The notes beneath the pieces were generated by a model. That model was not told the origin of the DNA. It ran no database searches and saw only the letters and a program-made list of their open reading frames with translations. Shown here in pieces: positions 1-64,000 of a DNA stretch of 64,000 bases (within the stretch, counting starts at the first letter, position 1; every line of letters starts with the position of its first letter). The stretch comes from Enterococcus haemoperoxidus ATCC BAA-382 (GTDB lineage: Bacteria; Bacillota; Bacilli; Lactobacillales; Enterococcaceae): positions 817,464-881,463 of the forward strand of contig NZ_KE136479.1 of assembly GCF_000407165.1 (NCBI RefSeq). The letters are read 5' to 3'. The translations under genes and the position numbers were made by a program.

Positions 1-1
1 T

Positions 2-958
2 GCAGACAGTGACGGACGTTTCTTTACAGGCGGAGCAGGTAATGGTCCTTCAAGTTACGGTTGGGATGTTTTAGCGAAAAATGTTACTTACACTGGTGCT
101 CGTTTTGTTCACCTTAGTGAAGGAAAATTAACATTTGATGGCACAAACACTATCACAACTCGTGCTGAAAATGCTTGGGTTCATGATTTAGAATTCAAAG
201 CTGGTTCTACCTATAATGGAATTGCTGCAAATAAAGACCATGGTCAATTTTCAGCTTTCTACTTCAACGGTGCTTTGATCAAAGGCAAAGCAACTGGTGA
301 AGCAATTATCGGAGACAAAGCAAAAGTAAATGTAAAAATTGGACCACAAAGTAATGTTAACCATTACTATCCAGTTTTTTATGACAAAGTTCAAAAAGTA
401 GATGTTGGTACAGATGCTTCACTTGATGTTGATGCAGCTGGAGTGGCATTCCAATTTATTCCTCGTGCAGATTACGTGAACAAAGTACCAACATTTAATC
501 TAGCTGCTGGAAGTAAAGTTCACTTGAATGGCCGTGGTGGCGGAAACTACGCAACAATGAAATTACAGTACTACGGATCAGAAGTAAATGTTTCTGAAGG
601 GGCTGAATTAGTTGTTACTGGTAACAGTACAAAAGCTGTTATTGAAAGTGAGTATAAAGGTGCGGTAATCAATTTAAACGCTCCTGAAAACTTTGAAGTA
701 ACAAACAAAAAAGCAAATTCAAAACTATTCTATTCAACAAATACAACAATTAATGCAACAGACGTAAGTGAAGTAGCAACTTGGGCTCAAACTGGCGGTG
801 AATATGAATACACACCAGTTTATTTAGATGCCGGAGACTTTTCACTGAACTTTGGTAAGATCTGTAACAGTAAAACCTTATCTATAACAGGAGATCTATC
901 ACCTAACTTTGCTTTAGAAAACTACGGGAAAATTTCTCTAGTTGGCGGTGGCGCATAG
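2..958 (+). CDS. Pectate-lyase-like surface adhesin, C-terminal part (5' end outside window)
   Basis: The reading frame is open from base 2 to the TAG at 956-958 and has no start inside the window, so this is the last 318 residues of a larger protein. The sequence is rich in Gly, Asn, Thr and Ser and in short beta-strand-like stretches (for example FNLAAGSKVHLNGRGGG), like the right-handed beta-helix, pectate-lyase-like adhesive domains of enterococcal and listerial surface proteins. I see no catalytic pectate lyase motif. The C-terminus ends in LVGGGA with no LPXTG-like signal and no W-x-L motif, so either it is held non-covalently or the end has been lost. It lies directly upstream of a WxL cluster in the same orientation, which fits a surface role. 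The family assignment comes from composition and context; the exact ligand is unknown. Confidence 0.6.
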   Translation, partial: ADSDGRFFTGGAGNGPSSYGWDVLAKNVTYTGARFVHLSEGKLTFDGTNTITTRAENAWVHDLEFKAGSTYNGIAANKDHGQFSAFYFNGALIKGKATGEAIIGDKAKVNVKIGPQSNVNHYYPVFYDKVQKVDVGTDASLDVDAAGVAFQFIPRADYVNKVPTFNLAAGSKVHLNGRGGGNYATMKLQYYGSEVNVSEGAELVVTGNSTKAVIESEYKGAVINLNAPENFEVTNKKANSKLFYSTNTTINATDVSEVATWAQTGGEYEYTPVYLDAGDFSLNFGKICNSKTLSITGDLSPNFALENYGKISLVGGGA

Positions 959-1040
959 TTATTCTGCGTTAAACACAAAGCTATCAACGAGTGCAGTTTA
1001 ATGAAAGATTCGTATAAATAATGAATAACGATTAGATGAT

Positions 1041-1114
1041 GTTGGGGAAATTTTTTCGAATGACTTCACTAGAAAATTAATTTCTCGTGAGAGCCAACAG
1101 AAAATTTTCCCAAC
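1041..1114. repeat. Nested inverted repeat in the gap before the first WxL gene
   Basis: The arms GTTGGGGAAATTTT (1041-1054) and AAAATTTTCCCAAC (1101-1114) are exact complements except for small register differences. A second dyad, AGAAAATTAATTTCT, lies inside around 1071-1085. There is no T-run after it, so it is not a typical terminator. The rest of the 959-1189 gap shows no gene. It could be a structured leader RNA or the remains of a small repeat element. Confidence 0.5.
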
Positions 1115-1189
1115 AGTCTTATAAAATAAACTGCTTCAGTCGTAAATGATATTCGTTTAACTTAATTTGTTTGCTGAGGAGGTGGAACA

Positions 1190-3640
1190 GTGAAAAAAAA
1201 TAAGTGGAGAGCTTTCGTGGTTATCTGTTTTATGTTACTTGGAATTTACTATATAAATACTAGTAAAGATAAAGCCATACTGGCTGCTCCAGAAAACTAC
1301 AATGATATCTTATTAGCTCCAGGCATTAATATCGCCAATGGGGTAGGGACAGATACTGAAATCCCAGGAGATTTTGGTACAATGTTCAAACTGACCAAAG
1401 AGGTTAGTTATGAAGTCAAAGGCTTAAAAGATCCGGTAAATGATGTACTTGTAAAAACAGGTTCAGGAATAAATGACCCAAAAGCTTCAAAAGTATTTCG
1501 ATTTAGTCCTGATAATGTTGTACCTGAAAAAAGTGTTTTGGTAAAGAATGCAGGACTTTACAATGGCAGAAGCATTGATTTAAAGCTAGTGATCGACGAT
1601 ATGGATATTGCACCCGATGAGACGACTGGAAAATATCCATATGTAAACTTTATGGCGGTAAACTATAACGACAAAGACAAAACGGATGAAATTCCATCAA
1701 CCAATATAAAGGTCTGGAATGAAATGTTTTTAATGTTCGGAAGTGCGACAAGAAGTAGTTCAGGATTCAATGATGCCTACGCTATTGGAGACAAAGTAGA
1801 CTATCATTATGAATTTTTTGACCATGAAACGGGCGCTGCAGTGAATTTCCAAGGTACTTGGAATTTTAATAACATCAATGGCTTGAAAGCCGTAACAACA
1901 GACTTTGATGGGGATTTCAATAATTTATATGTGTTAAAAGATACGTGGATTGGTTATTTGAAAGATACACCGAAAGCTGGAAAGCTTGAGCTTTACGGTA
2001 CGAATACAACAGTCAATAGTGAAAGAAGTCTTTTGACTCAGCTTTTTTCCGGAAAAACATTTTATACAAGTCTAGAACGCAGATCGGCAACAACGAGCGT
2101 TAGACCAAGTCAAATGGTTGTAATGTATGGAACGCAATCTCTCGCTAGGATAGCACCAGCTACGCCGATAGTCTATGGCGTGAAAAATGAAGCAACGCAT
2201 ACCGATGCGGATTATCTGAATCTGACATATTCAATACTACAAACAATTCCTGATAATAAAATTGAGAATAGAGATGACTCGTTCAAAATCGAAACTGAAG
2301 TACCAAGTGTTTATGATATCGATTTATCTGCCATTAAGATTTTTGAATATGGTACAGATAAAGAGTGGACTAGCTTATTCAAAATAGATAAAGAGCCAAA
2401 CAACTCAAGTAAATTAATCTTGAATGCGGATTTATCAACGGCTACTAATGCAGAAAACTTTAATGGAAAAGTATTTGATATCAAGATAAAAGCAAAGACA
2501 AATGCTTCATTTAATTTTAATAAAAATGATACAACTTACGGATATCAAAGTAGTGGGGCCGACAACGGTTATATGACTTTTGAACTTGCAGGACCAAAAA
2601 CCAATGCATCTTATACTTATACTACTTCAAGTGGAGGAATATTAAGTGATACGTTAGACTCAAAAATTGTTGAGGGACAAACAAAATCAAAAGTTCTTTA
2701 TGAAGGGGTGCCTAGTGCAGATTCTAAAGAAAATATCAAAATACCAATTGGGGCAAATTTTACAATTGACTATCCTCAACCAGGTGATTCCTTTTTAGAG
2801 AATATCCGTGTAGACACAGAAAATTTAATCGATCAGCCAATAAGTGTTACCTACACTAAGGGGAAAACATTACCTGATACATCAGTGCTTGGAGATACGA
2901 CTTTATGGTTAACATTAACAACAGCTAAAAACGTTACAAAAGATATCGAGGTAAAAGTAACCATTGTCCCAACAGCCGCCGAGTTACGGGTCAAATACAA
3001 AATTAATGGCAGTTATATGACAGATAAATACCCCGATTATGTTGATTCAACTCAAATGATTGGTGCGCCAATTAACTTGAAGAATATCAAACAAGTTACA
3101 GATACACTTGATGCAATTAAAGAAGCTGGATATAAACAGACCAATACACCAATAGAAGAATTTAATCTCTCTGCTAATGGTAATACGATAGAGTATGAAT
3201 TTGAAGGAACTTTATTCCTCTTTTCAAGCCCAACTATTCTGGATTTTGGGATTGAAGAGGCAAGTTATAAAGCGATTCGAGTGAACGAAGCTCAACTTGA
3301 TAAAGCATTGATCATCAAAGATACCCGAGCTGTCAAGCAGAAATGGACATTGTCAGCAAAGCTTACACAAGATTTTACCTTAACTGAAACAGATGGGACT
3401 AAAAAGATTATCCCGGATATTCTACGCTATAACGACGGTACAGATGAAGAAAAAAAATTCAATCTTACAGAAAAACGTGATTTGTTGGTAGATGAACATA
3501 CAACAAGTAATGAATATGATGTGAGCAAAACCTGGAATTCAAATGGCAAAGGATTTAAGTTGGATGTACCTGGAGATACTGTTAAAACACTAGGAAAGTA
3601 TCAAGCAAAAATCGAATTTACAGTAAATGCAACGCCTTAA
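1190..3640 (+). CDS. Large secreted WxL-domain surface protein
   Basis: This 816-residue protein starts with GTG at 1190 behind a strong GAGGAGGTG ribosome site. It has a Sec signal peptide (basic MKKNKWR, a hydrophobic stretch to about residue 25, likely cleavage near AILAAPEN) and no membrane anchor. The long extracellular body resembles the bacterial large WxL proteins. Near the C-terminus is one canonical WxL motif (W719-T-L, in KQKWTLSAKLTQDF). The protein ends in KIEFTVNATP, where the second motif would normally be W-x-L, so that second copy is degenerate. WxL domains bind peptidoglycan non-covalently. It heads a run of tightly spaced surface genes with a small FPSTG protein, two small WxL proteins and a DUF916 protein, the usual partners of WxL complexes. 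Ligand unknown. Confidence 0.85.
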   Translation: MKKNKWRAFVVICFMLLGIYYINTSKDKAILAAPENYNDILLAPGINIANGVGTDTEIPGDFGTMFKLTKEVSYEVKGLKDPVNDVLVKTGSGINDPKASKVFRFSPDNVVPEKSVLVKNAGLYNGRSIDLKLVIDDMDIAPDETTGKYPYVNFMAVNYNDKDKTDEIPSTNIKVWNEMFLMFGSATRSSSGFNDAYAIGDKVDYHYEFFDHETGAAVNFQGTWNFNNINGLKAVTTDFDGDFNNLYVLKDTWIGYLKDTPKAGKLELYGTNTTVNSERSLLTQLFSGKTFYTSLERRSATTSVRPSQMVVMYGTQSLARIAPATPIVYGVKNEATHTDADYLNLTYSILQTIPDNKIENRDDSFKIETEVPSVYDIDLSAIKIFEYGTDKEWTSLFKIDKEPNNSSKLILNADLSTATNAENFNGKVFDIKIKAKTNASFNFNKNDTTYGYQSSGADNGYMTFELAGPKTNASYTYTTSSGGILSDTLDSKIVEGQTKSKVLYEGVPSADSKENIKIPIGANFTIDYPQPGDSFLENIRVDTENLIDQPISVTYTKGKTLPDTSVLGDTTLWLTLTTAKNVTKDIEVKVTIVPTAAELRVKYKINGSYMTDKYPDYVDSTQMIGAPINLKNIKQVTDTLDAIKEAGYKQTNTPIEEFNLSANGNTIEYEFEGTLFLFSSPTILDFGIEEASYKAIRVNEAQLDKALIIKDTRAVKQKWTLSAKLTQDFTLTETDGTKKIIPDILRYNDGTDEEKKFNLTEKRDLLVDEHTTSNEYDVSKTWNSNGKGFKLDVPGDTVKTLGKYQAKIEFTVNATP

Positions 3641-3661
3641 AAGCAAAGGAGAGACAATCAA

Positions 3662-4000
3662 TTGATCATGAAAAAAATAAACATTAGTGTTGCTCTGGTT
3701 TTTCTTGTTTTTGTAGGCTGTCTTTTTACTGTAAAGTCTACTTCGGTTTATGGAGCGCAAGCTGCTGTGCAAACGAATGGAGAAATTGTTTTTACAACAG
3801 AAAGTTCCCAGACGTCATCGACAACAAGTGGCTCTAGTGAAGAATCAATAAAAAAACCTGTGGGTAAGTTCCCTTCAACAGGGGAATTGGTCGTAAGAAG
3901 TCTATCCGTAAGCGGATTTGTTCTAGTCTTGATCGTATTTGCTTTTTATCTATTAAAAAGAAGGAGTGCCACTGACGGGAAGGACGGTCAAAGCCAATGA
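3662..4000 (+). CDS. Small sortase-anchored surface protein (FPSTG motif)
   Basis: This short protein (112 residues from TTG at 3662, 110 from ATG at 3668) has an N-terminal signal peptide (about residues 1-32), a Ser/Thr-rich spacer, the sortase-type motif FPSTGE near residue 75, a hydrophobic segment and a KRR tail. That architecture is a cell-wall sorting signal, with F replacing the usual L of LPxTG. The ribosome site AAAGGAG (3645-3651) is 10 bases from the TTG and 16 from the ATG, which favours TTG. Small LPxTG-like proteins are a standard member of WxL loci and probably tether the complex to peptidoglycan. Its stop overlaps the next start (ATGA), which suggests translational coupling. 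Confidence 0.8.
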   Translation: MIMKKINISVALVFLVFVGCLFTVKSTSVYGAQAAVQTNGEIVFTTESSQTSSTTSGSSEESIKKPVGKFPSTGELVVRSLSVSGFVLVLIVFAFYLLKRRSATDGKDGQSQ

Positions 4001-4794
4001 AAAAAATAGCATTTGCGATTGTTTTTCTTGGCACCGTGCTATTATCTTACGGACAATTTGATCAAGTACAAGCACAAGAATCTCGCGAAGGTGGAGCTGA
4101 AATTGATCTTAAACGGTTTAAAGAAAATAACTCCATCATTCGAGATCCAGAAAATCCAGAAGTACAGGTTGATCCCGGTGAAACTCCACAAACAAAAGGA
4201 GACTTACGGATTGATTTTGTACCTAAATTAAACTTTAGTACAGTGCCAATTTTAGATAAAACAGCTGTATTTCCAGTGAATGCTCAATTATTCCACGACG
4301 ATACAGGTGCTAGGGGGAATTTTATCCAAGTATCCGATTATCGTGATGATCCCACTGGCTGGACCTTACAAGTTAGACAAGAACAGCAATTTAAGCATGC
4401 GATAAAACAAGGCGTAGAACTAAAAGGCGCAGTGATTTCATTAGATCAAATATGGACGAACTCAACAAAAGATGCTTCACTTTCACCCAGTGTTTCCAAA
4501 GAAGTAATTCATATGAGTAATGTTGGAGATACTTATAATTTGGCACAAGCTCAGCCTGAAAAAGGTTCTGGGACATGGAGCATCATCTTTGGGGCATCAA
4601 AAGAAAATAAAAATGATCGTCCAAATTCATTAGAACAACGATTGGATTCTTCTGGTAAAGAAATAGAAGACCCAACCTTCAAAAAGCCTGTTTACAGTAA
4701 TCAAGCGATCACTCTTTCTGTTCCAAAAGAAACAGAAAAACAAACAGGTGCTTATTCCACGGTGTTAACTTGGATATTAGCCGAGTTACCATAG
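3997..4794 (+). CDS. WxL-domain surface protein
   Basis: This protein of 265 residues has a signal peptide ending near VQAQES (about residue 28). The acidic N-terminal linker (residues 30-65) is followed by a WxL domain with both hallmark segments: W122-T-L in TGWTLQVRQEQQF and the terminal TWILAELP. Small WxL proteins of this size attach non-covalently to peptidoglycan and form complexes with DUF916 proteins on the enterococcal surface. The ATG overlaps the stop of the FPSTG protein by four bases and the next WxL gene starts 29 bases after its stop, so it belongs to one operon. Confidence 0.9.
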   Translation: MKKIAFAIVFLGTVLLSYGQFDQVQAQESREGGAEIDLKRFKENNSIIRDPENPEVQVDPGETPQTKGDLRIDFVPKLNFSTVPILDKTAVFPVNAQLFHDDTGARGNFIQVSDYRDDPTGWTLQVRQEQQFKHAIKQGVELKGAVISLDQIWTNSTKDASLSPSVSKEVIHMSNVGDTYNLAQAQPEKGSGTWSIIFGASKENKNDRPNSLEQRLDSSGKEIEDPTFKKPVYSNQAITLSVPKETEKQTGAYSTVLTWILAELP

Positions 4795-4823
4795 ATAAAA
4801 CACAAAACTAGGAGGAAACACAA

Positions 4824-5615
4824 ATGAAATTAACACACAAATTAGCTGGTACAGCGTTACTAGCAGCAGTAGCGGTAGCAGCAACAGCTCCAGGAGTAAC
4901 AAAAGCCGCAGATCCAGCAGCACCAGGAGTTGGAGAAGGAGAAATCGAATTCACAAGTAAAACATATGGTTCATATGATTCTTCAGGTGTTGTACCACCA
5001 GATTATACTAGCCAATCAACAATCGACACTGATTCAACAGCGTTACTAGATGGACCATTCTTAGTACAAGGAATGTCTAAATTAGTGTTTAATTCGCAAT
5101 CAGCGACAACCGGAGCAGTAACGTCATGGGCTCAACCAACTAAAGCAAATGCTGGTATGACAAATGAAGTAGACAATCGTGCAAACTGGGTACAATTTAA
5201 AGATGATCGCCAAGTAGATGACCATGGTTATGAATTGAAAGCTGTTATCTCTCAAAACTTCCAATTTAACGACACTGAAAAAGGGAAAGTTAGAAATATT
5301 AAAGGTGCTCAAATCACATATGGTAACGCAAACCTAGTAGCGGATAAAGATAATGAATCGTTAAAACCTTCTTCTACAGGGCTTAACAAGGCAGCAAAAG
5401 TGAATGAAACGGGTTCAGAATTAGTATTCAAAAATATGGAAGAAACAAAAGGACGCGGACGTTATGCTGTTTACTTTGGTGATGCTTTGGACGATACACA
5501 ACCAGCAAACGAGTCTGTTAAATTAGATCTTCCAGCAAACCAAGCTGAAGAAATCATGAATGGTAAATACGTTGCGAAAATCACTTGGACACTTGAAGCA
5601 ACGCCAAAACCATAA
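4824..5615 (+). CDS. WxL-domain surface protein, first motif degenerate
   Basis: A 263-residue secreted protein with a strong signal peptide (Ala/Val-rich, cleavage near TKAADP, about residue 29) and a good AGGAGG site. The C-terminal motif is canonical (KITWTLEATPKP, W255). At the position of the first WxL tryptophan it has tyrosine (Y136-E-L in HGYELKAVISQNF), which departs from the other WxL protein next to it. Codon use is cleaner and more biased (many GCA, ACA, GTA codons) than in its neighbours, which suggests high expression. It is the last gene before a 210-base gap holding a large hairpin. Likely the abundant cell-wall-bound component of the complex, by analogy with other WxL loci. 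Confidence 0.88.
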   Translation: MKLTHKLAGTALLAAVAVAATAPGVTKAADPAAPGVGEGEIEFTSKTYGSYDSSGVVPPDYTSQSTIDTDSTALLDGPFLVQGMSKLVFNSQSATTGAVTSWAQPTKANAGMTNEVDNRANWVQFKDDRQVDDHGYELKAVISQNFQFNDTEKGKVRNIKGAQITYGNANLVADKDNESLKPSSTGLNKAAKVNETGSELVFKNMEETKGRGRYAVYFGDALDDTQPANESVKLDLPANQAEEIMNGKYVAKITWTLEATPKP

Positions 5616-5636
5616 GCAAAAAACTATTGTAAGTAA

Positions 5637-5786
5637 GTGACCGAGGCATAACTCTGTGAGTCATACCTCGGTCACACGGAATCAGAATAAATGGGGGGGC
5701 AGAAGCAACGCCTTCGGAAATAAGCTGGAACTGTGTTTTGCACAAATACCTACTTGATTCTCGGAGTTAAACTCTTCTGTCCCATC
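5637..5786 (-). repeat. Dispersed intergenic repeat family 1, copy A (with hairpin)
   Basis: The hairpin at 5637-5675 pairs GTGACCGAGG with CCTCGGTCAC around a short loop. The rest of the segment, read on the minus strand, shares blocks in the same order with 13428-13542: TTTAACTCCGAGAAT, CTTCTG, a TTTATTC-GATTCC block, then the hairpin with an ATATGACTC-like core. Copy A is inverted relative to copy B. There is no T-run on either side, so it is a weak terminator at best. It separates the WxL genes from the DUF916 gene. Confidence 0.65.
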
Positions 5787-5826
5787 CTCTATTTATTGAG
5801 GGAACAAGAAAGGACAAAATGATCAA

Positions 5827-6876
5827 ATGAAGAAACGAATCGGCATAGGGCTTTTTTTTAGTCTATACATAGTGGCGCTTCTTGGATTTTCTACACCAGC
5901 ACATGCGAATTTACAGTTTACGTATGAAACGGTAAAACCAGAAAATCAGCAAGGAGATTTTGAGTATTTTAATTTACTTATGCAACCTGGGCAAAAGCAA
6001 ACAGTGCAAGTTATGTTGTCAAATCGCGCAGATGAGGAACAAACCATTGAAGTTGGTTTAAATGGCGCAAAAACAAATTCAAACGGTGTTTTAGAATTCG
6101 GACCAAGTGCCATAAAAAACGATGCGTCATTAAAATATGATTTTAAAGATCTAGTCAAAGGGCCCAAAGAAATGACCTTAGGACCTAATGAAACTCGTCC
6201 ATTAAATATAGAAATCAGTATGCCTGAAACCAATTATATTGGAAAAATTGTTGGAGGGATCCACTTAAAATCTAAACCGACGAAAAAAGAAGAAGAAGAA
6301 AATAAAAAAGCAACAGGAGTCATCAATGAATATGCCTTTGTTATTGGTATGGTATTGAGTGAATCAGATACTGTAATAAAACCAGAGTTAAGTTTGAATA
6401 AGGTCTATGCTGGCTTGGCTAACTATCGTAATAGTATTTTTGCTAATTTTTCAAATACAAGTGCTGATTTTGTCAATAATATGACAGTTGAAATGGAAGT
6501 GACCAAAAAAGGATCAGAGGCTGTTTTATACGATATAAAACGAGCAGATATGCGGATGGCACCTAACTCAATGATTGATTTTCCTTTAGAGATGAATGGA
6601 GATCAGATGGAAGCGGGTGATTATAAGGCTCATATTGTTGTCACAAGTGGTGAAGAAAAATGGACGTTTGACAAAGCATTTAAAATCACAAATGAAGAGG
6701 CTGATAAATACAACGCACAAGATGTCACATTGATTCAAGAAAGAGGAATTGATTGGAAGTTGATTGCACTGATCGTAGGCGGTGTCTTTGTTACGTTCTT
6801 GGCTATTTTCTTTATCGTTCGTAGCATGAATAAGAAAAAGAATAGTAAAAAGAGAGGAAAGAAAAAGCGTAAATAA
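5827..6876 (+). CDS. DUF916/DUF3324 WxL-interacting protein, membrane anchored
   Basis: This 349-residue protein has a signal peptide (residues 1-27, cleavage near AHANLQF), an N-terminal DUF916-type domain (about 30-155, including the LLMQPGQKQTVQVML and GPNETRPLNIEISMP segments), a DUF3324-type domain (about 165-295), one transmembrane helix (about 310-332) and a very basic tail. In WxL loci this family (also called WxLIP) binds peptidoglycan and WxL partners, and in some cases host matrix proteins. It lies after the WxL genes and just 17 bases before the next gene, so it opens the second half of the cluster. Confidence 0.9.
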   Translation: MKKRIGIGLFFSLYIVALLGFSTPAHANLQFTYETVKPENQQGDFEYFNLLMQPGQKQTVQVMLSNRADEEQTIEVGLNGAKTNSNGVLEFGPSAIKNDASLKYDFKDLVKGPKEMTLGPNETRPLNIEISMPETNYIGKIVGGIHLKSKPTKKEEEENKKATGVINEYAFVIGMVLSESDTVIKPELSLNKVYAGLANYRNSIFANFSNTSADFVNNMTVEMEVTKKGSEAVLYDIKRADMRMAPNSMIDFPLEMNGDQMEAGDYKAHIVVTSGEEKWTFDKAFKITNEEADKYNAQDVTLIQERGIDWKLIALIVGGVFVTFLAIFFIVRSMNKKKNSKKRGKKKRK

Positions 6877-6893
6877 GAAAGGAGATCGAAAGA

Positions 6894-7562
6894 GTGGTTT
6901 TATTAGATTGGTTTTTTATTGGTTTACTTTCTTTTGCGATCCTCTGTTTTTTACTGTTGCTTTTTTGTCTTTTATATTTCTTTTCAATCAAAAAGGAATT
7001 AAGAAAGAAACAATGGCACAAGCGACCTAAAAATAAAATGAAAAGAAAAAAATGGTTGCGTGCAAGGAAATCGTTAGAAATACGAAAGAAACGCTATGCT
7101 ACTAAAGTTTTTATTTTGTTCGTTGTGATGTTTATTTCAGCAGGCAGCGCATTTTATGCACGATACTACCAGTTGACCAATCTAACATCAGAAGATGCAA
7201 AAGTTGTTGTTCAGGGGTATCTGTTAACAGAAGATCTAAAAGAGAAAATGATAACGATCAAAGAAGGTGGCAGTGCTGAAAAAGTCTATCCGCAATTTCA
7301 AGAAGTCAGTGCCTTGTTAGTCTCATACGGAAATCGGCCTGTATCAGGAGGCTTATCAACGGAAGGTGCAAAGTTATTGACTCGTTATTATGTATCTATG
7401 AAAAACGTTGGGTTAAACTTATCTACTTTAAGCCAGACACAATTAGAACAGCAAGAGACGATCGACGGCTATCTAAAAGATGTCGAAAGAATCAATGAAC
7501 GACAAAAAGCCGTCTTCAGTTACTTTAAAGTCAACGAGTCGGCACTGAAACAAAAAAATTAG
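6894..7562 (+). CDS. Unknown bitopic membrane protein with a basic cytoplasmic loop
   Basis: I do not recognise a family. The protein of 222 residues starts with GTG behind AAGGAG. It has a long hydrophobic helix at about 5-30, a Lys/Arg-rich loop at 33-72, a second helix at about 73-92, and a soluble C-terminal region of about 130 residues that should be outside. That outer part is helical and contains no Cys. It is followed 10 bases later by the signal peptidase homologue. The same highly basic cytoplasmic character occurs in the next two proteins, so these three may share a location or partner. Likely a scaffold or accessory membrane protein for the WxL system; this is inference from position. 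Confidence 0.6.
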   Translation: MVLLDWFFIGLLSFAILCFLLLLFCLLYFFSIKKELRKKQWHKRPKNKMKRKKWLRARKSLEIRKKRYATKVFILFVVMFISAGSAFYARYYQLTNLTSEDAKVVVQGYLLTEDLKEKMITIKEGGSAEKVYPQFQEVSALLVSYGNRPVSGGLSTEGAKLLTRYYVSMKNVGLNLSTLSQTQLEQQETIDGYLKDVERINERQKAVFSYFKVNESALKQKN

Positions 7563-7572
7563 GAGTCTCAAG

Positions 7573-8334
7573 ATGAAACAAGCGAATACAACATCTAAGA
7601 AGAGATCGTCTAAGAAAAAACAAAAAGAGAAAAATCAGCAATTAAAACGAAAACAACCAATAAAAAAGAAGAGTGATTTTGCTGAGACAGCGAAAACTAA
7701 CAGAATTTCTTCAAAGAAAAAAAGACCTGCTCAATCAAAACAGGTCCAATTTAAAAAGAAAAAGACAAAAAGAACGTTAAAAAAACGAAAAAAGCAAAGA
7801 CACCAATTTTATAAAGAAATCGGTGTCAGCTTTTTTCTAATGCTAGCTCTTTTTTTTATCTTGCAAGGGTTATTTTTTAGTATGCCCTCAGTCAATGGTT
7901 ACGGAATGACAACGACTTTGAATGATGGGGATCGTATTTTTGTTAGCAAACGTAGTCGAATTAAGCGATTTGATTTAGTCTACCTTAAACAACCAGATAC
8001 AAAACAAATAATGGTTAGAAGAGTGATTGGGTTACCAGAAGAAGAAATAGTTTACGAAAATGATCAATTGTTGATTGATAAAAGGCCAGTAGTAGAACGT
8101 TTTTTAAAAAATGAGATTAGTGAAGCAAGCAAAGAAAAACGTTTATTAACAGAAGATTTTACGTTGGCGGCTTTAACTGGAGTAAGAACATTGCCCAAAG
8201 ACTGCTATTTTGTATTGGGAGATAATCGCCATTATGCAGCGGATAGTCGCGAGTTTGGTTGGGTCGAAAAAAAAGATATTTTAGGCGTTGTAAAAGCGAG
8301 AATAGTTCCTTTTCATCATATGACGCAATTTTAA
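7573..8334 (+). CDS. Type I signal peptidase homologue lacking both catalytic residues
   Basis: A protein of 253 residues with an 80-residue very basic cytoplasmic tail, one transmembrane helix (about 82-103) and a signal peptidase I fold. The family boxes are present: box B-like VNGYGMTTTL at 107-116, box D-like MVRRVIGLPEE at 147-157, and box E GDNRHYAADSRE. In active enzymes the first box reads G-x-S-M-x-P and the second K-R-x-x-G. Here the nucleophilic Ser is Gly111 and the general-base Lys is Arg149. The neighbour just downstream keeps both residues, so the loss is specific. By known biology, a catalytically dead homologue (SipA in streptococcal pilus loci) acts in assembly rather than cleavage. 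A similar chaperone role here is an inference. Confidence 0.85.
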   Translation: MKQANTTSKKRSSKKKQKEKNQQLKRKQPIKKKSDFAETAKTNRISSKKKRPAQSKQVQFKKKKTKRTLKKRKKQRHQFYKEIGVSFFLMLALFFILQGLFFSMPSVNGYGMTTTLNDGDRIFVSKRSRIKRFDLVYLKQPDTKQIMVRRVIGLPEEEIVYENDQLLIDKRPVVERFLKNEISEASKEKRLLTEDFTLAALTGVRTLPKDCYFVLGDNRHYAADSREFGWVEKKDILGVVKARIVPFHHMTQF

Positions 8335-8375
8335 AAGAAGAATCTTGAATTCATTACATAGTGGGAGGGCAATCG

Positions 8376-9047
8376 GTGTCTACAAAGAGCACGCATCCGC
8401 AAGCAACAAAAAAAAGAATTTCAACTAAAAAGAAACGACGTAATTATTCAAAAGAGAAAAGAGTAAAATTCCTGAAAAAGCAATGTATTAAAACAAAACA
8501 AACAATAAAAATACGTGATATTTTTTTTCTACTAATCCTTTCTTTTTGTTTTATCTTTTTATTCCAACATAAGACCCATCGAGTATCCGGATCATCGATG
8601 CAGCCTATTTTAGAAAATAGTGATCGTATTATTGTAAAAAAAGGCCAGTTACCTGAGCGGTATGACGTGATTACGTTTGACCCAGAAATTCCGGATGAAT
8701 CTAGCTACGTAAAACGAGTCATCGGTATTCCAGGAGATCAAATATGGGCAGAGTCAAATGCTATTTATCTTAGACCACAAAAGGCTGGTAAGTGGCTATT
8801 GAACACGGCAAATCAAATTTCCGCAGAGGAGTTACCAGACAGTACATTAAAAGTGATAGTCAGTAAAGAAGTTTTTCAAACTTTAAGAGACATGCACAGG
8901 ATTCCAGAAGGAAATTATGTTGTGTTAGGAGACAATCGAAGTGCTTCGAAAGATAGCCGTACAATGGGCCTGATCAAGGAAAAACAAATCGAAGGTATTG
9001 TAACGTATCGTTACTTTCCGTTGACTAAAATCGGTCGAGTAAAATAG
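8376..9047 (+). CDS. Type I signal peptidase, catalytically intact
   Basis: I start it at GTG 8376, which has the GGGAGGG site 6 bases upstream; a GTG at 8361 lies before that site. The 223-residue protein has a basic cytoplasmic tail (residues 1-47), one transmembrane helix (about 49-65) and all signal peptidase I boxes: VSGSSMQPIL with Ser74 in the nucleophile position, YVKRVIGIPGD with Lys113 as general base, and GDNRSASKDSR. It should cleave signal peptides outside the membrane. Placed right after an inactive paralogue and within a WxL operon, it probably matures the secreted WxL and anchor proteins of this locus, in addition to or in place of the housekeeping enzyme. Confidence 0.9.
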   Translation: MSTKSTHPQATKKRISTKKKRRNYSKEKRVKFLKKQCIKTKQTIKIRDIFFLLILSFCFIFLFQHKTHRVSGSSMQPILENSDRIIVKKGQLPERYDVITFDPEIPDESSYVKRVIGIPGDQIWAESNAIYLRPQKAGKWLLNTANQISAEELPDSTLKVIVSKEVFQTLRDMHRIPEGNYVVLGDNRSASKDSRTMGLIKEKQIEGIVTYRYFPLTKIGRVK

Positions 9048-9083
9048 CAAATGAAATAGTGAATGTATAGGAGGAATTACCAG

Positions 9084-11687
9084 ATGATAAGGATTGATTG
9101 GATAAAACAGAAAGGCTGGGCTTTTCTTTTAAGTATTCTTTTACCTATGGGAATTATGTGTTTTGTCTATTTTCTTTTAGGAATCTATCCAGGCAGTGAC
9201 AAGACAATTTTAGCCAGTGATGCTTTGTCGCAAACCTCTAATTTTTTTGCAAGTTTAAACAATGTTTTACACGGAAAACAAAGTTTTTTCTATTCATGGT
9301 ATGGATCATTGGGGCTAAATTATTGGTCTTTTATGGCTTATTATTTAAACGGAATTTTTAGTCCATTAATTTATTTTTTTGACAATAGCCAAGTACCTGA
9401 TGCACTGTATCTGATTATTATATTGAAATTTGGTGCTATTGGCGGTGCTTTTTGGATCATGAGTGATCAAACCTTTAAGATCGCGCAATGGGGCAAAGTG
9501 ATGCTTAGTGTTAGTTATGCGTTAAGTGGTTTTGCAGTTGCATATTCTCCTCAGCAAATGTGGTTGGATGGCTTGATTTATTTACCATTAGTGATTTTAG
9601 GGATTCATCGTTTGATGGATAGCAGAAAACCAGCACTCTTATTTAGTAGCTACTTGCTTTTATTTTTATCCAATTTTTATATGGCGTTTATGATTGGAGT
9701 GTTTTCATTTCTCTATGTTTTTTGTCGTTTTTTAACAGATCCAACAAGGTATAAAAATAGTTTGATTCCTTATTTGATTACCTCATTATTAGCAGGTGGA
9801 GCTTCGATGGTCACCATATTACCTACGTTATTTGATTTGAAAAATAACGGAGAGAGCTTAACAACGTTACAAACTTTTTTTACAAAAGACACAGGTATTT
9901 GGGATATTCCAGTTAAAACAATGGTTGGTGTTTATGATACAAGTAAATTCGGAAGTTCACCGTTTCTTTATTTTGGGTTGTTAGGTCTGGTTTTTTGCCT
10001 ATTTTACTTTATCAGTCCTAAATTTCCATTGAAAAATAAACTGTTATATGGCAGTTTGTTCCTATTACTGATTGGAAGTGTCTATATCGAGTCACTCAAT
10101 TTATTTTGGCACGGTTTTCACTCACCCAATATGTTTTTATTTCGTTTTAGCTTTCTTTTTTCATTTTTAGGCTTATTATTAGCTGGATTTGGATTGGAAA
10201 AAGTGACCAAAGAAGACACCAATCAGTTGGTCAATATCGTGATGGGAATGATCATACTGTACATTGCTATTATCTTTTTCGCTAATCGAAAACGATATGA
10301 TTTTTTAGATAAAACCTCGATCGTAGCTACAGTTTTATTCTTGCTCGTTTATCTTTCGATGTGGTTTATTTGTGTAAAGTGGTATAAAAATAAGCGACTT
10401 TGGTGGTGCTTGTTACTTATTGTTTTTATTGGTGAAATTACGATGAATACACAACGAATGGTGACCGGGATCAATCAAGAATGGCACTATCCAGAACGTA
10501 TGGCTTATGATCGGAATTATCAGGATGTTCATCAATTAGTCGAGGCGACAGAAAAAGAGAATGATACATTATATCGCTTAGCTAATTTAAATAGTATATC
10601 TAGAAATGAGAGTTTCATTTATGGATATAGCGGAGTGTCCATGTTTTCCTCAATTCGTAATCGTCATTCGTCTATGTATTTGGATGCGCTAGGGTTTCGC
10701 TCGAATGGAACGAATTTAACGATACAATATGCGAATAATACCTTAGTGATGGATGCTTTATTGGGAATCAAGTACAACATTGCACAAAAAGATCCGCAAA
10801 AATATGGTTTTACATTAAAGGAGACTGCAGGCAAACATCAACTATACGAAAACCGTTTGACTCTCCCTCTTGGAATTTTAACCGATCAAGGAATTTATAA
10901 GAAAGATGCTGTGAAAAATCAGTCTGAACTGATTCAGTATTTATCAAATCAAAAAGAGCAACTGTTTTATTTTTCGGAAGCGGAAATGATCAAGCAAGAA
11001 AATGTCCAGATTGAAGACAAAGGCTCATTTCTTTTTTACTCAAAAACGATTCCAAATAAATTACGAAAAATGACCTATTCAATCAACGTTCCGGCTCGTT
11101 CACAAGCTTATCTAAGTTTATATGGAAGAGGGATGGATGTTGATGCAATCATCAAAGTAAATGGGGTGGAACAACGTTCCGGTCTTGAAGAAAATGGTCA
11201 GTATTACAATCTTGGCTATTATGAAAAAGCTAAAAAAATCCAAGTTGAAGTAAGTTTTTCAGGAGAAGGTGTCGTTCATTTAGTGAAGCCAACTGCTATG
11301 TTTATGGATGTGGATGTATTTGAAAAATCAGTGCAATCAATTCAAAAAAAAGGCGTTGCATTTAAAACAAAGGGACGAGTGGCTAAAGCGGATGTAACTT
11401 TAGAGAAAGCACAAGTTGTATTGACTACAATTCCTTATGATAGAGGTTGGAGTGCTTATATTGATGGGAAAAAAGTGAAAATTCCGACCTTTAAGGATGC
11501 TTTTTTAGCTTTACCTGTGCCTAAAGGAACACACACAATAAAGCTTGTTTTTTTACCTGAAGGCTTTAAAGTCGGATTTGGTTTGTTCATTTGCTGTCTT
11601 ATTCTTTTTATCTTTTACAACTGGTGGATGGTCAAAGAAGCTAGGCAAACAAAATTGATTGAAGATGATCAGGGAAAAGGGGTTTAA
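9084..11687 (+). CDS. YfhO-family polytopic membrane protein
   Basis: I choose ATG 9084, which has AGGAGG 9 bases upstream, over an ATG at 9063 that precedes that site. The 867-residue protein has a run of about 12 transmembrane helices in the first two thirds (after the outside-loop motif GSDKTILASDAL), a large soluble domain, and a final helix with a cytoplasmic tail. This matches YfhO-type proteins, GT-C-like enzymes implicated in adding sugars to lipoteichoic acid or other surface polymers in Bacillus and Listeria. The outer domain ends with a beta-rich region (PYDRGWSAYIDGKKV) typical of the family. It follows the signal peptidases and is immediately followed by two lipoproteins. A role in glycosylating the WxL complex or its anchor polymer is inferred. 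Confidence 0.8.
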   Translation: MIRIDWIKQKGWAFLLSILLPMGIMCFVYFLLGIYPGSDKTILASDALSQTSNFFASLNNVLHGKQSFFYSWYGSLGLNYWSFMAYYLNGIFSPLIYFFDNSQVPDALYLIIILKFGAIGGAFWIMSDQTFKIAQWGKVMLSVSYALSGFAVAYSPQQMWLDGLIYLPLVILGIHRLMDSRKPALLFSSYLLLFLSNFYMAFMIGVFSFLYVFCRFLTDPTRYKNSLIPYLITSLLAGGASMVTILPTLFDLKNNGESLTTLQTFFTKDTGIWDIPVKTMVGVYDTSKFGSSPFLYFGLLGLVFCLFYFISPKFPLKNKLLYGSLFLLLIGSVYIESLNLFWHGFHSPNMFLFRFSFLFSFLGLLLAGFGLEKVTKEDTNQLVNIVMGMIILYIAIIFFANRKRYDFLDKTSIVATVLFLLVYLSMWFICVKWYKNKRLWWCLLLIVFIGEITMNTQRMVTGINQEWHYPERMAYDRNYQDVHQLVEATEKENDTLYRLANLNSISRNESFIYGYSGVSMFSSIRNRHSSMYLDALGFRSNGTNLTIQYANNTLVMDALLGIKYNIAQKDPQKYGFTLKETAGKHQLYENRLTLPLGILTDQGIYKKDAVKNQSELIQYLSNQKEQLFYFSEAEMIKQENVQIEDKGSFLFYSKTIPNKLRKMTYSINVPARSQAYLSLYGRGMDVDAIIKVNGVEQRSGLEENGQYYNLGYYEKAKKIQVEVSFSGEGVVHLVKPTAMFMDVDVFEKSVQSIQKKGVAFKTKGRVAKADVTLEKAQVVLTTIPYDRGWSAYIDGKKVKIPTFKDAFLALPVPKGTHTIKLVFLPEGFKVGFGLFICCLILFIFYNWWMVKEARQTKLIEDDQGKGV

Positions 11688-11688
11688 G

Positions 11689-12660
11689 ATGGATAAAAAA
11701 TATATCGGTTGGGTAATCATATTGCTAATTTTTATTAGTGGTTGTTCTGCTAAACTATCAGAGAAGAAAGAATCATTTTCTGGAAAAGGAATTACGTATA
11801 GCGTTCAATTGCCGAGTACGTGGGAGAAGTCTTTGGACTATAAAGTGACGTATAGTAATGAAGCATTATTCGGAGCAAAAGATACGAAAAGTAATTCAAC
11901 TTTAATGATTATGGCTGAAAGAAAAGACTTGATTGACCGGACTGATTTTGGTGAACGAATTAGAAAAGAATTACAAAAACAGTATAATTATAAAAAAGCA
12001 TCAGATATTTTTATGAAAGAGTTTAACGTTGGAAAATACAAAGGATATAAGTATACGCTGGATACAACTTTTAATAAGCGAGACTCCTGGCTGCATTTGT
12101 ATTACATTGAAACAGCTCATGGAATGGTTCAATTGAATTATTATTCAGCAAAAGATGGCAATTATGAAAAACGAGCGAAAATCATTGATGAGTCTGCTCG
12201 TTCAGTCAAAGAGATAGAAGATAAAGGTGCGAAAACAGATGAAGAAGAGGGAAACATTGTCTTTGAAAACGATACTCTTAATCTAGCCTTAACGGGTGTG
12301 ATGAATGTGACGGGTGAAGCAGATCAAAAAGTATTAGCGCTGAGATATACAGTTACAAATAAAGCGAAAGATCAATCAATAAAAGCGAATAAGTGGGATG
12401 AAACGATTCAAGTAACACAAAACGGAGTAATATTGGCCCAAGGGAATTTAGCGAAGAATAATTCAATCTTAGATATTCCTAAATTGATGGCGCAAAAAGA
12501 AGAAGAACTTCCTGCTGGCGGTTCACTTGAGGGCGTGACATTATACGAATTAAAAGAGGAGGGTGATGTATTGCTGGTTCCTAATAAAACTATTTTTAAA
12601 GATGCTAAAGATATTCCGATTGTTGTATTAAATGGTACAGAGAAAGCAGGGGAGAAATAA
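11689..12660 (+). CDS. Lipoprotein with PsbP-like and DUF5067-like regions
   Basis: The ATG at 11689 starts one base after the YfhO stop and has an AAAAGGGG site. The 323-residue protein has a lipoprotein signal peptide with lipobox ISGC (Cys19). The N-terminal half (about 30-160, GITYSVQLPSTWEK) looks like the PsbP/Mog1 fold of Gram-positive lipoproteins. The C-terminal half (about 190-310) has the pattern LALRYTVTNKA, TQNGVIL, a later Gly/Leu-rich strand, like the DUF5067 family. Function unknown; it should sit on the outer face of the membrane. It overlaps the start of the next lipoprotein by one base (TAATG), so the two are co-translated. Confidence 0.75.
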   Translation: MDKKYIGWVIILLIFISGCSAKLSEKKESFSGKGITYSVQLPSTWEKSLDYKVTYSNEALFGAKDTKSNSTLMIMAERKDLIDRTDFGERIRKELQKQYNYKKASDIFMKEFNVGKYKGYKYTLDTTFNKRDSWLHLYYIETAHGMVQLNYYSAKDGNYEKRAKIIDESARSVKEIEDKGAKTDEEEGNIVFENDTLNLALTGVMNVTGEADQKVLALRYTVTNKAKDQSIKANKWDETIQVTQNGVILAQGNLAKNNSILDIPKLMAQKEEELPAGGSLEGVTLYELKEEGDVLLVPNKTIFKDAKDIPIVVLNGTEKAGEK

Positions 12661-13394
12661 TGAAAAAATCTATTCTTTGTGTGGTATCTCTGATTACGTG
12701 TGTCGTAAGTATCAGTGGTTGTTTTTTTAAAAAAGAGGCTGCAAAAGTTGAGCATCAACAATTAATTTGGCATGATTCACGAGAGAAACCATTTGGTACA
12801 TTTGATTATCCGAAAATCACTGAAAAAGAAGCATTCGATCTATTAAAAACTAAATTTGACGTAAAAGTTCCCAGTTTAATTTTCAAAGTCAAAGAGATGC
12901 TGATCGAGGATGTCGGGACTAAAACGATGCAGATTGATGAGCCAGAATACACGATGTATGCTTCAGGAGACGAATTAAAAATGCGTGCGTATTATCCGCT
13001 GGATGAAGACAACGAGTTACGAGTATTTGCGTTGGTTGATTTAAAATATTCATTTAATAAAGAGAAGAAAGAAGTTCGTTTGACTTCTCAAAAATTATCC
13101 ATGACGACTTATGGTGACAAAGTAACCTATCCTAAAGATAATTTTACTGAATTATTAGCTAAAAGTGCAGAAATTATTGAACTTCCAAAGAAACAGTCAG
13201 ATACAGCCATACAACATTTTAATGCTGATTATAACGAACTCGACAAACGACCAGTGTCTTCAAAGGCTATTGTTTACAGTAACGATAAAGAAGCAGCAGA
13301 GAAAAAGCAGGTATCACAGGCAATTTTAGGTGGTTTTGATAGCAAACAAGAATTAAAAGAGATTTACGCAACAATTGTTGATTATACGGATTAA
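12660..13394 (+). CDS. Small lipoprotein, unknown function
   Basis: This 244-residue protein starts at ATG 12660 within the stop of the preceding gene. Its signal peptide ends in ISGC (Cys21), a clear lipobox. After a Lys-rich linker the mature part is a mixed alpha/beta domain with no motif I recognise. It closes the surface operon: the next 340 bases contain a repeat element and a strong terminator. Coupling to the preceding lipoprotein suggests they act together, perhaps as accessory factors of the YfhO protein or the WxL complex. Confidence 0.7.
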   Translation: MKKSILCVVSLITCVVSISGCFFKKEAAKVEHQQLIWHDSREKPFGTFDYPKITEKEAFDLLKTKFDVKVPSLIFKVKEMLIEDVGTKTMQIDEPEYTMYASGDELKMRAYYPLDEDNELRVFALVDLKYSFNKEKKEVRLTSQKLSMTTYGDKVTYPKDNFTELLAKSAEIIELPKKQSDTAIQHFNADYNELDKRPVSSKAIVYSNDKEAAEKKQVSQAILGGFDSKQELKEIYATIVDYTD

Positions 13395-13427
13395 CTAGTT
13401 TGAAATGAAATAAGCAAAAAGTAAGTG

Positions 13428-13542
13428 TTTGGGGCAAAAATATTTAACTCCGAGAATAACAAGGAGTTACTTCTGATCCTAGCGTTTATTCGGATTCCTT
13501 GAGGCTGAGATATGACTCGTACAGTCATATCTCAGCTTTTTT
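13428..13542 (+). repeat. Dispersed intergenic repeat family 1, copy B
   Basis: It carries, in order, TTTAACTCCGAGAAT, CTTCTG, TTTATTCGGATTCC and a terminal hairpin. The same blocks occur on the minus strand at 5637-5786, and the last two occur in degenerate form at 41826-41889. The rest of the gap 13395-13736 shows no gene beyond a TATACT hexamer at 13592-13597 that could be a -10 box for the HAD gene, without a good -35. Confidence 0.65.
13504..13542 (+). terminator. Rho-independent terminator of the WxL surface operon
   Basis: A perfect 14-bp stem (GCTGAGATATGACT at 13504-13517 with its complement at 13523-13536), a 5-base loop and a TTTTTT run at 13537-13542. It is also the 3' end of repeat copy B. 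Confidence 0.9.
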
Positions 13543-13736
13543 AGAGGTTAAAAAATATTCATAGAAAAAAGCATCCATTAAACGTTTATGCTATACTCAA
13601 ATATGTGAATTAAAATAAAATGATAATCAAATAAGCTTCTGTTAAAAAACAGTCTGGCGGAGAATACTTAAGGATAGATTGATTCTTTGAACACACCGAC
13701 ATAAGAAGTGGACTATTAAGTAAAGGAGTAAATTAG

Positions 13737-14588
13737 ATGAATGTTGTTTTTTGTGATATAGATGGAACGTTTCAAGATATTGGAGGTGCAGTACCTCAGA
13801 TCAACTATGACGCAATTTATGCGTTACAAAATCAAGGGGATCATTTTGTTTTTATTACTGGAAGAGGCTACGCGCAATTGACAGAATTAATGGATGAACT
13901 AGAAAGCGAGTGTGACGTTATTTTCAGTAATGGCGGCGGGTATAAGCTTGTTGGTCAACCTATTCAGTATAATCATTGTCTAACGATCGAAGAAAGCCAA
14001 AGGGTCATTGCTATTTTAGAAGCACGAAACATTTTTTATCATGTCCATACGAATGAGGGAATTATTTTAAAAGCAGTTGAAAATTACGCAACGAATATTT
14101 TAGCATTGAGACAAAAACTTCAATCAATGGGCGATACAGAAAAGCAAATCATGGATTTTAAAGAAGAGTTTTTTAAAGAACAATGTCAGCATGTTGAGGA
14201 TCCATTTACTTATTTGGCTGAACATCCAGAACTTAAGGTGATGAAGATAGAATTGATGGAAGCAAGTGATGAAGAACATGAAATATTACGGGAATTATTA
14301 GGTAGTGAGTCTGCGGACGTTTTTTCTTCCTTTATTCAGTGCCTAGAAATCGTTAATCCAAAAAGTAGCAAAGGCAATGCTATCAAAGAATTTATGAGAA
14401 AATTTCCAACAGCAAAAAGTTATGGTATCGGTGATGGCGAGAATGATTTAGCGATGTTGGAAGTTGTAGATATTCCAGTAGCCGTAGGAAATGCCAAAGA
14501 AATCGTTAAGGAGCAGTGTCAAAAAATTATCGGAGACTGTTTAGATGGTGGTGTCGGTCATTTCATATTTAAAGAGATCATTGAGTAG
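13737..14588 (+). CDS. HAD-superfamily (Cof-type) phosphatase
   Basis: This 283-residue protein carries the HAD motifs in order: the nucleophile pair Asp7-x-Asp9 in FCDIDGT, a Thr in FITGRGYA (about residue 42), a Lys in NPKSSKGNAI (about 215), and the acidic GDGENDLAML (about 235). The cap insertion between motifs II and III matches the Cof subgroup (Hydrolase_3), which dephosphorylates sugar phosphates, flavin or cofactor phosphates in the cytoplasm. Substrate cannot be told from sequence. It has an AAAGGAG site and stands alone, without an operon partner. Confidence 0.85.
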   Translation: MNVVFCDIDGTFQDIGGAVPQINYDAIYALQNQGDHFVFITGRGYAQLTELMDELESECDVIFSNGGGYKLVGQPIQYNHCLTIEESQRVIAILEARNIFYHVHTNEGIILKAVENYATNILALRQKLQSMGDTEKQIMDFKEEFFKEQCQHVEDPFTYLAEHPELKVMKIELMEASDEEHEILRELLGSESADVFSSFIQCLEIVNPKSSKGNAIKEFMRKFPTAKSYGIGDGENDLAMLEVVDIPVAVGNAKEIVKEQCQKIIGDCLDGGVGHFIFKEIIE

Positions 14589-14750
14589 ACAGATTAAAAT
14601 TCAGTCACTTATACAATAAGATCTAATGTAAAATTTGTTGGAGTTGATCAAAAGTGTTTGGCTTTCAAGGAGCAAAGCACATCAAATTCTAAGTGTTAAA
14701 ACACAAATGTCCTAATTTTAGAGTGAATTTTTAAATTTGGAGGAGTAGTA

Positions 14751-15959
14751 ATGAAAGAAATTCAAGAGAATGTTGAACATGATTTAGAGTATTACCAGTC
14801 AGGAATCAGACAGTTATATATGAAACATTATCAAAAATATTTATTTATCATACTGGCTATCCTACTGGTAACGGTTGTTGGGATCGGTTTATCTGAATCA
14901 TTGGTTAGATGGTTGTTAATCGTGTTGTTTTTGATTGAGGCAGGACTTGTTGTCTACTTACTTCGTTACCTGAAAGCAGAAGCTTTTGAAAATTATTTTC
15001 AGCGAATCAAAGCACAGTTGCCAGGTGATTTTCACAAGATGGAGTCAATTGAAATTCAAGAAGATGATCAAGCCTATTATTTTTTAGATGATCAAGCTTT
15101 ATACGTTAAATTAAAAAAGAAAAATACTCGAAACTTTCCATCAAAAATCAGACAATATACATTGTTAGTTGGTTTTACAGATGAGTTGGATGAACAGATG
15201 CTAGAATCTCCACTGCAATTTTTTTATTATGATATTACCCAAATCAAACATTCAGCAAACTATAAAAAGGAAATGCTAAAAAATACTAATTTTATTGCAA
15301 AAAGGAAAAAAAGAAGAATAAAATCGGCAATTTTCACTATTTTGATACTCGCATTGGTTGGAACATTCGTTTACTTTGGTGCAAAAAAATACTTGAATGA
15401 TACTGGTCGACTGTTATTTGAAAAACAGGTGGAACAAGAATACCAAGATAAAATTGGTCAGGAAACACGAGTAAGAATCAGCGAGCTATCTGTCACGAAT
15501 GAAGACGAAACGCTAAAAATTGATCTGCCAAAACATTTTCATGAGGAAGAAGGGTCCTTACTTTCAGTAGATAATATCAAGGGACAATCTAGTAAAACAT
15601 TTACTAGTGATGCGCTTTATATTTCCCTATTTATGAGTGAAGCAAGAAATGCATCTAGCTTATCAGACTTTGTAAACCAAGTAATGGAAGAAGAAGGGAA
15701 AAGCATTAGTCAAAATAATGGGAAGAAGTTGCATCCTGATTTGTTTAAAAATGAATATATTGTAACAACCAAAATAAGTGAAAACGGGCAAGATGGAGCA
15801 AACAACTATACGACTTATTTTTTTGAAACAGATCGTAATTATGGCTGGATCATGTGTGAAATCGATTATCGATCTGAAGCGGCTGAACTGAATTTGGATC
15901 AGCAAGTACATGAACTATTGCGTTCGATCGTAGTTGATAGAGATGAAACAATCATTTAA
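14751..15959 (+). CDS. Membrane protein of unknown function
   Basis: I recognise no named family. The 402-residue protein has a GGAGGAG site. It has two close hydrophobic helices near the N-terminus (about 28-47 and 52-69), a cytoplasmic region of about 110 residues (with a YYFLDDQALYVKL pattern and a basic KRKKRRIK stretch), a third helix (about 194-212) and a soluble outer domain of about 190 residues. The three-helix layout predicts the C-terminal domain outside. It stands alone, ending before a convergent terminator. Confidence 0.6.
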   Translation: MKEIQENVEHDLEYYQSGIRQLYMKHYQKYLFIILAILLVTVVGIGLSESLVRWLLIVLFLIEAGLVVYLLRYLKAEAFENYFQRIKAQLPGDFHKMESIEIQEDDQAYYFLDDQALYVKLKKKNTRNFPSKIRQYTLLVGFTDELDEQMLESPLQFFYYDITQIKHSANYKKEMLKNTNFIAKRKKRRIKSAIFTILILALVGTFVYFGAKKYLNDTGRLLFEKQVEQEYQDKIGQETRVRISELSVTNEDETLKIDLPKHFHEEEGSLLSVDNIKGQSSKTFTSDALYISLFMSEARNASSLSDFVNQVMEEEGKSISQNNGKKLHPDLFKNEYIVTTKISENGQDGANNYTTYFFETDRNYGWIMCEIDYRSEAAELNLDQQVHELLRSIVVDRDETII

Positions 15960-15965
15960 ATAAGA

Positions 15966-16047
15966 AAGAACCCCTCAAAATTTAGTAACTTCTCAAAGGA
16001 TAGATGAAAATCAACCTTTTTTGAGTCAATCCAAATGAGGGGTTCTT
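15966..16047. terminator. Convergent terminator with nested hairpins
   Basis: The arms AAGAACCCCTC (15966-15976) and GAGGGGTTCTT (16037-16047) are perfectly complementary. An inner stem pairs CTCAAAGG with CCTTTTTTGAG. It lies between the convergent membrane-protein gene (+) and MerR gene (-) and can serve both, although the T-run on the plus side is short. Confidence 0.7.
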
Positions 16048-16099
16048 ATTACGGGCAACATAATTTATGAATCAGGAATTATTTATACGAACGCGCTTT

Positions 16100-16858
16100 T
16101 TAGTTGGCGAAAGCTTGAATGATTTTGTTTAGTGTTTGGGCGGCAGATTCTCCAGCTCGTTCATTGTAGTAGGAGGCAAATCGTTCGTCACCTACGTACA
16201 TTTGACCTAGACTTTTGTGCAGTTCAGCTGAATAAACAGGAGAGGTATAGCTTAGCCATTCTTTATGCTTTAGAAAGACAGTTTCTGCTTCTTGTGAGTG
16301 GTAATCATTATTTTTCATCACGATTTTTAAAGCTTCAAGCATTTCTTTTTCAGTAAGTTCCATGTCCTTAAAGTCTTCTTCGCTTAAATTTAGCCACTTT
16401 TGATTAGATGCTTTTATAGTTTCTTCTCCGTATTTTTCCCGTATTTCTTTGCCATATGTTTGCTCATTTTCTTGTAGTTTCGCTTGTTTGAATCCTACGA
16501 ATTTTTCTTTGTCAGTCATAGTGATTTCTCCTTTTTGATAACGCAACGTTTTTTCTACAGTCAGGATCAGATGATCGATTTGCTGGCGTTTTTCCAATAA
16601 TTGCTGATAATGATCTTGTAACGCGTGTTTTGGATCATAGTTTGGCGTCTCTAGTACTTTTTGGATGTCTTCTAATTTCATATCTAAAGAACGATAAAAA
16701 AGAATTTGCTGCAGCTTATCGATTTCTTTCGTACCATAAATTCGATAACCAGAAGAATTGATGCGCGCCGGTTTTAATAGATGAATCTCATCATAATAAC
16801 GCAAGGTTCGAGTGCTGATTCCGGATAATTCAGCAATCTTTTTAATAGTGTATTCCAT
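16100..16858 (-). CDS. MerR-family regulator, TipA-like (HTH plus TipAS domain)
   Basis: I start at ATG 16858, which has the GGAGGG site just upstream; an earlier in-frame ATG at 16912 lies inside the promoter. The 252-residue protein begins with a MerR winged HTH (MEYTIKKIAELSGISTRTLRYYDEI at the start; shown here in part as YTIKKIAELSGIS), then a dimerisation coiled coil (about 75-120), then a TipAS-like helical ligand domain (about 130-248). Such proteins are activated by antibiotics or amphipathic ligands and usually regulate their own promoter. The operator overlapping its promoter is clear in the sequence. No obvious resistance gene adjoins it. Confidence 0.88.
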   Translation of the reverse strand: MEYTIKKIAELSGISTRTLRYYDEIHLLKPARINSSGYRIYGTKEIDKLQQILFYRSLDMKLEDIQKVLETPNYDPKHALQDHYQQLLEKRQQIDHLILTVEKTLRYQKGEITMTDKEKFVGFKQAKLQENEQTYGKEIREKYGEETIKASNQKWLNLSEEDFKDMELTEKEMLEALKIVMKNNDYHSQEAETVFLKHKEWLSYTSPVYSAELHKSLGQMYVGDERFASYYNERAGESAAQTLNKIIQAFAN

Positions 16859-16881
16859 CAGATTCCCTCCTGTATGTATAT

Positions 16882-16912
16882 AGCATAAACCTTTACATAA
16901 CGTGAAGGTCAA
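16882..16912 (-). promoter_or_regulatory. MerR-type promoter with operator in a 19-bp spacer
   Basis: On the minus strand the -35 is TTGACC (16907-16912) and the -10 is TATGCT (16882-16887), with a 19-base spacer, the long spacing typical of MerR-activated promoters. Between them lies a dyad, ACCTTTACAT-A-ACGTGAAGGT on the plus strand (16889-16909), with 8 of 10 positions paired. It reads into the TipA-like gene, so it is an autoregulated promoter. Confidence 0.85.
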
Positions 16913-17049
16913 GCATTTTTTTTAGAATAACATAATTTCTTGCTTTTTTTGTTGAATATCTTTTTTTTGATTTACAAAGAACGAATGAAAGAGTAAAATT
17001 TTTATGTAAAGTTATCCAGATAAGTTTAAATGAATAAGGAGCTGATACA

Positions 17050-17406
17050 ATGAAATTAATCGAGACACCGATCAACAGAAATTTAGATTTGGAGTATTTT
17101 TATCCCAATATCACTAAATTTGTTTTTGGTACAAAAGCAATTAAATTTTTTAAATTATATGCATTAGATCGCACTCAAATCGTATATGCTGATGCGTTTG
17201 ATAAAATCGATATCATTATGATCAACACGAAAAAGAAAATTACAAAAAAAGAAGTTGATTACGTCATTAAAAGACTTTTGAATACGACAAGAGAAGAAGT
17301 GACCGTTCATATTGGTGTTAAAAATGAAATGCAGCAAAAAGGCTATTCTTTTAGCGCACCTAGAAAAGATATTATTGTGATTCAAAAAAATGTTGATGTA
17401 GCATAA
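17050..17406 (+). CDS. Small conserved protein, possibly DUF1827
   Basis: This 118-residue cytoplasmic protein has an AAGGAG site and no signal peptide or membrane helix. The sequence starts MKLIETPINRNLDL and has an alternating alpha/beta pattern ending with IIVIQKN. It resembles the DUF1827 family of lactic acid bacteria, from memory; I could not verify that. It is a single gene followed by a strong terminator. Function unknown. Confidence 0.6.
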   Translation: MKLIETPINRNLDLEYFYPNITKFVFGTKAIKFFKLYALDRTQIVYADAFDKIDIIMINTKKKITKKEVDYVIKRLLNTTREEVTVHIGVKNEMQQKGYSFSAPRKDIIVIQKNVDVA

Positions 17407-17410
17407 CAAT

Positions 17411-17463
17411 AAAACACCCTGCTAAAAGCTAAATTGCAACTTTTTGTGGGGTGTTTTATTTTT
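17411..17463 (+). terminator. Terminator after the small conserved gene
   Basis: A perfect 9-bp stem AAAACACCC (17411-17419) / GGGTGTTTT (17449-17457) followed by a T-rich tail. No gene is seen between here and the next CDS at 17655. Confidence 0.8.
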
Positions 17464-17654
17464 TAGGTAAGTTGATTTTACTACTCTTCACAGTAAAGTG
17501 ACCAGAATCTGCTTATTTTGCTCTGATCCTTTTTTATAATAGTTAGAAACGTTTATTTTTTCAACAAATAATCAATTATGAGAAACTAGAAAATCAGTGG
17601 GATTTCAAGTCTATTTTTGATAAAATAAAAGAGTCATGAAAGGAAGCGTAAAGG

Positions 17655-18065
17655 TTGAAAGCATTATTTCATAAATATAAAGAAGTGATTTCATATTTAG
17701 TTTTTGGAGTAGCCACAACGATTGTTAATATTGTTATTTTCTTTATCTGTAAAGATATATTAGGAATCGACTATAAAATAAGTAATGCAATAGGCTGGTT
17801 TTTATCAGTACTTTTCGCATTTTTCACAAATAAGTACTTTGTGTTTGCGAGTAATCATGAAGATATTGGTTCTTTTATTAGAGAAATGCTACTGTTTTAC
17901 TGGTATCGTATCTTGTCTTTTGTTGTTGATATGGCCTTGATGGTTTTAATGATCGAAGTGATGCACATCTCAGATTTTTGGGCAAAAATGGTGACTCAAG
18001 TTGCAGTGGTGGTATTGAATTACTTTTTCAGCAAGTTTTTTATCTTCAAGAAAAAAGAATCTTAA
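17655..18065 (+). CDS. GtrA-family membrane protein
   Basis: A 136-residue protein with four hydrophobic helices (about 12-32, 38-60, 75-98, 104-126) and a short Lys-rich C-terminus. The pattern VSYLVFGVATTIVN near the start and NKYFVF after the second helix match the GtrA family, small membrane proteins that help flip or transfer lipid-linked sugars for cell-surface polysaccharide. The start is TTG 17655 behind AAAGGA. It is a single gene next to pncB; no glycosyltransferase adjoins it here, so the partner must lie elsewhere. Confidence 0.85.
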   Translation: MKALFHKYKEVISYLVFGVATTIVNIVIFFICKDILGIDYKISNAIGWFLSVLFAFFTNKYFVFASNHEDIGSFIREMLLFYWYRILSFVVDMALMVLMIEVMHISDFWAKMVTQVAVVVLNYFFSKFFIFKKKES

Positions 18066-18146
18066 AATCAGTTTTTAGTTAAAAAGACAGTTTTTTGTTA
18101 TAATAGAAATTAAAATTCTAGAAAAAATAAAGGATGGCATAGTAAG

Positions 18147-19619
18147 ATGACAAAAGTTTATGATGATGATAGCTTAACGTTACATACGGATCTATATCAA
18201 ATTAACATGATGCAAACGTATTGGAAATTAGGTAGAGCAGATTTACATTCGGTTTTTGAATGTTATTTTCGGGAGATGCCATTTAATCATGGCTATGCTA
18301 TTTTTGCAGGCTTAGAGCGATTGGTCGATTATTTAGAGAATTTAACTTTTACAGATACAGATATCGCTTATCTTAGAGAGGTAGAAGATTATCCTGAGGA
18401 TTTTTTGACTTATCTAAAAGAATTTGAATTTAAATGCACCGTTCGTTCTGCATTAGAAGGCGATTTAGTTTTTAACAACGAGCCCTTGATTCAGGTAGAA
18501 GGTCCTTTGGCTCAATGTCAGTTGATCGAAACAGCTTTATTGAATATGGTCAATTTTCAAACATTGATTGCAACAAAAGCAGCGCGTATCAAGTCTGTGA
18601 TTGGAGAAGATCCTTTGATGGAATTTGGGACGCGTCGTGCACAAGAATTGGATGCGGCTGTTTGGGGTACTCGTGCGGCATACATTGGTGGAGCGGATGC
18701 GACAAGTAATGTTCGAGCTGGTAAAATTTTCGGTATTCCCGTCAGTGGAACACATGCTCATTCATTAGTACAATCTTATGGAAATGATTATGACGCTTTT
18801 ACAGCATATGCTCAAACTCATAAGGATTGTGTCTTTTTGGTTGATACTTACGATACCCTAAAATCTGGAGTGCCAAGCGCGATTCGTGTAGCAAAAGAAA
18901 TGGGTGATAAAATCAACTTCCTCGGAGTTCGCCTTGATAGTGGAGATATGGCTTATATTTCAAAGCGAGTGCGCGAACAGTTAGATGAAGCAGGATACAC
19001 AGAAGCTAAAATATATGCTTCAAATGACTTGGATGAAAATACTATTTTAAGTTTAAAAATGCAAAAAGCAAAAATCGATGTTTGGGGCGTAGGAACAAAG
19101 TTGATCACGGCTTATGATCAACCAGCTTTAGGCGCTGTATTTAAATTAGTTTCGATTGAAGATAAAAACGGTAAAATGAAAGATACGATCAAGCTTTCCA
19201 GTAATGCTGAAAAAGTCACAACTCCTGGGAAGAAACAAGTATGGCGAATCACACGCAAATCAGATAAAAAATCAGAAGGTGACTATGTCACATTGTGGGA
19301 TGAAGATCCTCGTAAACAAGAAGAAATCTATATGTTTCATCCAGTGCATACATTTATCAACAAAACAGTCAGAGATTTTGAGGCGAGAGCTGTTTTACAA
19401 GATATTTTTGTTGAAGGAAAACGTGTTTATGAAATGCCTACCTTAGAAGAAATCAAAAGTTATGCAAAAGAAAATCTTGATTCACTTTGGGAAGAATATA
19501 AGCGTGATCTCAACCCACAAAAATATCCAGTAGATTTATCAACTGAATGCTGGAATCATAAAATGCGCTTACTGGAAAAAGTACGCGTAGATGTAAAAGC
19601 ATTAAGTGAAGGCAAATAA
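18147..19619 (+). CDS. pncB: Nicotinate phosphoribosyltransferase
   Basis: A 490-residue enzyme that joins nicotinate to PRPP to make nicotinate mononucleotide, the entry step of NAD salvage (Preiss-Handler route). The family marks are seen in order: TDLYQINM at 14-21, EFGTRRAQ at 159-166, and VSGTHAHS at 199-206 with the His region used for phosphorylation, then VRLDSGD near 260. The length is normal for the bacterial long form. It is followed 129 bases later by nadE, the last step of the same pathway. A TATAAT hexamer at 18099-18104 could be its -10. Confidence 0.95.
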   Translation: MTKVYDDDSLTLHTDLYQINMMQTYWKLGRADLHSVFECYFREMPFNHGYAIFAGLERLVDYLENLTFTDTDIAYLREVEDYPEDFLTYLKEFEFKCTVRSALEGDLVFNNEPLIQVEGPLAQCQLIETALLNMVNFQTLIATKAARIKSVIGEDPLMEFGTRRAQELDAAVWGTRAAYIGGADATSNVRAGKIFGIPVSGTHAHSLVQSYGNDYDAFTAYAQTHKDCVFLVDTYDTLKSGVPSAIRVAKEMGDKINFLGVRLDSGDMAYISKRVREQLDEAGYTEAKIYASNDLDENTILSLKMQKAKIDVWGVGTKLITAYDQPALGAVFKLVSIEDKNGKMKDTIKLSSNAEKVTTPGKKQVWRITRKSDKKSEGDYVTLWDEDPRKQEEIYMFHPVHTFINKTVRDFEARAVLQDIFVEGKRVYEMPTLEEIKSYAKENLDSLWEEYKRDLNPQKYPVDLSTECWNHKMRLLEKVRVDVKALSEGK

Positions 19620-19748
19620 ATAGTATCTAACTACACAAATCAATTCTTAGTAAAATAGCAAGGAAACAAAGAATGTTTCGTTGCTAATTTACTGATTATC
19701 AACAGGATTAACCGATTTGTTCCGCTTTTAAATTAGGAGGGATTTTCT

Positions 19749-20576
19749 ATGGAGTCACTACAAAAAGCAATTATTGAAGAATTAGGTGTAAAACCGCAAA
19801 TAGATACGCACGAAGAAATCAGAAAAAGTATTGATTTTATGAAAAGTTATTTATACAAATATCCATTTTTAAAAACTTTTGTTTTAGGGATCAGCGGAGG
19901 GCAAGATTCCACGCTAGCTGGTCGACTTGCACAACTGACTATGGAAGAGATGCGTGCAGAAACAAAAGATGACCACTATCAGTTTATTGCTGTCCGTTTG
20001 CCGTATGGTGAGCAAGCCGATGAAGAGGATGCTAAAAAAGCGTTAGATTTTATTCATCCCGATATTTCTTTGCGTGTAAATATCAAGCCAGCAATTGATG
20101 CTTGTGTTCTTTCTCTTGAGGAATCTAGCGTTCCAATCAGCGATTTCAATAAAGGGAATATGAAAGCACGTCAACGGATGATCGTTCAATATGCGATTGC
20201 AGGAGAAAAAGCAGGTGCTGTAATTGGGACAGATCATGCAGCTGAAAACATTACTGGTTTTTATACAAAATATGGAGATGGCGGTGCAGATATTTTACCA
20301 TTGTTCCGTTTAAATAAGCGTCAGGGAAAAGCATTGTTGAAAGAACTAGGCGCGCCTGCTGAATTGTATACTAAGATTCCAACAGCTGATTTAGAAGACG
20401 ATAAACCATTAGTTGCAGATGAAGTAGCACTTGGTGTAACGTATGATGATATCGATGATTATGTTGAAGGCAGAGCAGTATCGGATAAAGCAAGAGAAAC
20501 GATTGAAGGATGGTATAAAAAAACGCAACACAAACGTCATATGCCGATTTCAATTTTTGATGATTTTTGGAAATAA
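19749..20576 (+). CDS. nadE: NH3-dependent NAD synthetase
   Basis: This 275-residue enzyme adenylates and amidates nicotinate adenine dinucleotide to NAD using ammonia. The ATP-binding loop SGGQDS (49-54) is present, together with [31 protein letters not shown] and the [12 protein letters not shown] region, all typical of the ammonia-dependent family. It has no glutaminase domain. It has an AGGAGG site and stands as the distal gene of the pncB-nadE pair. No terminator is seen after the stop; the CRISPR leader begins about 28 bases later. Confidence 0.96.
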
Positions 20577-20604
20577 GCTTCAGAAAGTTGGCGGGATAAT
20601 ATTT

Positions 20605-20773
20605 GGTGCGAACCTCAAGTGCCCATGAAATCACTAGGGGATCCGCACCAAAATTGAAGATGAAAATGCCTTGATCTAGCTGTTTTTCTCATTTTATTTT
20701 AATAATTACTTAGATTTATAAAGGAAATTCGTTATTATAAGTGGTTTTAGTTAGATTAACTGCCTTTTTCACA
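20605..20773 (+). promoter_or_regulatory. CRISPR leader-like region
   Basis: An interrupted dyad, GGTGCGAACCTC (20605-20616) with GGGGATCCGCACC (20637-20649), is followed by about 120 bases of AT-rich DNA up to the first repeat. From memory a similar GGTGCGAAC / CGCACC hairpin stands between cas2 and the array in type I-C loci. The array end opposite carries the degenerate repeat, which also puts the leader on this side. Confidence 0.7.
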
Positions 20774-21740
20774 GTCTCACTCTGTTATGGAGTGAGTGGA
20801 TTGAAATCTTACCCTAAAAGTAGAGGCTTCAGTAAACCACGGTCTCACTCTGTTATGGAGTGAGTGGATTGAAATAAGAAATTGATCGGCATTTAGACGG
20901 AATTTTGATGTCTCACTCTGTTATGGAGTGAGTGGATTGAAATAAGGATATTCGGATGAGGATTATTATCGTGCTGGTCTCACTCTGTTATGGAGTGAGT
21001 GGATTGAAATCCAAACTTGGCTTTTAAAAAAGGACCAGTAGTTGTGTCGTCTCACTCTGTTATGGAGTGAGTGGATTGAAATCTAGATACTTTAAAATAA
21101 TTAAACTGGCACTTATTGTCTCACTCTGTTATGGAGTGAGTGGATTGAAATCCTGAAAAACGCCGATTATTGTATCTTTAAAATGTCTCACTCTGTTATG
21201 GAGTGAGTGGATTGAAATGATGGATACAGCAGTTTTGAGTTATCTGTGACCAAGTCTCACTCTGTTATGGAGTGAGTGGATTGAAATCTTGATGCGACTC
21301 AATATTTTACGTACACGGTGCAGTCTCACTCTGTTATGGAGTGAGTGGATTGAAATTAAATTTAATTTTTCCATCCCTACTCATTCCTTTGTCTCACTCT
21401 GTTATGGAGTGAGTGGATTGAAATTTTTTGCTTTTACGCTTATCTCTTATCGTTAACGTCTCACTCTGTTATGGAGTGAGTGGATTGAAATGCCACAGGC
21501 GAGACGGTGCAAGGATACGCGTTTTTGTCTCACTCTGTTATGGAGTGAGTGGATTGAAATCAGTACGTTGATATGGATCTCTCATGATACATTGGTCTCG
21601 CTCTGTTATGGAGTGAGTGGATTGAAATCAAATGCCAAGCGACTTGGAATTCGTAAGTTTTAGGTCTCACTCTGTTATGGAGTGAGTGGATTGAAATATT
21701 TGAAGCTGATGGTGGTTTTCTTTTTGCTTCACTCTGTTAT
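20774..21740 (+). CRISPR. CRISPR array, I-C-like repeats, 14 intact plus one degenerate repeat, no cas genes in window
   Basis: The 34-bp repeat starts GTCTCACTCTGTTATGGAG and ends TGAGTGGATTGAAAT. It contains a hairpin, CTCACTC / GAGTGAG, and the 3' tail GTGGATTGAAAT typical of subtype I-C. Repeat starts are 20774, 20842, 20910, 20977, 21049, 21118, 21185, 21254, 21323, 21391, 21458, 21527, 21595 and 21664. Repeat 13 has one change (CTCGC for CTCAC). A truncated, altered repeat (GCTTCACTCTGTTAT, 21726-21740) closes the array after a shortened 28-base spacer. The 13 full spacers are 33-38 bases and all differ. Upstream is nadE and downstream a P-type ATPase; no Cas protein is encoded between. 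Confidence 0.98.
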
Positions 21741-21766
21741 AAAAGCCAACTCCAGAAAAATCAAGT

Positions 21767-21803
21767 AAAAAGAAAGACTAAAAATATTAGCCTTTCTTTT
21801 TTT
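21767..21803 (+). terminator. Terminator just after the CRISPR array
   Basis: A stem pairs AAAGAAAGACTAA with TTAGCCTTTCTTT around a short loop (one mismatch), ending in a run of T. It would end the array transcript. Confidence 0.75.
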
Positions 21804-21941
21804 ACACCTAACATTACGCTAAAATACCTTCATTTTGTTCAAATGGTTAAAAAAAGTGTAAAATTAAACTAGTTATCTGAAATACTGGGTAAACTACTCT
21901 ACAATTGGTTTAACAATAGTAATAAGAAGGTGAATGAAAAT

Positions 21942-24410
21942 ATGAAAAAATTGTTTAGGAAAAAAAGAGATATCGATAACGAGGCGTTTCTTTCATCTGA
22001 AGAAACGATAAAACCTATCAATCATAGTGATATTCGGATTCCCACTGATATTAAAGGGCTATCTGATCAAGAAGTACAACAGCTTATTGCAGAAGGTAAA
22101 ACCAACAAAGAAGTTGAGGATTTATCTAGAACAACGAAGCAGATCATTTTAGATAACGCATTGACATTATTCAATTTTATTAACTTGTTTTTAGCAGTTG
22201 CAGTATTCGCTGTTGGTTATCCCAAAAATGCGTTGTTTTTCTGGATTATCATTATCAACACAGCAATTGGTGTGATTCAAGAAATACATGCAAAGAAAAC
22301 CATCGATAAACTATCAATCGTGAATAAAACAGAAGTAATGGCTTTGAGAGAGAATAGACTGACAAACATTTTTCAAGATGAAATTGTTTTAGGAGATGTC
22401 TTAGTTTTGACATTGGGAAATCAAGTTCCTTCCGATGGTATTGTCCTTCATGCAGAAGGAATGGAAGTAGATGAGTCCTTACTAACTGGGGAATCAGATA
22501 AAATCACGAAACAAAATGGTGACAAAATCATGAGCGGAAGTTTTATAACTTCTGGCTTAGGTTTTGTTGAAATTACTGCTGTTGGGGAAGATAATTTTGT
22601 TTCCAAATTATCTAAAGAAGCGAAAACGGAAAAGCATTCGACTTCCGAGCTAATGAACTCTCTAAATCTTTTAATCAAAGGGCTGACATTTGCGATTGTT
22701 CCAATCGGATTATTGTTATTTTGGTCTCAGTATCAATCGACACAGTCATTTCCTAAAACGGTTTTAGGTGTTTCTGGTGCATTGATCAGTATGATCCCAG
22801 AAGGATTGATGCTATTGACTAGTGTAGCCTTTGCTGTTGGTGCAGCCAATTTAGCTAGAAAACAAACCTTGATCCAGCGACTATCGTGTATTGAAACACT
22901 CGCGCGGGTAGACACCATTTGTTTGGATAAAACAGGAACCATTACAGATGGCACTTTGACTTTCAAAGAACTGATTCCTCAAGCTGGTTTTCCCGCGAGT
23001 GAAATCGAACGTGCTATGAGTGAAATGATGGCAGGACTTTCCGATCAAAATGCAACAGCCAAGGTTCTTAGAACTCGGTTCCCACTTTCTCAATCCACTT
23101 GGAAAGTCAAAGAAGTTATCCCTTTTTCATCTGATCGAAAATGGAGTGGTGTGACGTTTGAAGAAAAAGGATCATTTGTAATGGGTGCGCCAGAATTCAT
23201 TTATTCTGAAGTACCAGACGACTTACGAGAAAAATTGGCTCCTTATAATGAGCAAGGAGATCGTGTTCTTATTCTGGTTCATTTTTCCGAGGAATTGAAA
23301 AGTCCAGAACTACCACAAAAGAAAGAAACGGTTGCGATTTTCATTATTGCCGATACGATACGTGAAAATGCTGTCGATACATTTTCTTATTTTGCGAAAC
23401 AAGATGTAACGTTAAAAGTTATCTCAGGTGATAATCCAATTACGGTATCTCAAATAGCGAAACAAGCAGGAATCGCAGGAGCAGAAAACTTTGTGGATAT
23501 GAGTACAGTTTCTGATTCAACCAATTTTAATGAGTTGGTGGAAAATACAACTGTTTTTGGTCGAGTAACACCGTATCAAAAAAGAGAATTGATTCAAGCG
23601 TTAAAACAAAATGGGCATACAACATGTATGACAGGCGACGGTGTGAATGATATACTTTCATTGAGAGAAGCTGATGTCAGTGTGGCAATGGCTAGCGGAA
23701 GCGATGCGGCCCGAGCAGTTTCTGATGTTGTATTATTGAATTCTGATTTTAGTTCAATGATTCAAGTGCTGAATGAAGGGCGTAGAGTAATCAATAACAT
23801 TGAGCGAGTTGCGTCAATGTATATGGTAAAAACGATCTATTCAGCTATCCTTGCTGTAACATTTATCTTTTTATTTTTACCATACCCATTTGCGCCGCTA
23901 CAATTAACACCAATCAATACACTAACAGTCGGAATACCTTCTTTTATTTTGGCATTAGAACCAAATTATCAACGAATAAAAGGACACTTTTTGACGAATA
24001 TATTGCGAATTTCAGTCCCAGGAGCGCTGACAGTTGTTTTTAACATTTTAGTGCTACAACTTGCTGGAATTTGGTTTGATTTATCACATCAAGACGTTTC
24101 TACGATGTGCGTGTTGCTTACGGGGTGTGTAGGATTTCAAGTGTTGATAAGAGCTGCGCGACCACTGGATTTGAAAAAACAGATCATGATTGTATTACTA
24201 TTGATGGCCTTTCTTGTTTGTTTCTTATTCTTTGGGGACTTCTTTATGCTAACATCACTATTTACAAGAAATGTTTTATTCTACCTTCCACTGATTCTTG
24301 GCAGTAGATCCATATTTAATTACATTTCATTGTTTATGACCAGAGCAATCTATGAAATTGAGAAAAGGAAAGAAAATAGGCGAATCAAGAAGAAGAAGAG
24401 AGTCATTTAA
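21942..24410 (+). CDS. Cation-transporting P-type ATPase (P2-like)
   Basis: I use ATG 21942; a GTG at 21930 overlaps the GAAGG ribosome site. The 822-residue protein has the P-type ATPase parts in order: actuator TGES (about 182-185), membrane motif PEGL in helix 4 (about 286-289), phosphorylation motif DKTGTIT with Asp329, a nucleotide domain, TGDGVND, and a final block of about six helices. PEGL and the C-terminal helices put it with P2-type Ca/Mg/Mn pumps rather than heavy-metal pumps, close to the MgtA-like exporters of streptococci. Ion specificity cannot be told from sequence. It is a single gene ending in a strong terminator. Confidence 0.88.
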   Translation: MKKLFRKKRDIDNEAFLSSEETIKPINHSDIRIPTDIKGLSDQEVQQLIAEGKTNKEVEDLSRTTKQIILDNALTLFNFINLFLAVAVFAVGYPKNALFFWIIIINTAIGVIQEIHAKKTIDKLSIVNKTEVMALRENRLTNIFQDEIVLGDVLVLTLGNQVPSDGIVLHAEGMEVDESLLTGESDKITKQNGDKIMSGSFITSGLGFVEITAVGEDNFVSKLSKEAKTEKHSTSELMNSLNLLIKGLTFAIVPIGLLLFWSQYQSTQSFPKTVLGVSGALISMIPEGLMLLTSVAFAVGAANLARKQTLIQRLSCIETLARVDTICLDKTGTITDGTLTFKELIPQAGFPASEIERAMSEMMAGLSDQNATAKVLRTRFPLSQSTWKVKEVIPFSSDRKWSGVTFEEKGSFVMGAPEFIYSEVPDDLREKLAPYNEQGDRVLILVHFSEELKSPELPQKKETVAIFIIADTIRENAVDTFSYFAKQDVTLKVISGDNPITVSQIAKQAGIAGAENFVDMSTVSDSTNFNELVENTTVFGRVTPYQKRELIQALKQNGHTTCMTGDGVNDILSLREADVSVAMASGSDAARAVSDVVLLNSDFSSMIQVLNEGRRVINNIERVASMYMVKTIYSAILAVTFIFLFLPYPFAPLQLTPINTLTVGIPSFILALEPNYQRIKGHFLTNILRISVPGALTVVFNILVLQLAGIWFDLSHQDVSTMCVLLTGCVGFQVLIRAARPLDLKKQIMIVLLLMAFLVCFLFFGDFFMLTSLFTRNVLFYLPLILGSRSIFNYISLFMTRAIYEIEKRKENRRIKKKKRVI

Positions 24411-24420
24411 AATCATAAAG

Positions 24421-24477
24421 AGCTAGAGAGCAAATCAAAAGCATTTTTTACTTTTGTTTTGTTCGCTAGCTTTTTTT
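24421..24477 (+). terminator. Terminator of the first P-type ATPase gene
   Basis: A long imperfect stem, AGCTAGAGAGCAAA (from 24421) with GTTCGCTAGCT (to 24471), followed by seven T. Confidence 0.85.
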
Positions 24478-24493
24478 ATTTGAACAAAGTCTA

Positions 24494-24518
24494 ATGAAGA
24501 ATGACATTCATTTTCATT
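24494..24518. promoter_or_regulatory. Possible metal-regulator operator upstream of the second P-type ATPase
   Basis: The core GAATG-A-CATTC (24499-24509) is a perfect 5-1-5 dyad, flanked by AATGAA on the left and TTCATT on the right. It resembles Fur/PerR-class boxes loosely and lies about 80 bases before the ATPase start. This is a weak, position-based call. Confidence 0.35.
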
Positions 24519-24599
24519 TAAGTCCTTTAATTTTGTTATTGTGTCAACTGAGTGTAATCTAAATGTAGAGAAGGGAACTTTTCAAAAGGAGTGGTATAA

Positions 24600-26387
24600 A
24601 TGAAACACTTAACCAAATTGATTATTACGATCATAACAGGAATTTTAGCGTTAGTATTTGAATTTATTTTTCAGCAGCCAACGTGGGCTTTTGGGATCAT
24701 CGTCATTACGGGGTCTGTCATGGCATTTTCAATGTTAGTAGAAATGGTAAAAACCTTGAAGTCTGGAAAATATGGGGTGGATATTTTAGCGATCACAGCA
24801 ATCATCGCAACCTTAGCAGTTAGAGAATATTGGGCAAGTTTGATGATTTTGATCATGTTGACAGGCGGTGATTCTCTTGAAGATTATGCAGCTAAAAAAG
24901 CGAATAAAGAATTAAGAGCATTGTTGGATAATTCACCTCAAAAAGCACATCAGTCAATTAATGGCACATTGATAGATATTATGGTAGAAAAAGTCGCAAT
25001 AGGAGATGATCTGCTTGTTAAACCTGGAGAAATAGTTCCTGTTGATGGCCGTGTGACAAAAGGTGTATCGGTAGTTGACGAATCTTCTTTAACTGGGGAA
25101 TCACAACCTGTAAATAAAAAAATAGGGGACTCCTTGATGTCTGGTTCGATCAATGGGGACAGCTCATTAACCATGAAAGCTGAAAAAAGTGCAGCCGATA
25201 GTCAATATCAAACGATCGTTAAATTAGTCAAAGAATCAGAAGCACAGCCTGCTCGTTTTGTACGAATGGCCGATCGTTATGCCGTGCCATTCACTATTAC
25301 AGCGTATGTAATTGCCGGAGCTGCTTGGTTTATTTCAAAAGATCCGACTAGGTTTGCTGAAGTCTTAGTTGTAGCATCGCCGTGCCCGTTGATTTTGGCT
25401 GCTCCGATTGCGTTAGTTGCAGGCATGAGCCGTTCAAGTAGGAATGGGATCGTTGTAAAAACAGGAACGACTTTAGAAAAAATGGCTGAAGCAAAATCAG
25501 TTGCATTTGATAAGACAGGTACGATTACTAAAGGAGTCTTGTCAGTTGACAAAATTGTCTCTACAAGTGAGATTTCAGCGGATAATCTACTGATATTGGC
25601 AGCAAGTGCAGAACAAGAATCCAGCCACATTTTAGCTCGATCACTTGTGTCATATGCTTCTTCCTCAGTATTGAAAAAGGTTTCTGAATTAGAAGAAGTA
25701 ACGGGTTCTGGTGTTAAAGCGATAATCGACGGGAAAATAATTAGAGTAGGGAAACCAACGTTTGTTTCACAACAAAAAATTGAAGAAGTAGCAAATCAAA
25801 CTATTATTTACATTTCTCAAGATAATCATTATCTGGGTTATATCACTTTTACTGACAGTATTCGTCCAGAAGCCAAAGAGACGATGAACCAATTACGTAA
25901 TCTACAGGTAAATCACTTGTTGATGTTGACAGGTGATCATCAACAAGTGGCAGATGATATTGCAAAAAAAGTCGGAATTTCAGTGGTTTATGCAGAATGT
26001 TTGCCTCAAGATAAAATCGATGTATTAAAACAACTATCAGATGATTTGCGTCCTGTGATCATGGTTGGAGATGGCGTAAATGATGCACCTTCTTTAGCGA
26101 TTGCGGATATAGGAATTGCAATGGGGGCTCACGGGGCTACTGCAGCAAGTGAAACAGCTGATGCGGTAATCTTAAAAGATGATTTAGAAAAAGTCAGCAT
26201 AGCCGTAAAAATTTCTAAAGATACGATGAAAATTGCTAAGCAATCTGTTTTGATTGGCATTCTGATTTGTACCGTTTTGATGCTAATTGCCAGCACAGGC
26301 ATTATTCCCGCTTTATTTGGCGCGGTTTTACAAGAAGTCGTAGATACTGTTTCAATCCTTTCCTCTTTAAGAGCGAAAAATGATTAA
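24600..26387 (+). CDS. Heavy-metal P1B-type ATPase with SPC motif
   Basis: A compact 595-residue pump without an N-terminal metal-binding domain. It has TGES (165-168), the membrane metal site SPC (260-262, in VASPCPLIL), the phosphorylation motif DKTGT with Asp304, and GDGVNDAPS (about 483-491). SPC in place of CPC is typical of the P1B-4 subgroup, which moves Fe, Co or Zn outward. Two usual marks are altered: the nucleotide-domain HP is HI (SSHILARS) and the last helix lacks the HEGS/HEGG segment, reading LQEVVDTVS. So the subgroup is uncertain. An AGGAG site precedes the start and a possible metal operator lies upstream. Confidence 0.85.
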   Translation: MKHLTKLIITIITGILALVFEFIFQQPTWAFGIIVITGSVMAFSMLVEMVKTLKSGKYGVDILAITAIIATLAVREYWASLMILIMLTGGDSLEDYAAKKANKELRALLDNSPQKAHQSINGTLIDIMVEKVAIGDDLLVKPGEIVPVDGRVTKGVSVVDESSLTGESQPVNKKIGDSLMSGSINGDSSLTMKAEKSAADSQYQTIVKLVKESEAQPARFVRMADRYAVPFTITAYVIAGAAWFISKDPTRFAEVLVVASPCPLILAAPIALVAGMSRSSRNGIVVKTGTTLEKMAEAKSVAFDKTGTITKGVLSVDKIVSTSEISADNLLILAASAEQESSHILARSLVSYASSSVLKKVSELEEVTGSGVKAIIDGKIIRVGKPTFVSQQKIEEVANQTIIYISQDNHYLGYITFTDSIRPEAKETMNQLRNLQVNHLLMLTGDHQQVADDIAKKVGISVVYAECLPQDKIDVLKQLSDDLRPVIMVGDGVNDAPSLAIADIGIAMGAHGATAASETADAVILKDDLEKVSIAVKISKDTMKIAKQSVLIGILICTVLMLIASTGIIPALFGAVLQEVVDTVSILSSLRAKND

Positions 26388-26514
26388 GAGTAATGCTAGC
26401 AGCCTATTTTCTAAAAAAACAGATAGTTGCAACTATTCTTTTAAATTGCTAAAATCAACTTATCAAAAACATAAAAAAACCAATGTAATTTTATGATTCA
26501 AGGGGGAATAGGTA

Positions 26515-26787
26515 GTGGATGGAAGCAAAATAAATAATAAAAGTGTCAATGAAGAAATGCTTTTAGAACAAGGGTATCGTAAATATTCAGGAGACGGTTT
26601 AGATATTTATTATAGCAAGGATATTTGTGCCCATATTGGCAATTGTGTCCGCGGTAATCCAGATGTCTTTGAAGTCGGCCGTCGTCCATGGATCATTGCG
26701 GATAATGGTAGTATTGAAGACGATATTCGAGTGATCGATACATGCCCTAGTGGTGCTTTAAAGTATATTCGAAAGGATGAAAAATAA
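26515..26787 (+). CDS. YjdI-like mono-cluster ferredoxin-type protein
   Basis: This 90-residue protein has four Cys in the patterns CAHIGNCVRG and DTCPSGALKY, which match the divergent 4Fe-4S mono-cluster family (PF06902, E. coli YjdI). The start is GTG 26515 behind AAGGGGG. It is followed 2 bases later by a small GNAT protein, as in E. coli yjdI-yjdJ. Such proteins are thought to carry electrons or iron-sulfur clusters in the cytoplasm, but no partner is proven. Only three cysteines are clearly in the motifs I can see, so cluster type is inferred from the family. Confidence 0.85.
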   Translation: MDGSKINNKSVNEEMLLEQGYRKYSGDGLDIYYSKDICAHIGNCVRGNPDVFEVGRRPWIIADNGSIEDDIRVIDTCPSGALKYIRKDEK

Positions 26788-26789
26788 TC

Positions 26790-27065
26790 ATGGAAATTAA
26801 AGAAGAGAGCAATCGTTTTGTTTTATTGAATGATGAAAATAAAGAAATTGGCGAAATGACTTGGTCAGATGCAGGAACTGAAATGATGATCATTGATCAT
26901 ACCTTTGTTGATCCTGCATATCGTGGACAAAAATTAGCAGAAAAACTAGTGTATAATGGCGTGGAAAAAGCACGTCGAGAAGGCAAAAAAATCATACCCT
27001 TATGTCCATTTGCTAAAAAAGAGTTTGATAGTAAACCTGAATATGGTGATGTGTTAAGAAACTGA
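26790..27065 (+). CDS. YjdJ-like small GNAT acetyltransferase
   Basis: A 91-residue minimal GNAT-fold protein of the GCN5-related family represented by E. coli YjdJ. The core pattern is visible: EMTWSDAG, then IDHTFVDPAYRGQKLAEKLV with the acetyl-CoA loop (RGQKLA), then IIPLCPFAKKEF. It is too short for a separate substrate domain. The stop of the ferredoxin-like gene is 2 bases upstream, so the two are translated together. The conserved pairing across phyla suggests a shared role, which is unknown. Confidence 0.85.
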   Translation: MEIKEESNRFVLLNDENKEIGEMTWSDAGTEMMIIDHTFVDPAYRGQKLAEKLVYNGVEKARREGKKIIPLCPFAKKEFDSKPEYGDVLRN

Positions 27066-27149
27066 TTGTTAGTTTTGATGTGTGCTAATTTTTACTTTTC
27101 ACTAAATAATAGATGAAAACAATCAAGCTTATGTAAATACAACTGGTAT

Positions 27150-27177
27150 TTGTACGAAAAATATGCTAAAGTATAAT
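27150..27177 (+). promoter_or_regulatory. Promoter of secG
   Basis: TTGTAC (27150-27155), a 16-base spacer and TATAAT (27172-27177), 33 bases before the secG start. Confidence 0.7.
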
Positions 27178-27210
27178 AGATGTATTTTGTGAATAAGGGA
27201 GAATTAGACT

Positions 27211-27447
27211 ATGTATAATTTTATTTTAACACTTGTGATCATCCTTTCAGTAGTGATGGTTATTGCCGTTATGATGCAGCCAAGTAAACAAAACAGTGCA
27301 GCAAGTGCATTTACAGGTGGCGCAGATAAACTTTTCGGTAAACAAAAAGCACGCGGATTCGAAGCTGTTATGCAACGTGCAACAGCAATTATTGGTGCTA
27401 TTTGGATGTTACTATTATTTATTTTAGTATTATTATCATCAAAGTAA
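27211..27447 (+). CDS. secG: Preprotein translocase subunit SecG
   Basis: This 78-residue protein has two hydrophobic helices (about 3-22 and 54-75) joined by a loop containing the family segment SAASAFTGGADKLFGKQKARGFE. SecG assists SecYE in moving proteins through the membrane. It is first in the order secG-est-rnr-smpB, a conserved Firmicutes arrangement. A promoter precedes it and a terminator follows. Confidence 0.95.
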   Translation: MYNFILTLVIILSVVMVIAVMMQPSKQNSAASAFTGGADKLFGKQKARGFEAVMQRATAIIGAIWMLLLFILVLLSSK

Positions 27448-27458
27448 GTCCTTTGAAG

Positions 27459-27486
27459 TCCCTCATTTACTGAGGGATTTTTTTTC
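27459..27486 (+). terminator. Terminator after secG
   Basis: A perfect 7-bp stem TCCCTCA / TGAGGGA (27459-27477) with a 5-base loop and a run of nine T. Confidence 0.9.
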
Positions 27487-27591
27487 TTTTAAAAAATGAA
27501 TAACCTCATATGAAAAGTTCTTGGAACATCTTTCTTTTCATAAGGTTTTCGCTAGATAATGTGCTAAAATGGGGATGAGGTGAATTAGATA

Positions 27592-28356
27592 GTGAAAAAA
27601 ATAAGTCTACCTAAACCATTATTTACACAAAATGGTTCCCGTGCTGTATTACTTTTGCACGCATATTCAGGAAGCAGCAATGATGTTCGGATGCTGAGTC
27701 GTTATTTAGAGAAAGAAAATTATACGGTGTACTCTCCTAATTTTTCTGGTCATGCAACCATCGACCCAGAAGATATTTTGGAAAAAACAACCAATGATTG
27801 GTGGCAAGATACAGTGGATGCTATTCAATTTTTAAAGGACAAAGGATATCAGGAAATTGCTGTTTTTGGTCTTTCGATGGGTGGTATTTTTACGATGGGC
27901 GCATTAACAAGTCAACTAGCAGGAATTATCGGTGGTGGTTTTTTCTGTTCACCAATTTTTCCAGTAAAAAATAAAGTGCCAGAAAATTTCGTTCTTTATG
28001 CTGATAAAGTGTTAAAGACAGCTGGCGTTTCAACTGAAGAACGAGCAGAACGAATGGTAAAAATCAAAGAAGCATCCTACGTTCAATTAAAAAACATTGA
28101 GTCTTTCTCTGAGCAGACGGCTAATCAACTTGGTCAAATTAACGTTCCTGTCTTTATGGCACAAGCTGGAAAAGATGAAATGATTGATCCGATGGGTGTC
28201 TATCAGACAGCTCATGCACTGACCCAAACACGATTTACATTAAACTGGTATCCAAATAGCGGACATGTGCTGACCATTGGACCAGATCATAAACAACTAG
28301 AACAAGATGTATTCGCATTTTTAAATACATTGTCTTGGAATGAGGAGAATAAATGA
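27592..28356 (+). CDS. est: Carboxylesterase, alpha/beta hydrolase
   Basis: A 254-residue alpha/beta hydrolase starting with GTG 27592 behind GATGAGG. The nucleophile elbow GLSMGG (about residue 93-98) carries the catalytic Ser; an Asp follows in GKDEMID (about 198) and the His in NSGHVLT (about 224). It resembles the Est30-type carboxylesterases that sit between secG and rnr in bacilli. It probably hydrolyses short-chain esters in the cytoplasm; physiological substrate unknown. Its stop overlaps the rnr start by four bases. Confidence 0.9.
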
Positions 28357-30701
28357 CAAAACAAACAATCAAGGAGAAAATCCTATCTTTTATGGAAAAC
28401 CATACGAAAAAAAGTTTTTCCATGGAAGAAATCGCGGAAGGCTTGCAATTGCAAAAGAGCTCAGATTTTAAGCTGTTAGTTCAAACTATTGCAACGATGG
28501 AGCGCGAAAAATCAGTAGAATTTAATAAAAAAGGTAAGATTCGTTTACCACAAAAAAATGGGGATATCGAAGGAACTTTTCGTGCAAATGAGCGCGGTTT
28601 TGGTTTTGTGACCATCGACCCAGAAGAGGCTGATGTCTATATTCCAAAAGAAGCTGTCAATTTTGCGATGGACGGTGATATTGTCGTAATCGATATCGTT
28701 CAACCAGCCGATGCTTTTTCTGATCGTGGAGCTGAAGGAAAAGTCGTGGAAATAAAAACTCGTGCGATTACTCAAGTCGTTGGTGAATTTATTGCTTATG
28801 ATGAAAAAGAAGTAAGTGAAACCGATCTATATGGCTATGCAGTTCCAAAGGATAAAAAAATGACAGGTCTAACATTCAATATTGCTGCTCAAGGAATCAA
28901 ACCAGTTGACGGGAGTATTGTAATCGTAGAAGTAACGCATTATCCTGAAAAAGAATACCCAAAGAGCTTAGAAGGAATCGTCAAAAAAGTAGTAGGCCAT
29001 AAAAATGATCCAGGAATGGATATTCTATCGATCGTCGTGGCTCACGGCATCCCAACAAGTTTTCCAGATGAAGTGGTCGCTGAAGCTGACAAAGTACCTG
29101 ATGCAATTTCAGATGATGATATCAAAGGCCGTAGGGACTTACGTGATCAAATGATTGTCACAATTGATGGAGAAGACGCCAAAGATTTAGATGATGCAGT
29201 GACGGTACGAAAATTAGAAAACGGTAATTATTTCTTAGGTGTGCATATTGCAGATGTTTCTTATTATGTTACTGAAGGCAGTGAGTTAGACCAAGAAGCG
29301 TATGAACGTGGCACGAGTGTTTATTTAACTGACCGTGTTGTACCAATGATTCCGCAACGTTTGTCAAATGGTATCTGTTCATTAAACCCTAACGTGCCAA
29401 GACTTACAATGAGTTGTGAGATGGAAATAACACCAGAAGGTCACGTAGTGAAGCATGACATTTTCCAAAGTGTGATCCAAACAACTGAACGAATGACTTA
29501 TACAGCAGTCAATGAAATTTTAGAAGAACAAAAACCAGAAACCATGAAGCGTTACAAAAAGTTAGTAAAGATGTTTAACGAAATGGGCGAACTGCATCAC
29601 ATTCTTGAACAAATGCGGGAAAATCGTGGTGCGATTTCGTTTGAAGACAGAGAAGCCAAAGTGTTGGTTGACGCAAATGGACATCCACATGATATACTAC
29701 TTCGCACGCGTGGGGTAGGTGAACGCTTGATCGAATCATTTATGTTAGCAGCGAATGAAACAGTTGCTAAGCACTTCAATGAATTAAAATTACCATTTAT
29801 TTATCGGATCCATGAACAACCAAAAGAAGAAAAAATGCAACGTTTCTTCGATTTTGCAGCTGTATTGGGCATTTTAGTTAAAGGAACAAAGGCAGACATT
29901 ACACCAAAAGATTTACAAAAAGTTTTGGAACAAGTTGCTGACAAACCTGAAGAAGCAGTTATCAATACAATGTTGCTACGCAGTATGCAGCAAGCGCGTT
30001 ATTCAGAAGATAATTACGGTCATTATGGTTTAGCAGCGGAGTATTATACTCACTTTACTTCACCGATCCGTCGTTACCCAGATTTGATCGTTCATCGATT
30101 GATCCGCAGTTACGAAGGCAACGTTTCAGAAAAACTAAAAGAAAAATGGGAACAAGTTTTACCAGATATTGCTGATCATAGTTCGAGAATGGAACGTCGG
30201 GCAGTTGAGACAGAACGTGAAGTTGACTCAATGAAGAAAGCAGAATTTATGGCGGATAAAATTGGTGAAGAATACGATGGTGTCATTAGCTCGGTGACTC
30301 GTTTTGGACTGTTTGTAGAGCTACCGAATACGATAGAAGGATTGATTCACGTTAATAATCTAAAACAAGATTACTTCCATTTTATTGAAAATCATATGGC
30401 TCTTGTTGGTGAACGAACAGGAATGACTCTAAAAATCGGTCAAAAAGTCAAAGTTAAAGTAGACAAAGCAGATCCTGAAACCAGAGAAATCGATTTTGAA
30501 TTTCTGGAAGCTGAAGAAGTTGAAAGAATCGAAGCACCAAAACAAAAGAAACGTCAAGATGGACGTCGAAAACGGACTTCAGACCGTAAAGTTATGGATA
30601 AAAAACCATTTACTCAAAAGAAAAACAAGAAAAAGGGCAAAAAACCATTTTATAAAGAAGTAGCTAAAAAGAAAAAACCGAAGAAACAAAAGAAAAAATA
30701 G
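28353..30701 (+). CDS. rnr: Ribonuclease R
   Basis: This 782-residue 3'-5' exoribonuclease has a winged-helix start (about 1-65), a cold-shock/OB domain (about 70-135, [15 protein letters not shown]), the RNB catalytic domain with [12 protein letters not shown] (about 268-279) holding the acidic metal-binding residues, an S1 domain (about 625-710) and a Lys/Arg-rich tail of about 70 residues. RNase R degrades structured RNA and works with tmRNA/SmpB, whose protein gene is 17 bases downstream. Full length for the family. The basic tail is likely to help RNA or ribosome binding. Confidence 0.97.
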
Positions 30702-30718
30702 AAAACGGAGGAATGGGT

Positions 30719-31183
30719 ATGCCAAAAGGGGAAGGCAAACTGATTGCCCAAAATCGTAAGGCACGGCATGACTATACTGTTGTTGATACAATGGAAGCTG
30801 GGATTGTTTTACAAGGAACAGAAATCAAATCAATTCGAAATGGACGAATCAATTTAAAAGACGGATTTGCTAGAATCAGAAATGGAGAAGCTTACCTGCT
30901 CAATGTACACATCAGTCCTTATGAGCAGGGAAACATTTTTAATCATGATCCTTTACGGACAAGAAAATTATTACTGCACAAAAAACAAATCGCTAAATTG
31001 ATTGCCGAGACAAAAAATACAGGGATCACGATTATCCCGCTAAAAGTTTATATCCGTAATGGTTATGCTAAAGTTTTAATCGGTCTTGCAAAAGGGAAAA
31101 AGCAATACGACAAACGAGAAGATTTGAAGCGTAAAGAAATCAATCGTGAAATTAACCGGACACTTAAAAATAATTTAAGATAA
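30719..31183 (+). CDS. smpB: SsrA-binding protein SmpB
   Basis: I start at ATG 30719 (MPKGEGK), 6 bases after GGAGGA; the ATG at 30713 abuts that site. The 154-residue protein has the SmpB marks: [21 protein letters not shown], the [13 protein letters not shown] loop and the Lys-rich C-terminal tail ([14 protein letters not shown]). It binds tmRNA and delivers it to stalled ribosomes. It follows rnr in the expected order. The tmRNA gene itself is not within the next 340 bases. Confidence 0.97.
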
Positions 31184-31362
31184 TTTATCAAAATTCGTGC
31201 ATTTTTGCATGAAATAAAACCATTTTAAAGTTGATTTTATTCTTTTTCGCATATTTATTTTCTTTGCTTTATCTTAAGCGGAAAATTTGGTAGAGTGTAA
31301 AGGAAATGATGAGTTTTCATCGTTTTTTCAGTAACTGACCTTCGTACTGCCAAACACCAAAA

Positions 31363-31406
31363 GGACTCTATTCTTTTAATATTTTGTCATATTAAAAGAA
31401 GTGTCC
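31363..31406 (+). terminator. Hairpin between smpB and the atp promoter
   Basis: A perfect 12-bp stem TTCTTTTAATAT (31371-31382) / ATATTAAAAGAA (31389-31400), extended by GGAC/GTCC. No long T-run follows, so termination is likely but not certain. The rest of 31184-31520 holds only this hairpin and the atp promoter. Confidence 0.5.
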
Positions 31407-31424
31407 AATTTTCATGAAATTCTT

Positions 31425-31453
31425 TTGAAATTATTCATCGTTGGTGGTATGAT
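31425..31453 (+). promoter_or_regulatory. Promoter of the ATP synthase operon
   Basis: TTGAAA (31425-31430), a 17-base spacer and TATGAT (31448-31453), 67 bases before the atpB start codon. Confidence 0.8.
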
Positions 31454-31520
31454 ACGTGTGGTTAAGAAATAGAAGCCTTTTAAGCTTCTCGCAAGTTTGT
31501 TGGAAAAGAGGTGAAATAAT

Positions 31521-32237
31521 TTGGAAGAGAAGACACTACTCTTCAAGATTGGGCCAATTTGGTTTGACGGAACGATTTGTTTAATGGTTCTGTTAACATG
31601 TGTCATTGTCTTTGGGATAGTATATTTCTGCACAAGGAATATTCAAATGAAACCTAAAGGCAAACAAAATGTCATTGAATATCTCATTGATTTTGTTCGA
31701 AGTATCATTACCGACAATATGCCGAGTAAAGAAGTAACAAATTTTCACCTACTAGCATTCACGATGTTTATGTTCGTTTTAGTTGCTAACATCATTGGTT
31801 TAGTAACGAAAGTGGCAATCGGGGATTACACATATTGGAAGAGCCCAACAGCCGATCCAATGGTTACCTTGACATTAGCATTGATCATGATTGCTTTAAC
31901 ACATTTCTTCAGTGTTAGTCGTTTTGGCTTAAAAGGATATTTCAAAAACAGCTTTTTAAGTCCGGTATCTTTCTTAATGCCGATCAAGTTGATGGAAGAA
32001 TTTACGAACTTGCTTACGTTGGCGCTACGTTTATACGGAAATATTTTTGCCGGTGAAGTATTACTTGGACTGATTGCAGGACTTGTATCCAGCGTTGGAC
32101 TTTGGACAATTCCACTCGCAATACCGCTAGAGATGATTTGGTTAGCCTTCTCATTATTTATCGGCGGAATTCAAGCATTTATTTTTGTAACATTATCAAT
32201 GGTTTACATGGCTCATAAAGTTGAAGTCGAAGAATAA
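31521..32237 (+). CDS. atpB: ATP synthase F0 subunit a
   Basis: A 238-residue membrane protein that forms the proton half-channels facing the c-ring. Five to six helices are present, and the critical Arg lies in LTLALRLYGNIFAGE (about residue 172). The start is TTG 31521 with an AGAGGTG site. It is first of the conserved order atpBEFHAGDC. No atpI gene precedes it. Confidence 0.97.
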   Translation: MEEKTLLFKIGPIWFDGTICLMVLLTCVIVFGIVYFCTRNIQMKPKGKQNVIEYLIDFVRSIITDNMPSKEVTNFHLLAFTMFMFVLVANIIGLVTKVAIGDYTYWKSPTADPMVTLTLALIMIALTHFFSVSRFGLKGYFKNSFLSPVSFLMPIKLMEEFTNLLTLALRLYGNIFAGEVLLGLIAGLVSSVGLWTIPLAIPLEMIWLAFSLFIGGIQAFIFVTLSMVYMAHKVEVEE

Positions 32238-32278
32238 ACAATAAATAAAAACAACTATTTCTTAGGAGGAAAACAATA

Positions 32279-32491
32279 ATGAATTATATCGCAGCAGCAA
32301 TCGCAGTTTTCGGAGCAGCAATCGGAGCCGCTTACGGTAACGGAAAAGTTATCTCAAAAACAATCGAATCAATGACACGCCAACCAGAAATGGCTGGACA
32401 ACTAAGAACAACAATGTTTATCGGGGTAGCCTTGATCGAAGCGGTTCCTATTCTAGGTGTAGTTATTGCATTGTTATTAGTGCTTAAATAA
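32279..32491 (+). CDS. atpE: ATP synthase F0 subunit c
   Basis: A 70-residue hairpin of two helices (about 3-24 and 46-68) around the polar loop RQPEM. The proton-carrying carboxylate is Glu54 (ALIEAVP). The Na-type pattern Q-x-x-x-E-S/T is not seen, so a proton-driven ring is likely. Strong AGGAGG site. A long 376-base gap to atpF follows. Confidence 0.97.
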
Positions 32492-32867
32492 TCTCTTTAG
32501 AAGGCAGGACGCTGAGTTTTTTTAAACGCCACGCGTTACTGCTTTCTTTGCTGCGAATCACTGCGACTGCCTCCGGCAGAGCAGATGATGAGCAGTACTT
32601 GGCGAACGAAGAGAGAGAAGTAACCGATTAAAAGAACCATCAAACTTCTCCAAAATAAAGCAGACCACTCAAAACATCAAGTATACTTCAAAAGTTCTAA
32701 CCAAAGGCAGAGCAGATGTTGAGCAGTACTTGGCGAACGCAGTGAGAGAAGTAACAATTAAAAGAACCATCAAATCATTCACCCAAAAAAGGTGAATCAA
32801 ACCATACAAAGAACGTAATTCAACAACATTACCAAAGAGAATTGCAGAGAAAGGAAGTTGAAACTTC
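32492..32867 (+). repeat. Long atpE-atpF gap with a 70-bp direct repeat
   Basis: Two copies of about 68-70 bp (32575-32644 and 32706-32773) start GGCAGAGCAGATG and end ACCATCAAA. They differ at only about five positions and are 131 bp apart. No credible gene lies here. The flanks are AT-rich with short simple stretches. A 376-base gap inside this operon is unusual, since neighbouring atp genes lie within 40 bases or overlap. Confidence 0.8.
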
Positions 32868-33395
32868 ATGCTAGATTATTTAGTAATCGGTGAAGCAGGA
32901 CCTAGTACAACAATTGGAACGATGATTGTCGTAAGTGGCGCTTTTCTAATTTTGATGCTTCTAATCAAGAAATTCGCTTGGGAAGCAATCACTGATATGT
33001 TAAAAAAACGTGAAGATAAAATTGCCAATGATTTAGATTCTGCAGAACAATCTCGAATAGCAGCCGCTAAGTTGCAAGAAGAACGCCAGCAAAAATTGCT
33101 TTCTTCTAAATCTGAAGCAGCAGAAATTATTAAACATGCGAAAGAGAACGGAGATCAAAACCGTCAAAAAATCTTAGCAGAAACCAATGATGAAGTGTCA
33201 CGTTTACGAGAAAAAGCACGTCTTGATATTTCTCAAGAGCATGAAGAAGCATTGGCCTCTGTTAAAGATGAAGTAGCGAGCTTGTCTCTACAAATTGCAG
33301 AGAAAATTTTAAATAAAGAATTGACACCTGATGCACATGATTCTTTAATCAATTCTTATATTGAAGGTTTAGGTAAGTCAAATGAAGTTAGATAA
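32868..33395 (+). CDS. atpF: ATP synthase F0 subunit b
   Basis: A 175-residue subunit with one N-terminal membrane helix (about 17-37) and a long, charged, helical stalk (about 50-165) that links F0 to the F1 head. It overlaps the start of atpH by 14 bases, so the two are translationally coupled. The ribosome site is AAAGGAAG. Confidence 0.95.
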
Positions 33396-33924
33396 GTATA
33401 CGGTAGGTAAACGCTATGGCAAAGCTTTGTTTGAACTGGCAATTGAAAATGAAGAAGCCGACAGCATTTATCAAGACTTATTAAAACTTAGAGAGATTTT
33501 TCATGAAGTTCCAGAATTAGGAGAGATCTTAAGTGACGTCCGTCTTGAACCATACGAAAAAGACGAAATCATGAAACAATTAGTTAACGGTTTTGATGGA
33601 ACAATCGAAAACTTCTTATATGTTGTTTATAACTACTCTCGTATGATCGATTTATTATTGATGATCGATGAATACGAAAGACGCTACGATGAACATAAGA
33701 GCTTGCTTTTAGGCACAGCTTTGACGGCTGTTCCTTTAACGAAAGAACAACATCAGTTAATGGAAGAAAAAGCAGCAAAACTTTTAGGGTATGAACAAGC
33801 TAATTTAATCAATCTGATCGATCCTGAAATTGTTGGCGGCGTAATTATAGAAGCTAACTATAAAGTAATCGATGGTAGTATCCACAAGCAATTAGAACGA
33901 ATCCAAGAATTGTTATTAAAATAA
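33382..33924 (+). CDS. atpH: ATP synthase F1 subunit delta
   Basis: A 180-residue protein with the family start [11 protein letters not shown], a helical N-terminal domain, and the C-terminal motif [26 protein letters not shown]. It joins the b stalk to the alpha subunits. The start lies inside atpF, 14 bases before its stop. Confidence 0.95.
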
Positions 33925-33952
33925 CGTTCAGCACAATAAAGAGGTGAATTGA

Positions 33953-35509
<1,557 letters not shown>

Positions 35510-35524
35510 GAGAGGTGACAAGAA

Positions 35525-36445
35525 TTGGGTGCTTCATTAAATGAAATCAAACAACGCATTGCTTCAACTAAAAAAACCAGTCAGATTACCAACGCTATGC
35601 AAATGGTTTCAGGCGCTAAACTGACAAAATCTGAGGCGGCTTCTAGAAGTTTTCAAGAATATGCATCAAAAATCCGTTCTATTGTTACGCATCTTGTTGC
35701 AGCTCAATTGAGTGATCTAGAAGAATTGGATTCATATGACAATGAAGAAGCATCAGAAAGCGGAAATTACCATATGATGCTGACATCACGTCCAGTGAAA
35801 AAAACGGGTTATATTGTCATTACTTCTGATAAAGGATTGGTCGGCGGCTATAACAGCTCAATATTGAAACAAACGATGAAAATGATGGCAGATGATCATA
35901 AATCTCAAGATGAATATGTCTTGATCGCTATTGGTGGAACTGGAGCAGATTTTTTTAAAGCTCGTGGAATAAATGTTGCATACGAGCTTCGTGGTTTAAG
36001 CGATCAACCTAGTTTTGATGAAGTTCGAAAAATCGTTTCAACAGCGACTACGATGTATGAAAATGAAGTGTTTGATGAATTGTATGTTTGTTATAACCAC
36101 CATATCAATTCATTGACAAGCCAATTTCGTGTAGAAAAAATGCTGCCAATTTCTGATTTAGATCCAGATGAAGCAACGACATATGAGCAAGAGTACATTT
36201 TAGAACCTTCAGAAGAAGCGATTTTAGATAATTTACTTCCTCAATATGCTGAAAGTTTGATCTATGGTGCTATTATTGATGCAAAAACAGCAGAACATGC
36301 TGCTGGGATGACAGCAATGAAAACAGCCACTGATAATGCACAAAATATTATTAGTGATTTAACGATTTCTTATAATCGTGCTCGTCAAGGAGCGATTACA
36401 CAGGAAATTACCGAAATTGTAGCGGGTGCAGCTGCATTAGAGTAA
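35525..36445 (+). CDS. atpG: ATP synthase F1 subunit gamma
   Basis: A 306-residue central stalk protein. The N-terminal [19 protein letters not shown] and the C-terminal [20 protein letters not shown] are the long helices that form the rotor shaft; [11 protein letters not shown] lies between. Start TTG 35525 behind AGAGGTG, 15 bases from atpA. A 261-base gap to atpD follows, which is long for this operon. Confidence 0.97.
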
Positions 36446-36454
36446 CAATCAAGA

Positions 36455-38113
<1,659 letters not shown>

Positions 38114-38130
38114 AAGGAGGAGACACAGAA

Positions 38131-38550
38131 ATGGATTGTTTAACTGTCAATGTGGTGACTCCTGACGGATTGGTTTATGATCACCGTGCGACGATCGTTG
38201 TTGCAAAAACAACAGATGGTGAAATTGGTATCTTACCTAAACATGCACCGATCATCGTTCCTTTAGCAATCGATGAAGTTCGTGTTAAAAGAACGGACTC
38301 TGATACACACGTAGATTGGATCGCTGTAAACGGCGGTATTATGGAAGTCCGTGATAATATTGTGTCAATCATTGCCGATAGTGCAGAACGTGAAAGAGAT
38401 ATTGATGTAAGCCGAGCAGAACGTGCAAAACAACGAGCTGAGCGGATGATTGAAAAGGCGAAGGAAAATGCAAATACGGATGAATTACGCCGTGCAACTG
38501 TTGCACTTCACCGAGCAATCAATAGAATCAATGTGTCAAAACATACGTAA
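38131..38550 (+). CDS. atpC: ATP synthase F1 subunit epsilon
   Basis: A 139-residue subunit with the N-terminal beta-sandwich (about 1-85, including [12 protein letters not shown]) and a two-helix C-terminal region (about 90-138) that can inhibit ATP hydrolysis. Last gene of the operon, ending just before a hairpin. Site AAAGGAGG. Confidence 0.96.
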
Positions 38551-38559
38551 ATTATGAGT

Positions 38560-38591
38560 GGCTGAGACAGCGAAATAGTGATGTCTCAGCC
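38560..38591 (+). terminator. Probable terminator of the atp operon
   Basis: A 10-bp perfect stem GGCTGAGACA-type (38560-38569 with 38582-38591) just after atpC. No T-run follows, so it may be inefficient. Confidence 0.55.
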
Positions 38592-38713
38592 ATCTCTTAT
38601 AGTAAGACAAAATACCTACATATGTTATTTTTATGAAAGTTAAGAATCTTTATTTTTTGTTTGAGGGAATTTGTGATAAACTATTTCTATATAGTTTAAT
38701 GAAGCTGAATAGA

Positions 38714-38750
38714 TTTTCACTCAAAGCTGAAGAAACCTATTACGCTTTTA
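38714..38750 (+). repeat. Partial tandem copy of repeat family 2
   Basis: The stretch from TTTTCACTCAAAGCTGAAG to TTACGCTTTTA closely matches the 3' half of the full copy that follows (38836-38873), differing in a few positions. Only the 3' half is present. The remaining part of the 38551-38891 gap has no gene. Confidence 0.6.
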
Positions 38751-38755
38751 TGATG

Positions 38756-38883
38756 TCTAGCTTTACGGGCTAACTTCTCTGAAAAAAGATAAAATATGTT
38801 TGTGACAAAAGAATTGTCACGCTCAAATTTTTCTATTTTTCATTCGAAGTTGAAGGAGCCCATTACGCTTTTAAATTAAGGAG
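38756..38883 (+). repeat. Dispersed repeat family 2, copy 1
   Basis: It begins TCTAGCTTTACGGGCT, contains GAAAAAAGATAAAAT and an inner hairpin TGTGAC/GTCAC, and ends ATTACGCTTTTAAATTAAGG on the ribosome site of the DUF1146 gene. The closing stem GGGCT/AGCCC pairs the two ends. Copies at 47835-47959 and 56661-56788 (minus) share the layout with compensating base changes in the stem. Confidence 0.75.
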
Positions 38884-38891
38884 ATCAATTT

Positions 38892-39128
38892 ATGCAATTT
38901 TTTGGTATTGATGCGGTGATTCGGATCATCTGCCACATGATGTTTATCTATGTAAGTTTTTGGGCGATGCAATCGATCAGAATTGAACAGTTTTTCAAAG
39001 CTCATCAAACTTCTCAAGTCCGTTTATTGATTGTTTTGATTTCGATTGTGATCGGGTTTACTGTGAGCTCATTTTTCCTAGAGTTTCTAGCATTGTGCCG
39101 TAACTTATTTACTGTATTTTTCCCATAA
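38892..39128 (+). CDS. DUF1146 family small membrane protein (YwzB-like)
   Basis: A 78-residue protein with two hydrophobic helices (about 8-28 and 44-64). It matches the DUF1146 family (B. subtilis YwzB), which is found between atpC and murA in many Firmicutes, exactly as here. Function unknown. The ribosome site AAGGAG is supplied by the 3' end of the repeat just upstream. Confidence 0.85.
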   Translation: MQFFGIDAVIRIICHMMFIYVSFWAMQSIRIEQFFKAHQTSQVRLLIVLISIVIGFTVSSFFLEFLALCRNLFTVFFP

Positions 39129-39234
39129 GGATTGATGGATAAAAAGAAAAGATACTATTTGTTGGTAAATAGTGGTATAATAGAAAAGATTTTGGATCGA
39201 AGCATCCAATTCTAACTTTTTTGGGGGGAACAAA

Positions 39235-40533
39235 ATGGAACAGATCATTGTTCATGGTGGTAACCAATTAAAAGGAACTGTGAAAATTGAAGGGGCTAAA
39301 AATGCAGTATTGCCAATTTTAGCAGCAACCCTATTAGCAGAAGAAGGAACAACAACATTAAATAATGTACCAATTCTTTCTGATGTTTTTACAATGAACC
39401 AAGTAATCAAACATTTAAACGTAGATATTGATTTTAATGAAGAAGAGAACCAAGTCACAATAGATGCAACGCAGCCTTTAGGCATCGAAGCAAATTATGA
39501 GTATGTTAGTCAAATGAGAGCATCAATCGTTGTTATGGGCCCGTTATTGGCTCGTAATGGTCATGCAAAAGTTGCTATGCCTGGTGGATGTGCGATTGGT
39601 AAAAGGCCAATTGATTTACACTTAAAAGGCTTCCAAGCTTTAGGTGCAAAGATTATTCAAAAAAATGGCTATATCGAAGCAATTGCAGATGAATTGATCG
39701 GCAATACGATTTATTTAGATTTTCCAAGTGTGGGTGCGACTCAAAATATCATGATGGCAGCTGTTAAAGCCAAAGGTATGACAGTAATCGAAAATGTTGC
39801 TAGAGAGCCTGAAATCGTTGATTTAGCGAATATCCTTAATAAAATGGGTGCTAAAATCGTCGGTGCTGGTACTGAAATGATGCGTATCGAAGGCGTGGAT
39901 AAACTTCATGCAGTTGAACATTCGATTGTTCAAGATCGTATAGAAGCAGGTACTTTCATGGTTGCAGCAGCGATGACTGAAGGAGATGTTTTGATAGAAG
40001 AAGCAATTCCTGAACATAATCGTCCGCTTATTTCTAAATTAACTGAAATGGGTGCTGTTATTCGCGAAGAAAGAGGCGGTTTACGCGTCATTGGTCCTAA
40101 AGTAATCAAACCAACGGATGTCAAAACAATGCCGCATCCTGGTTTCCCAACAGATATGCAAGCACAAATGACTGCAATACAAATGGTAGCTGATGGTTCA
40201 AGTGTTGTAACTGAGACTGTCTTTGAAAATCGTTTCCAACATTTAGAAGAAATGCAACGAATGAATGCAGATGTGAAAATGGACGGCAATATCGCTATTA
40301 TCAATGGGAGTCAAACATTACAAGGTGCTGCTGTAGAAGCAACAGATTTACGTGCCGCTGCTGCATTGATTTTAATAGGCTTACGTGCCAAAGGAATCAC
40401 GCGTGTCTCACATTTAGAATATTTAGACCGCGGTTACTACAAATTCCATGAAAAACTTCAAAAATTGGGTGCAAAAGTGGAACGAGTAAACGACGAAAAA
40501 ACAACAGAAAAGAAAATGTCAACAGTTAGCTAA
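39235..40533 (+). CDS. murA: UDP-N-acetylglucosamine 1-carboxyvinyltransferase
   Basis: This 432-residue enzyme transfers enolpyruvate from PEP to UDP-GlcNAc, the first committed step of peptidoglycan synthesis. Lys22 and Asn23 (GAKNAVLP) are the UDP-GlcNAc contact residues, and the catalytic Cys is C119 in [11 protein letters not shown], which is also the fosfomycin target. Normal length. A TATAAT with an extended TGG (39173-39181) lies upstream as a likely -10. Firmicutes usually have a second murA elsewhere; this is the one next to atp. Confidence 0.97.
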
Positions 40534-40547
40534 AAGGGGAAATAGAT

Positions 40548-40724
40548 ATGAGTTCGACACGCTATATTATAGTGACTTTGTTGAAAGTTTTAGTAGTGAT
40601 TGCCTTAGTGATTATTTTATTTGTTGCCGGCACAATGATCGGTTATGGAGTAGTCGGTGGAGGAAATCCAAAAGATGTGTTCAAAGAAGAAATTTGGACT
40701 CATATTCTAGACTTTTTTAAATAG
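40548..40724 (+). CDS. Small membrane protein, EpuA-like (beta-subunit-associated annotation)
   Basis: A 58-residue protein starting MSSTRYIIVTLLKVLVVI behind AAAGGGGA, 14 bases after murA. It has one hydrophobic helix (about 8-33) with Gly residues, and a short acidic C-terminal part ending ILDFFK. It matches the EpuA family (PF11772) that follows murA in lactic acid bacteria and is often labelled an RNA polymerase beta subunit by error. Role unclear. A strong terminator follows. Confidence 0.8.
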   Translation: MSSTRYIIVTLLKVLVVIALVIILFVAGTMIGYGVVGGGNPKDVFKEEIWTHILDFFK

Positions 40725-40734
40725 GCATACTATA

Positions 40735-40777
40735 AGCCAATCCAAACTAGTTCTTAAGTTTGGGTTGGCTTTTTTTG
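40735..40777 (+). terminator. Terminator after murA-epuA
   Basis: A perfect 13-bp stem AGCCAATCCAAAC / GTTTGGGTTGGCT (40735-40747 with 40758-40770), then eight T. Confidence 0.92.
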
Positions 40778-41021
40778 TTTAAGAAAAATAATGCTTATTT
40801 TTAAATATTTTTTGTAAAACTCTTGTAATATTTGATGTTTTTTTTGTTTTTTAGAACATTATCTGAGCTTTAACTTCTAAACACAATAAAGATAACTAGA
40901 TTATTGTTTTTTTAAAACTTTTTAATAAAAATAAAATAATGCCTGATATAACTGTATTTCCAAATGTGATTAGGGCTGTTTTTACTATAAAAAAATGAAA
41001 ATATTTCCCATGTAACAATCT

Positions 41022-41035
41022 TTAAAGCGCTTTCT
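41022..41035. promoter_or_regulatory. cre-like box upstream of the 3D-domain gene
   Basis: TTAAAGCGCTTTCT departs from the CcpA consensus at one core position (second base). It lies about 100 bases before the gene. The rest of the 40778-41133 gap is AT-rich with no gene seen. Confidence 0.45.
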
Positions 41036-41133
41036 GACAGACTGTAATGTAGCTTTAATTAAATAGTAACCCTTGTAGATTCACCACATGCTATGATAGC
41101 TTTCGTACGAATTTTAAGGAGGAAGCTATTTTA

Positions 41134-41739
41134 ATGAAGAAAAAATGGTTGCCAATGTTATTTATTATTTCTTGTTTTATTACTGGGTCAGTGATTCCTG
41201 TATATGCGGCGGAAAATAAGAACAATGAAATGAAGAGCTTAACTAGTTATACAGTCGTGTCAGAACAAACAGCGCAAAGCTTATCTAGTTCAATGATTTA
41301 TTCACTGACAGAAGGAAAAGCATTTAAACTAGTAAAGAATGATATTTTAAATAAAGAGAAGATCGAAAAAGAAAAAGTAGCAAAAGCAGAAGCTATAAAA
41401 AAACAAGCTGAATTAGAAAACAAAAAGCCTAAAAACACAAAGCCAGAAGGTCAAACGATAACGATGGAAGCCACCGCTTATTCTTGTAATGAAGGATTTA
41501 TTGGCGGAGGTAATTTAACAGCGATGGGACAAGATTTACGTGTTGATCCAATGGCAATTGCTGTTGACCCAAGTGTGATCCCACTAGGTACGAAATTATA
41601 TGTTGAAGGCTATGGAGAAGCTGTTGCTAGTGATACTGGTGGCGCGATCAAAGGAAATATCATCGACCTCCATTTTTCAGATGTATCGCAATGTATCAAT
41701 TGGGGCAGACGACAAGTTGCAGTGACGATTTTATCGTGA
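41134..41739 (+). CDS. Secreted 3D-domain protein (cell-wall-associated)
   Basis: A 201-residue protein with a signal peptide (about 1-26, cleavage near VYAAEN), a Lys/Glu-rich coiled region (about 70-105), and a C-terminal 3D domain (about 108-200). The family marks are seen: EATAYSCNEG, AVDPSVIPLGTKLYV, and ASDTGGAIKGNIIDLHFSD with the three conserved Asp. 3D domains occur in lytic transglycosylases and resuscitation-promoting-factor-like proteins that act on peptidoglycan. No LysM is present. Strong AAGGAGG site and a possible cre box upstream. Confidence 0.88.
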   Translation: MKKKWLPMLFIISCFITGSVIPVYAAENKNNEMKSLTSYTVVSEQTAQSLSSSMIYSLTEGKAFKLVKNDILNKEKIEKEKVAKAEAIKKQAELENKKPKNTKPEGQTITMEATAYSCNEGFIGGGNLTAMGQDLRVDPMAIAVDPSVIPLGTKLYVEGYGEAVASDTGGAIKGNIIDLHFSDVSQCINWGRRQVAVTILS

Positions 41740-41825
41740 TAATGTAGCCTGTTTTATACATTCAATTAATATTTGATTCGGGAAAATGACATTTAGCTTT
41801 TAGAATAAGTTATTTCTCCTATCAC

Positions 41826-41889
41826 TGTTTATACAGATTCCAGGTGATTAGTTCATGACTCGAAGAGTTATGGTCTGATCACTTTTTTT
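41826..41889 (+). terminator. Terminator, partial copy of repeat family 1
   Basis: The stem GTGATTAGTTCATGACTC (from 41844) pairs with GAGTTATGGTCTGATCAC (to 41882) and is followed by seven T. The block upstream (TTTATACAGATTCC) and the ATGACTC core match the 3' end of repeat copies A and B in degenerate form. Confidence 0.8.
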
Positions 41890-41978
41890 GTAGTGTGTAA
41901 AAATCTAAAATATCGAATAAGAAAAAAAGTTATATGTTATAATGAAGATTGATTAACGGAAGAAGGAGCGATAAGTAT

Positions 41979-42341
41979 ATGAAAGCTGTAATTACTGAAG
42001 TGGGTGTTCGTGCATTAGACGAAAAAGAGCCGATGATCATACTTTTTGGTGAAAGTGCCACAGAGGGGTTAAAAGAATATTCTGTAATTCAAAAATTTCA
42101 AGAAACTCAATCTTTAAAAATGAAAAAAGGGGATCTATTAAAGATCGATGAACAAGAATATACCATTGATTATGTTGGACCTTTTGCCAACAAAAACTTA
42201 AATAGTATTGCCCATGTGACCTTGGTTTTTGCAGAAGTGCCAAAAGAAGATGCCATTGTTAATGGTTTGTACCTCACTCCTAACATTTTTCCAATAATCA
42301 ACGTTGGAACAATAATAGAATACGTGTCTCGTGGAGTGTGA
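41979..42341 (+). CDS. PTS glucitol/sorbitol-type IIA protein, stand-alone
   Basis: I start at ATG 41979 with GAAGGAG 9 bases upstream. The 120-residue protein matches the GutA family: MIILFGESA, GDLLKIDEQEYTIDYVG, and NLNSIAHVTLVF with the His of the phosphorylation region. The rest of a sorbitol PTS (IIB, IIC) is not present nearby. It is followed 4 bases later by an AI-2E family permease. Stand-alone GutA proteins in Firmicutes may have roles other than sugar uptake; unknown. Confidence 0.82.
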   Translation: MKAVITEVGVRALDEKEPMIILFGESATEGLKEYSVIQKFQETQSLKMKKGDLLKIDEQEYTIDYVGPFANKNLNSIAHVTLVFAEVPKEDAIVNGLYLTPNIFPIINVGTIIEYVSRGV

Positions 42342-42345
42342 TTGA

Positions 42346-43512
42346 ATGGAACAAGAGAAAGAAAAAGATAAACGCTTTTCTTGGTTTTGGCGGTGGTTTT
42401 TAAATAATCAAGTTGTGACGACATTAATGATTGTATTGTTAATTTTGTTGATTTTACTCGTTTTTACAAAAGTCTCGTATTTATTTAAACCAGTTTGGCA
42501 GTTTATCGGCGTTGTTGGTTTACCGATGATCATGGCAGGTATTTTATATTACTTAATGAATCCAGTCGTTGATTATCTAGAAAAGAAACGGGTACCTCGC
42601 ATTTGGAGTATTATCGGACTATTTATACTTGTGATTGCGTTGATCATTTGGGGACTTGTAGTAATTGTTCCTAAAATTCAAGAACAAACTGTTAGTTTCG
42701 GAAATCATTTTCCTCAATATATCGATACGCTCGACAATAAGATGCAAGAAATTTTGAGCGATCCTTTTTTTGCACAATTTCGCAGTCAGTTAGAGGATAT
42801 GGGCGATAAATTGATTAGTTCATTAGGAGATATCATTCGCAATATTTCTACGTTTACAGTACAAGGATTAGGCAGTTTTGTAGGAGCTGTTGCAACCGTT
42901 GTTGTCGCTATCATCACAATGCCGTTTATTTTGTTTTATCTTTTAAAAGATGGCAAACAATTAGCGCCGTATTTGATGAAGTTTTTACCAAATAAAATGC
43001 GCAAACCGACATTGAAAGTACTAGGAGAAGTCAATTCACAAGTGTCTTCTTATATACGTGGTCAATTGACCGTGGCGTTTGCAGTGGCTGTAATGTTTAT
43101 TCTTGGCTTTTCATTTATTGGACTGGATTACGCGATTACTTTGGGTATCACAGCAGGTTTTCTTAATTTGATACCGTATCTTGGTTCATTTCTGGCAATG
43201 GTACCAGCTGTATTTTTAGGAATTGTAGGTGGACCAGTTTTATTAGCTAAAGTGTTAGTCGTCTTTGTTATTGAGCAAACGATCGAAGGACGTGTGATTT
43301 CCCCCTTAGTATTAGGTAGTCAGTTAGACATCCATCCAGTGACGATTTTAGTCGTGCTGTTGACGTCTGGCAAGTTATTCGGTGTTGTAGGCGTTATTCT
43401 GGGAATACCTGTCTATGCCGCAGCTAAGGTCATCATTACGCATATATTTGAATGGTATAAAGATGTTTCAAGTCTGTATCATGAAGAAGAAGAATTAAGA
43501 AAACTTGAATAA
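42346..43512 (+). CDS. AI-2E family (PerM/YdiK-like) membrane protein
   Basis: A 388-residue protein with about eight hydrophobic helices: a pair near residues 22-75, one at 85-105, a central amphipathic region, then five helices from about 175 to 365. The motif GxxLxIPVYAAAKVI near the end (GVILGIPVYAAAKV) and the PFILFYLLKDG segment match the AI-2E transporter family (also PerM). Some members export ions or metabolites; few are AI-2 exporters. Substrate unknown. Translated right after the GutA-like gene. Confidence 0.88.
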   Translation: MEQEKEKDKRFSWFWRWFLNNQVVTTLMIVLLILLILLVFTKVSYLFKPVWQFIGVVGLPMIMAGILYYLMNPVVDYLEKKRVPRIWSIIGLFILVIALIIWGLVVIVPKIQEQTVSFGNHFPQYIDTLDNKMQEILSDPFFAQFRSQLEDMGDKLISSLGDIIRNISTFTVQGLGSFVGAVATVVVAIITMPFILFYLLKDGKQLAPYLMKFLPNKMRKPTLKVLGEVNSQVSSYIRGQLTVAFAVAVMFILGFSFIGLDYAITLGITAGFLNLIPYLGSFLAMVPAVFLGIVGGPVLLAKVLVVFVIEQTIEGRVISPLVLGSQLDIHPVTILVVLLTSGKLFGVVGVILGIPVYAAAKVIITHIFEWYKDVSSLYHEEEELRKLE

Positions 43513-43513
43513 A

Positions 43514-43551
43514 AAAAGCCGAAATGGACAAATCTGTCTGTTTCGGCTTTT
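43514..43551. terminator. Bidirectional terminator
   Basis: A perfect 11-bp stem AAAAGCCGAAA (43514-43524) / TTTCGGCTTTT (43541-43551) between convergent genes; the inner loop can also pair GGACA with TGTCT. Both strands give a T-rich tail. Confidence 0.92.
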
Positions 43552-43557
43552 CGATTC

Positions 43558-44190
<633 letters not shown>

Positions 44191-44275
44191 TTAAATACCT
44201 AAGTATCATTATTTATAAACAAAAACTATTTTACTAATAAAAAGTAAGAAAATCAAGTTTTTACTTAAATTCCAT

Positions 44276-44311
44276 AAAAAAACAAGTATTCATAAGCTGA
44301 ATACCTGTTTT
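44276..44311 (-). terminator. Terminator of the rhodanese-like gene
   Basis: A stem AAAACAAGTATTCA (44279-44292) / TGAATACCTGTTTT (44298-44311) with one mismatch, ending on the minus strand in a T-run. Confidence 0.8.
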
Positions 44312-44317
44312 CTTCTA

Positions 44318-44611
44318 TTAAAAAGCGTGCGATAGTTGTTGCATTCCACCAATCACATGAACTGCATGAAACCCTTTAGAAGCCATGAAAGATGCGATGA
44401 TTTCAGAACGGCGTCCGCTGTAACTAATAATATGATAGGTCTTTTCTTTATTTAGCTGTTTTAGCATATTTGGTAAAACAGTGGCTGGTAGTGACATTGA
44501 GTGTGCTAAGTGTCCTTGTAAAAAACTTTCCGTTTCACGAATATCGATGACATTAAGGTCATTTTTAGTGTAAAGTGTTTCAAAATCAGGAGTAGAAATT
44601 GATTCAAACAT
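44318..44611 (-). CDS. Rhodanese-fold protein without the catalytic cysteine
   Basis: I start at ATG 44611, which has AAAGGA 8 bases upstream; an ATG nine bases earlier abuts that site. The 97-residue single-domain rhodanese has VIDIRETESFLQGHLAHSMSLP near the N-terminus and IISYSGRRSE in the active-site loop. The loop normally reads C-x-x-G-x-R-S; here it is S63-Y-S-G-R-R-S, so the sulfur-carrying Cys is Ser. It is likely a non-catalytic member, perhaps a phosphate or protein-binding version. It stands alone. Confidence 0.85.
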   Translation of the reverse strand: MFESISTPDFETLYTKNDLNVIDIRETESFLQGHLAHSMSLPATVLPNMLKQLNKEKTYHIISYSGRRSEIIASFMASKGFHAVHVIGGMQQLSHAF

Positions 44612-44750
44612 GTAACTCATCCTTTGAAAATATATATTTTTTAAAACTATGGGATAGATTGTAACTCTTTTGAAGAAGGTTTGCAATCGGACTTTTACAT
44701 TTCTTAATAGTTGTCTAAAAACAATATTTTCATTTGCTTTTTGAAAAGGG

Positions 44751-44779
44751 TTGCAAATAAATTAGAAAGATGATATGAT
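44751..44779 (+). promoter_or_regulatory. Promoter of the beta-glucoside operon
   Basis: TTGCAA (44751-44756), a 17-base spacer and TATGAT (44774-44779). The RAT leader begins 14 bases later. Confidence 0.8.
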
Positions 44780-44792
44780 ATCCATGTAATAA

Positions 44793-44866
44793 GGATTGTT
44801 ACTGTTCGGCAGGCAAAACCTGAATCTTCCATAGTAGTTTGTTTGGGCGGATTCTAGGTTTTTTTC
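44793..44866 (+). promoter_or_regulatory. RAT antiterminator overlapping a terminator (leader 1)
   Basis: The RAT core GGATTGTTACTG (from 44793) to GGCAAAACC (to 44820) overlaps the left arm of a terminator (AACCTGAATC with GATTCTAGGTT at 44850-44860) and a T-run. This is the standard target of BglG/LicT proteins. When the antiterminator protein is active, transcription continues into its own gene. Confidence 0.92.
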
Positions 44867-44894
44867 ATTTGTATTTGTAAAAGTGAGGTTCATC

Positions 44895-45737
44895 ATGTAT
44901 ATTGAAAAAATTTTAAACAACAATGTCGTCATGACAAAAAATGAATCAGGTGAAGAAATCGTCTGTATGGGCCGAGGACTAGCATTTCAAAAAAAAATCG
45001 GTGATTTGATCGATCCAACTTTTATTGAAAAAGAGTTTGTTCTTAAAGATTCCATCACTTCTGGACAATTTCAGCAATTGTTTGCGGATATTCCGTTAGA
45101 AGAAGTAGAGATTGTTAAAACAATCGTGGATATGGCTGAAGAGGATTTAGGAATCGAGCTTTCATCGAACATCTATTTAACATTGACGGATCACGTGCAT
45201 TACGCCATCATGAGAGCTAAAGAAGGTCTTGAGATGCCCAATCCATTAATGTTTGAAACAAAAAAGTTTTATCCTAAAGAATTTGCTATTGCTAGAAAAG
45301 GGGTAGCGTTAATCAAGGAAAAACTGGACATCGATTTTTCAGAAAGTGAAGCAGGTTTTATTGCATTTCATATTGTAAACAGCGAGCAGGCTAATGGTAA
45401 TATGGAAGTGACGATGTCAGCCACTGAAATGGTACGAGATATTCTAACGATCATCAGTCGTTATTTTGGTACACCGTTCGATGAAGACTCATTGAACTAT
45501 CAAAGAATCGTAACGCACTTACAATATTTTGCTCAACGTTATCTGCAAAATGAAGCACATGATGAAGAAGATGACTTTCTTTATGAGCTGATTCAAAGCA
45601 AGTATCCCAAGGCATTTCAATCAGTGCAAAGAATCAATGATTATCTAGTCAAAAAATATCAAAAACCAATTGACAAAGCAGAACAAATTTATTTGACTAT
45701 TCATATTCAGCGAGTAGCTGGAGAGAGAAAAATGTAG
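44895..45737 (+). CDS. BglG/LicT-family transcription antiterminator
   Basis: I start at ATG 44895 with GTGAGG 6 bases upstream; GTG 44883 is part of that site. The 280-residue protein has the RNA-binding CAT domain (1-55, MYIEKILNNNVVMTKN start), PRD1 (about 65-170, with His in DHVHYAIMRA and FHIVNSE) and PRD2 (about 175-278, with His in THLQYFAQRY and LTIHIQRV). Its activity should be set by PTS phosphorylation. The two RAT leaders that flank it are its targets. Sugar: aryl- or beta-glucosides, from the neighbours. Confidence 0.94.
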   Translation: MYIEKILNNNVVMTKNESGEEIVCMGRGLAFQKKIGDLIDPTFIEKEFVLKDSITSGQFQQLFADIPLEEVEIVKTIVDMAEEDLGIELSSNIYLTLTDHVHYAIMRAKEGLEMPNPLMFETKKFYPKEFAIARKGVALIKEKLDIDFSESEAGFIAFHIVNSEQANGNMEVTMSATEMVRDILTIISRYFGTPFDEDSLNYQRIVTHLQYFAQRYLQNEAHDEEDDFLYELIQSKYPKAFQSVQRINDYLVKKYQKPIDKAEQIYLTIHIQRVAGERKM

Positions 45738-45772
45738 TATTTATTCATTAAAAATTTAACTTTCAATCGAAG

Positions 45773-45887
45773 CGGATTGTTACTGTTTAACAGGCAAAAC
45801 CTAGATTGAAAAAACAAGAGATTCATCTATATTTATGTTTTTTGTAAGTATAGTAAATCATTGTTTTTTCAGTTTAGGTTTTTTTAT
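45773..45887 (+). promoter_or_regulatory. RAT antiterminator overlapping a terminator (leader 2)
   Basis: A second RAT core (GGATTGTTACTG to GGCAAAACC, 45773-45801) overlaps the left arm of a long stem: ACCTAGATTGAAAAAAC with GTTTTTTCAGTTTAGGT, then seven T. It controls the PTS gene that follows. Two RATs flanking the regulator give separate control of antiterminator and transporter. Confidence 0.9.
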
Positions 45888-45917
45888 ATAAAAAATTAAG
45901 GAAAAGGGGCATATAAA

Positions 45918-47807
45918 ATGAGTAAAAATCAAGAAATTGCTGAGCGCGTTTTAACGCTAGTCGGCGGAGAAGAAAATGTGAACAGCGTAGTTCATTGTGC
46001 GACACGTCTGCGTTTTAAATTAAAAGATGAAGAAAAAGCAGATACTGAAAAATTAAATCAAGATCCAGATGTAATTCAAGTTGTTCGAAGCGGCGGCCAA
46101 TACCAAGTTGTAATCGGCAGCCATGTAAGTGATGTGTATAAAGAATTGATGGCACATAGTGGTTTAGGAGACAACGATTCAGAAAAAGAGACAGGACCTA
46201 AAGGCAATATTTTTAATCAGTTAATTGATATTATTTCTTCTATCTTTACACCGTTCTTGGGCGCGATGGCCGGAGCTGGGGTTTTAAAAGGGTTTTTGAC
46301 ACTGGCTGTTACATTAAACTGGCTGACAGCTGAATCAGGTGTCTATGTTGTTCTTTTTGCAATAGCCGACGGAATATTCACATTTCTACCGATTCTTTTG
46401 GCATTTACTGCTGCGAAGAAATTCAAAACGAATGAGTTTTTAGCAGTCTGTTTAGCAATGGCACTTGTTCATCCAAGTATTACTGCTTTAGCAGGACAAA
46501 CGTTAAGTTTTGCTGGAATTCCAGTGATTATCGGAGCTAGCGCATATACGTCATCTGTTATTCCGATTATTCTAGCTGTATATGTTCAAAGTCATGTTGA
46601 ACGTTTCTTCAAGAAAGTAATTCCATCTTTCTTACAAATTATCTGTGTTCCCTTAGCTGTTTTTCTTGTGATGGCGCCCGTTACGTTTATCGCAATTGGC
46701 CCAATCGGTACAATTTTAGGTGATTTACTAGGAAAAGGATATGATAGTATTTATGGTATCAGTCCAATTATTGCCGGTGCAGTTATGGGTGGTTTATGGC
46801 AAGTATTTGTAATGTTCGGTATGCATTGGGGCTTTGTTCCGATTATGTTATTAAACCTTTCAGCAGCAGGTGGTGGTGTAGATACAATGGCACCAATGCT
46901 TTTACCAGCCGTATTAGCACAAGGTGGTGCTGCATTAGCAGTCTTCTTCATGACAAAAAATGTGAAATTAAAAGGTTTAGCTTTATCTTCAACAATCACT
47001 TCGGTCTTTGGGATTACAGAGCCGACTGTTTATGGTGTTACTTTACCACTTAAAAAACCATTTATTGCCGCTTGTATTGGTGGCGCTGTTGGTGGAGCCT
47101 TCATTGGTTTCAGTCACGTTCAAAACTATGTATTTGGTTTAATCAGTTTATTGAGTTTACCAGGATTCATTCCTCAAGATACAAAAGATACTTCTGGCTT
47201 AATTGCGGCAGTCATCGGGACAGTAATTGCATTTGTGATTGCTTTTGTATTAACATTTATTTTGAAATTTGATGATAAACCAGAAGTAGGTAGTGAAACT
47301 GCTACAACAGGTAATAACGCTAACTTAGATGCGCAAAATGGCAACAAAAATGATAAAATTGTTTTAACAAGCCCAATTACAGGTACAATTGTTCCTTTAG
47401 ATAAAGTGGAAGATCAAGTATTTTCATCAGGTGCTTTAGGCAAAGGAATCGCAATCGAACCAACATTAGGGGAGCTTTATGCTCCTGCTAACGGAGAAAT
47501 CACAACACTATTTCCAACAGGACATGCGGTTGGGATCACAACGGAAGATGGTGCAGAGGTATTGATGCATATCGGTATGGATACTGTTGAAATGGATGGT
47601 GAAGGATTTGAAATAGCAGTGAAACAAGGCGATAAAGTGAAGCAAGGTGATCTGTTAGTGAAATTTGATATTGAAAAAATCAAAGCTGCAGGGCATCCAG
47701 TGGTAACACCAGTCGTTGTGACAAATAGCGGTGATTACTTGGATGTATTAGATATGGATCAAACAGATGTTTTACATGGAGAAGATTTTTTGGCAATCGT
47801 ACGTTAA
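45918..47807 (+). CDS. Beta-glucoside PTS transporter, IIBCA fusion
   Basis: A 629-residue protein with domains in order IIB (1-85; Cys27 in VVHCATRLRF), IIC (about 100-455, about ten helices, with GITEPTVYGVTLPLKKP) and IIA (about 475-629; His in VLMHIGMDTVEM near 550). This is the BglP architecture: it takes up beta-glucosides and phosphorylates them at once, and also sets the phosphorylation of the antiterminator. Strong AAGGGG site. RAT leader 2 lies directly upstream. Confidence 0.95.
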   Translation: MSKNQEIAERVLTLVGGEENVNSVVHCATRLRFKLKDEEKADTEKLNQDPDVIQVVRSGGQYQVVIGSHVSDVYKELMAHSGLGDNDSEKETGPKGNIFNQLIDIISSIFTPFLGAMAGAGVLKGFLTLAVTLNWLTAESGVYVVLFAIADGIFTFLPILLAFTAAKKFKTNEFLAVCLAMALVHPSITALAGQTLSFAGIPVIIGASAYTSSVIPIILAVYVQSHVERFFKKVIPSFLQIICVPLAVFLVMAPVTFIAIGPIGTILGDLLGKGYDSIYGISPIIAGAVMGGLWQVFVMFGMHWGFVPIMLLNLSAAGGGVDTMAPMLLPAVLAQGGAALAVFFMTKNVKLKGLALSSTITSVFGITEPTVYGVTLPLKKPFIAACIGGAVGGAFIGFSHVQNYVFGLISLLSLPGFIPQDTKDTSGLIAAVIGTVIAFVIAFVLTFILKFDDKPEVGSETATTGNNANLDAQNGNKNDKIVLTSPITGTIVPLDKVEDQVFSSGALGKGIAIEPTLGELYAPANGEITTLFPTGHAVGITTEDGAEVLMHIGMDTVEMDGEGFEIAVKQGDKVKQGDLLVKFDIEKIKAAGHPVVTPVVVTNSGDYLDVLDMDQTDVLHGEDFLAIVR

Positions 47808-47834
47808 TAGATTTTACTCATAGACTTTTAGGTT

Positions 47835-49415
<1,581 letters not shown>

Positions 49416-49423
49416 AAAATAAA

Positions 49424-50928
49424 GGCTCTTTGTCAACTAATGTTGGTGAAGAAAATCTAAAGAATTAAATCAATGATGAAGCCTAGAGGGAAATTCCTCT
49501 AGGTTTTTCTATTTGGTTGAAAAAGAATAGTACCAAAGCATAAAGTAATCCTCAATTTAAAATTATAGAAGTTGCGGAAGCCGTAGGCATTTCTCTTTAA
49601 TACTTTGATATGGTTATTCAAGCATTCTAACGGTCCGTTGGAATAAGGCAAATCCAACGCATTTTTAATGCCCGTTTGAACTTTTTTAAAGGTAGTAATG
49701 GTTGTTTGATAATAAGCTGGAAGCCTAGAATAATCTTGTTCTAATAACGCGTGAAACCGTGTGTAATCTCTTGTTTGTATGGCATAGAGAAAATCCTGAT
49801 AACAGGTATAGCCAGCTTTTAATTCTTCATCATAGGCAAGTAACCGATCCACGAGTTCGGTTTCTGTTAAATAAGCACGGAAGGAAGGATGCCATTGGCG
49901 TTTTTCAAAATTGAGCTTCGATTGATTCTTTTGAAGTAGTTTCCAGTATTTCTTCAAGTGACGGTATTTTTTGGCTTCTACAGATCCTTGATGGAGAAAG
50001 GTATTCATTCGTTGAATACGGTGTTTTAAGAACGTTCGCCCGATGTGTTGCACAATATGAAAGCGATCAAGAACAATCTGAGCCTTGGGAAATAGTTTCT
50101 TAATTAAAGAAAAATAAGGCGTATACATATCGCAAACAATGTATTTTACACCTTCACGAACAGATAAAGAAAATCGTGAGAAATAGCGTTCTAAAAAAGG
50201 CAACTGGCGGTTTTCAACGACATCGAGTAATTGCTTTGTTTGTCCATCCATCATAATGAAACTCATAGAGGCAGCGACTTGTTTCACTGATTTAAATTCA
50301 TCAAAACAAAGAACTTCTGGCAAGATGAGTCGATTGATTTTTTTTGGTTCGTAAAACTGTTTCAATACGCGATAAACAGAGGAAACAGAGACCTTCTTTT
50401 GACGGGCAATTTCGCTCATAGACGAAGTGTTTCGTAGACGCTCGGCAATCGAAAGCTTGACTTTCTTAGAAATCGAGCAACACTTTTCGATAAGACTTGT
50501 TTCAGCGACAAAAGTTCTATCACAAGAATGGCAGAAGAAACGACGTTTCTTCAAGCGTAAGTATGTTTGGTATTCAGAGACATCATTCAGTAAAATCAGA
50601 CACGTTGTAAAGCTCCAAAGAATAATCGATCCGTTTTCTTTGGCACCACAATGATGACAGGAGTGAGCGGAATAGTCCAATGTACCAGAAAATACGTGGC
50701 AGATTCGTCCTTTGATTCGTTCCTTTTTTAAAGAATTTTCATTAAAAGTAATATTTAAGTCTAGAATATCTAAGGTATTTTTGATAAGATTTGTATAGGA
50801 CATCTTGATTTCCTCCTTTTGATTGGTTTTAGTCGACTTAATTCTAAAGGATATCAGGGTGTCTTTTCTATTATTTTGCATTAAAAAGATGCCAGTGATT
50901 TCTCACCAACATCAGAAAGTATAGAGCC
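49424..50928. mobile_element. ISL3-family insertion sequence, complete, with 8-bp target duplication
   Basis: The element is 1505 bp. The left end GGCTCTTTGTCAACTAATG (from 49424) and the complement of the right end, GGCTCTATACTTTCTGATG (ending 50928), are imperfect inverted repeats that continue with TTGGTGA. The 8-bp direct repeat AAAATAAA at 49416-49423 and 50929-50936 flanks it exactly, as expected for ISL3. One intact transposase lies inside on the minus strand. The perfect duplication suggests a recent insertion. Confidence 0.95.
49499..50803 (-). CDS. ISL3-family transposase
   Basis: I start at ATG 50803 with AAGGAGG upstream. The 434-residue protein has an N-terminal zinc-ribbon region (CHHCGAKENG and FFCHSCDRTF), an HTH (SEIARQKKVSVSSVYRVL), and a DDE domain (CFDEFKSVKQV, VLDRFHIVQHI, and a Glu late in PYSNGPLECLNNHIKVLKR). 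It is uninterrupted and normal length, so it should be active. It is encoded against the direction of the flanking genes. Confidence 0.95.
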   Translation of the reverse strand: MSYTNLIKNTLDILDLNITFNENSLKKERIKGRICHVFSGTLDYSAHSCHHCGAKENGSIILWSFTTCLILLNDVSEYQTYLRLKKRRFFCHSCDRTFVAETSLIEKCCSISKKVKLSIAERLRNTSSMSEIARQKKVSVSSVYRVLKQFYEPKKINRLILPEVLCFDEFKSVKQVAASMSFIMMDGQTKQLLDVVENRQLPFLERYFSRFSLSVREGVKYIVCDMYTPYFSLIKKLFPKAQIVLDRFHIVQHIGRTFLKHRIQRMNTFLHQGSVEAKKYRHLKKYWKLLQKNQSKLNFEKRQWHPSFRAYLTETELVDRLLAYDEELKAGYTCYQDFLYAIQTRDYTRFHALLEQDYSRLPAYYQTTITTFKKVQTGIKNALDLPYSNGPLECLNNHIKVLKRNAYGFRNFYNFKLRITLCFGTILFQPNRKT

Positions 50929-50936
50929 AAAATAAA

Positions 50937-50979
50937 CCAGAGCAGTAGAACAGAGTGGGAATCTCTTCTACTGCTCTGG
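50937..50979 (+). terminator. Terminator stranded downstream of the IS element
   Basis: A perfect 14-bp stem CCAGAGCAGTAGAA (50937-50950) / TTCTACTGCTCTGG (50966-50979), with a T-rich tail. It abuts the IS target duplication and was probably the terminator of the beta-glucoside operon before the insertion. Confidence 0.85.
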
Positions 50980-51080
50980 TTATTTTTCTAGCTAGTATTC
51001 TAATAATAATTACCTGTTTCCTTTTTCATTGATGCTATCTCTTTGTTGTTGTATAGTGAATTTATAAGGGGGAATGAGTA

Positions 51081-51662
51081 GTGAAAAGAAAAAAACTCAA
51101 ATATCCATTCTTTGTTATTATCGGTCCTAGCGGTTCAGGAAAAACTAGAGTAGCAGAAGCTGTTTTTCCAAAGGAATATAAGGTGATTTCTCATACAACT
51201 CGCCCCATTCGAAAGGAAGAAGTAGCGGGTGTAGATTATTATTTTGAAACGAAAGAACGATTTCAGCACTTAATAAGTACAGATGCTTTAGCAGAGCATG
51301 ATACATATCATGATAATCAGTATGGTGTAGGAACAGCAGAACTAATTCAAAAAACAGCTGATCATTATGCGTATGACGTTTTAACGATCAAAGGGTTTCA
51401 AGAAATCGAAAAACAATTTGGAAATATGGTCATTCCGATTTTTTTAGAAGTATCCAAAAAAAATGTATTAACGAGGTTACAGACCAGAGAAGATGATATC
51501 ATGGTTATAAAACAACGTGGTGCTTTATACGATCAAGAAATTGAAAATAAAGACAAAGTGAAGAGGTACCCAAATCACTATATAATCAATGCAAATCAGC
51601 AGTTTGAAAAGGTTGTTCAAGATGTCAAAAAAGCGGTAAACGAGAGTTGTAAAATCATTTGA
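51081..51662 (+). CDS. Guanylate-kinase-like protein (paralogue)
   Basis: A 193-residue P-loop protein of the guanylate kinase superfamily, starting with GTG behind AAGGGGG. It has the Walker A loop GPSGSGKT (about 15-22), the GMP-binding-like TTRPIRKEEVAGVDYYF (about 38-54), and a later Arg-rich lid region (LTRLQTRED). Housekeeping Gmk has S-G-A/V-G-K-G-T; this one has SGSGKTR, so it is probably a paralogue rather than the essential enzyme. Nucleotide specificity unknown. Confidence 0.82.
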   Translation: MKRKKLKYPFFVIIGPSGSGKTRVAEAVFPKEYKVISHTTRPIRKEEVAGVDYYFETKERFQHLISTDALAEHDTYHDNQYGVGTAELIQKTADHYAYDVLTIKGFQEIEKQFGNMVIPIFLEVSKKNVLTRLQTREDDIMVIKQRGALYDQEIENKDKVKRYPNHYIINANQQFEKVVQDVKKAVNESCKII

Positions 51663-51673
51663 TTGGATTTCAT

Positions 51674-51717
51674 AGAAAAAGTGGGAAAGCAATATGTCTA
51701 TTGTACCCTCTTTTTCT
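51674..51717 (+). terminator. Terminator after the guanylate-kinase-like gene
   Basis: An imperfect stem AGAAAAAGTGGG / CCCTCTTTTTCT; the right arm itself is T-rich. Confidence 0.7.
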
Positions 51718-51752
51718 GTCTTAAATATTTTTGTTGTCCTCTTCATTTTCTA

Positions 51753-51807
51753 TTGCTTTTTTATCTCATGGTGCTATAATGACAAAGTGTCACATGACAA
51801 CTTGTCA
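51753..51807 (+). promoter_or_regulatory. Promoter and double operator of the TetR gene
   Basis: TTGCTT (51753-51758), a 16-base spacer and TATAAT (51775-51780). Two TGACA-n3-TGTCA-type 13-bp dyads, TGACAAAGTGTCA (51780-51792) and TGACAACTTGTCA (51795-51807), overlap the -10 and start site. Their placement fits autorepression. Confidence 0.8.
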
Positions 51808-51830
51808 TTTAGAAGAAAGGGATGCAATAA

Positions 51831-52478
51831 ATGCCAAAAACAACTTTTTTTCATTTAACTGAAGAGAAACAGCAAAGAATATTGGAAGCCGCTTCGATTG
51901 AATTTTCTAGAACTCCGTTGAAAGACGCATCTATCGCTAATATTGTGAAATTAGCTGAGATACCAAGAGGCAGTTTCTATCAATATTTTGAAGATAAAGA
52001 AGATCTATACTATTATTATTTCGACTTTTTAAGACAGGATAGTAAAAGGAATATTGAAAAATGTATCAAAAACGCAGATGGGGACTTGTTTGATGGGATG
52101 TCAGCTTACTTTTCGAAAATGATTGTGGAAGTTTTAACAGGGGAACATGCATCTTTTTATCATAATCTTTTTATGAACATGGACTATCAAGCCACCAGCC
52201 GAGTTTCTCCTCAATTCAGTTCAAGTGACAAAAAAGGTGAACAATGGCAAAAAAAACGCCATGGACATAAGATTTATAAACTAATTGACCTTTCCAAATT
52301 GTTGATTCATAATGAACAGGAATTTAAAATGTTGATGCAAATGCTTATGAATACTGTTTATTCTTCAATTGCAGAAGGATACCGTCAACTTGGTGAAAAT
52401 CCTGAATACGACATTGAGCAAATCATTAAAAACTTTAATACCAAATTGAATTGGATTAAAAATGGTGTCTATAAATAG
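51831..52478 (+). CDS. TetR-family transcriptional regulator
   Basis: A 215-residue protein with an N-terminal TetR HTH (about 10-55: ILEAASIEFSRTPLKDASIANIVKLAEIPRGSFYQYF pattern, shown in part as IPRGSFYQYFEDKEDLYYYY) and a helical ligand-binding body. Ligand unknown. The two operators in its own promoter indicate self-control; the next gene downstream is separated by a terminator and about 500 bases, so its regulon is not obvious here. Confidence 0.93.
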   Translation: MPKTTFFHLTEEKQQRILEAASIEFSRTPLKDASIANIVKLAEIPRGSFYQYFEDKEDLYYYYFDFLRQDSKRNIEKCIKNADGDLFDGMSAYFSKMIVEVLTGEHASFYHNLFMNMDYQATSRVSPQFSSSDKKGEQWQKKRHGHKIYKLIDLSKLLIHNEQEFKMLMQMLMNTVYSSIAEGYRQLGENPEYDIEQIIKNFNTKLNWIKNGVYK

Positions 52479-52500
52479 TTAGTCTGAAATAAATATTGAA

Positions 52501-52546
52501 GACCTGAGAGTAAAATGTTTGGTTCGTTTTATTCTGAGGTCTTTTT
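52501..52546 (+). terminator. Terminator after the TetR gene
   Basis: The stem GACCTGAGAGTAAAA pairs with TTTTATTCTGAGGTC with two mismatches, then five T. Confidence 0.75.
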
Positions 52547-52983
52547 ATAAATGATATAACTTTATAAAAAGAAAGAACCTAGACTTGCAATAAAGAAAAA
52601 CTCAGAAGATTTTGGGATCAATGAGAGTGTATCGAATAGGTATACATCAATGGAGCAAACAATCTGAATAAGCAGAATTTTTGATTTAAAAATAACACGT
52701 ACTTCAGGTATAAAAGTGAAAAAATGAAGAGGTTAATGAAGCAGAAGATGGTTGCATTGAATAATCATGATTTTTTGTATTAAAATTACTCTATTCAAGA
52801 TTGGTATAGTGTAATTACTTTTTGAAAAACAATCTAATATTTATAAATTGGTCTAGGTAGATAAAACACTGTTTTCTCAAAAGTTTCCTATATTTCTTAT
52901 TTTTTTGAAAAGAGCATTTACTTGCTGAAATCACTAGAGATGTTTAGAATAATTGTAGGGAGACATTCGGAGGGGGAAGACGA
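52547..52983. other. Gap with no recognisable gene
   Basis: I see no convincing CDS, RNA or repeat in this AT-rich stretch on either strand. The last bases supply the CGGAGGGGG ribosome site of the VOC gene. Confidence 0.6.
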
Positions 52984-53820
52984 ATGGAAAAATTTAAATT
53001 ATCGGAAGATGTATATGTGAAAACGGTTGCGCTTCGCATAAAAGATGTAGAGAGAATGGTTAGTTTTTACAAAAATGTTTTGGGATTTGTTTTAAAACTA
53101 GAAGAGAACAATTTATCAATATTTGGCTCACAAGAAAAAGATAGTCGATTATTAATATTAGAAGAAATAGATTCTGAAAAAGACCACATAGACGTTTCAG
53201 ATAAAGCTGTCTGCTTTTCATTGTTGATCCCAACAGAAGAAGAGTTTGGCAGCCTTTTGAGAAGAATTACAGCACATAATTATCCTATCAGCAAATCAGT
53301 CCAAAAAAAGCAACGAAAAAGTGTATTCTTAAAAGATCCAGAAGGAAATGAACTAGAAGTTAGTTATCAAGGGGCAAAAGATTCAGCTAAAGAAGTCACT
53401 GAGATACTTGATATACAGCCTTTGATCCAGAAAAGCAAAGTCTTATATTCAAGCCTTTCAGCAGGAGTGCGATTTGACCGAATCAAATTACACGTAACAG
53501 ACAAATCAGAACATCATTCTTTTTATCAAGATATGTTGGGGATGACTTCTGAAAATAAATTAGCCAATACATTATCGATGAACGATGGAAATTTCAGCAT
53601 TCATCTAGACGATTCAGAGAAACAAAATAGCCAGAAAGCCGATTCTAAAGAATCCTTGGGATTGGATTTTTTTGTCTTAACTTTAAATCATGAAACAGAA
53701 ATGAAAAAGCTGAAAAAGCATTTAGAAGAGCAACAACAAGAATTTTTTGTTGATAAAAAATTAACGATTTTAACGATTTATGATCCTAGCGAAATTGAAT
53801 GGTGGTTCGTTAGAAATTAA
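52984..53820 (+). CDS. Two-domain VOC-family protein (dioxygenase-like)
   Basis: A 278-residue protein with two vicinal-oxygen-chelate repeats: the first at about 7-128 (VALRIKDVERMVSFYKNVLGF start) and the second at about 160-276 (IKLHVTDKSEHHSFYQDMLGM). The layout matches the catechol-2,3-dioxygenase/CatE-like subgroup. A metal ligand in the first repeat is not obvious: the position where a His is usual holds Ala/Leu. Enzymatic role uncertain. It is followed 39 bases later by a beta-lactamase-fold protein. Confidence 0.8.
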   Translation: MEKFKLSEDVYVKTVALRIKDVERMVSFYKNVLGFVLKLEENNLSIFGSQEKDSRLLILEEIDSEKDHIDVSDKAVCFSLLIPTEEEFGSLLRRITAHNYPISKSVQKKQRKSVFLKDPEGNELEVSYQGAKDSAKEVTEILDIQPLIQKSKVLYSSLSAGVRFDRIKLHVTDKSEHHSFYQDMLGMTSENKLANTLSMNDGNFSIHLDDSEKQNSQKADSKESLGLDFFVLTLNHETEMKKLKKHLEEQQQEFFVDKKLTILTIYDPSEIEWWFVRN

Positions 53821-53859
53821 AGAGACGAAATAGTCCGAAAAGCAATGAGGTAAATAACG

Positions 53860-54897
53860 ATGTATGAAAAGACAAAGGCAAAAATCAAAGAATTGATGGA
53901 AGACGAGGTTTTCCCAGGAGTCAGTTTTTCGTTTATAATGGCTGATAAATCAGAAGATCATATTTGGGGAAATGCCCAAATCATACCGACAGTCGAGCCG
54001 CTAAAGCCTGCGCTGCTTTTTGATGTAGCTTCGTTGACTAAAGTTGTCTGTACGACAACGGTGGTTTTGCAATTGGCAGAAGCAGGAGTAATCAATATTG
54101 ATGTTCCATTTAAACATTATTACTCAGTTTTTGAAGATGAAAAAATAACGATTCGTCATCTGTTGACGCACACTTCTGATATCCAGAGTTATATTGAAAA
54201 TCGAGATACTTTGTCAAAAGAGGAATTGAAAGCTGCATACAATCAAGTTCAATCAGGTAGACATTTAGGTGAGAAGGTAGCTTATACAGATACTGGAACA
54301 ATTTTACTTGGATTTATGTTGGAAGAAATGGTAGGAAAAGAAGCTATTGAGATTTTTAAAGAGCGTGTTTTGCAGCCTTTGGATATGAAAGAAAGTATTT
54401 TTCTACCGACAGATGCGGCCAAGATTGTACCGACTGAAGCTCATCCAATTAGAGGATTGATTCGCGGACAAACCCATGATCCAAAAGCCTTTGTTTTAGC
54501 TGAACATGCTGGTAATGCTGGTCTATTTACTAATTTGACTGATCTTAAGAAGTTTACGCAAATGTATTTGAACGAAGGCTCGTATCAGGAAACAAAAGTA
54601 TTGGAAAAAAGGACTGTTCGTTCATTATTAGTTGATCAAACACCGAATAAACGTGGCAATCGTTCTCTAGGCTGGGATTTAAAAGACGATTTGACAGGAA
54701 GAACGATTTTATTTCACACGGGCTACACAGGGACCTTTTTGTTGATCGATCCTACTGAAAAAGAAGCGTTTATTTTTCTTTCCAATCGTGTTCATCCTAT
54801 TGACAAAAGAGCAGAATACATCGAAAAGAGAGACGAACTTATTGAAATTTATTTGCAAGAAAAAATAACAAACAAAGATGAATCGCTTTCTTTTTAG
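53860..54897 (+). CDS. Serine hydrolase, beta-lactamase class C fold
   Basis: A 345-residue protein with the class C / DD-peptidase motifs: SLTK (Ser58 and Lys61), YTDTG (Tyr at about 142; the usual Y-x-N has Asp), and HTGYTGT (about 287). No signal peptide is present, so it should act inside the cell, unlike true beta-lactamases. It resembles esterase-like members of the family. Substrate unknown. Preceded by the VOC gene and followed 42 bases later by manA. Confidence 0.88.
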   Translation: MYEKTKAKIKELMEDEVFPGVSFSFIMADKSEDHIWGNAQIIPTVEPLKPALLFDVASLTKVVCTTTVVLQLAEAGVINIDVPFKHYYSVFEDEKITIRHLLTHTSDIQSYIENRDTLSKEELKAAYNQVQSGRHLGEKVAYTDTGTILLGFMLEEMVGKEAIEIFKERVLQPLDMKESIFLPTDAAKIVPTEAHPIRGLIRGQTHDPKAFVLAEHAGNAGLFTNLTDLKKFTQMYLNEGSYQETKVLEKRTVRSLLVDQTPNKRGNRSLGWDLKDDLTGRTILFHTGYTGTFLLIDPTEKEAFIFLSNRVHPIDKRAEYIEKRDELIEIYLQEKITNKDESLSF

Positions 54898-54939
54898 TGG
54901 TATAATTAATGAGTATAAGTGGAAGGGAGTCACTAAATT

Positions 54940-55914
54940 ATGCAGCAACCGTTATTTTTAAAACCAGTATTTCAAGAAAAAATTTGGGGTGGGGATCGTT
55001 TACATACTGTATTCGGTTTTGACTTGCCAAGTAATAAAATTGGAGAAGACTGGGCGATCAGTGCTCATCCTCATGGGGTAAGTACAGTAGAAAATGGTGA
55101 ATTTTCTGGTAAGAAGCTAGATGAACTTTGGGCAGATCATCGTGAATTATTCGGTAATGTCAAGGGAGATGTTTTTCCTTTATTAACAAAGATTTTGGAT
55201 GCCGAAGATGATTTATCTGTACAAGTCCATCCAGATGATACTTATGGTTTGGCTCATGAAGGCGAACTTGGGAAAACGGAGTGTTGGTATATTATCGATG
55301 CTGAACCGGGCTCAACAATTATTTATGGACATAATGCCAAGAGCCGTGACGAACTAGAAACAATGATCAAAGAAGCACGTTGGGATGACTTACTGAAGAA
55401 AGTACCTGTTAAAAAAGGTGACTTTTTCTATGTACCAAGTGGCACGATTCATGCGATCGGTAAAGGGATCATGATTTTAGAAACGCAACAAAGCAGTGAT
55501 ACTACGTATCGCGTGTATGACTATGATAGAAAAGACGATCAAGGACACGCAAGAGAATTGCATATTCAACAATCTGTTGATGTGACGACCGTTCCTGCTG
55601 AAGATGCGCAATTATCGATCCAACAGCAAAATCAAGGACAATCAAGTATCATTACGTATTTGAAAACACCTTTTTTCAATGTGTATGAGTGGCAAGTCAA
55701 AGGTGTACTGAATGTAAAGAAAAATGCACCGTATACGTTAGCAACGGTTATTGACGGTGTTGGTCATTTGATTGTCGAAGAGGCTGATGCAGTAAAAACT
55801 GAAAGTTATGAACTGACTAAAGGAACAAGCTTTATCATGCCAAATGATATCGAAAAATGGCGAATTGAAGGCGATTTGACGATTATTGCGTCAGAACCTG
55901 GAATAGATGCATAG
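54940..55914 (+). CDS. manA: Mannose-6-phosphate isomerase, class I
   Basis: A 324-residue cupin-fold enzyme that interconverts mannose-6-phosphate and fructose-6-phosphate. The zinc-binding residues are in QVHPDDTY (about 97-104), KTECWYII (about 114-121) and GTIHAIGKG (about 169-177). Normal short class I length. AAGGGAG site. It ends at a perfect bidirectional terminator facing gatD. Confidence 0.95.
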   Translation: MQQPLFLKPVFQEKIWGGDRLHTVFGFDLPSNKIGEDWAISAHPHGVSTVENGEFSGKKLDELWADHRELFGNVKGDVFPLLTKILDAEDDLSVQVHPDDTYGLAHEGELGKTECWYIIDAEPGSTIIYGHNAKSRDELETMIKEARWDDLLKKVPVKKGDFFYVPSGTIHAIGKGIMILETQQSSDTTYRVYDYDRKDDQGHARELHIQQSVDVTTVPAEDAQLSIQQQNQGQSSIITYLKTPFFNVYEWQVKGVLNVKKNAPYTLATVIDGVGHLIVEEADAVKTESYELTKGTSFIMPNDIEKWRIEGDLTIIASEPGIDA

Positions 55915-55923
55915 TATTTAAGT

Positions 55924-55958
55924 AAAAAAGTGTTAGGAATTTTTCCTAACACTTTTTT
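55924..55958. terminator. Bidirectional terminator between manA and gatD
   Basis: A perfect 16-bp stem AAAAAAGTGTTAGGAA (55924-55939) / TTCCTAACACTTTTTT (55943-55958) around a 3-base loop. The gatD stop codon (55933-55935 on the minus strand) lies inside the stem. Confidence 0.93.
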
Positions 55959-56652
55959 CATTAACTGCCAGCATTTCCTGTGGAACTTCAAATGCTTCGT
56001 TATATTTTTTTTCTAAAGCTGTTTTAATCAACCGAATTCCTAGATTTTCATTACGAGCAAGTATCGGTCCGTGAAAATAAGAACCAAAAACATTTTTGTA
56101 GATCACACCTTCAGAACCATCTTCGCTATTGTTTCCTTTTCCTTTAACTACATTACCTAAAGGGCGCTCTCCTTTACCTAAGAATGTGCGGCCGTTATGA
56201 TTTTCAAAGCCATAATAGGTTTCATTGAATTCTTCATTGTGAATCACGATATCACCGATATAACGGTTATTATCTTGGCTTAATGTATAATGATCCAATG
56301 CTCCTATTCCATGGATTTTCTCACCTTTAGCGCCCATATAATAATGCCCTAATAATTGAAAACCACCACAAATCGCTAACATGACCCCATCATTTTCGAT
56401 GTATTCAGTTAAAGATTCCTTTTTCGTTTGGATATCGTCTGAGATGATCAACTGTTCAAAATCTTGACCACCACCAACAAAAACTAAATCATATTTATTA
56501 GGATCAAAAGGTTCATGAATACTAACGATTTCAGAACGAAAGGTCACATTCATTTTTTCAGCAAGGTATTTTAACATTAGTAAATTACCATTATCACCAT
56601 AAGTGTTTAGTAAATTTCCATATAAATGACACACAACTAATTCTTTAGTCAC
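55933..56652 (-). CDS. gatD: Lipid II isoglutaminyl synthase, glutaminase subunit GatD
   Basis: I start at GTG 56652 ([16 protein letters not shown]), 8 bases after GAGGAGG; the frame extends nine codons further upstream past that site. The 239-residue protein is a class I glutamine amidotransferase with nucleophile Cys95 ([10 protein letters not shown]) and His194 (SYFHGPIL). With MurT it amidates D-glutamate of lipid II in the cytoplasm. Its gene is 139 bases from murT, with a repeat in between. The stop lies within the shared terminator. Confidence 0.95.
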
Positions 56653-56660
56653 TGATTGTT

Positions 56661-56788
56661 CCTCCTCATTTAAAAGCAAAGCGGGCTCGATCTGTCTCGA
56701 CAGAAAAATAGGAAATAAAGACTGAGGTGCTTTTTGCCTTATTCATTATTTATCTTTATTCCGAGAGACAAGCCCGTGTAGCTAGATA
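56661..56788 (-). repeat. Dispersed repeat family 2, copy 3
   Basis: Read on the minus strand it begins TCTAGCTACACGGGCT, has CTCGGAATAAAGATAAA and TTTCCTATTTTTC, and ends AGCCCGCTTTGCTTTTAAAT then GAGGAGG. The closing stem is CGGGCT/AGCCCG. It lies between murT and gatD and supplies the gatD ribosome site. The inner hairpin seen in copies 1 and 2 is not conserved. Confidence 0.75.
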
Positions 56789-56791
56789 AAA

Positions 56792-58126
56792 CTATTTAAT
56801 ATAACCTTGTGCAGCTAGTGATTTACGTAATTGTAAAACTGCTGTATACGTAGCTAAAATATAAACATGTTCTGTCGGCAATTCTTTTATTGCTGTGATC
56901 ACGTCATCTAGGTTAGGAATTTCTTTTAATTTATCTTCAGAAATACCTGCGACTTTCATCCGTAAGGCCATGTCCTGATGACGATCTCCACCAGCAATGA
57001 CTTCTGGGATATCCATTTGAGCAAAGGCTTCATGATCACCATCCCAGATCCAGCTAACATCTATACCATCTGCATAATTTGCATTTAGTAATGACACAAG
57101 AGAAAACGGATAGGGGGCAAGTTTCATCATATCGATTACTTGGTTCAAGCCAACTGGATTTTTTACTAAGACTAACGTACATAATTTACCATTGATGTTG
57201 ATTGTTTCTTGACGACCAAAAACTTTTTCATCATAGCTTAAACCAGCTTTGATTTTCTCAGGAGAAACGCCATAGTGCTCAGCAACAGAGGTTGCAGCCA
57301 AGGCGTTATATACATTATACATACCACCAACAGCAATACTATATTCGGCACCATCGATTATAAAATCAGCAGAAGTATTATCCATAGCAACCATTTCAGT
57401 TAATTGAACATCTAATTCAGGGCGATGGAAGCCGCAGTTAGGACAATAATATTTTCCAAGATTGGCATAAGTAATCATTTTATAATGCAAAATATGATGA
57501 CATTTTGGACAAAGTAATCCATCTGTATTGTAATGAGCCATCTGTTCTTCATCTGGCATATGATTAAAACCATAGTATTTTCTTGGATTGATTGTTTCAA
57601 CTGAATTGAAAATCGGTGAATCACCGTTGCATATAATGGGTGCATTAGGCGCAGCAGCAGCACCGTCAACAATTAGTTTATATGTGGTGTAAATTTCACC
57701 ATAGCGATCCATTTGATCACGGAAAATATTCGTAAATAAGAATAGTTTTGGTTCGATATATTTTGTGACGCGGCTTAAACTCGCTTCATCAATTTCTAAA
57801 ACGGCAAATTTCTTCTTAGCACCTTTATTTTTGGCCGATAAGAAAGTTGAAACAATTCCTTGTTCCATATTCGCACCAGTCGGATTAGTCAGTACGTGAT
57901 CAAATTCTTGTCTTAAAATATTTACCGTCAAAGCCGTCGTTAAGGTTTTTCCGTTTGTACCAGTAACAACAACGATTTCATAATCTTTTGCTAGAGTATC
58001 CAAAATTTTTGGATCGATTTTTAATGCTAATTTTCCAGGGTAGCTACTGCCGCCTTTGAAGAAAGTTTGTAAAACCCATTGCGAAGTTTTCCCAGCGGCT
58101 ATTGCTACATGACTTCTGATTCCCAT
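56792..58126 (-). CDS. murT: Lipid II isoglutaminyl synthase, Mur-ligase-like subunit MurT
   Basis: A 444-residue Mur-ligase-like protein with the ATP loop GTNGKT (56-61), a four-Cys zinc-ribbon insertion (CPKCHH and CPNCGF, about 205-230), and a C-terminal DUF1727-type domain (about 320-440). MurT binds lipid II and ATP and receives ammonia from GatD to amidate the stem peptide, which enterococci need for efficient cross-linking. It is the upstream gene of the pair on the minus strand. Confidence 0.96.
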   Translation of the reverse strand: MGIRSHVAIAAGKTSQWVLQTFFKGGSSYPGKLALKIDPKILDTLAKDYEIVVVTGTNGKTLTTALTVNILRQEFDHVLTNPTGANMEQGIVSTFLSAKNKGAKKKFAVLEIDEASLSRVTKYIEPKLFLFTNIFRDQMDRYGEIYTTYKLIVDGAAAAPNAPIICNGDSPIFNSVETINPRKYYGFNHMPDEEQMAHYNTDGLLCPKCHHILHYKMITYANLGKYYCPNCGFHRPELDVQLTEMVAMDNTSADFIIDGAEYSIAVGGMYNVYNALAATSVAEHYGVSPEKIKAGLSYDEKVFGRQETININGKLCTLVLVKNPVGLNQVIDMMKLAPYPFSLVSLLNANYADGIDVSWIWDGDHEAFAQMDIPEVIAGGDRHQDMALRMKVAGISEDKLKEIPNLDDVITAIKELPTEHVYILATYTAVLQLRKSLAAQGYIK

Positions 58127-58236
58127 AAAGTGACCTCCAATTTATATCAACGATCGTTGTTAAACTCAATCTATAATAACACAATTAAAAAAAAAAATTA
58201 ATTCCTTTTACTCTTTCTTACTATATTAGGCAGAAT

Positions 58237-58276
58237 AAAAAGTAGGTAGCTACGTTCAAGAAGAACATAACTACCT
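58237..58276 (-). terminator. Terminator of the PAS/HTH regulator gene
   Basis: On the minus strand AGGTAGTTATGTTC pairs with GAACGTAGCTACCT (two mismatches) and is followed by a short T-run (complement of 58237-58242). Confidence 0.75.
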
Positions 58277-58292
58277 ATTTAATCATAAATTT

Positions 58293-58931
58293 TTACTTAG
58301 CATCGATATAGCTGTATAGCGTATATTTAGAAATATTGAAAAATCCAGCCACTTTATCGCCTGATTTTGTCACAAGAAATGCCCCTTTACTGTTTAAAAA
58401 CTGGATGCATTTGATTTTGTCATCTTTTGTCATCAGAGGAACTGGTTTACCGACTAATTTAACGGATTCTTCAATTAAATCATCCAAAAGTTCATTGATA
58501 TCTTGAGGAATATAATCAGGTTCTTTATCGTTTTCTTGTTCATTGATAGAAACAAGGGATTTTAAAGTTGATTCCGCAGCGATCAATGCAGTAATATCAT
58601 AATTGATCGCGAAAATGCCATCTAAACTACCCGATTTATCTTTGAAATATACGGTACTTGATTTCAAAATTCGGCCGTCATGTGTTCGTGTTAAGTAATT
58701 GATATGATCGACTAAATCAGCGGGGTCTTTTTTTAGAGCTTCTAGAACAACTTGAGAAGGACCATCACCAAGTTGACGAGAAGAAACATGCCCATTTTCA
58801 ATGGAAACGATGGTGTTGTTTACATTATTTTCATTGATTTTGTGAATCACGATTTCACAATTTTCACCAAACTGACCAGCTAAAGCTTTTGCGACTTGAG
58901 TAAGAAAATTTAATTTTTCATCGGAGAGCAT
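58293..58931 (-). CDS. YheO/DauR-like regulator (PAS plus HTH)
   Basis: A 212-residue protein with an N-terminal PAS_6-type domain (about 5-115: QFGENCEIVIHKI, then SVYFKDKSGSLDGIFAINYD-like text seen as TVYFKDKSGSLDGIFA) and a C-terminal HTH_22-type region (about 150-210, ending GFFNISKYTLYSYI). This is the YheO/DauR family. It is divergent from ssnA-ygfK, so it is the likely regulator of that cluster. AAAGGAG site 10 bases from ATG. Confidence 0.88.
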   Translation of the reverse strand: MLSDEKLNFLTQVAKALAGQFGENCEIVIHKINENNVNNTIVSIENGHVSSRQLGDGPSQVVLEALKKDPADLVDHINYLTRTHDGRILKSSTVYFKDKSGSLDGIFAINYDITALIAAESTLKSLVSINEQENDKEPDYIPQDINELLDDLIEESVKLVGKPVPLMTKDDKIKCIQFLNSKGAFLVTKSGDKVAGFFNISKYTLYSYIDAK

Positions 58932-59159
58932 GGCTTTGTTGCTCCTTTCTAATTAAGAAGTTATATCGAGCATTTAACATATATCTCTGTATGTTCGAGT
59001 AATCTAATTCTTATGGTTTTAAGAAATAGCAGATACGCACCAGTGCATTTTAAGAAAAATTCATTATCTGCAACTGGCTTCGTGTGTAATAATATCATGC
59101 GGTAAATGATAATACAAGACAATGGGCATTCTGCACTAAAAAATATTTTTTAGGTAGCA

Positions 59160-59188
59160 TTGTTTTTTTTTAGGTTAGGTGGTATAAT
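59160..59188 (+). promoter_or_regulatory. Probable promoter of the ssnA-ygfK cluster
   Basis: TTGTTT (59160-59165), a 17-base spacer and TATAAT (59183-59188), about 185 bases before ssnA. The gap 58932-59371 holds no gene. Confidence 0.65.
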
Positions 59189-59227
59189 TTACTCGAGTTA
59201 AGGGAAATAGTTAAATATAAGTTTGAA

Positions 59228-59241
59228 TGCAAGCGCTTTTT
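59228..59241. promoter_or_regulatory. cre-like box 1 upstream of ssnA
   Basis: TGCAAGCGCTTTTT matches the CcpA site except at two positions. It lies just downstream of the predicted promoter, a roadblock position. Confidence 0.5.
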
Positions 59242-59315
59242 TTATCAGTAGTGATCGGATTAATAGATTGTTATTGGTATATCAAATTGTTCGTGAATGT
59301 TTGAACTATATATTA

Positions 59316-59329
59316 TGTAAGCGATTTCT
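59316..59329. promoter_or_regulatory. cre-like box 2 upstream of ssnA
   Basis: TGTAAGCGATTTCT differs from the CcpA consensus at one core position. Together with box 1 it suggests that sugar represses this catabolic cluster. Confidence 0.5.
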
Positions 59330-59371
59330 GTATAGGCAGAAACAATTAAATGAAATTATAGGAGGGTAATG

Positions 59372-60706
59372 ATGTTATTAATAGGAAATGGACGACTGGT
59401 TACTAGAGATAAGGAAAGTACTTTTTTTGACAATGGTTGTGTTGCTATGGATGGTCAGAGGATTAAAGCTGTAGGGGCAACAACAGATTTAAGGAAAGAT
59501 TTTCCCAATGCGGAATTTATTGATGCCAAAGGCGGAGTGATCATGCCTGGATTTATCAATATGCATAATCATATTTACAGTACTTTTGCTAGAGGGCTAA
59601 GTATTAATGGATATCATCCTAAAAATTTTATGGATATTTTGGAAGGACAATGGTGGCGAATTGATCGGACATTGAATTTACAAGATTCGTATCATAGCGC
59701 AAAAATCGCTTATTTAGATAGTATCAAAAATGGTGTGACGACTGTTTTTGATCATCATGCAAGCTATGGAGCGATTGAAGGGAGTTTGACTCAACTTTCT
59801 GATGCGGCAGACGAGTTGGGCGTTCGTACTTGTTTATGTTATGAAGTATCAGATCGTGATGGTGAAGAAAAAATGAAAGCAGCAGTCAAAGAAAATGCTG
59901 CTTTTATCAAAGCAAGTGCTGCTCGTACAGATGATATGCAAAAAGCGATGATGGGCATACATGCTGCGTTTACAATGTCGGATAAGTCATTGGAACATTG
60001 TGCTGCATTTACTCCAGAAGGCGTTGGTTATCATATTCATATTGCAGAAGATATTGCTGATGTCTATGATTCACTGGCAAAATATGGAAAACCGATCGTG
60101 AATCGTTTATATGATTTAGGTATTTTAGGCAAGCAAACGATGGCAGGGCATTGTATTCATATCAATCCTCATGAAATGGTCTTATTGCGGGATACAAATA
60201 CAATGGTAGTCACAAATCCAGAATCAAATATGGGCAATGCTGTGGGATGTCCACCGGCAATGCGCATGCTTAATGAGTATGGAATCTTGATGGGGCTTGG
60301 CACAGATGGTTATACAAATGATGTTACAGAATCATACAAAGTAGGCAACATCATCCATAAACATCATCTAGTAGATCCAAATGCTGCTTGGACAGAGATT
60401 CCACAAATGTTGTTTGAAAATAATCCGCAAATGGCTAATCGCTATTTTAAGAAGAAGCTAGGTGTTTTAGAGCCCGATGCCGCAGCAGATGTAATTGTGT
60501 TGGATTATAAAGGCCCGACACCTATGACGAAAGACAACGTTAATGCTCATATTCTATTCGGTATGAATGGCGGAGCAGTTACAGATACCATCATCAATGG
60601 TGAAATACGTATGAGAAACAGAGAAATTCAAGGCGTTGATGAAGAAAAAATCTGGCATGATGCACAATCACAAGCACAATCTCTTTGGACAAGAATCAAT
60701 AGCTAG
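59372..60706 (+). CDS. ssnA: SsnA-type amidohydrolase
   Basis: I prefer ATG 59372 (5 bases after AGGAGGG) to the adjacent ATG at 59369. The 444-residue protein has the amidohydrolase marks: HxH at 65 and 67 (NMHNHIYS), His in AGHCIHINP (about 262), and Asp in LGTDGYTND (about 312). It belongs to the SsnA group found with YgfK and selenium-dependent molybdenum hydroxylases; related enzymes deaminate guanine or related purines. It is first in the operon; a regulator is divergent. Exact substrate unknown. Confidence 0.93.
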   Translation: MLLIGNGRLVTRDKESTFFDNGCVAMDGQRIKAVGATTDLRKDFPNAEFIDAKGGVIMPGFINMHNHIYSTFARGLSINGYHPKNFMDILEGQWWRIDRTLNLQDSYHSAKIAYLDSIKNGVTTVFDHHASYGAIEGSLTQLSDAADELGVRTCLCYEVSDRDGEEKMKAAVKENAAFIKASAARTDDMQKAMMGIHAAFTMSDKSLEHCAAFTPEGVGYHIHIAEDIADVYDSLAKYGKPIVNRLYDLGILGKQTMAGHCIHINPHEMVLLRDTNTMVVTNPESNMGNAVGCPPAMRMLNEYGILMGLGTDGYTNDVTESYKVGNIIHKHHLVDPNAAWTEIPQMLFENNPQMANRYFKKKLGVLEPDAAADVIVLDYKGPTPMTKDNVNAHILFGMNGGAVTDTIINGEIRMRNREIQGVDEEKIWHDAQSQAQSLWTRINS

Positions 60707-60745
60707 TAAATACTAGCCTAGAAAAATAAAAAAGGAGTGACAAAC

Positions 60746-63700
60746 ATGAGTGACATCATGCACCCGATTTCAATCGATGGGTTATTGAACTGGATCTTAA
60801 AGGAATACAAAAATGAATCAACTATTTTTGGTGTAAGAAAATTCTACAAAGCTGACCCTAGTAAAAAGTTGTCTTTATTCGGTGAAAAAATGGAGACACC
60901 ATGCGGACCTGCTGCAGGACCGCACACGCAATTATCTCAAAATATTATTGCATCCTATTTAACTGGTTCACGATTTTTTGAAGTTAAAACAGTCCAAGTC
61001 ATTGATGGGGAAGACCTACCAGTAAGTAAACCGTGTATCACAGCAGCTGATGAATGTTACAACGTAGAATGGTCAACAGAGCTTAGGGTTCCTCAAGCAT
61101 ATGATGAATATGTCAAAGGTTGGTTTATTCTAAAATTGCTTAGTAAAGAACTTGATCTAGGTGATCCAGACGGTTTTATTTTCAATATGAGTGTGGGCTA
61201 TGATCTTGCTGGGATTCAGTCACCCAAAGTGGATAAATATATTACAGATATGCAGGATGCTGAAAAAACACCGATTTGGCAAGAATGTATTGAAGCTGCT
61301 TATAAGTATTTACCCCAATTTGAAAAAATTGATAAAGCATATATTGACTCAATCAGTCCTAAGGTTTGTCGATCGATCACACTTTCAACATTACACGGCT
61401 GCCCATCAGACGAAATTGAACGGATTACAACGTATTTAATAGAAGTAAAAGGGCTAAACACATTTATCAAATGTAATCCGACCATGCTTGGTTATGAATA
61501 TACACGCCAAACAATGGATGAATTAGGGTTTGATTATATGGTGTTTGATGATCATCATTTTGTCGAAGATTTACAATTTGAAGATGCTGTTCCGATGCTG
61601 ACACGCCTACAAACGTTGGCACATCATAAAGGACTTAATTTTGGTGTGAAAATCACTAATACTTTTCCTGTAGGGATCGCGGAAGAAGAATTACCTGGAG
61701 ATGAGATGTATATGTCAGGACGTTCGTTGTTTCCATTGAGCATTTCCTTAGCAAAAAAATTATCAGATGCCTTTGATGGAACGCTGCAAATTTCTTATTC
61801 TGGCGGTGCGGATATCTTCAATATCAAAGACATTTTTGATGCAGGAATCTGGCCAATCACGATGGCAACAACCTTGTTGAAACCAGGTGGCTACCAACGG
61901 ATGAATCAAGTCGCAAATTTGTTAAGTGAATCAGCGTATCCAAGCCATGTTCATGTTGATCTAGTCAAACTTACAACTATTGTTGAAAGAGCCAAAACGC
62001 AAGCGCGGTACAAAAAATCTATCAAATTACCAGAAAGTTCCAAACTACGGACGACAGTCCCATTAACCAATTGTTACACAGCTCCCTGCCGTAGTGACGG
62101 CAGTTGTCCAATCAATCAGGATATTCCAGCTTATCTTCGTTATGTAAGCGAAGGAAACTATTTAGAAGCCTTAAAAGTGATCGTGGATAAAAATCCGCTG
62201 CCATTTATTACAGGAACGATTTGTGCTCATCCTTGTATGACAAAATGTACGCGTCAGTTTTATGAAGGCTCGATCAAAATTCGTGAAGCAAAATTAGAAG
62301 CTGCTGAACACGCTTATGATGAACTAATGGCAGGAATGGAAAAGCCTGTTCGTAAAGATAATGCGGCTAAAACAGCAGTTGTCGGTGGTGGACCAGCTGG
62401 AATTTCTGCTGGATTCTTGCTTGCTCGTGAAGGCATGCCAGTGACAGTATTTGAAAAAGCCGATACGATTGGCGGTGTCTGTAGCCAAATCGTACCAGAA
62501 TTTAGAATTTCAATGAAGTCTGTCCAAAATGATGTAGAGATGGCTAAATTTATGGGAGCTGAATTTAAGACTGGACAAGCTGCTCCAAGTATTGAAGTTT
62601 TGCGCGAACAAGGATATACCAATATTATTTATGCGATTGGCGCTTGGAAACATGGCAATCTAAGACTAGAATCCGGCAAACCAGTAAACTCATTAGAATT
62701 TTTAAAAGCCAATCGAAAAAATCCGCAAATCAATCCTTATGGCGAACAAATCGTGGTTGTAGGTGGTGGAAATACAGCGATGGATTGTGCTAGAGCTGCA
62801 ACTACTTTACCGAACGTGAAAAAAGTATCCGTTGTGTACCGTCGAGACAAACGAAACATGCCAGCAGATGAGGAAGAATTGTATTTTGCTTTAGAAGACG
62901 GCGTAGCATTTTTGGAATTACTATCTCCGATTAAACTAGACAATGGCAAACTAACTTGTGAAAAAATGCGCTTAGGAGAACGTGATAGTTCGGGGCGTCG
63001 CAGGCCAGTTGCTACGGGTGAATTTACGGAAGTTCTGGCTGATACCGTGATTGCAGCAGTTGGTGAAAAAGTCGATACAGATTTTTATCAATCAATTGGG
63101 ATTAAAACTGATCAATATGGAAAAGTTGTCTCAAATCAAGAAACGCTCGAAACTAATTTGAAAGATGTCTATGTGATTGGTGATGCCAATTTAGGACCTG
63201 CAACTATTGTCGAAGCCATTGCAGATGCAACTAAAGCTGCAAGAAACATTTGCCAAATTCATAACGAGCATTTTGAACAAACGAATCTTAATAAAGATGT
63301 GGCAGCTGTTCGGAACAAACGAGGCATTCTAGAATCAAATGAAGCACTTTGTGGGCAAGCAAGTAACTGTTTAGAATGTTCAACGATATGTGAATCGTGT
63401 ATGGATGTTTGCCCAAATAGAGCGAATATCGTTGTAAATGTTAAAGGTCAACCACAACCGCAGATTGTCCACATTGATCGGATGTGTAACGAATGTGGTA
63501 ACTGTGAAACCTTCTGTCCATATTCAAGTGCACCGTATAAAGATAAATTCACTTTATTCAACACAGAATCTGATTTTGAAAATAGTACGAATTCTGGTTT
63601 CTATGTAATCGATCCAATGGAAAAAAAATGCCTTGTTCGTTTATGGGGCAATATTTCAACAATTCATTTGGACACACAAGGAGCAGATATTCCAGCGGAC

Positions 63701-63757
63701 ATCATCGATTTAATGGATACGATGATCGAAGACTATGACTATTGTATGCAAGTGTAA
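60746..63757 (+). CDS. ygfK: YgfK, putative selenium-linked multi-domain oxidoreductase
   Basis: I start at ATG 60746 with AAAGGAG upstream. The 1003-residue protein has a dihydropyrimidine-dehydrogenase-like TIM barrel (about 1-420, CGPAAGPHTQLSQN near 50), a four-Cys Fe-S segment (about 450-530: CYTAPCRSDGSCP, ICAHPCMTKC), an FAD/NAD domain (about 540-850: VVGGGPAGISAG, VVGGGNTAMDCARAA), and two C-terminal 4Fe-4S motifs (CLECSTICESCMDVCP and CNECGNCETFCP, about 870-935). It is annotated elsewhere as selenate reductase subunit YgfK, but its reaction is unproven. In enterococci it goes with selenium-dependent xanthine dehydrogenase genes. Confidence 0.95.
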   Translation: MSDIMHPISIDGLLNWILKEYKNESTIFGVRKFYKADPSKKLSLFGEKMETPCGPAAGPHTQLSQNIIASYLTGSRFFEVKTVQVIDGEDLPVSKPCITAADECYNVEWSTELRVPQAYDEYVKGWFILKLLSKELDLGDPDGFIFNMSVGYDLAGIQSPKVDKYITDMQDAEKTPIWQECIEAAYKYLPQFEKIDKAYIDSISPKVCRSITLSTLHGCPSDEIERITTYLIEVKGLNTFIKCNPTMLGYEYTRQTMDELGFDYMVFDDHHFVEDLQFEDAVPMLTRLQTLAHHKGLNFGVKITNTFPVGIAEEELPGDEMYMSGRSLFPLSISLAKKLSDAFDGTLQISYSGGADIFNIKDIFDAGIWPITMATTLLKPGGYQRMNQVANLLSESAYPSHVHVDLVKLTTIVERAKTQARYKKSIKLPESSKLRTTVPLTNCYTAPCRSDGSCPINQDIPAYLRYVSEGNYLEALKVIVDKNPLPFITGTICAHPCMTKCTRQFYEGSIKIREAKLEAAEHAYDELMAGMEKPVRKDNAAKTAVVGGGPAGISAGFLLAREGMPVTVFEKADTIGGVCSQIVPEFRISMKSVQNDVEMAKFMGAEFKTGQAAPSIEVLREQGYTNIIYAIGAWKHGNLRLESGKPVNSLEFLKANRKNPQINPYGEQIVVVGGGNTAMDCARAATTLPNVKKVSVVYRRDKRNMPADEEELYFALEDGVAFLELLSPIKLDNGKLTCEKMRLGERDSSGRRRPVATGEFTEVLADTVIAAVGEKVDTDFYQSIGIKTDQYGKVVSNQETLETNLKDVYVIGDANLGPATIVEAIADATKAARNICQIHNEHFEQTNLNKDVAAVRNKRGILESNEALCGQASNCLECSTICESCMDVCPNRANIVVNVKGQPQPQIVHIDRMCNECGNCETFCPYSSAPYKDKFTLFNTESDFENSTNSGFYVIDPMEKKCLVRLWGNISTIHLDTQGADIPADIIDLMDTMIEDYDYCMQV

Positions 63758-63806
63758 AAAAAGACATGAGTTGCGCAAAAACAACTTCTGAATGATGGAG
63801 GTTAAA

Positions 63807-64000
63807 AAATGTCTATTCTTTTCAAAGGCGGAACAGTAGTGTCCGCAAAAGATCGCCGTCAAGTAGACGTAAGAATTGATGGGGAAAAAATTATTGAAAT
63901 GGGGACAAATTTAAAAACAAAGGATTCTAACATAGTTGATGTTTCAGGATGCTTTTTACTACCGGGATTTATCGATGCTCATACTCATTTAGAGCTAAAT
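63807..64000 (+). CDS. Dihydropyrimidinase-like amidohydrolase, N-terminal part (cut by window end)
   Basis: ATG 63807 has TGGAGG upstream and the frame runs to the last base, giving 64 residues. The start MSILFKGGTVVSAKDRR and the metal-binding GFIDAHTHLEL (His-x-His) match the dihydropyrimidinase/hydantoinase family. It continues past the window. In related clusters a dihydropyrimidinase follows ssnA-ygfK, which fits purine or pyrimidine breakdown. Confidence 0.9.

Follow-up and report, generated by a model that had tools for sequence, protein, structure and literature searches.

The 64,000-nucleotide stretch of the Enterococcus haemoperoxidus genome analysed here (the window) carries, around positions 7573-9047, a WxL operon whose consecutive genes run in the same direction, as judged from the list of open reading frames and from domain searches. 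A large protein with a C-terminal WxL domain (1190..3640, + strand) matches PF13731 weakly and below the cut-off when searched alone (E = 0.0011), and scores 25.4 bits in the genome search with its in-frame neighbours. It is followed by a small LPXTG-type surface protein of the EF2685/EF0750 family (3662..4000, +; NF053819, 5e-23, above the cut-off) and by two small WxL proteins, WxL1 (3997..4794, +; PF13731, 4.1e-39) and WxL2 (4824..5615, +; PF13731, 1.8e-21), the latter with a signal peptide at about 4824-4907. Next come a WxLIP with DUF916-DUF3324 domains, a TM helix and a basic tail (5827..6876, +; PF11797, 1.9e-44; PF06030, 4.3e-33) and an uncharacterised 222-aa membrane protein (6894..7562, +), which has no Pfam match above the cut-off and is predicted to consist of two TM helices and a four-helix outer domain (AlphaFold pLDDT 89.4). 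Two S26 proteins follow: a pseudo-signal peptidase made up of a basic tail, one TM helix and an S26 domain (7573..8334, +; PF10502, 6.6e-36; TIGR02227, 2.5e-35), and an intact type I signal peptidase with Ser74 and Lys113 (8376..9047, +; PF10502, 3.5e-35, computed from the alternative start GTG 8361). A YfhO-type membrane protein (9063..11687, +; PF09586, 5.5e-217) completes the set. Gaps between the last five genes measure 10-41 bases (with the second S26 taken from GTG 8376), and by eye a Shine-Dalgarno-like AGGAGT lies 5' of ATG 7573 and GGAGGG 5' of GTG 8376. A promoter and terminator scan is uninformative, with 35 promoter-like sites (48.3 in shuffles) and 11 terminator-like sites (7.5 in shuffles).

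Two genes at 11659-13394, the first with a lipoprotein-like start, overlap one another as well as the YfhO gene, whose transcript they may share. The YfhO-type protein is similar to the PgfM1/PgfM2 glycosyltransferases, at a score below the cut-off, and is perhaps a glycosyltransferase itself; with the intact S26 protein it perhaps forms a cassette for glycosylating surface proteins. Upstream of the window (G000:C1:808000-818700), groES/groEL-like, integrase-like and small regulator-like genes can be recognised by eye. The regulator-like gene has a conserved C-terminal motif, and similar genes lie near WxL loci in three other stretches (L223, L225, L226).

The protein at 7573-8334 reads G109-Y110-G111-M112 and V148-R149-R150-V151. 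G111 and R149 align with the catalytic Ser and Lys of true signal peptidases in PDB sequence matches, and the same placement results from the alignment of all 19 of the 19 S26 homologues of the source genome. In the second protein, Ser79 and Lys118 counted from GTG 8361 are Ser74 and Lys113 when counted from GTG 8376, the better start. The PDB matches and the 19-sequence alignment bear out the residue numbers of the original prediction, which had placed Gly111 and Arg149 in a catalytically dead first copy and Ser74 and Lys113 in an active second one. Box E (GDNR..DSR), said to be kept in the first protein, is indeed present there and in the second. Compared with active S26A peptidases, the 7573-8334 protein has the fold and the conserved boxes and lacks the Ser-Lys dyad, and no second such dyad is found elsewhere in it.

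Within the source genome, 11 of the 19 S26 homologues lie directly 3' of a 222-aa gene, in WxL operons arranged like that of the window. Lys is gone from 11/11 of these (Arg in 9, Leu in 1, Gln in 1), and Ser is kept in 5/11; the remaining eight (four second copies and four elsewhere) have both Ser and Lys, 8/8. Lys loss in 11/11 against 0/8, divided by adjacency to the 222-aa gene, is not a matter of chance. The 222-aa family itself has 11 full-length copies in this genome, one beside each Lys-less S26 protein, with four further matches that are short and weak. Cytoplasmic tails of the S26 proteins are rich in Lys and Arg (median 62 aa with 41% K+R in first copies, 50 aa with 36% in second copies); basic stretches also occur at the WxLIP ends and in the inner loop of the 222-aa protein. 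Of the four source-genome S26 proteins that lie outside WxL loci, three have tails 9-15 aa long.

A scan of the collection with the 222-aa family gives 42 loci, all titled Enterococcus, which with the 11 of the source genome make a first set of 53, in 52 of which an S26 gene follows. All 52 copies have another residue in place of Lys (Arg in 49, Leu in 2, Gln in 1); 27 retain Ser, and a Tyr or Phe directly precedes the Ser site in 52/52; a second S26 protein, present in 26 loci, has Ser and Lys in 26/26. TIGR02227, a signal peptidase I model, picks up every one of the 52 members scanned (E <=0.001), and the window copy far above its curated cut-off, so annotation hides the pseudo-peptidase family. 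Sixty further stretches, picked from 222-aa listings without sight of their S26 genes, were all parsed; one is empty and some repeat loci of the collection scan. Stretches L073-L102 (order-wide 222-aa search) and L001-L016 (source-genome searches) have no separate parsing. The pooled set comprises 105 distinct loci after removal of identical 222-aa proteins, with S26 genes counted within 4.5 kb downstream. Drawn as it is via the 222-aa gene, this sample is silent on dead copies without that gene, and it is the control set described below that bears on them.

An S26 gene follows the 222-aa gene in 95/105 loci (with a large gene between them in L066 and L122), and Lys is absent from 94 of these 95 copies (Arg 87, Leu 3, Gln 2, Phe 1, Val 1). 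The Ser site is held by Ser in 53, Gly in 31, Ala in 8, Met in 2 and Arg in 1, and the sole copy with both Ser and Lys is that of L141 (7123-7626). The rule of the family is loss of Lys and not loss of both residues: the claim that exactly the two catalytic residues are lost holds for the window copy and fails for the family, Ser being kept in 5/11 copies of the source genome and 53/95 overall. Among the Enterococcaceae copies Lys is absent in 81/81, a Tyr or Phe precedes the Ser site in 81/81, and a Tyr or Phe occupies what we take to be the LepB 277 site in 80/81; the window copy has its aromatic pair at 110 and 221. Copies from a second family of the order (f8) lack Lys in 13/14 and have a looser aromatic signature, with Tyr before the Ser site in 9/14. 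In the other 10 of the 105 loci the 222-aa gene has no S26 gene within 4.5 kb downstream; one of these, L142, ends less than 750 bases from a contig edge.

A search for the same dead/active pair in other WxL loci does find an intact second copy in 37/95 loci, with Ser and Lys in 37/37, and a YfhO gene in 32 of the 37 (also in three loci without a second copy). The second copy is missing from 58/95 loci, and the first and second copies are parted by a single change on the tree, which means that they are not recent tandem duplicates. The pair is accordingly rejected as the unit of the module. The commoner unit is the 222-aa protein plus the pseudo-peptidase within a WxL/WxLIP operon.

The control set consists of 55 S26 homologues from 12 genomes (five with the module and seven without), none of them preceded by a 222-aa gene, leaving aside L216, a duplicate of L192, and a few low-scoring fragments. 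Lys is missing from 2/55 (L208 and L212) and Ser from one more (L207), compared with Lys missing from 94/95 module copies; a dead copy equally common elsewhere, which would have weakened the tie to WxL loci, is not seen. L208 has lost Ser as well and adjoins a WxLIP gene, and the 10 kb fetched for L212 contain no WxL gene. Outside the module, dead copies are thus rare, though they do exist. The Ser site of L195 is unreadable because the ORF as called starts downstream of it. L207 is a lone S26 protein that has Asp instead of Ser but retains Lys, and its stretch shows no WxL or WxLIP match. A single genome supplies 12 of the stretches (L193-L204), each with one short S26 protein that has Lys (12/12) and, where readable, Ser (11/11); nine of them have an LPXTG-like protein of 235-263 aa nearby, and in four the ORF as called begins at or after the Ser.

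The 222-aa family is found in 36/105 genomes of the source organism's family, at least 4 of the 36 by weak matches only; among the genomes listed, all 22 of 22 from the source organism's genus have a match, the list leaving out 49 genomes without one. Across the order it is found in 51/395 genomes, with strong matches in f8 and with most matches outside f8 and the source organism's family at E about 1e-4, which makes these doubtful. Beside a diverged 222-aa gene, a mobilizable plasmid of E. wangshanyuanii (NZ_CP021876.1) encodes a DUF916 protein, a WxL protein and surface proteins with leucine-rich repeats; no signal peptidase is annotated in the 18.5 kb shown. The source genome, at 3.58 Mb, has 73 WxL-domain matches at E <=0.001 (a few of them below the cut-off) and 38 WxLIP matches above the cut-off, a very large expansion of WxL loci. 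With 38 WxLIP genes against 11 modules, the module is confined to a subset of these loci, and 25 other stretches (L222-L246; 19 from the source genome and six from genome G001) contain neither an S26 gene nor a full 222-aa gene. Genome G001 is taken as E. faecalis from its identity to EF3073 over 150 residues; it has six WxLIP matches, four S26 homologues with Ser and Lys in all, and no 222-aa match in a whole-genome search. That the one recognised E. faecalis genome has WxL loci without the module may be a reason why the module has gone unnoticed.

On a quick tree of 137 rows, in which 49/134 inner branches are poorly supported, the division into first and second copies takes one change and the Lys state three. 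Adding five other S26 proteins raises the first copies to two changes, with one possible. By this reconstruction Lys would have been lost once or a very few times, long ago, and the 94 losses are not independent. The best tree requires 15 or more changes of the Ser state. L141 is nested among the first copies in a well supported set and has a long end branch; regain of Lys and misplacement on the tree are indistinguishable here. An apparent link between Ser retention and a missing active copy (Fisher p 0.02 raw) was dropped, since on the tree it comes down to four independent pairs, p 1. Co-divergence was likewise set aside as a means of partner finding: for five operon genes over 88 loci, distance correlations of 0.77-0.86 single out no pair.

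Estimates of dN/dS argue against decay of the pseudo-peptidase. Values for its domain are 0.083-0.138 in six pairs with dS of 0.86-1.48; the active copy as a whole gives 0.119-0.221 and the basic tail 0.20-0.46 (five computable pairs), all of them rough at such high dS. Changes per site on the tree number 21 at the nucleophile position against a median of 26 (147 columns), 0 at the adjacent Met, 0 at Arg150 and 7 at Arg149, which indicates a Ser site largely freed of constraint and an Arg149 still constrained. In the available text on phage 186 CI, a member of the same superfamily, an Arg at the base position contacts nearby main chain (PMC12984324), so an Arg at this position can be structural. 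The 81 Enterococcaceae copies show no Lys or His conserved at 90% that might serve as a replacement base. The pattern is that of a pseudo-peptidase under purifying selection, with the general base lost and the fold and membrane placement kept. The proposal of a selected non-enzymatic role in the WxL locus gains support from this, through the loss of Lys (94/95 versus 2/55), the low dN/dS and the lack of a conserved replacement base.

A possible client is the signal peptide of WxL2. Across 97 loci with the full gene set, WxL2 signal peptides are more alike than the mature part (0.419 vs 0.319), while for WxL1, the WxLIP and the LPXTG protein it is the mature part that is more alike. Excess identity, measured over the first 28 columns against a within-row shuffle baseline with duplicates removed, is 0.208 for WxL2 in module loci (n=92), compared with 0.063 for WxL1 (94), 0.118 for the WxLIP (94) and 0.076 for the LPXTG protein (95); in non-module loci it is 0.127 for small WxL proteins (n=27) and 0.111 for WxLIPs (n=30). 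Within the source genome the values are 0.240 for WxL2 (n=11), 0.122 for WxL1 (11) and 0.118 for non-module small WxL proteins (19). Gene conversion was considered as a cause and rejected, though not wholly excluded: the fraction of identical residues with the same codon is 0.555 in the signal peptide vs 0.502 in the mature part (source genome) and 0.608 vs 0.510 (all 97 loci), a small codon excess that leaves mainly a protein-level effect. The idea that these signal peptides are atypical cleavage sites was given up, a crude [AVST]xA scan being uninformative. By eye, a similar signal peptide is present in 7/9 of the S26-less 222-aa loci in which the WxL2 start is visible. This argues against a simple link to the pseudo-peptidase; the reader of the signal peptide may be the 222-aa protein, or neither protein.

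WxL systems are widespread surface complexes of Firmicutes, and we know of no explanation of how the complexes are assembled. The reading to which we give somewhat better than an even chance is that the first copy is the pseudo-enzyme of a dedicated WxL export and assembly module, with a SipA-like holding or assembly function that involves no cutting. At the membrane, the pseudo-peptidase and the 222-aa four-helix protein would bind a segment of an operon product that has just been exported; the N-terminal region of one of the small WxL proteins is the likeliest candidate. Held uncut, this segment would allow the WxL proteins, the WxLIP and the LPXTG protein to assemble before release, and cleavage would then fall to the housekeeping signal peptidase or, in some loci, to the dedicated intact copy. 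Against this mechanism, which we infer, stand the 10/105 loci without S26 and the WxL2-like signal peptides in most of those with a visible start, L141 with its Ser and Lys, the 53/95 copies that keep Ser, and the 3/55 S26 proteins elsewhere in which Ser or Lys is missing too. For SipA, the available passages report that none of the tested peptides was bound in vitro and that a mutation expected to occlude the cleft left pilus polymerisation intact, which weighs against the groove as the site of action in that protein (PMC4049620).

A two-part signal peptidase, in which the dead protein is the receptor subunit that picks out WxL precursors and hands them to an active neighbouring or housekeeping peptidase, is the first alternative to weigh, if not a likely one. 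It would account for the intact copies adjacent in 37/95 loci, every one with Ser and Lys, and for a dead copy that keeps the fold and box E while the residues around its active site are altered consistently. It sits poorly with the 58/95 loci that have no adjacent second copy and with the company of the intact copy, mostly with YfhO (32/37), which suggests an optional cassette.

The dead peptidase and the four-helix protein might form a dedicated signal-peptide receptor that holds the WxL2 signal peptide uncut, a checkpoint coupling export to WxL assembly. We regard this as doubtful, and rate it lower because of the SipA cleft mutation that, in the accessible part of that study, has no effect (PMC4049620). 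A competitive inhibitor or brake, shielding signal peptides from the active peptidase and so timing their release, could be imagined from a signal-peptidase fold without a base and a conserved WxL2 signal peptide; it is a good deal less probable, given the similar signal peptide in loci that have no S26 gene at all. Residual activity, or other chemistry using Ser with Arg or another base, seems very improbable: Ser is kept in 53/95 and L141 has Ser and Lys, but Ser is lost from 42/95 with its many state changes on the tree, no replacement base is conserved, and in SipA mutations of the Asp and Lys at or near the sites have no visible effect in the text available (PMC4049620). That the first copy is simply a decaying duplicate of the active gene, as two adjacent homologues with one inactive might at first suggest, can hardly be right with dN/dS well below 1, one tree change between the copies and S26 in 95/105 module loci.

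The proposed assembly module is set among known components. The available text on WxL/Csc clusters describes a large WxL protein, small WxL proteins, a WxLIP (DUF916) and a short LPXTG protein (PMC9772566, PMC1534035), components that the window operon shares, its large WxL match being weak. Those descriptions, as far as available, name no peptidase as a cluster member, and one of them names signal peptidase I only as the processing enzyme (PMC1534035); in two papers on WxL clusters the word 'peptidase' does not occur at all. E. caccae transcript data include both S26 peptidases and a WxL protein, never in the same table row (PMC6152273). In the open-licence literature, mostly as represented by titles, abstracts and passages, no description of a WxL locus with an inactive signal peptidase was found. 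The best PDB sequence match of both window S26 proteins is EF3073 of E. faecalis (PDB 4ME8), which keeps Ser and Lys and whose genome has no 222-aa match. The spsA and spsB genes of Staphylococcus are, we presume, adjacent, and to our knowledge SpsA lies outside any WxL operon. SpsA is described, in the part of the source available, as lacking two conserved catalytic residues and as dispensable in an organism that has the active SpsB (PMC12445088). The window resembles this arrangement in having a dyad-less homologue beside an active S26 protein, and differs from it in its WxL operon setting and its multiple copies (11 in the source genome), with a second copy in only 37/95 loci.

The closest parallel in way of working is SipA/LepA of S. 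pyogenes pilus operons (PDB 4N31), which like the window copy has a signal-peptidase fold without Ser and Lys. The accessible text on SipA describes a protein in which the dyad is absent and the peptide cleft kept, and which is essential for pilus polymerisation (PMC4049620, PMC7900414); S. suis SipF, by comparison, is reported in the passages available to keep the dyad, and there the backbone pilin polymerises without SipF into weaker polymers (PMC2797073). The analogy that had been drawn with SipA is apt as a mode of action and does not extend to membership. At the two sites S. pyogenes SipA has Asp and Gly, which according to the available text are not conserved in all SipA homologues (PMC4049620), where the window copy has Gly and Arg and its family mostly Ser, Gly or Ala with Arg; Asp/Gly occurs in 0/95. 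The profile of the pseudo-peptidase family matches the active peptidase 4me8 at 1.9e-47 and SipA at 2e-10, the partner is a new membrane protein, and a domain search of ten neighbouring window proteins finds no sortase or pilin family. The pseudo-peptidase would work like SipA and probably has a separate origin. What is new is a large, multi-copy pseudo-signal peptidase family with a new partner, probably of separate descent, now tied to a subset of WxL systems, and the conserved WxL2 signal peptide provides a concrete and testable candidate client. If the assembly role is true, WxL loci would be another setting, besides streptococcal pili, in which the signal-peptidase fold serves as an assembly factor.
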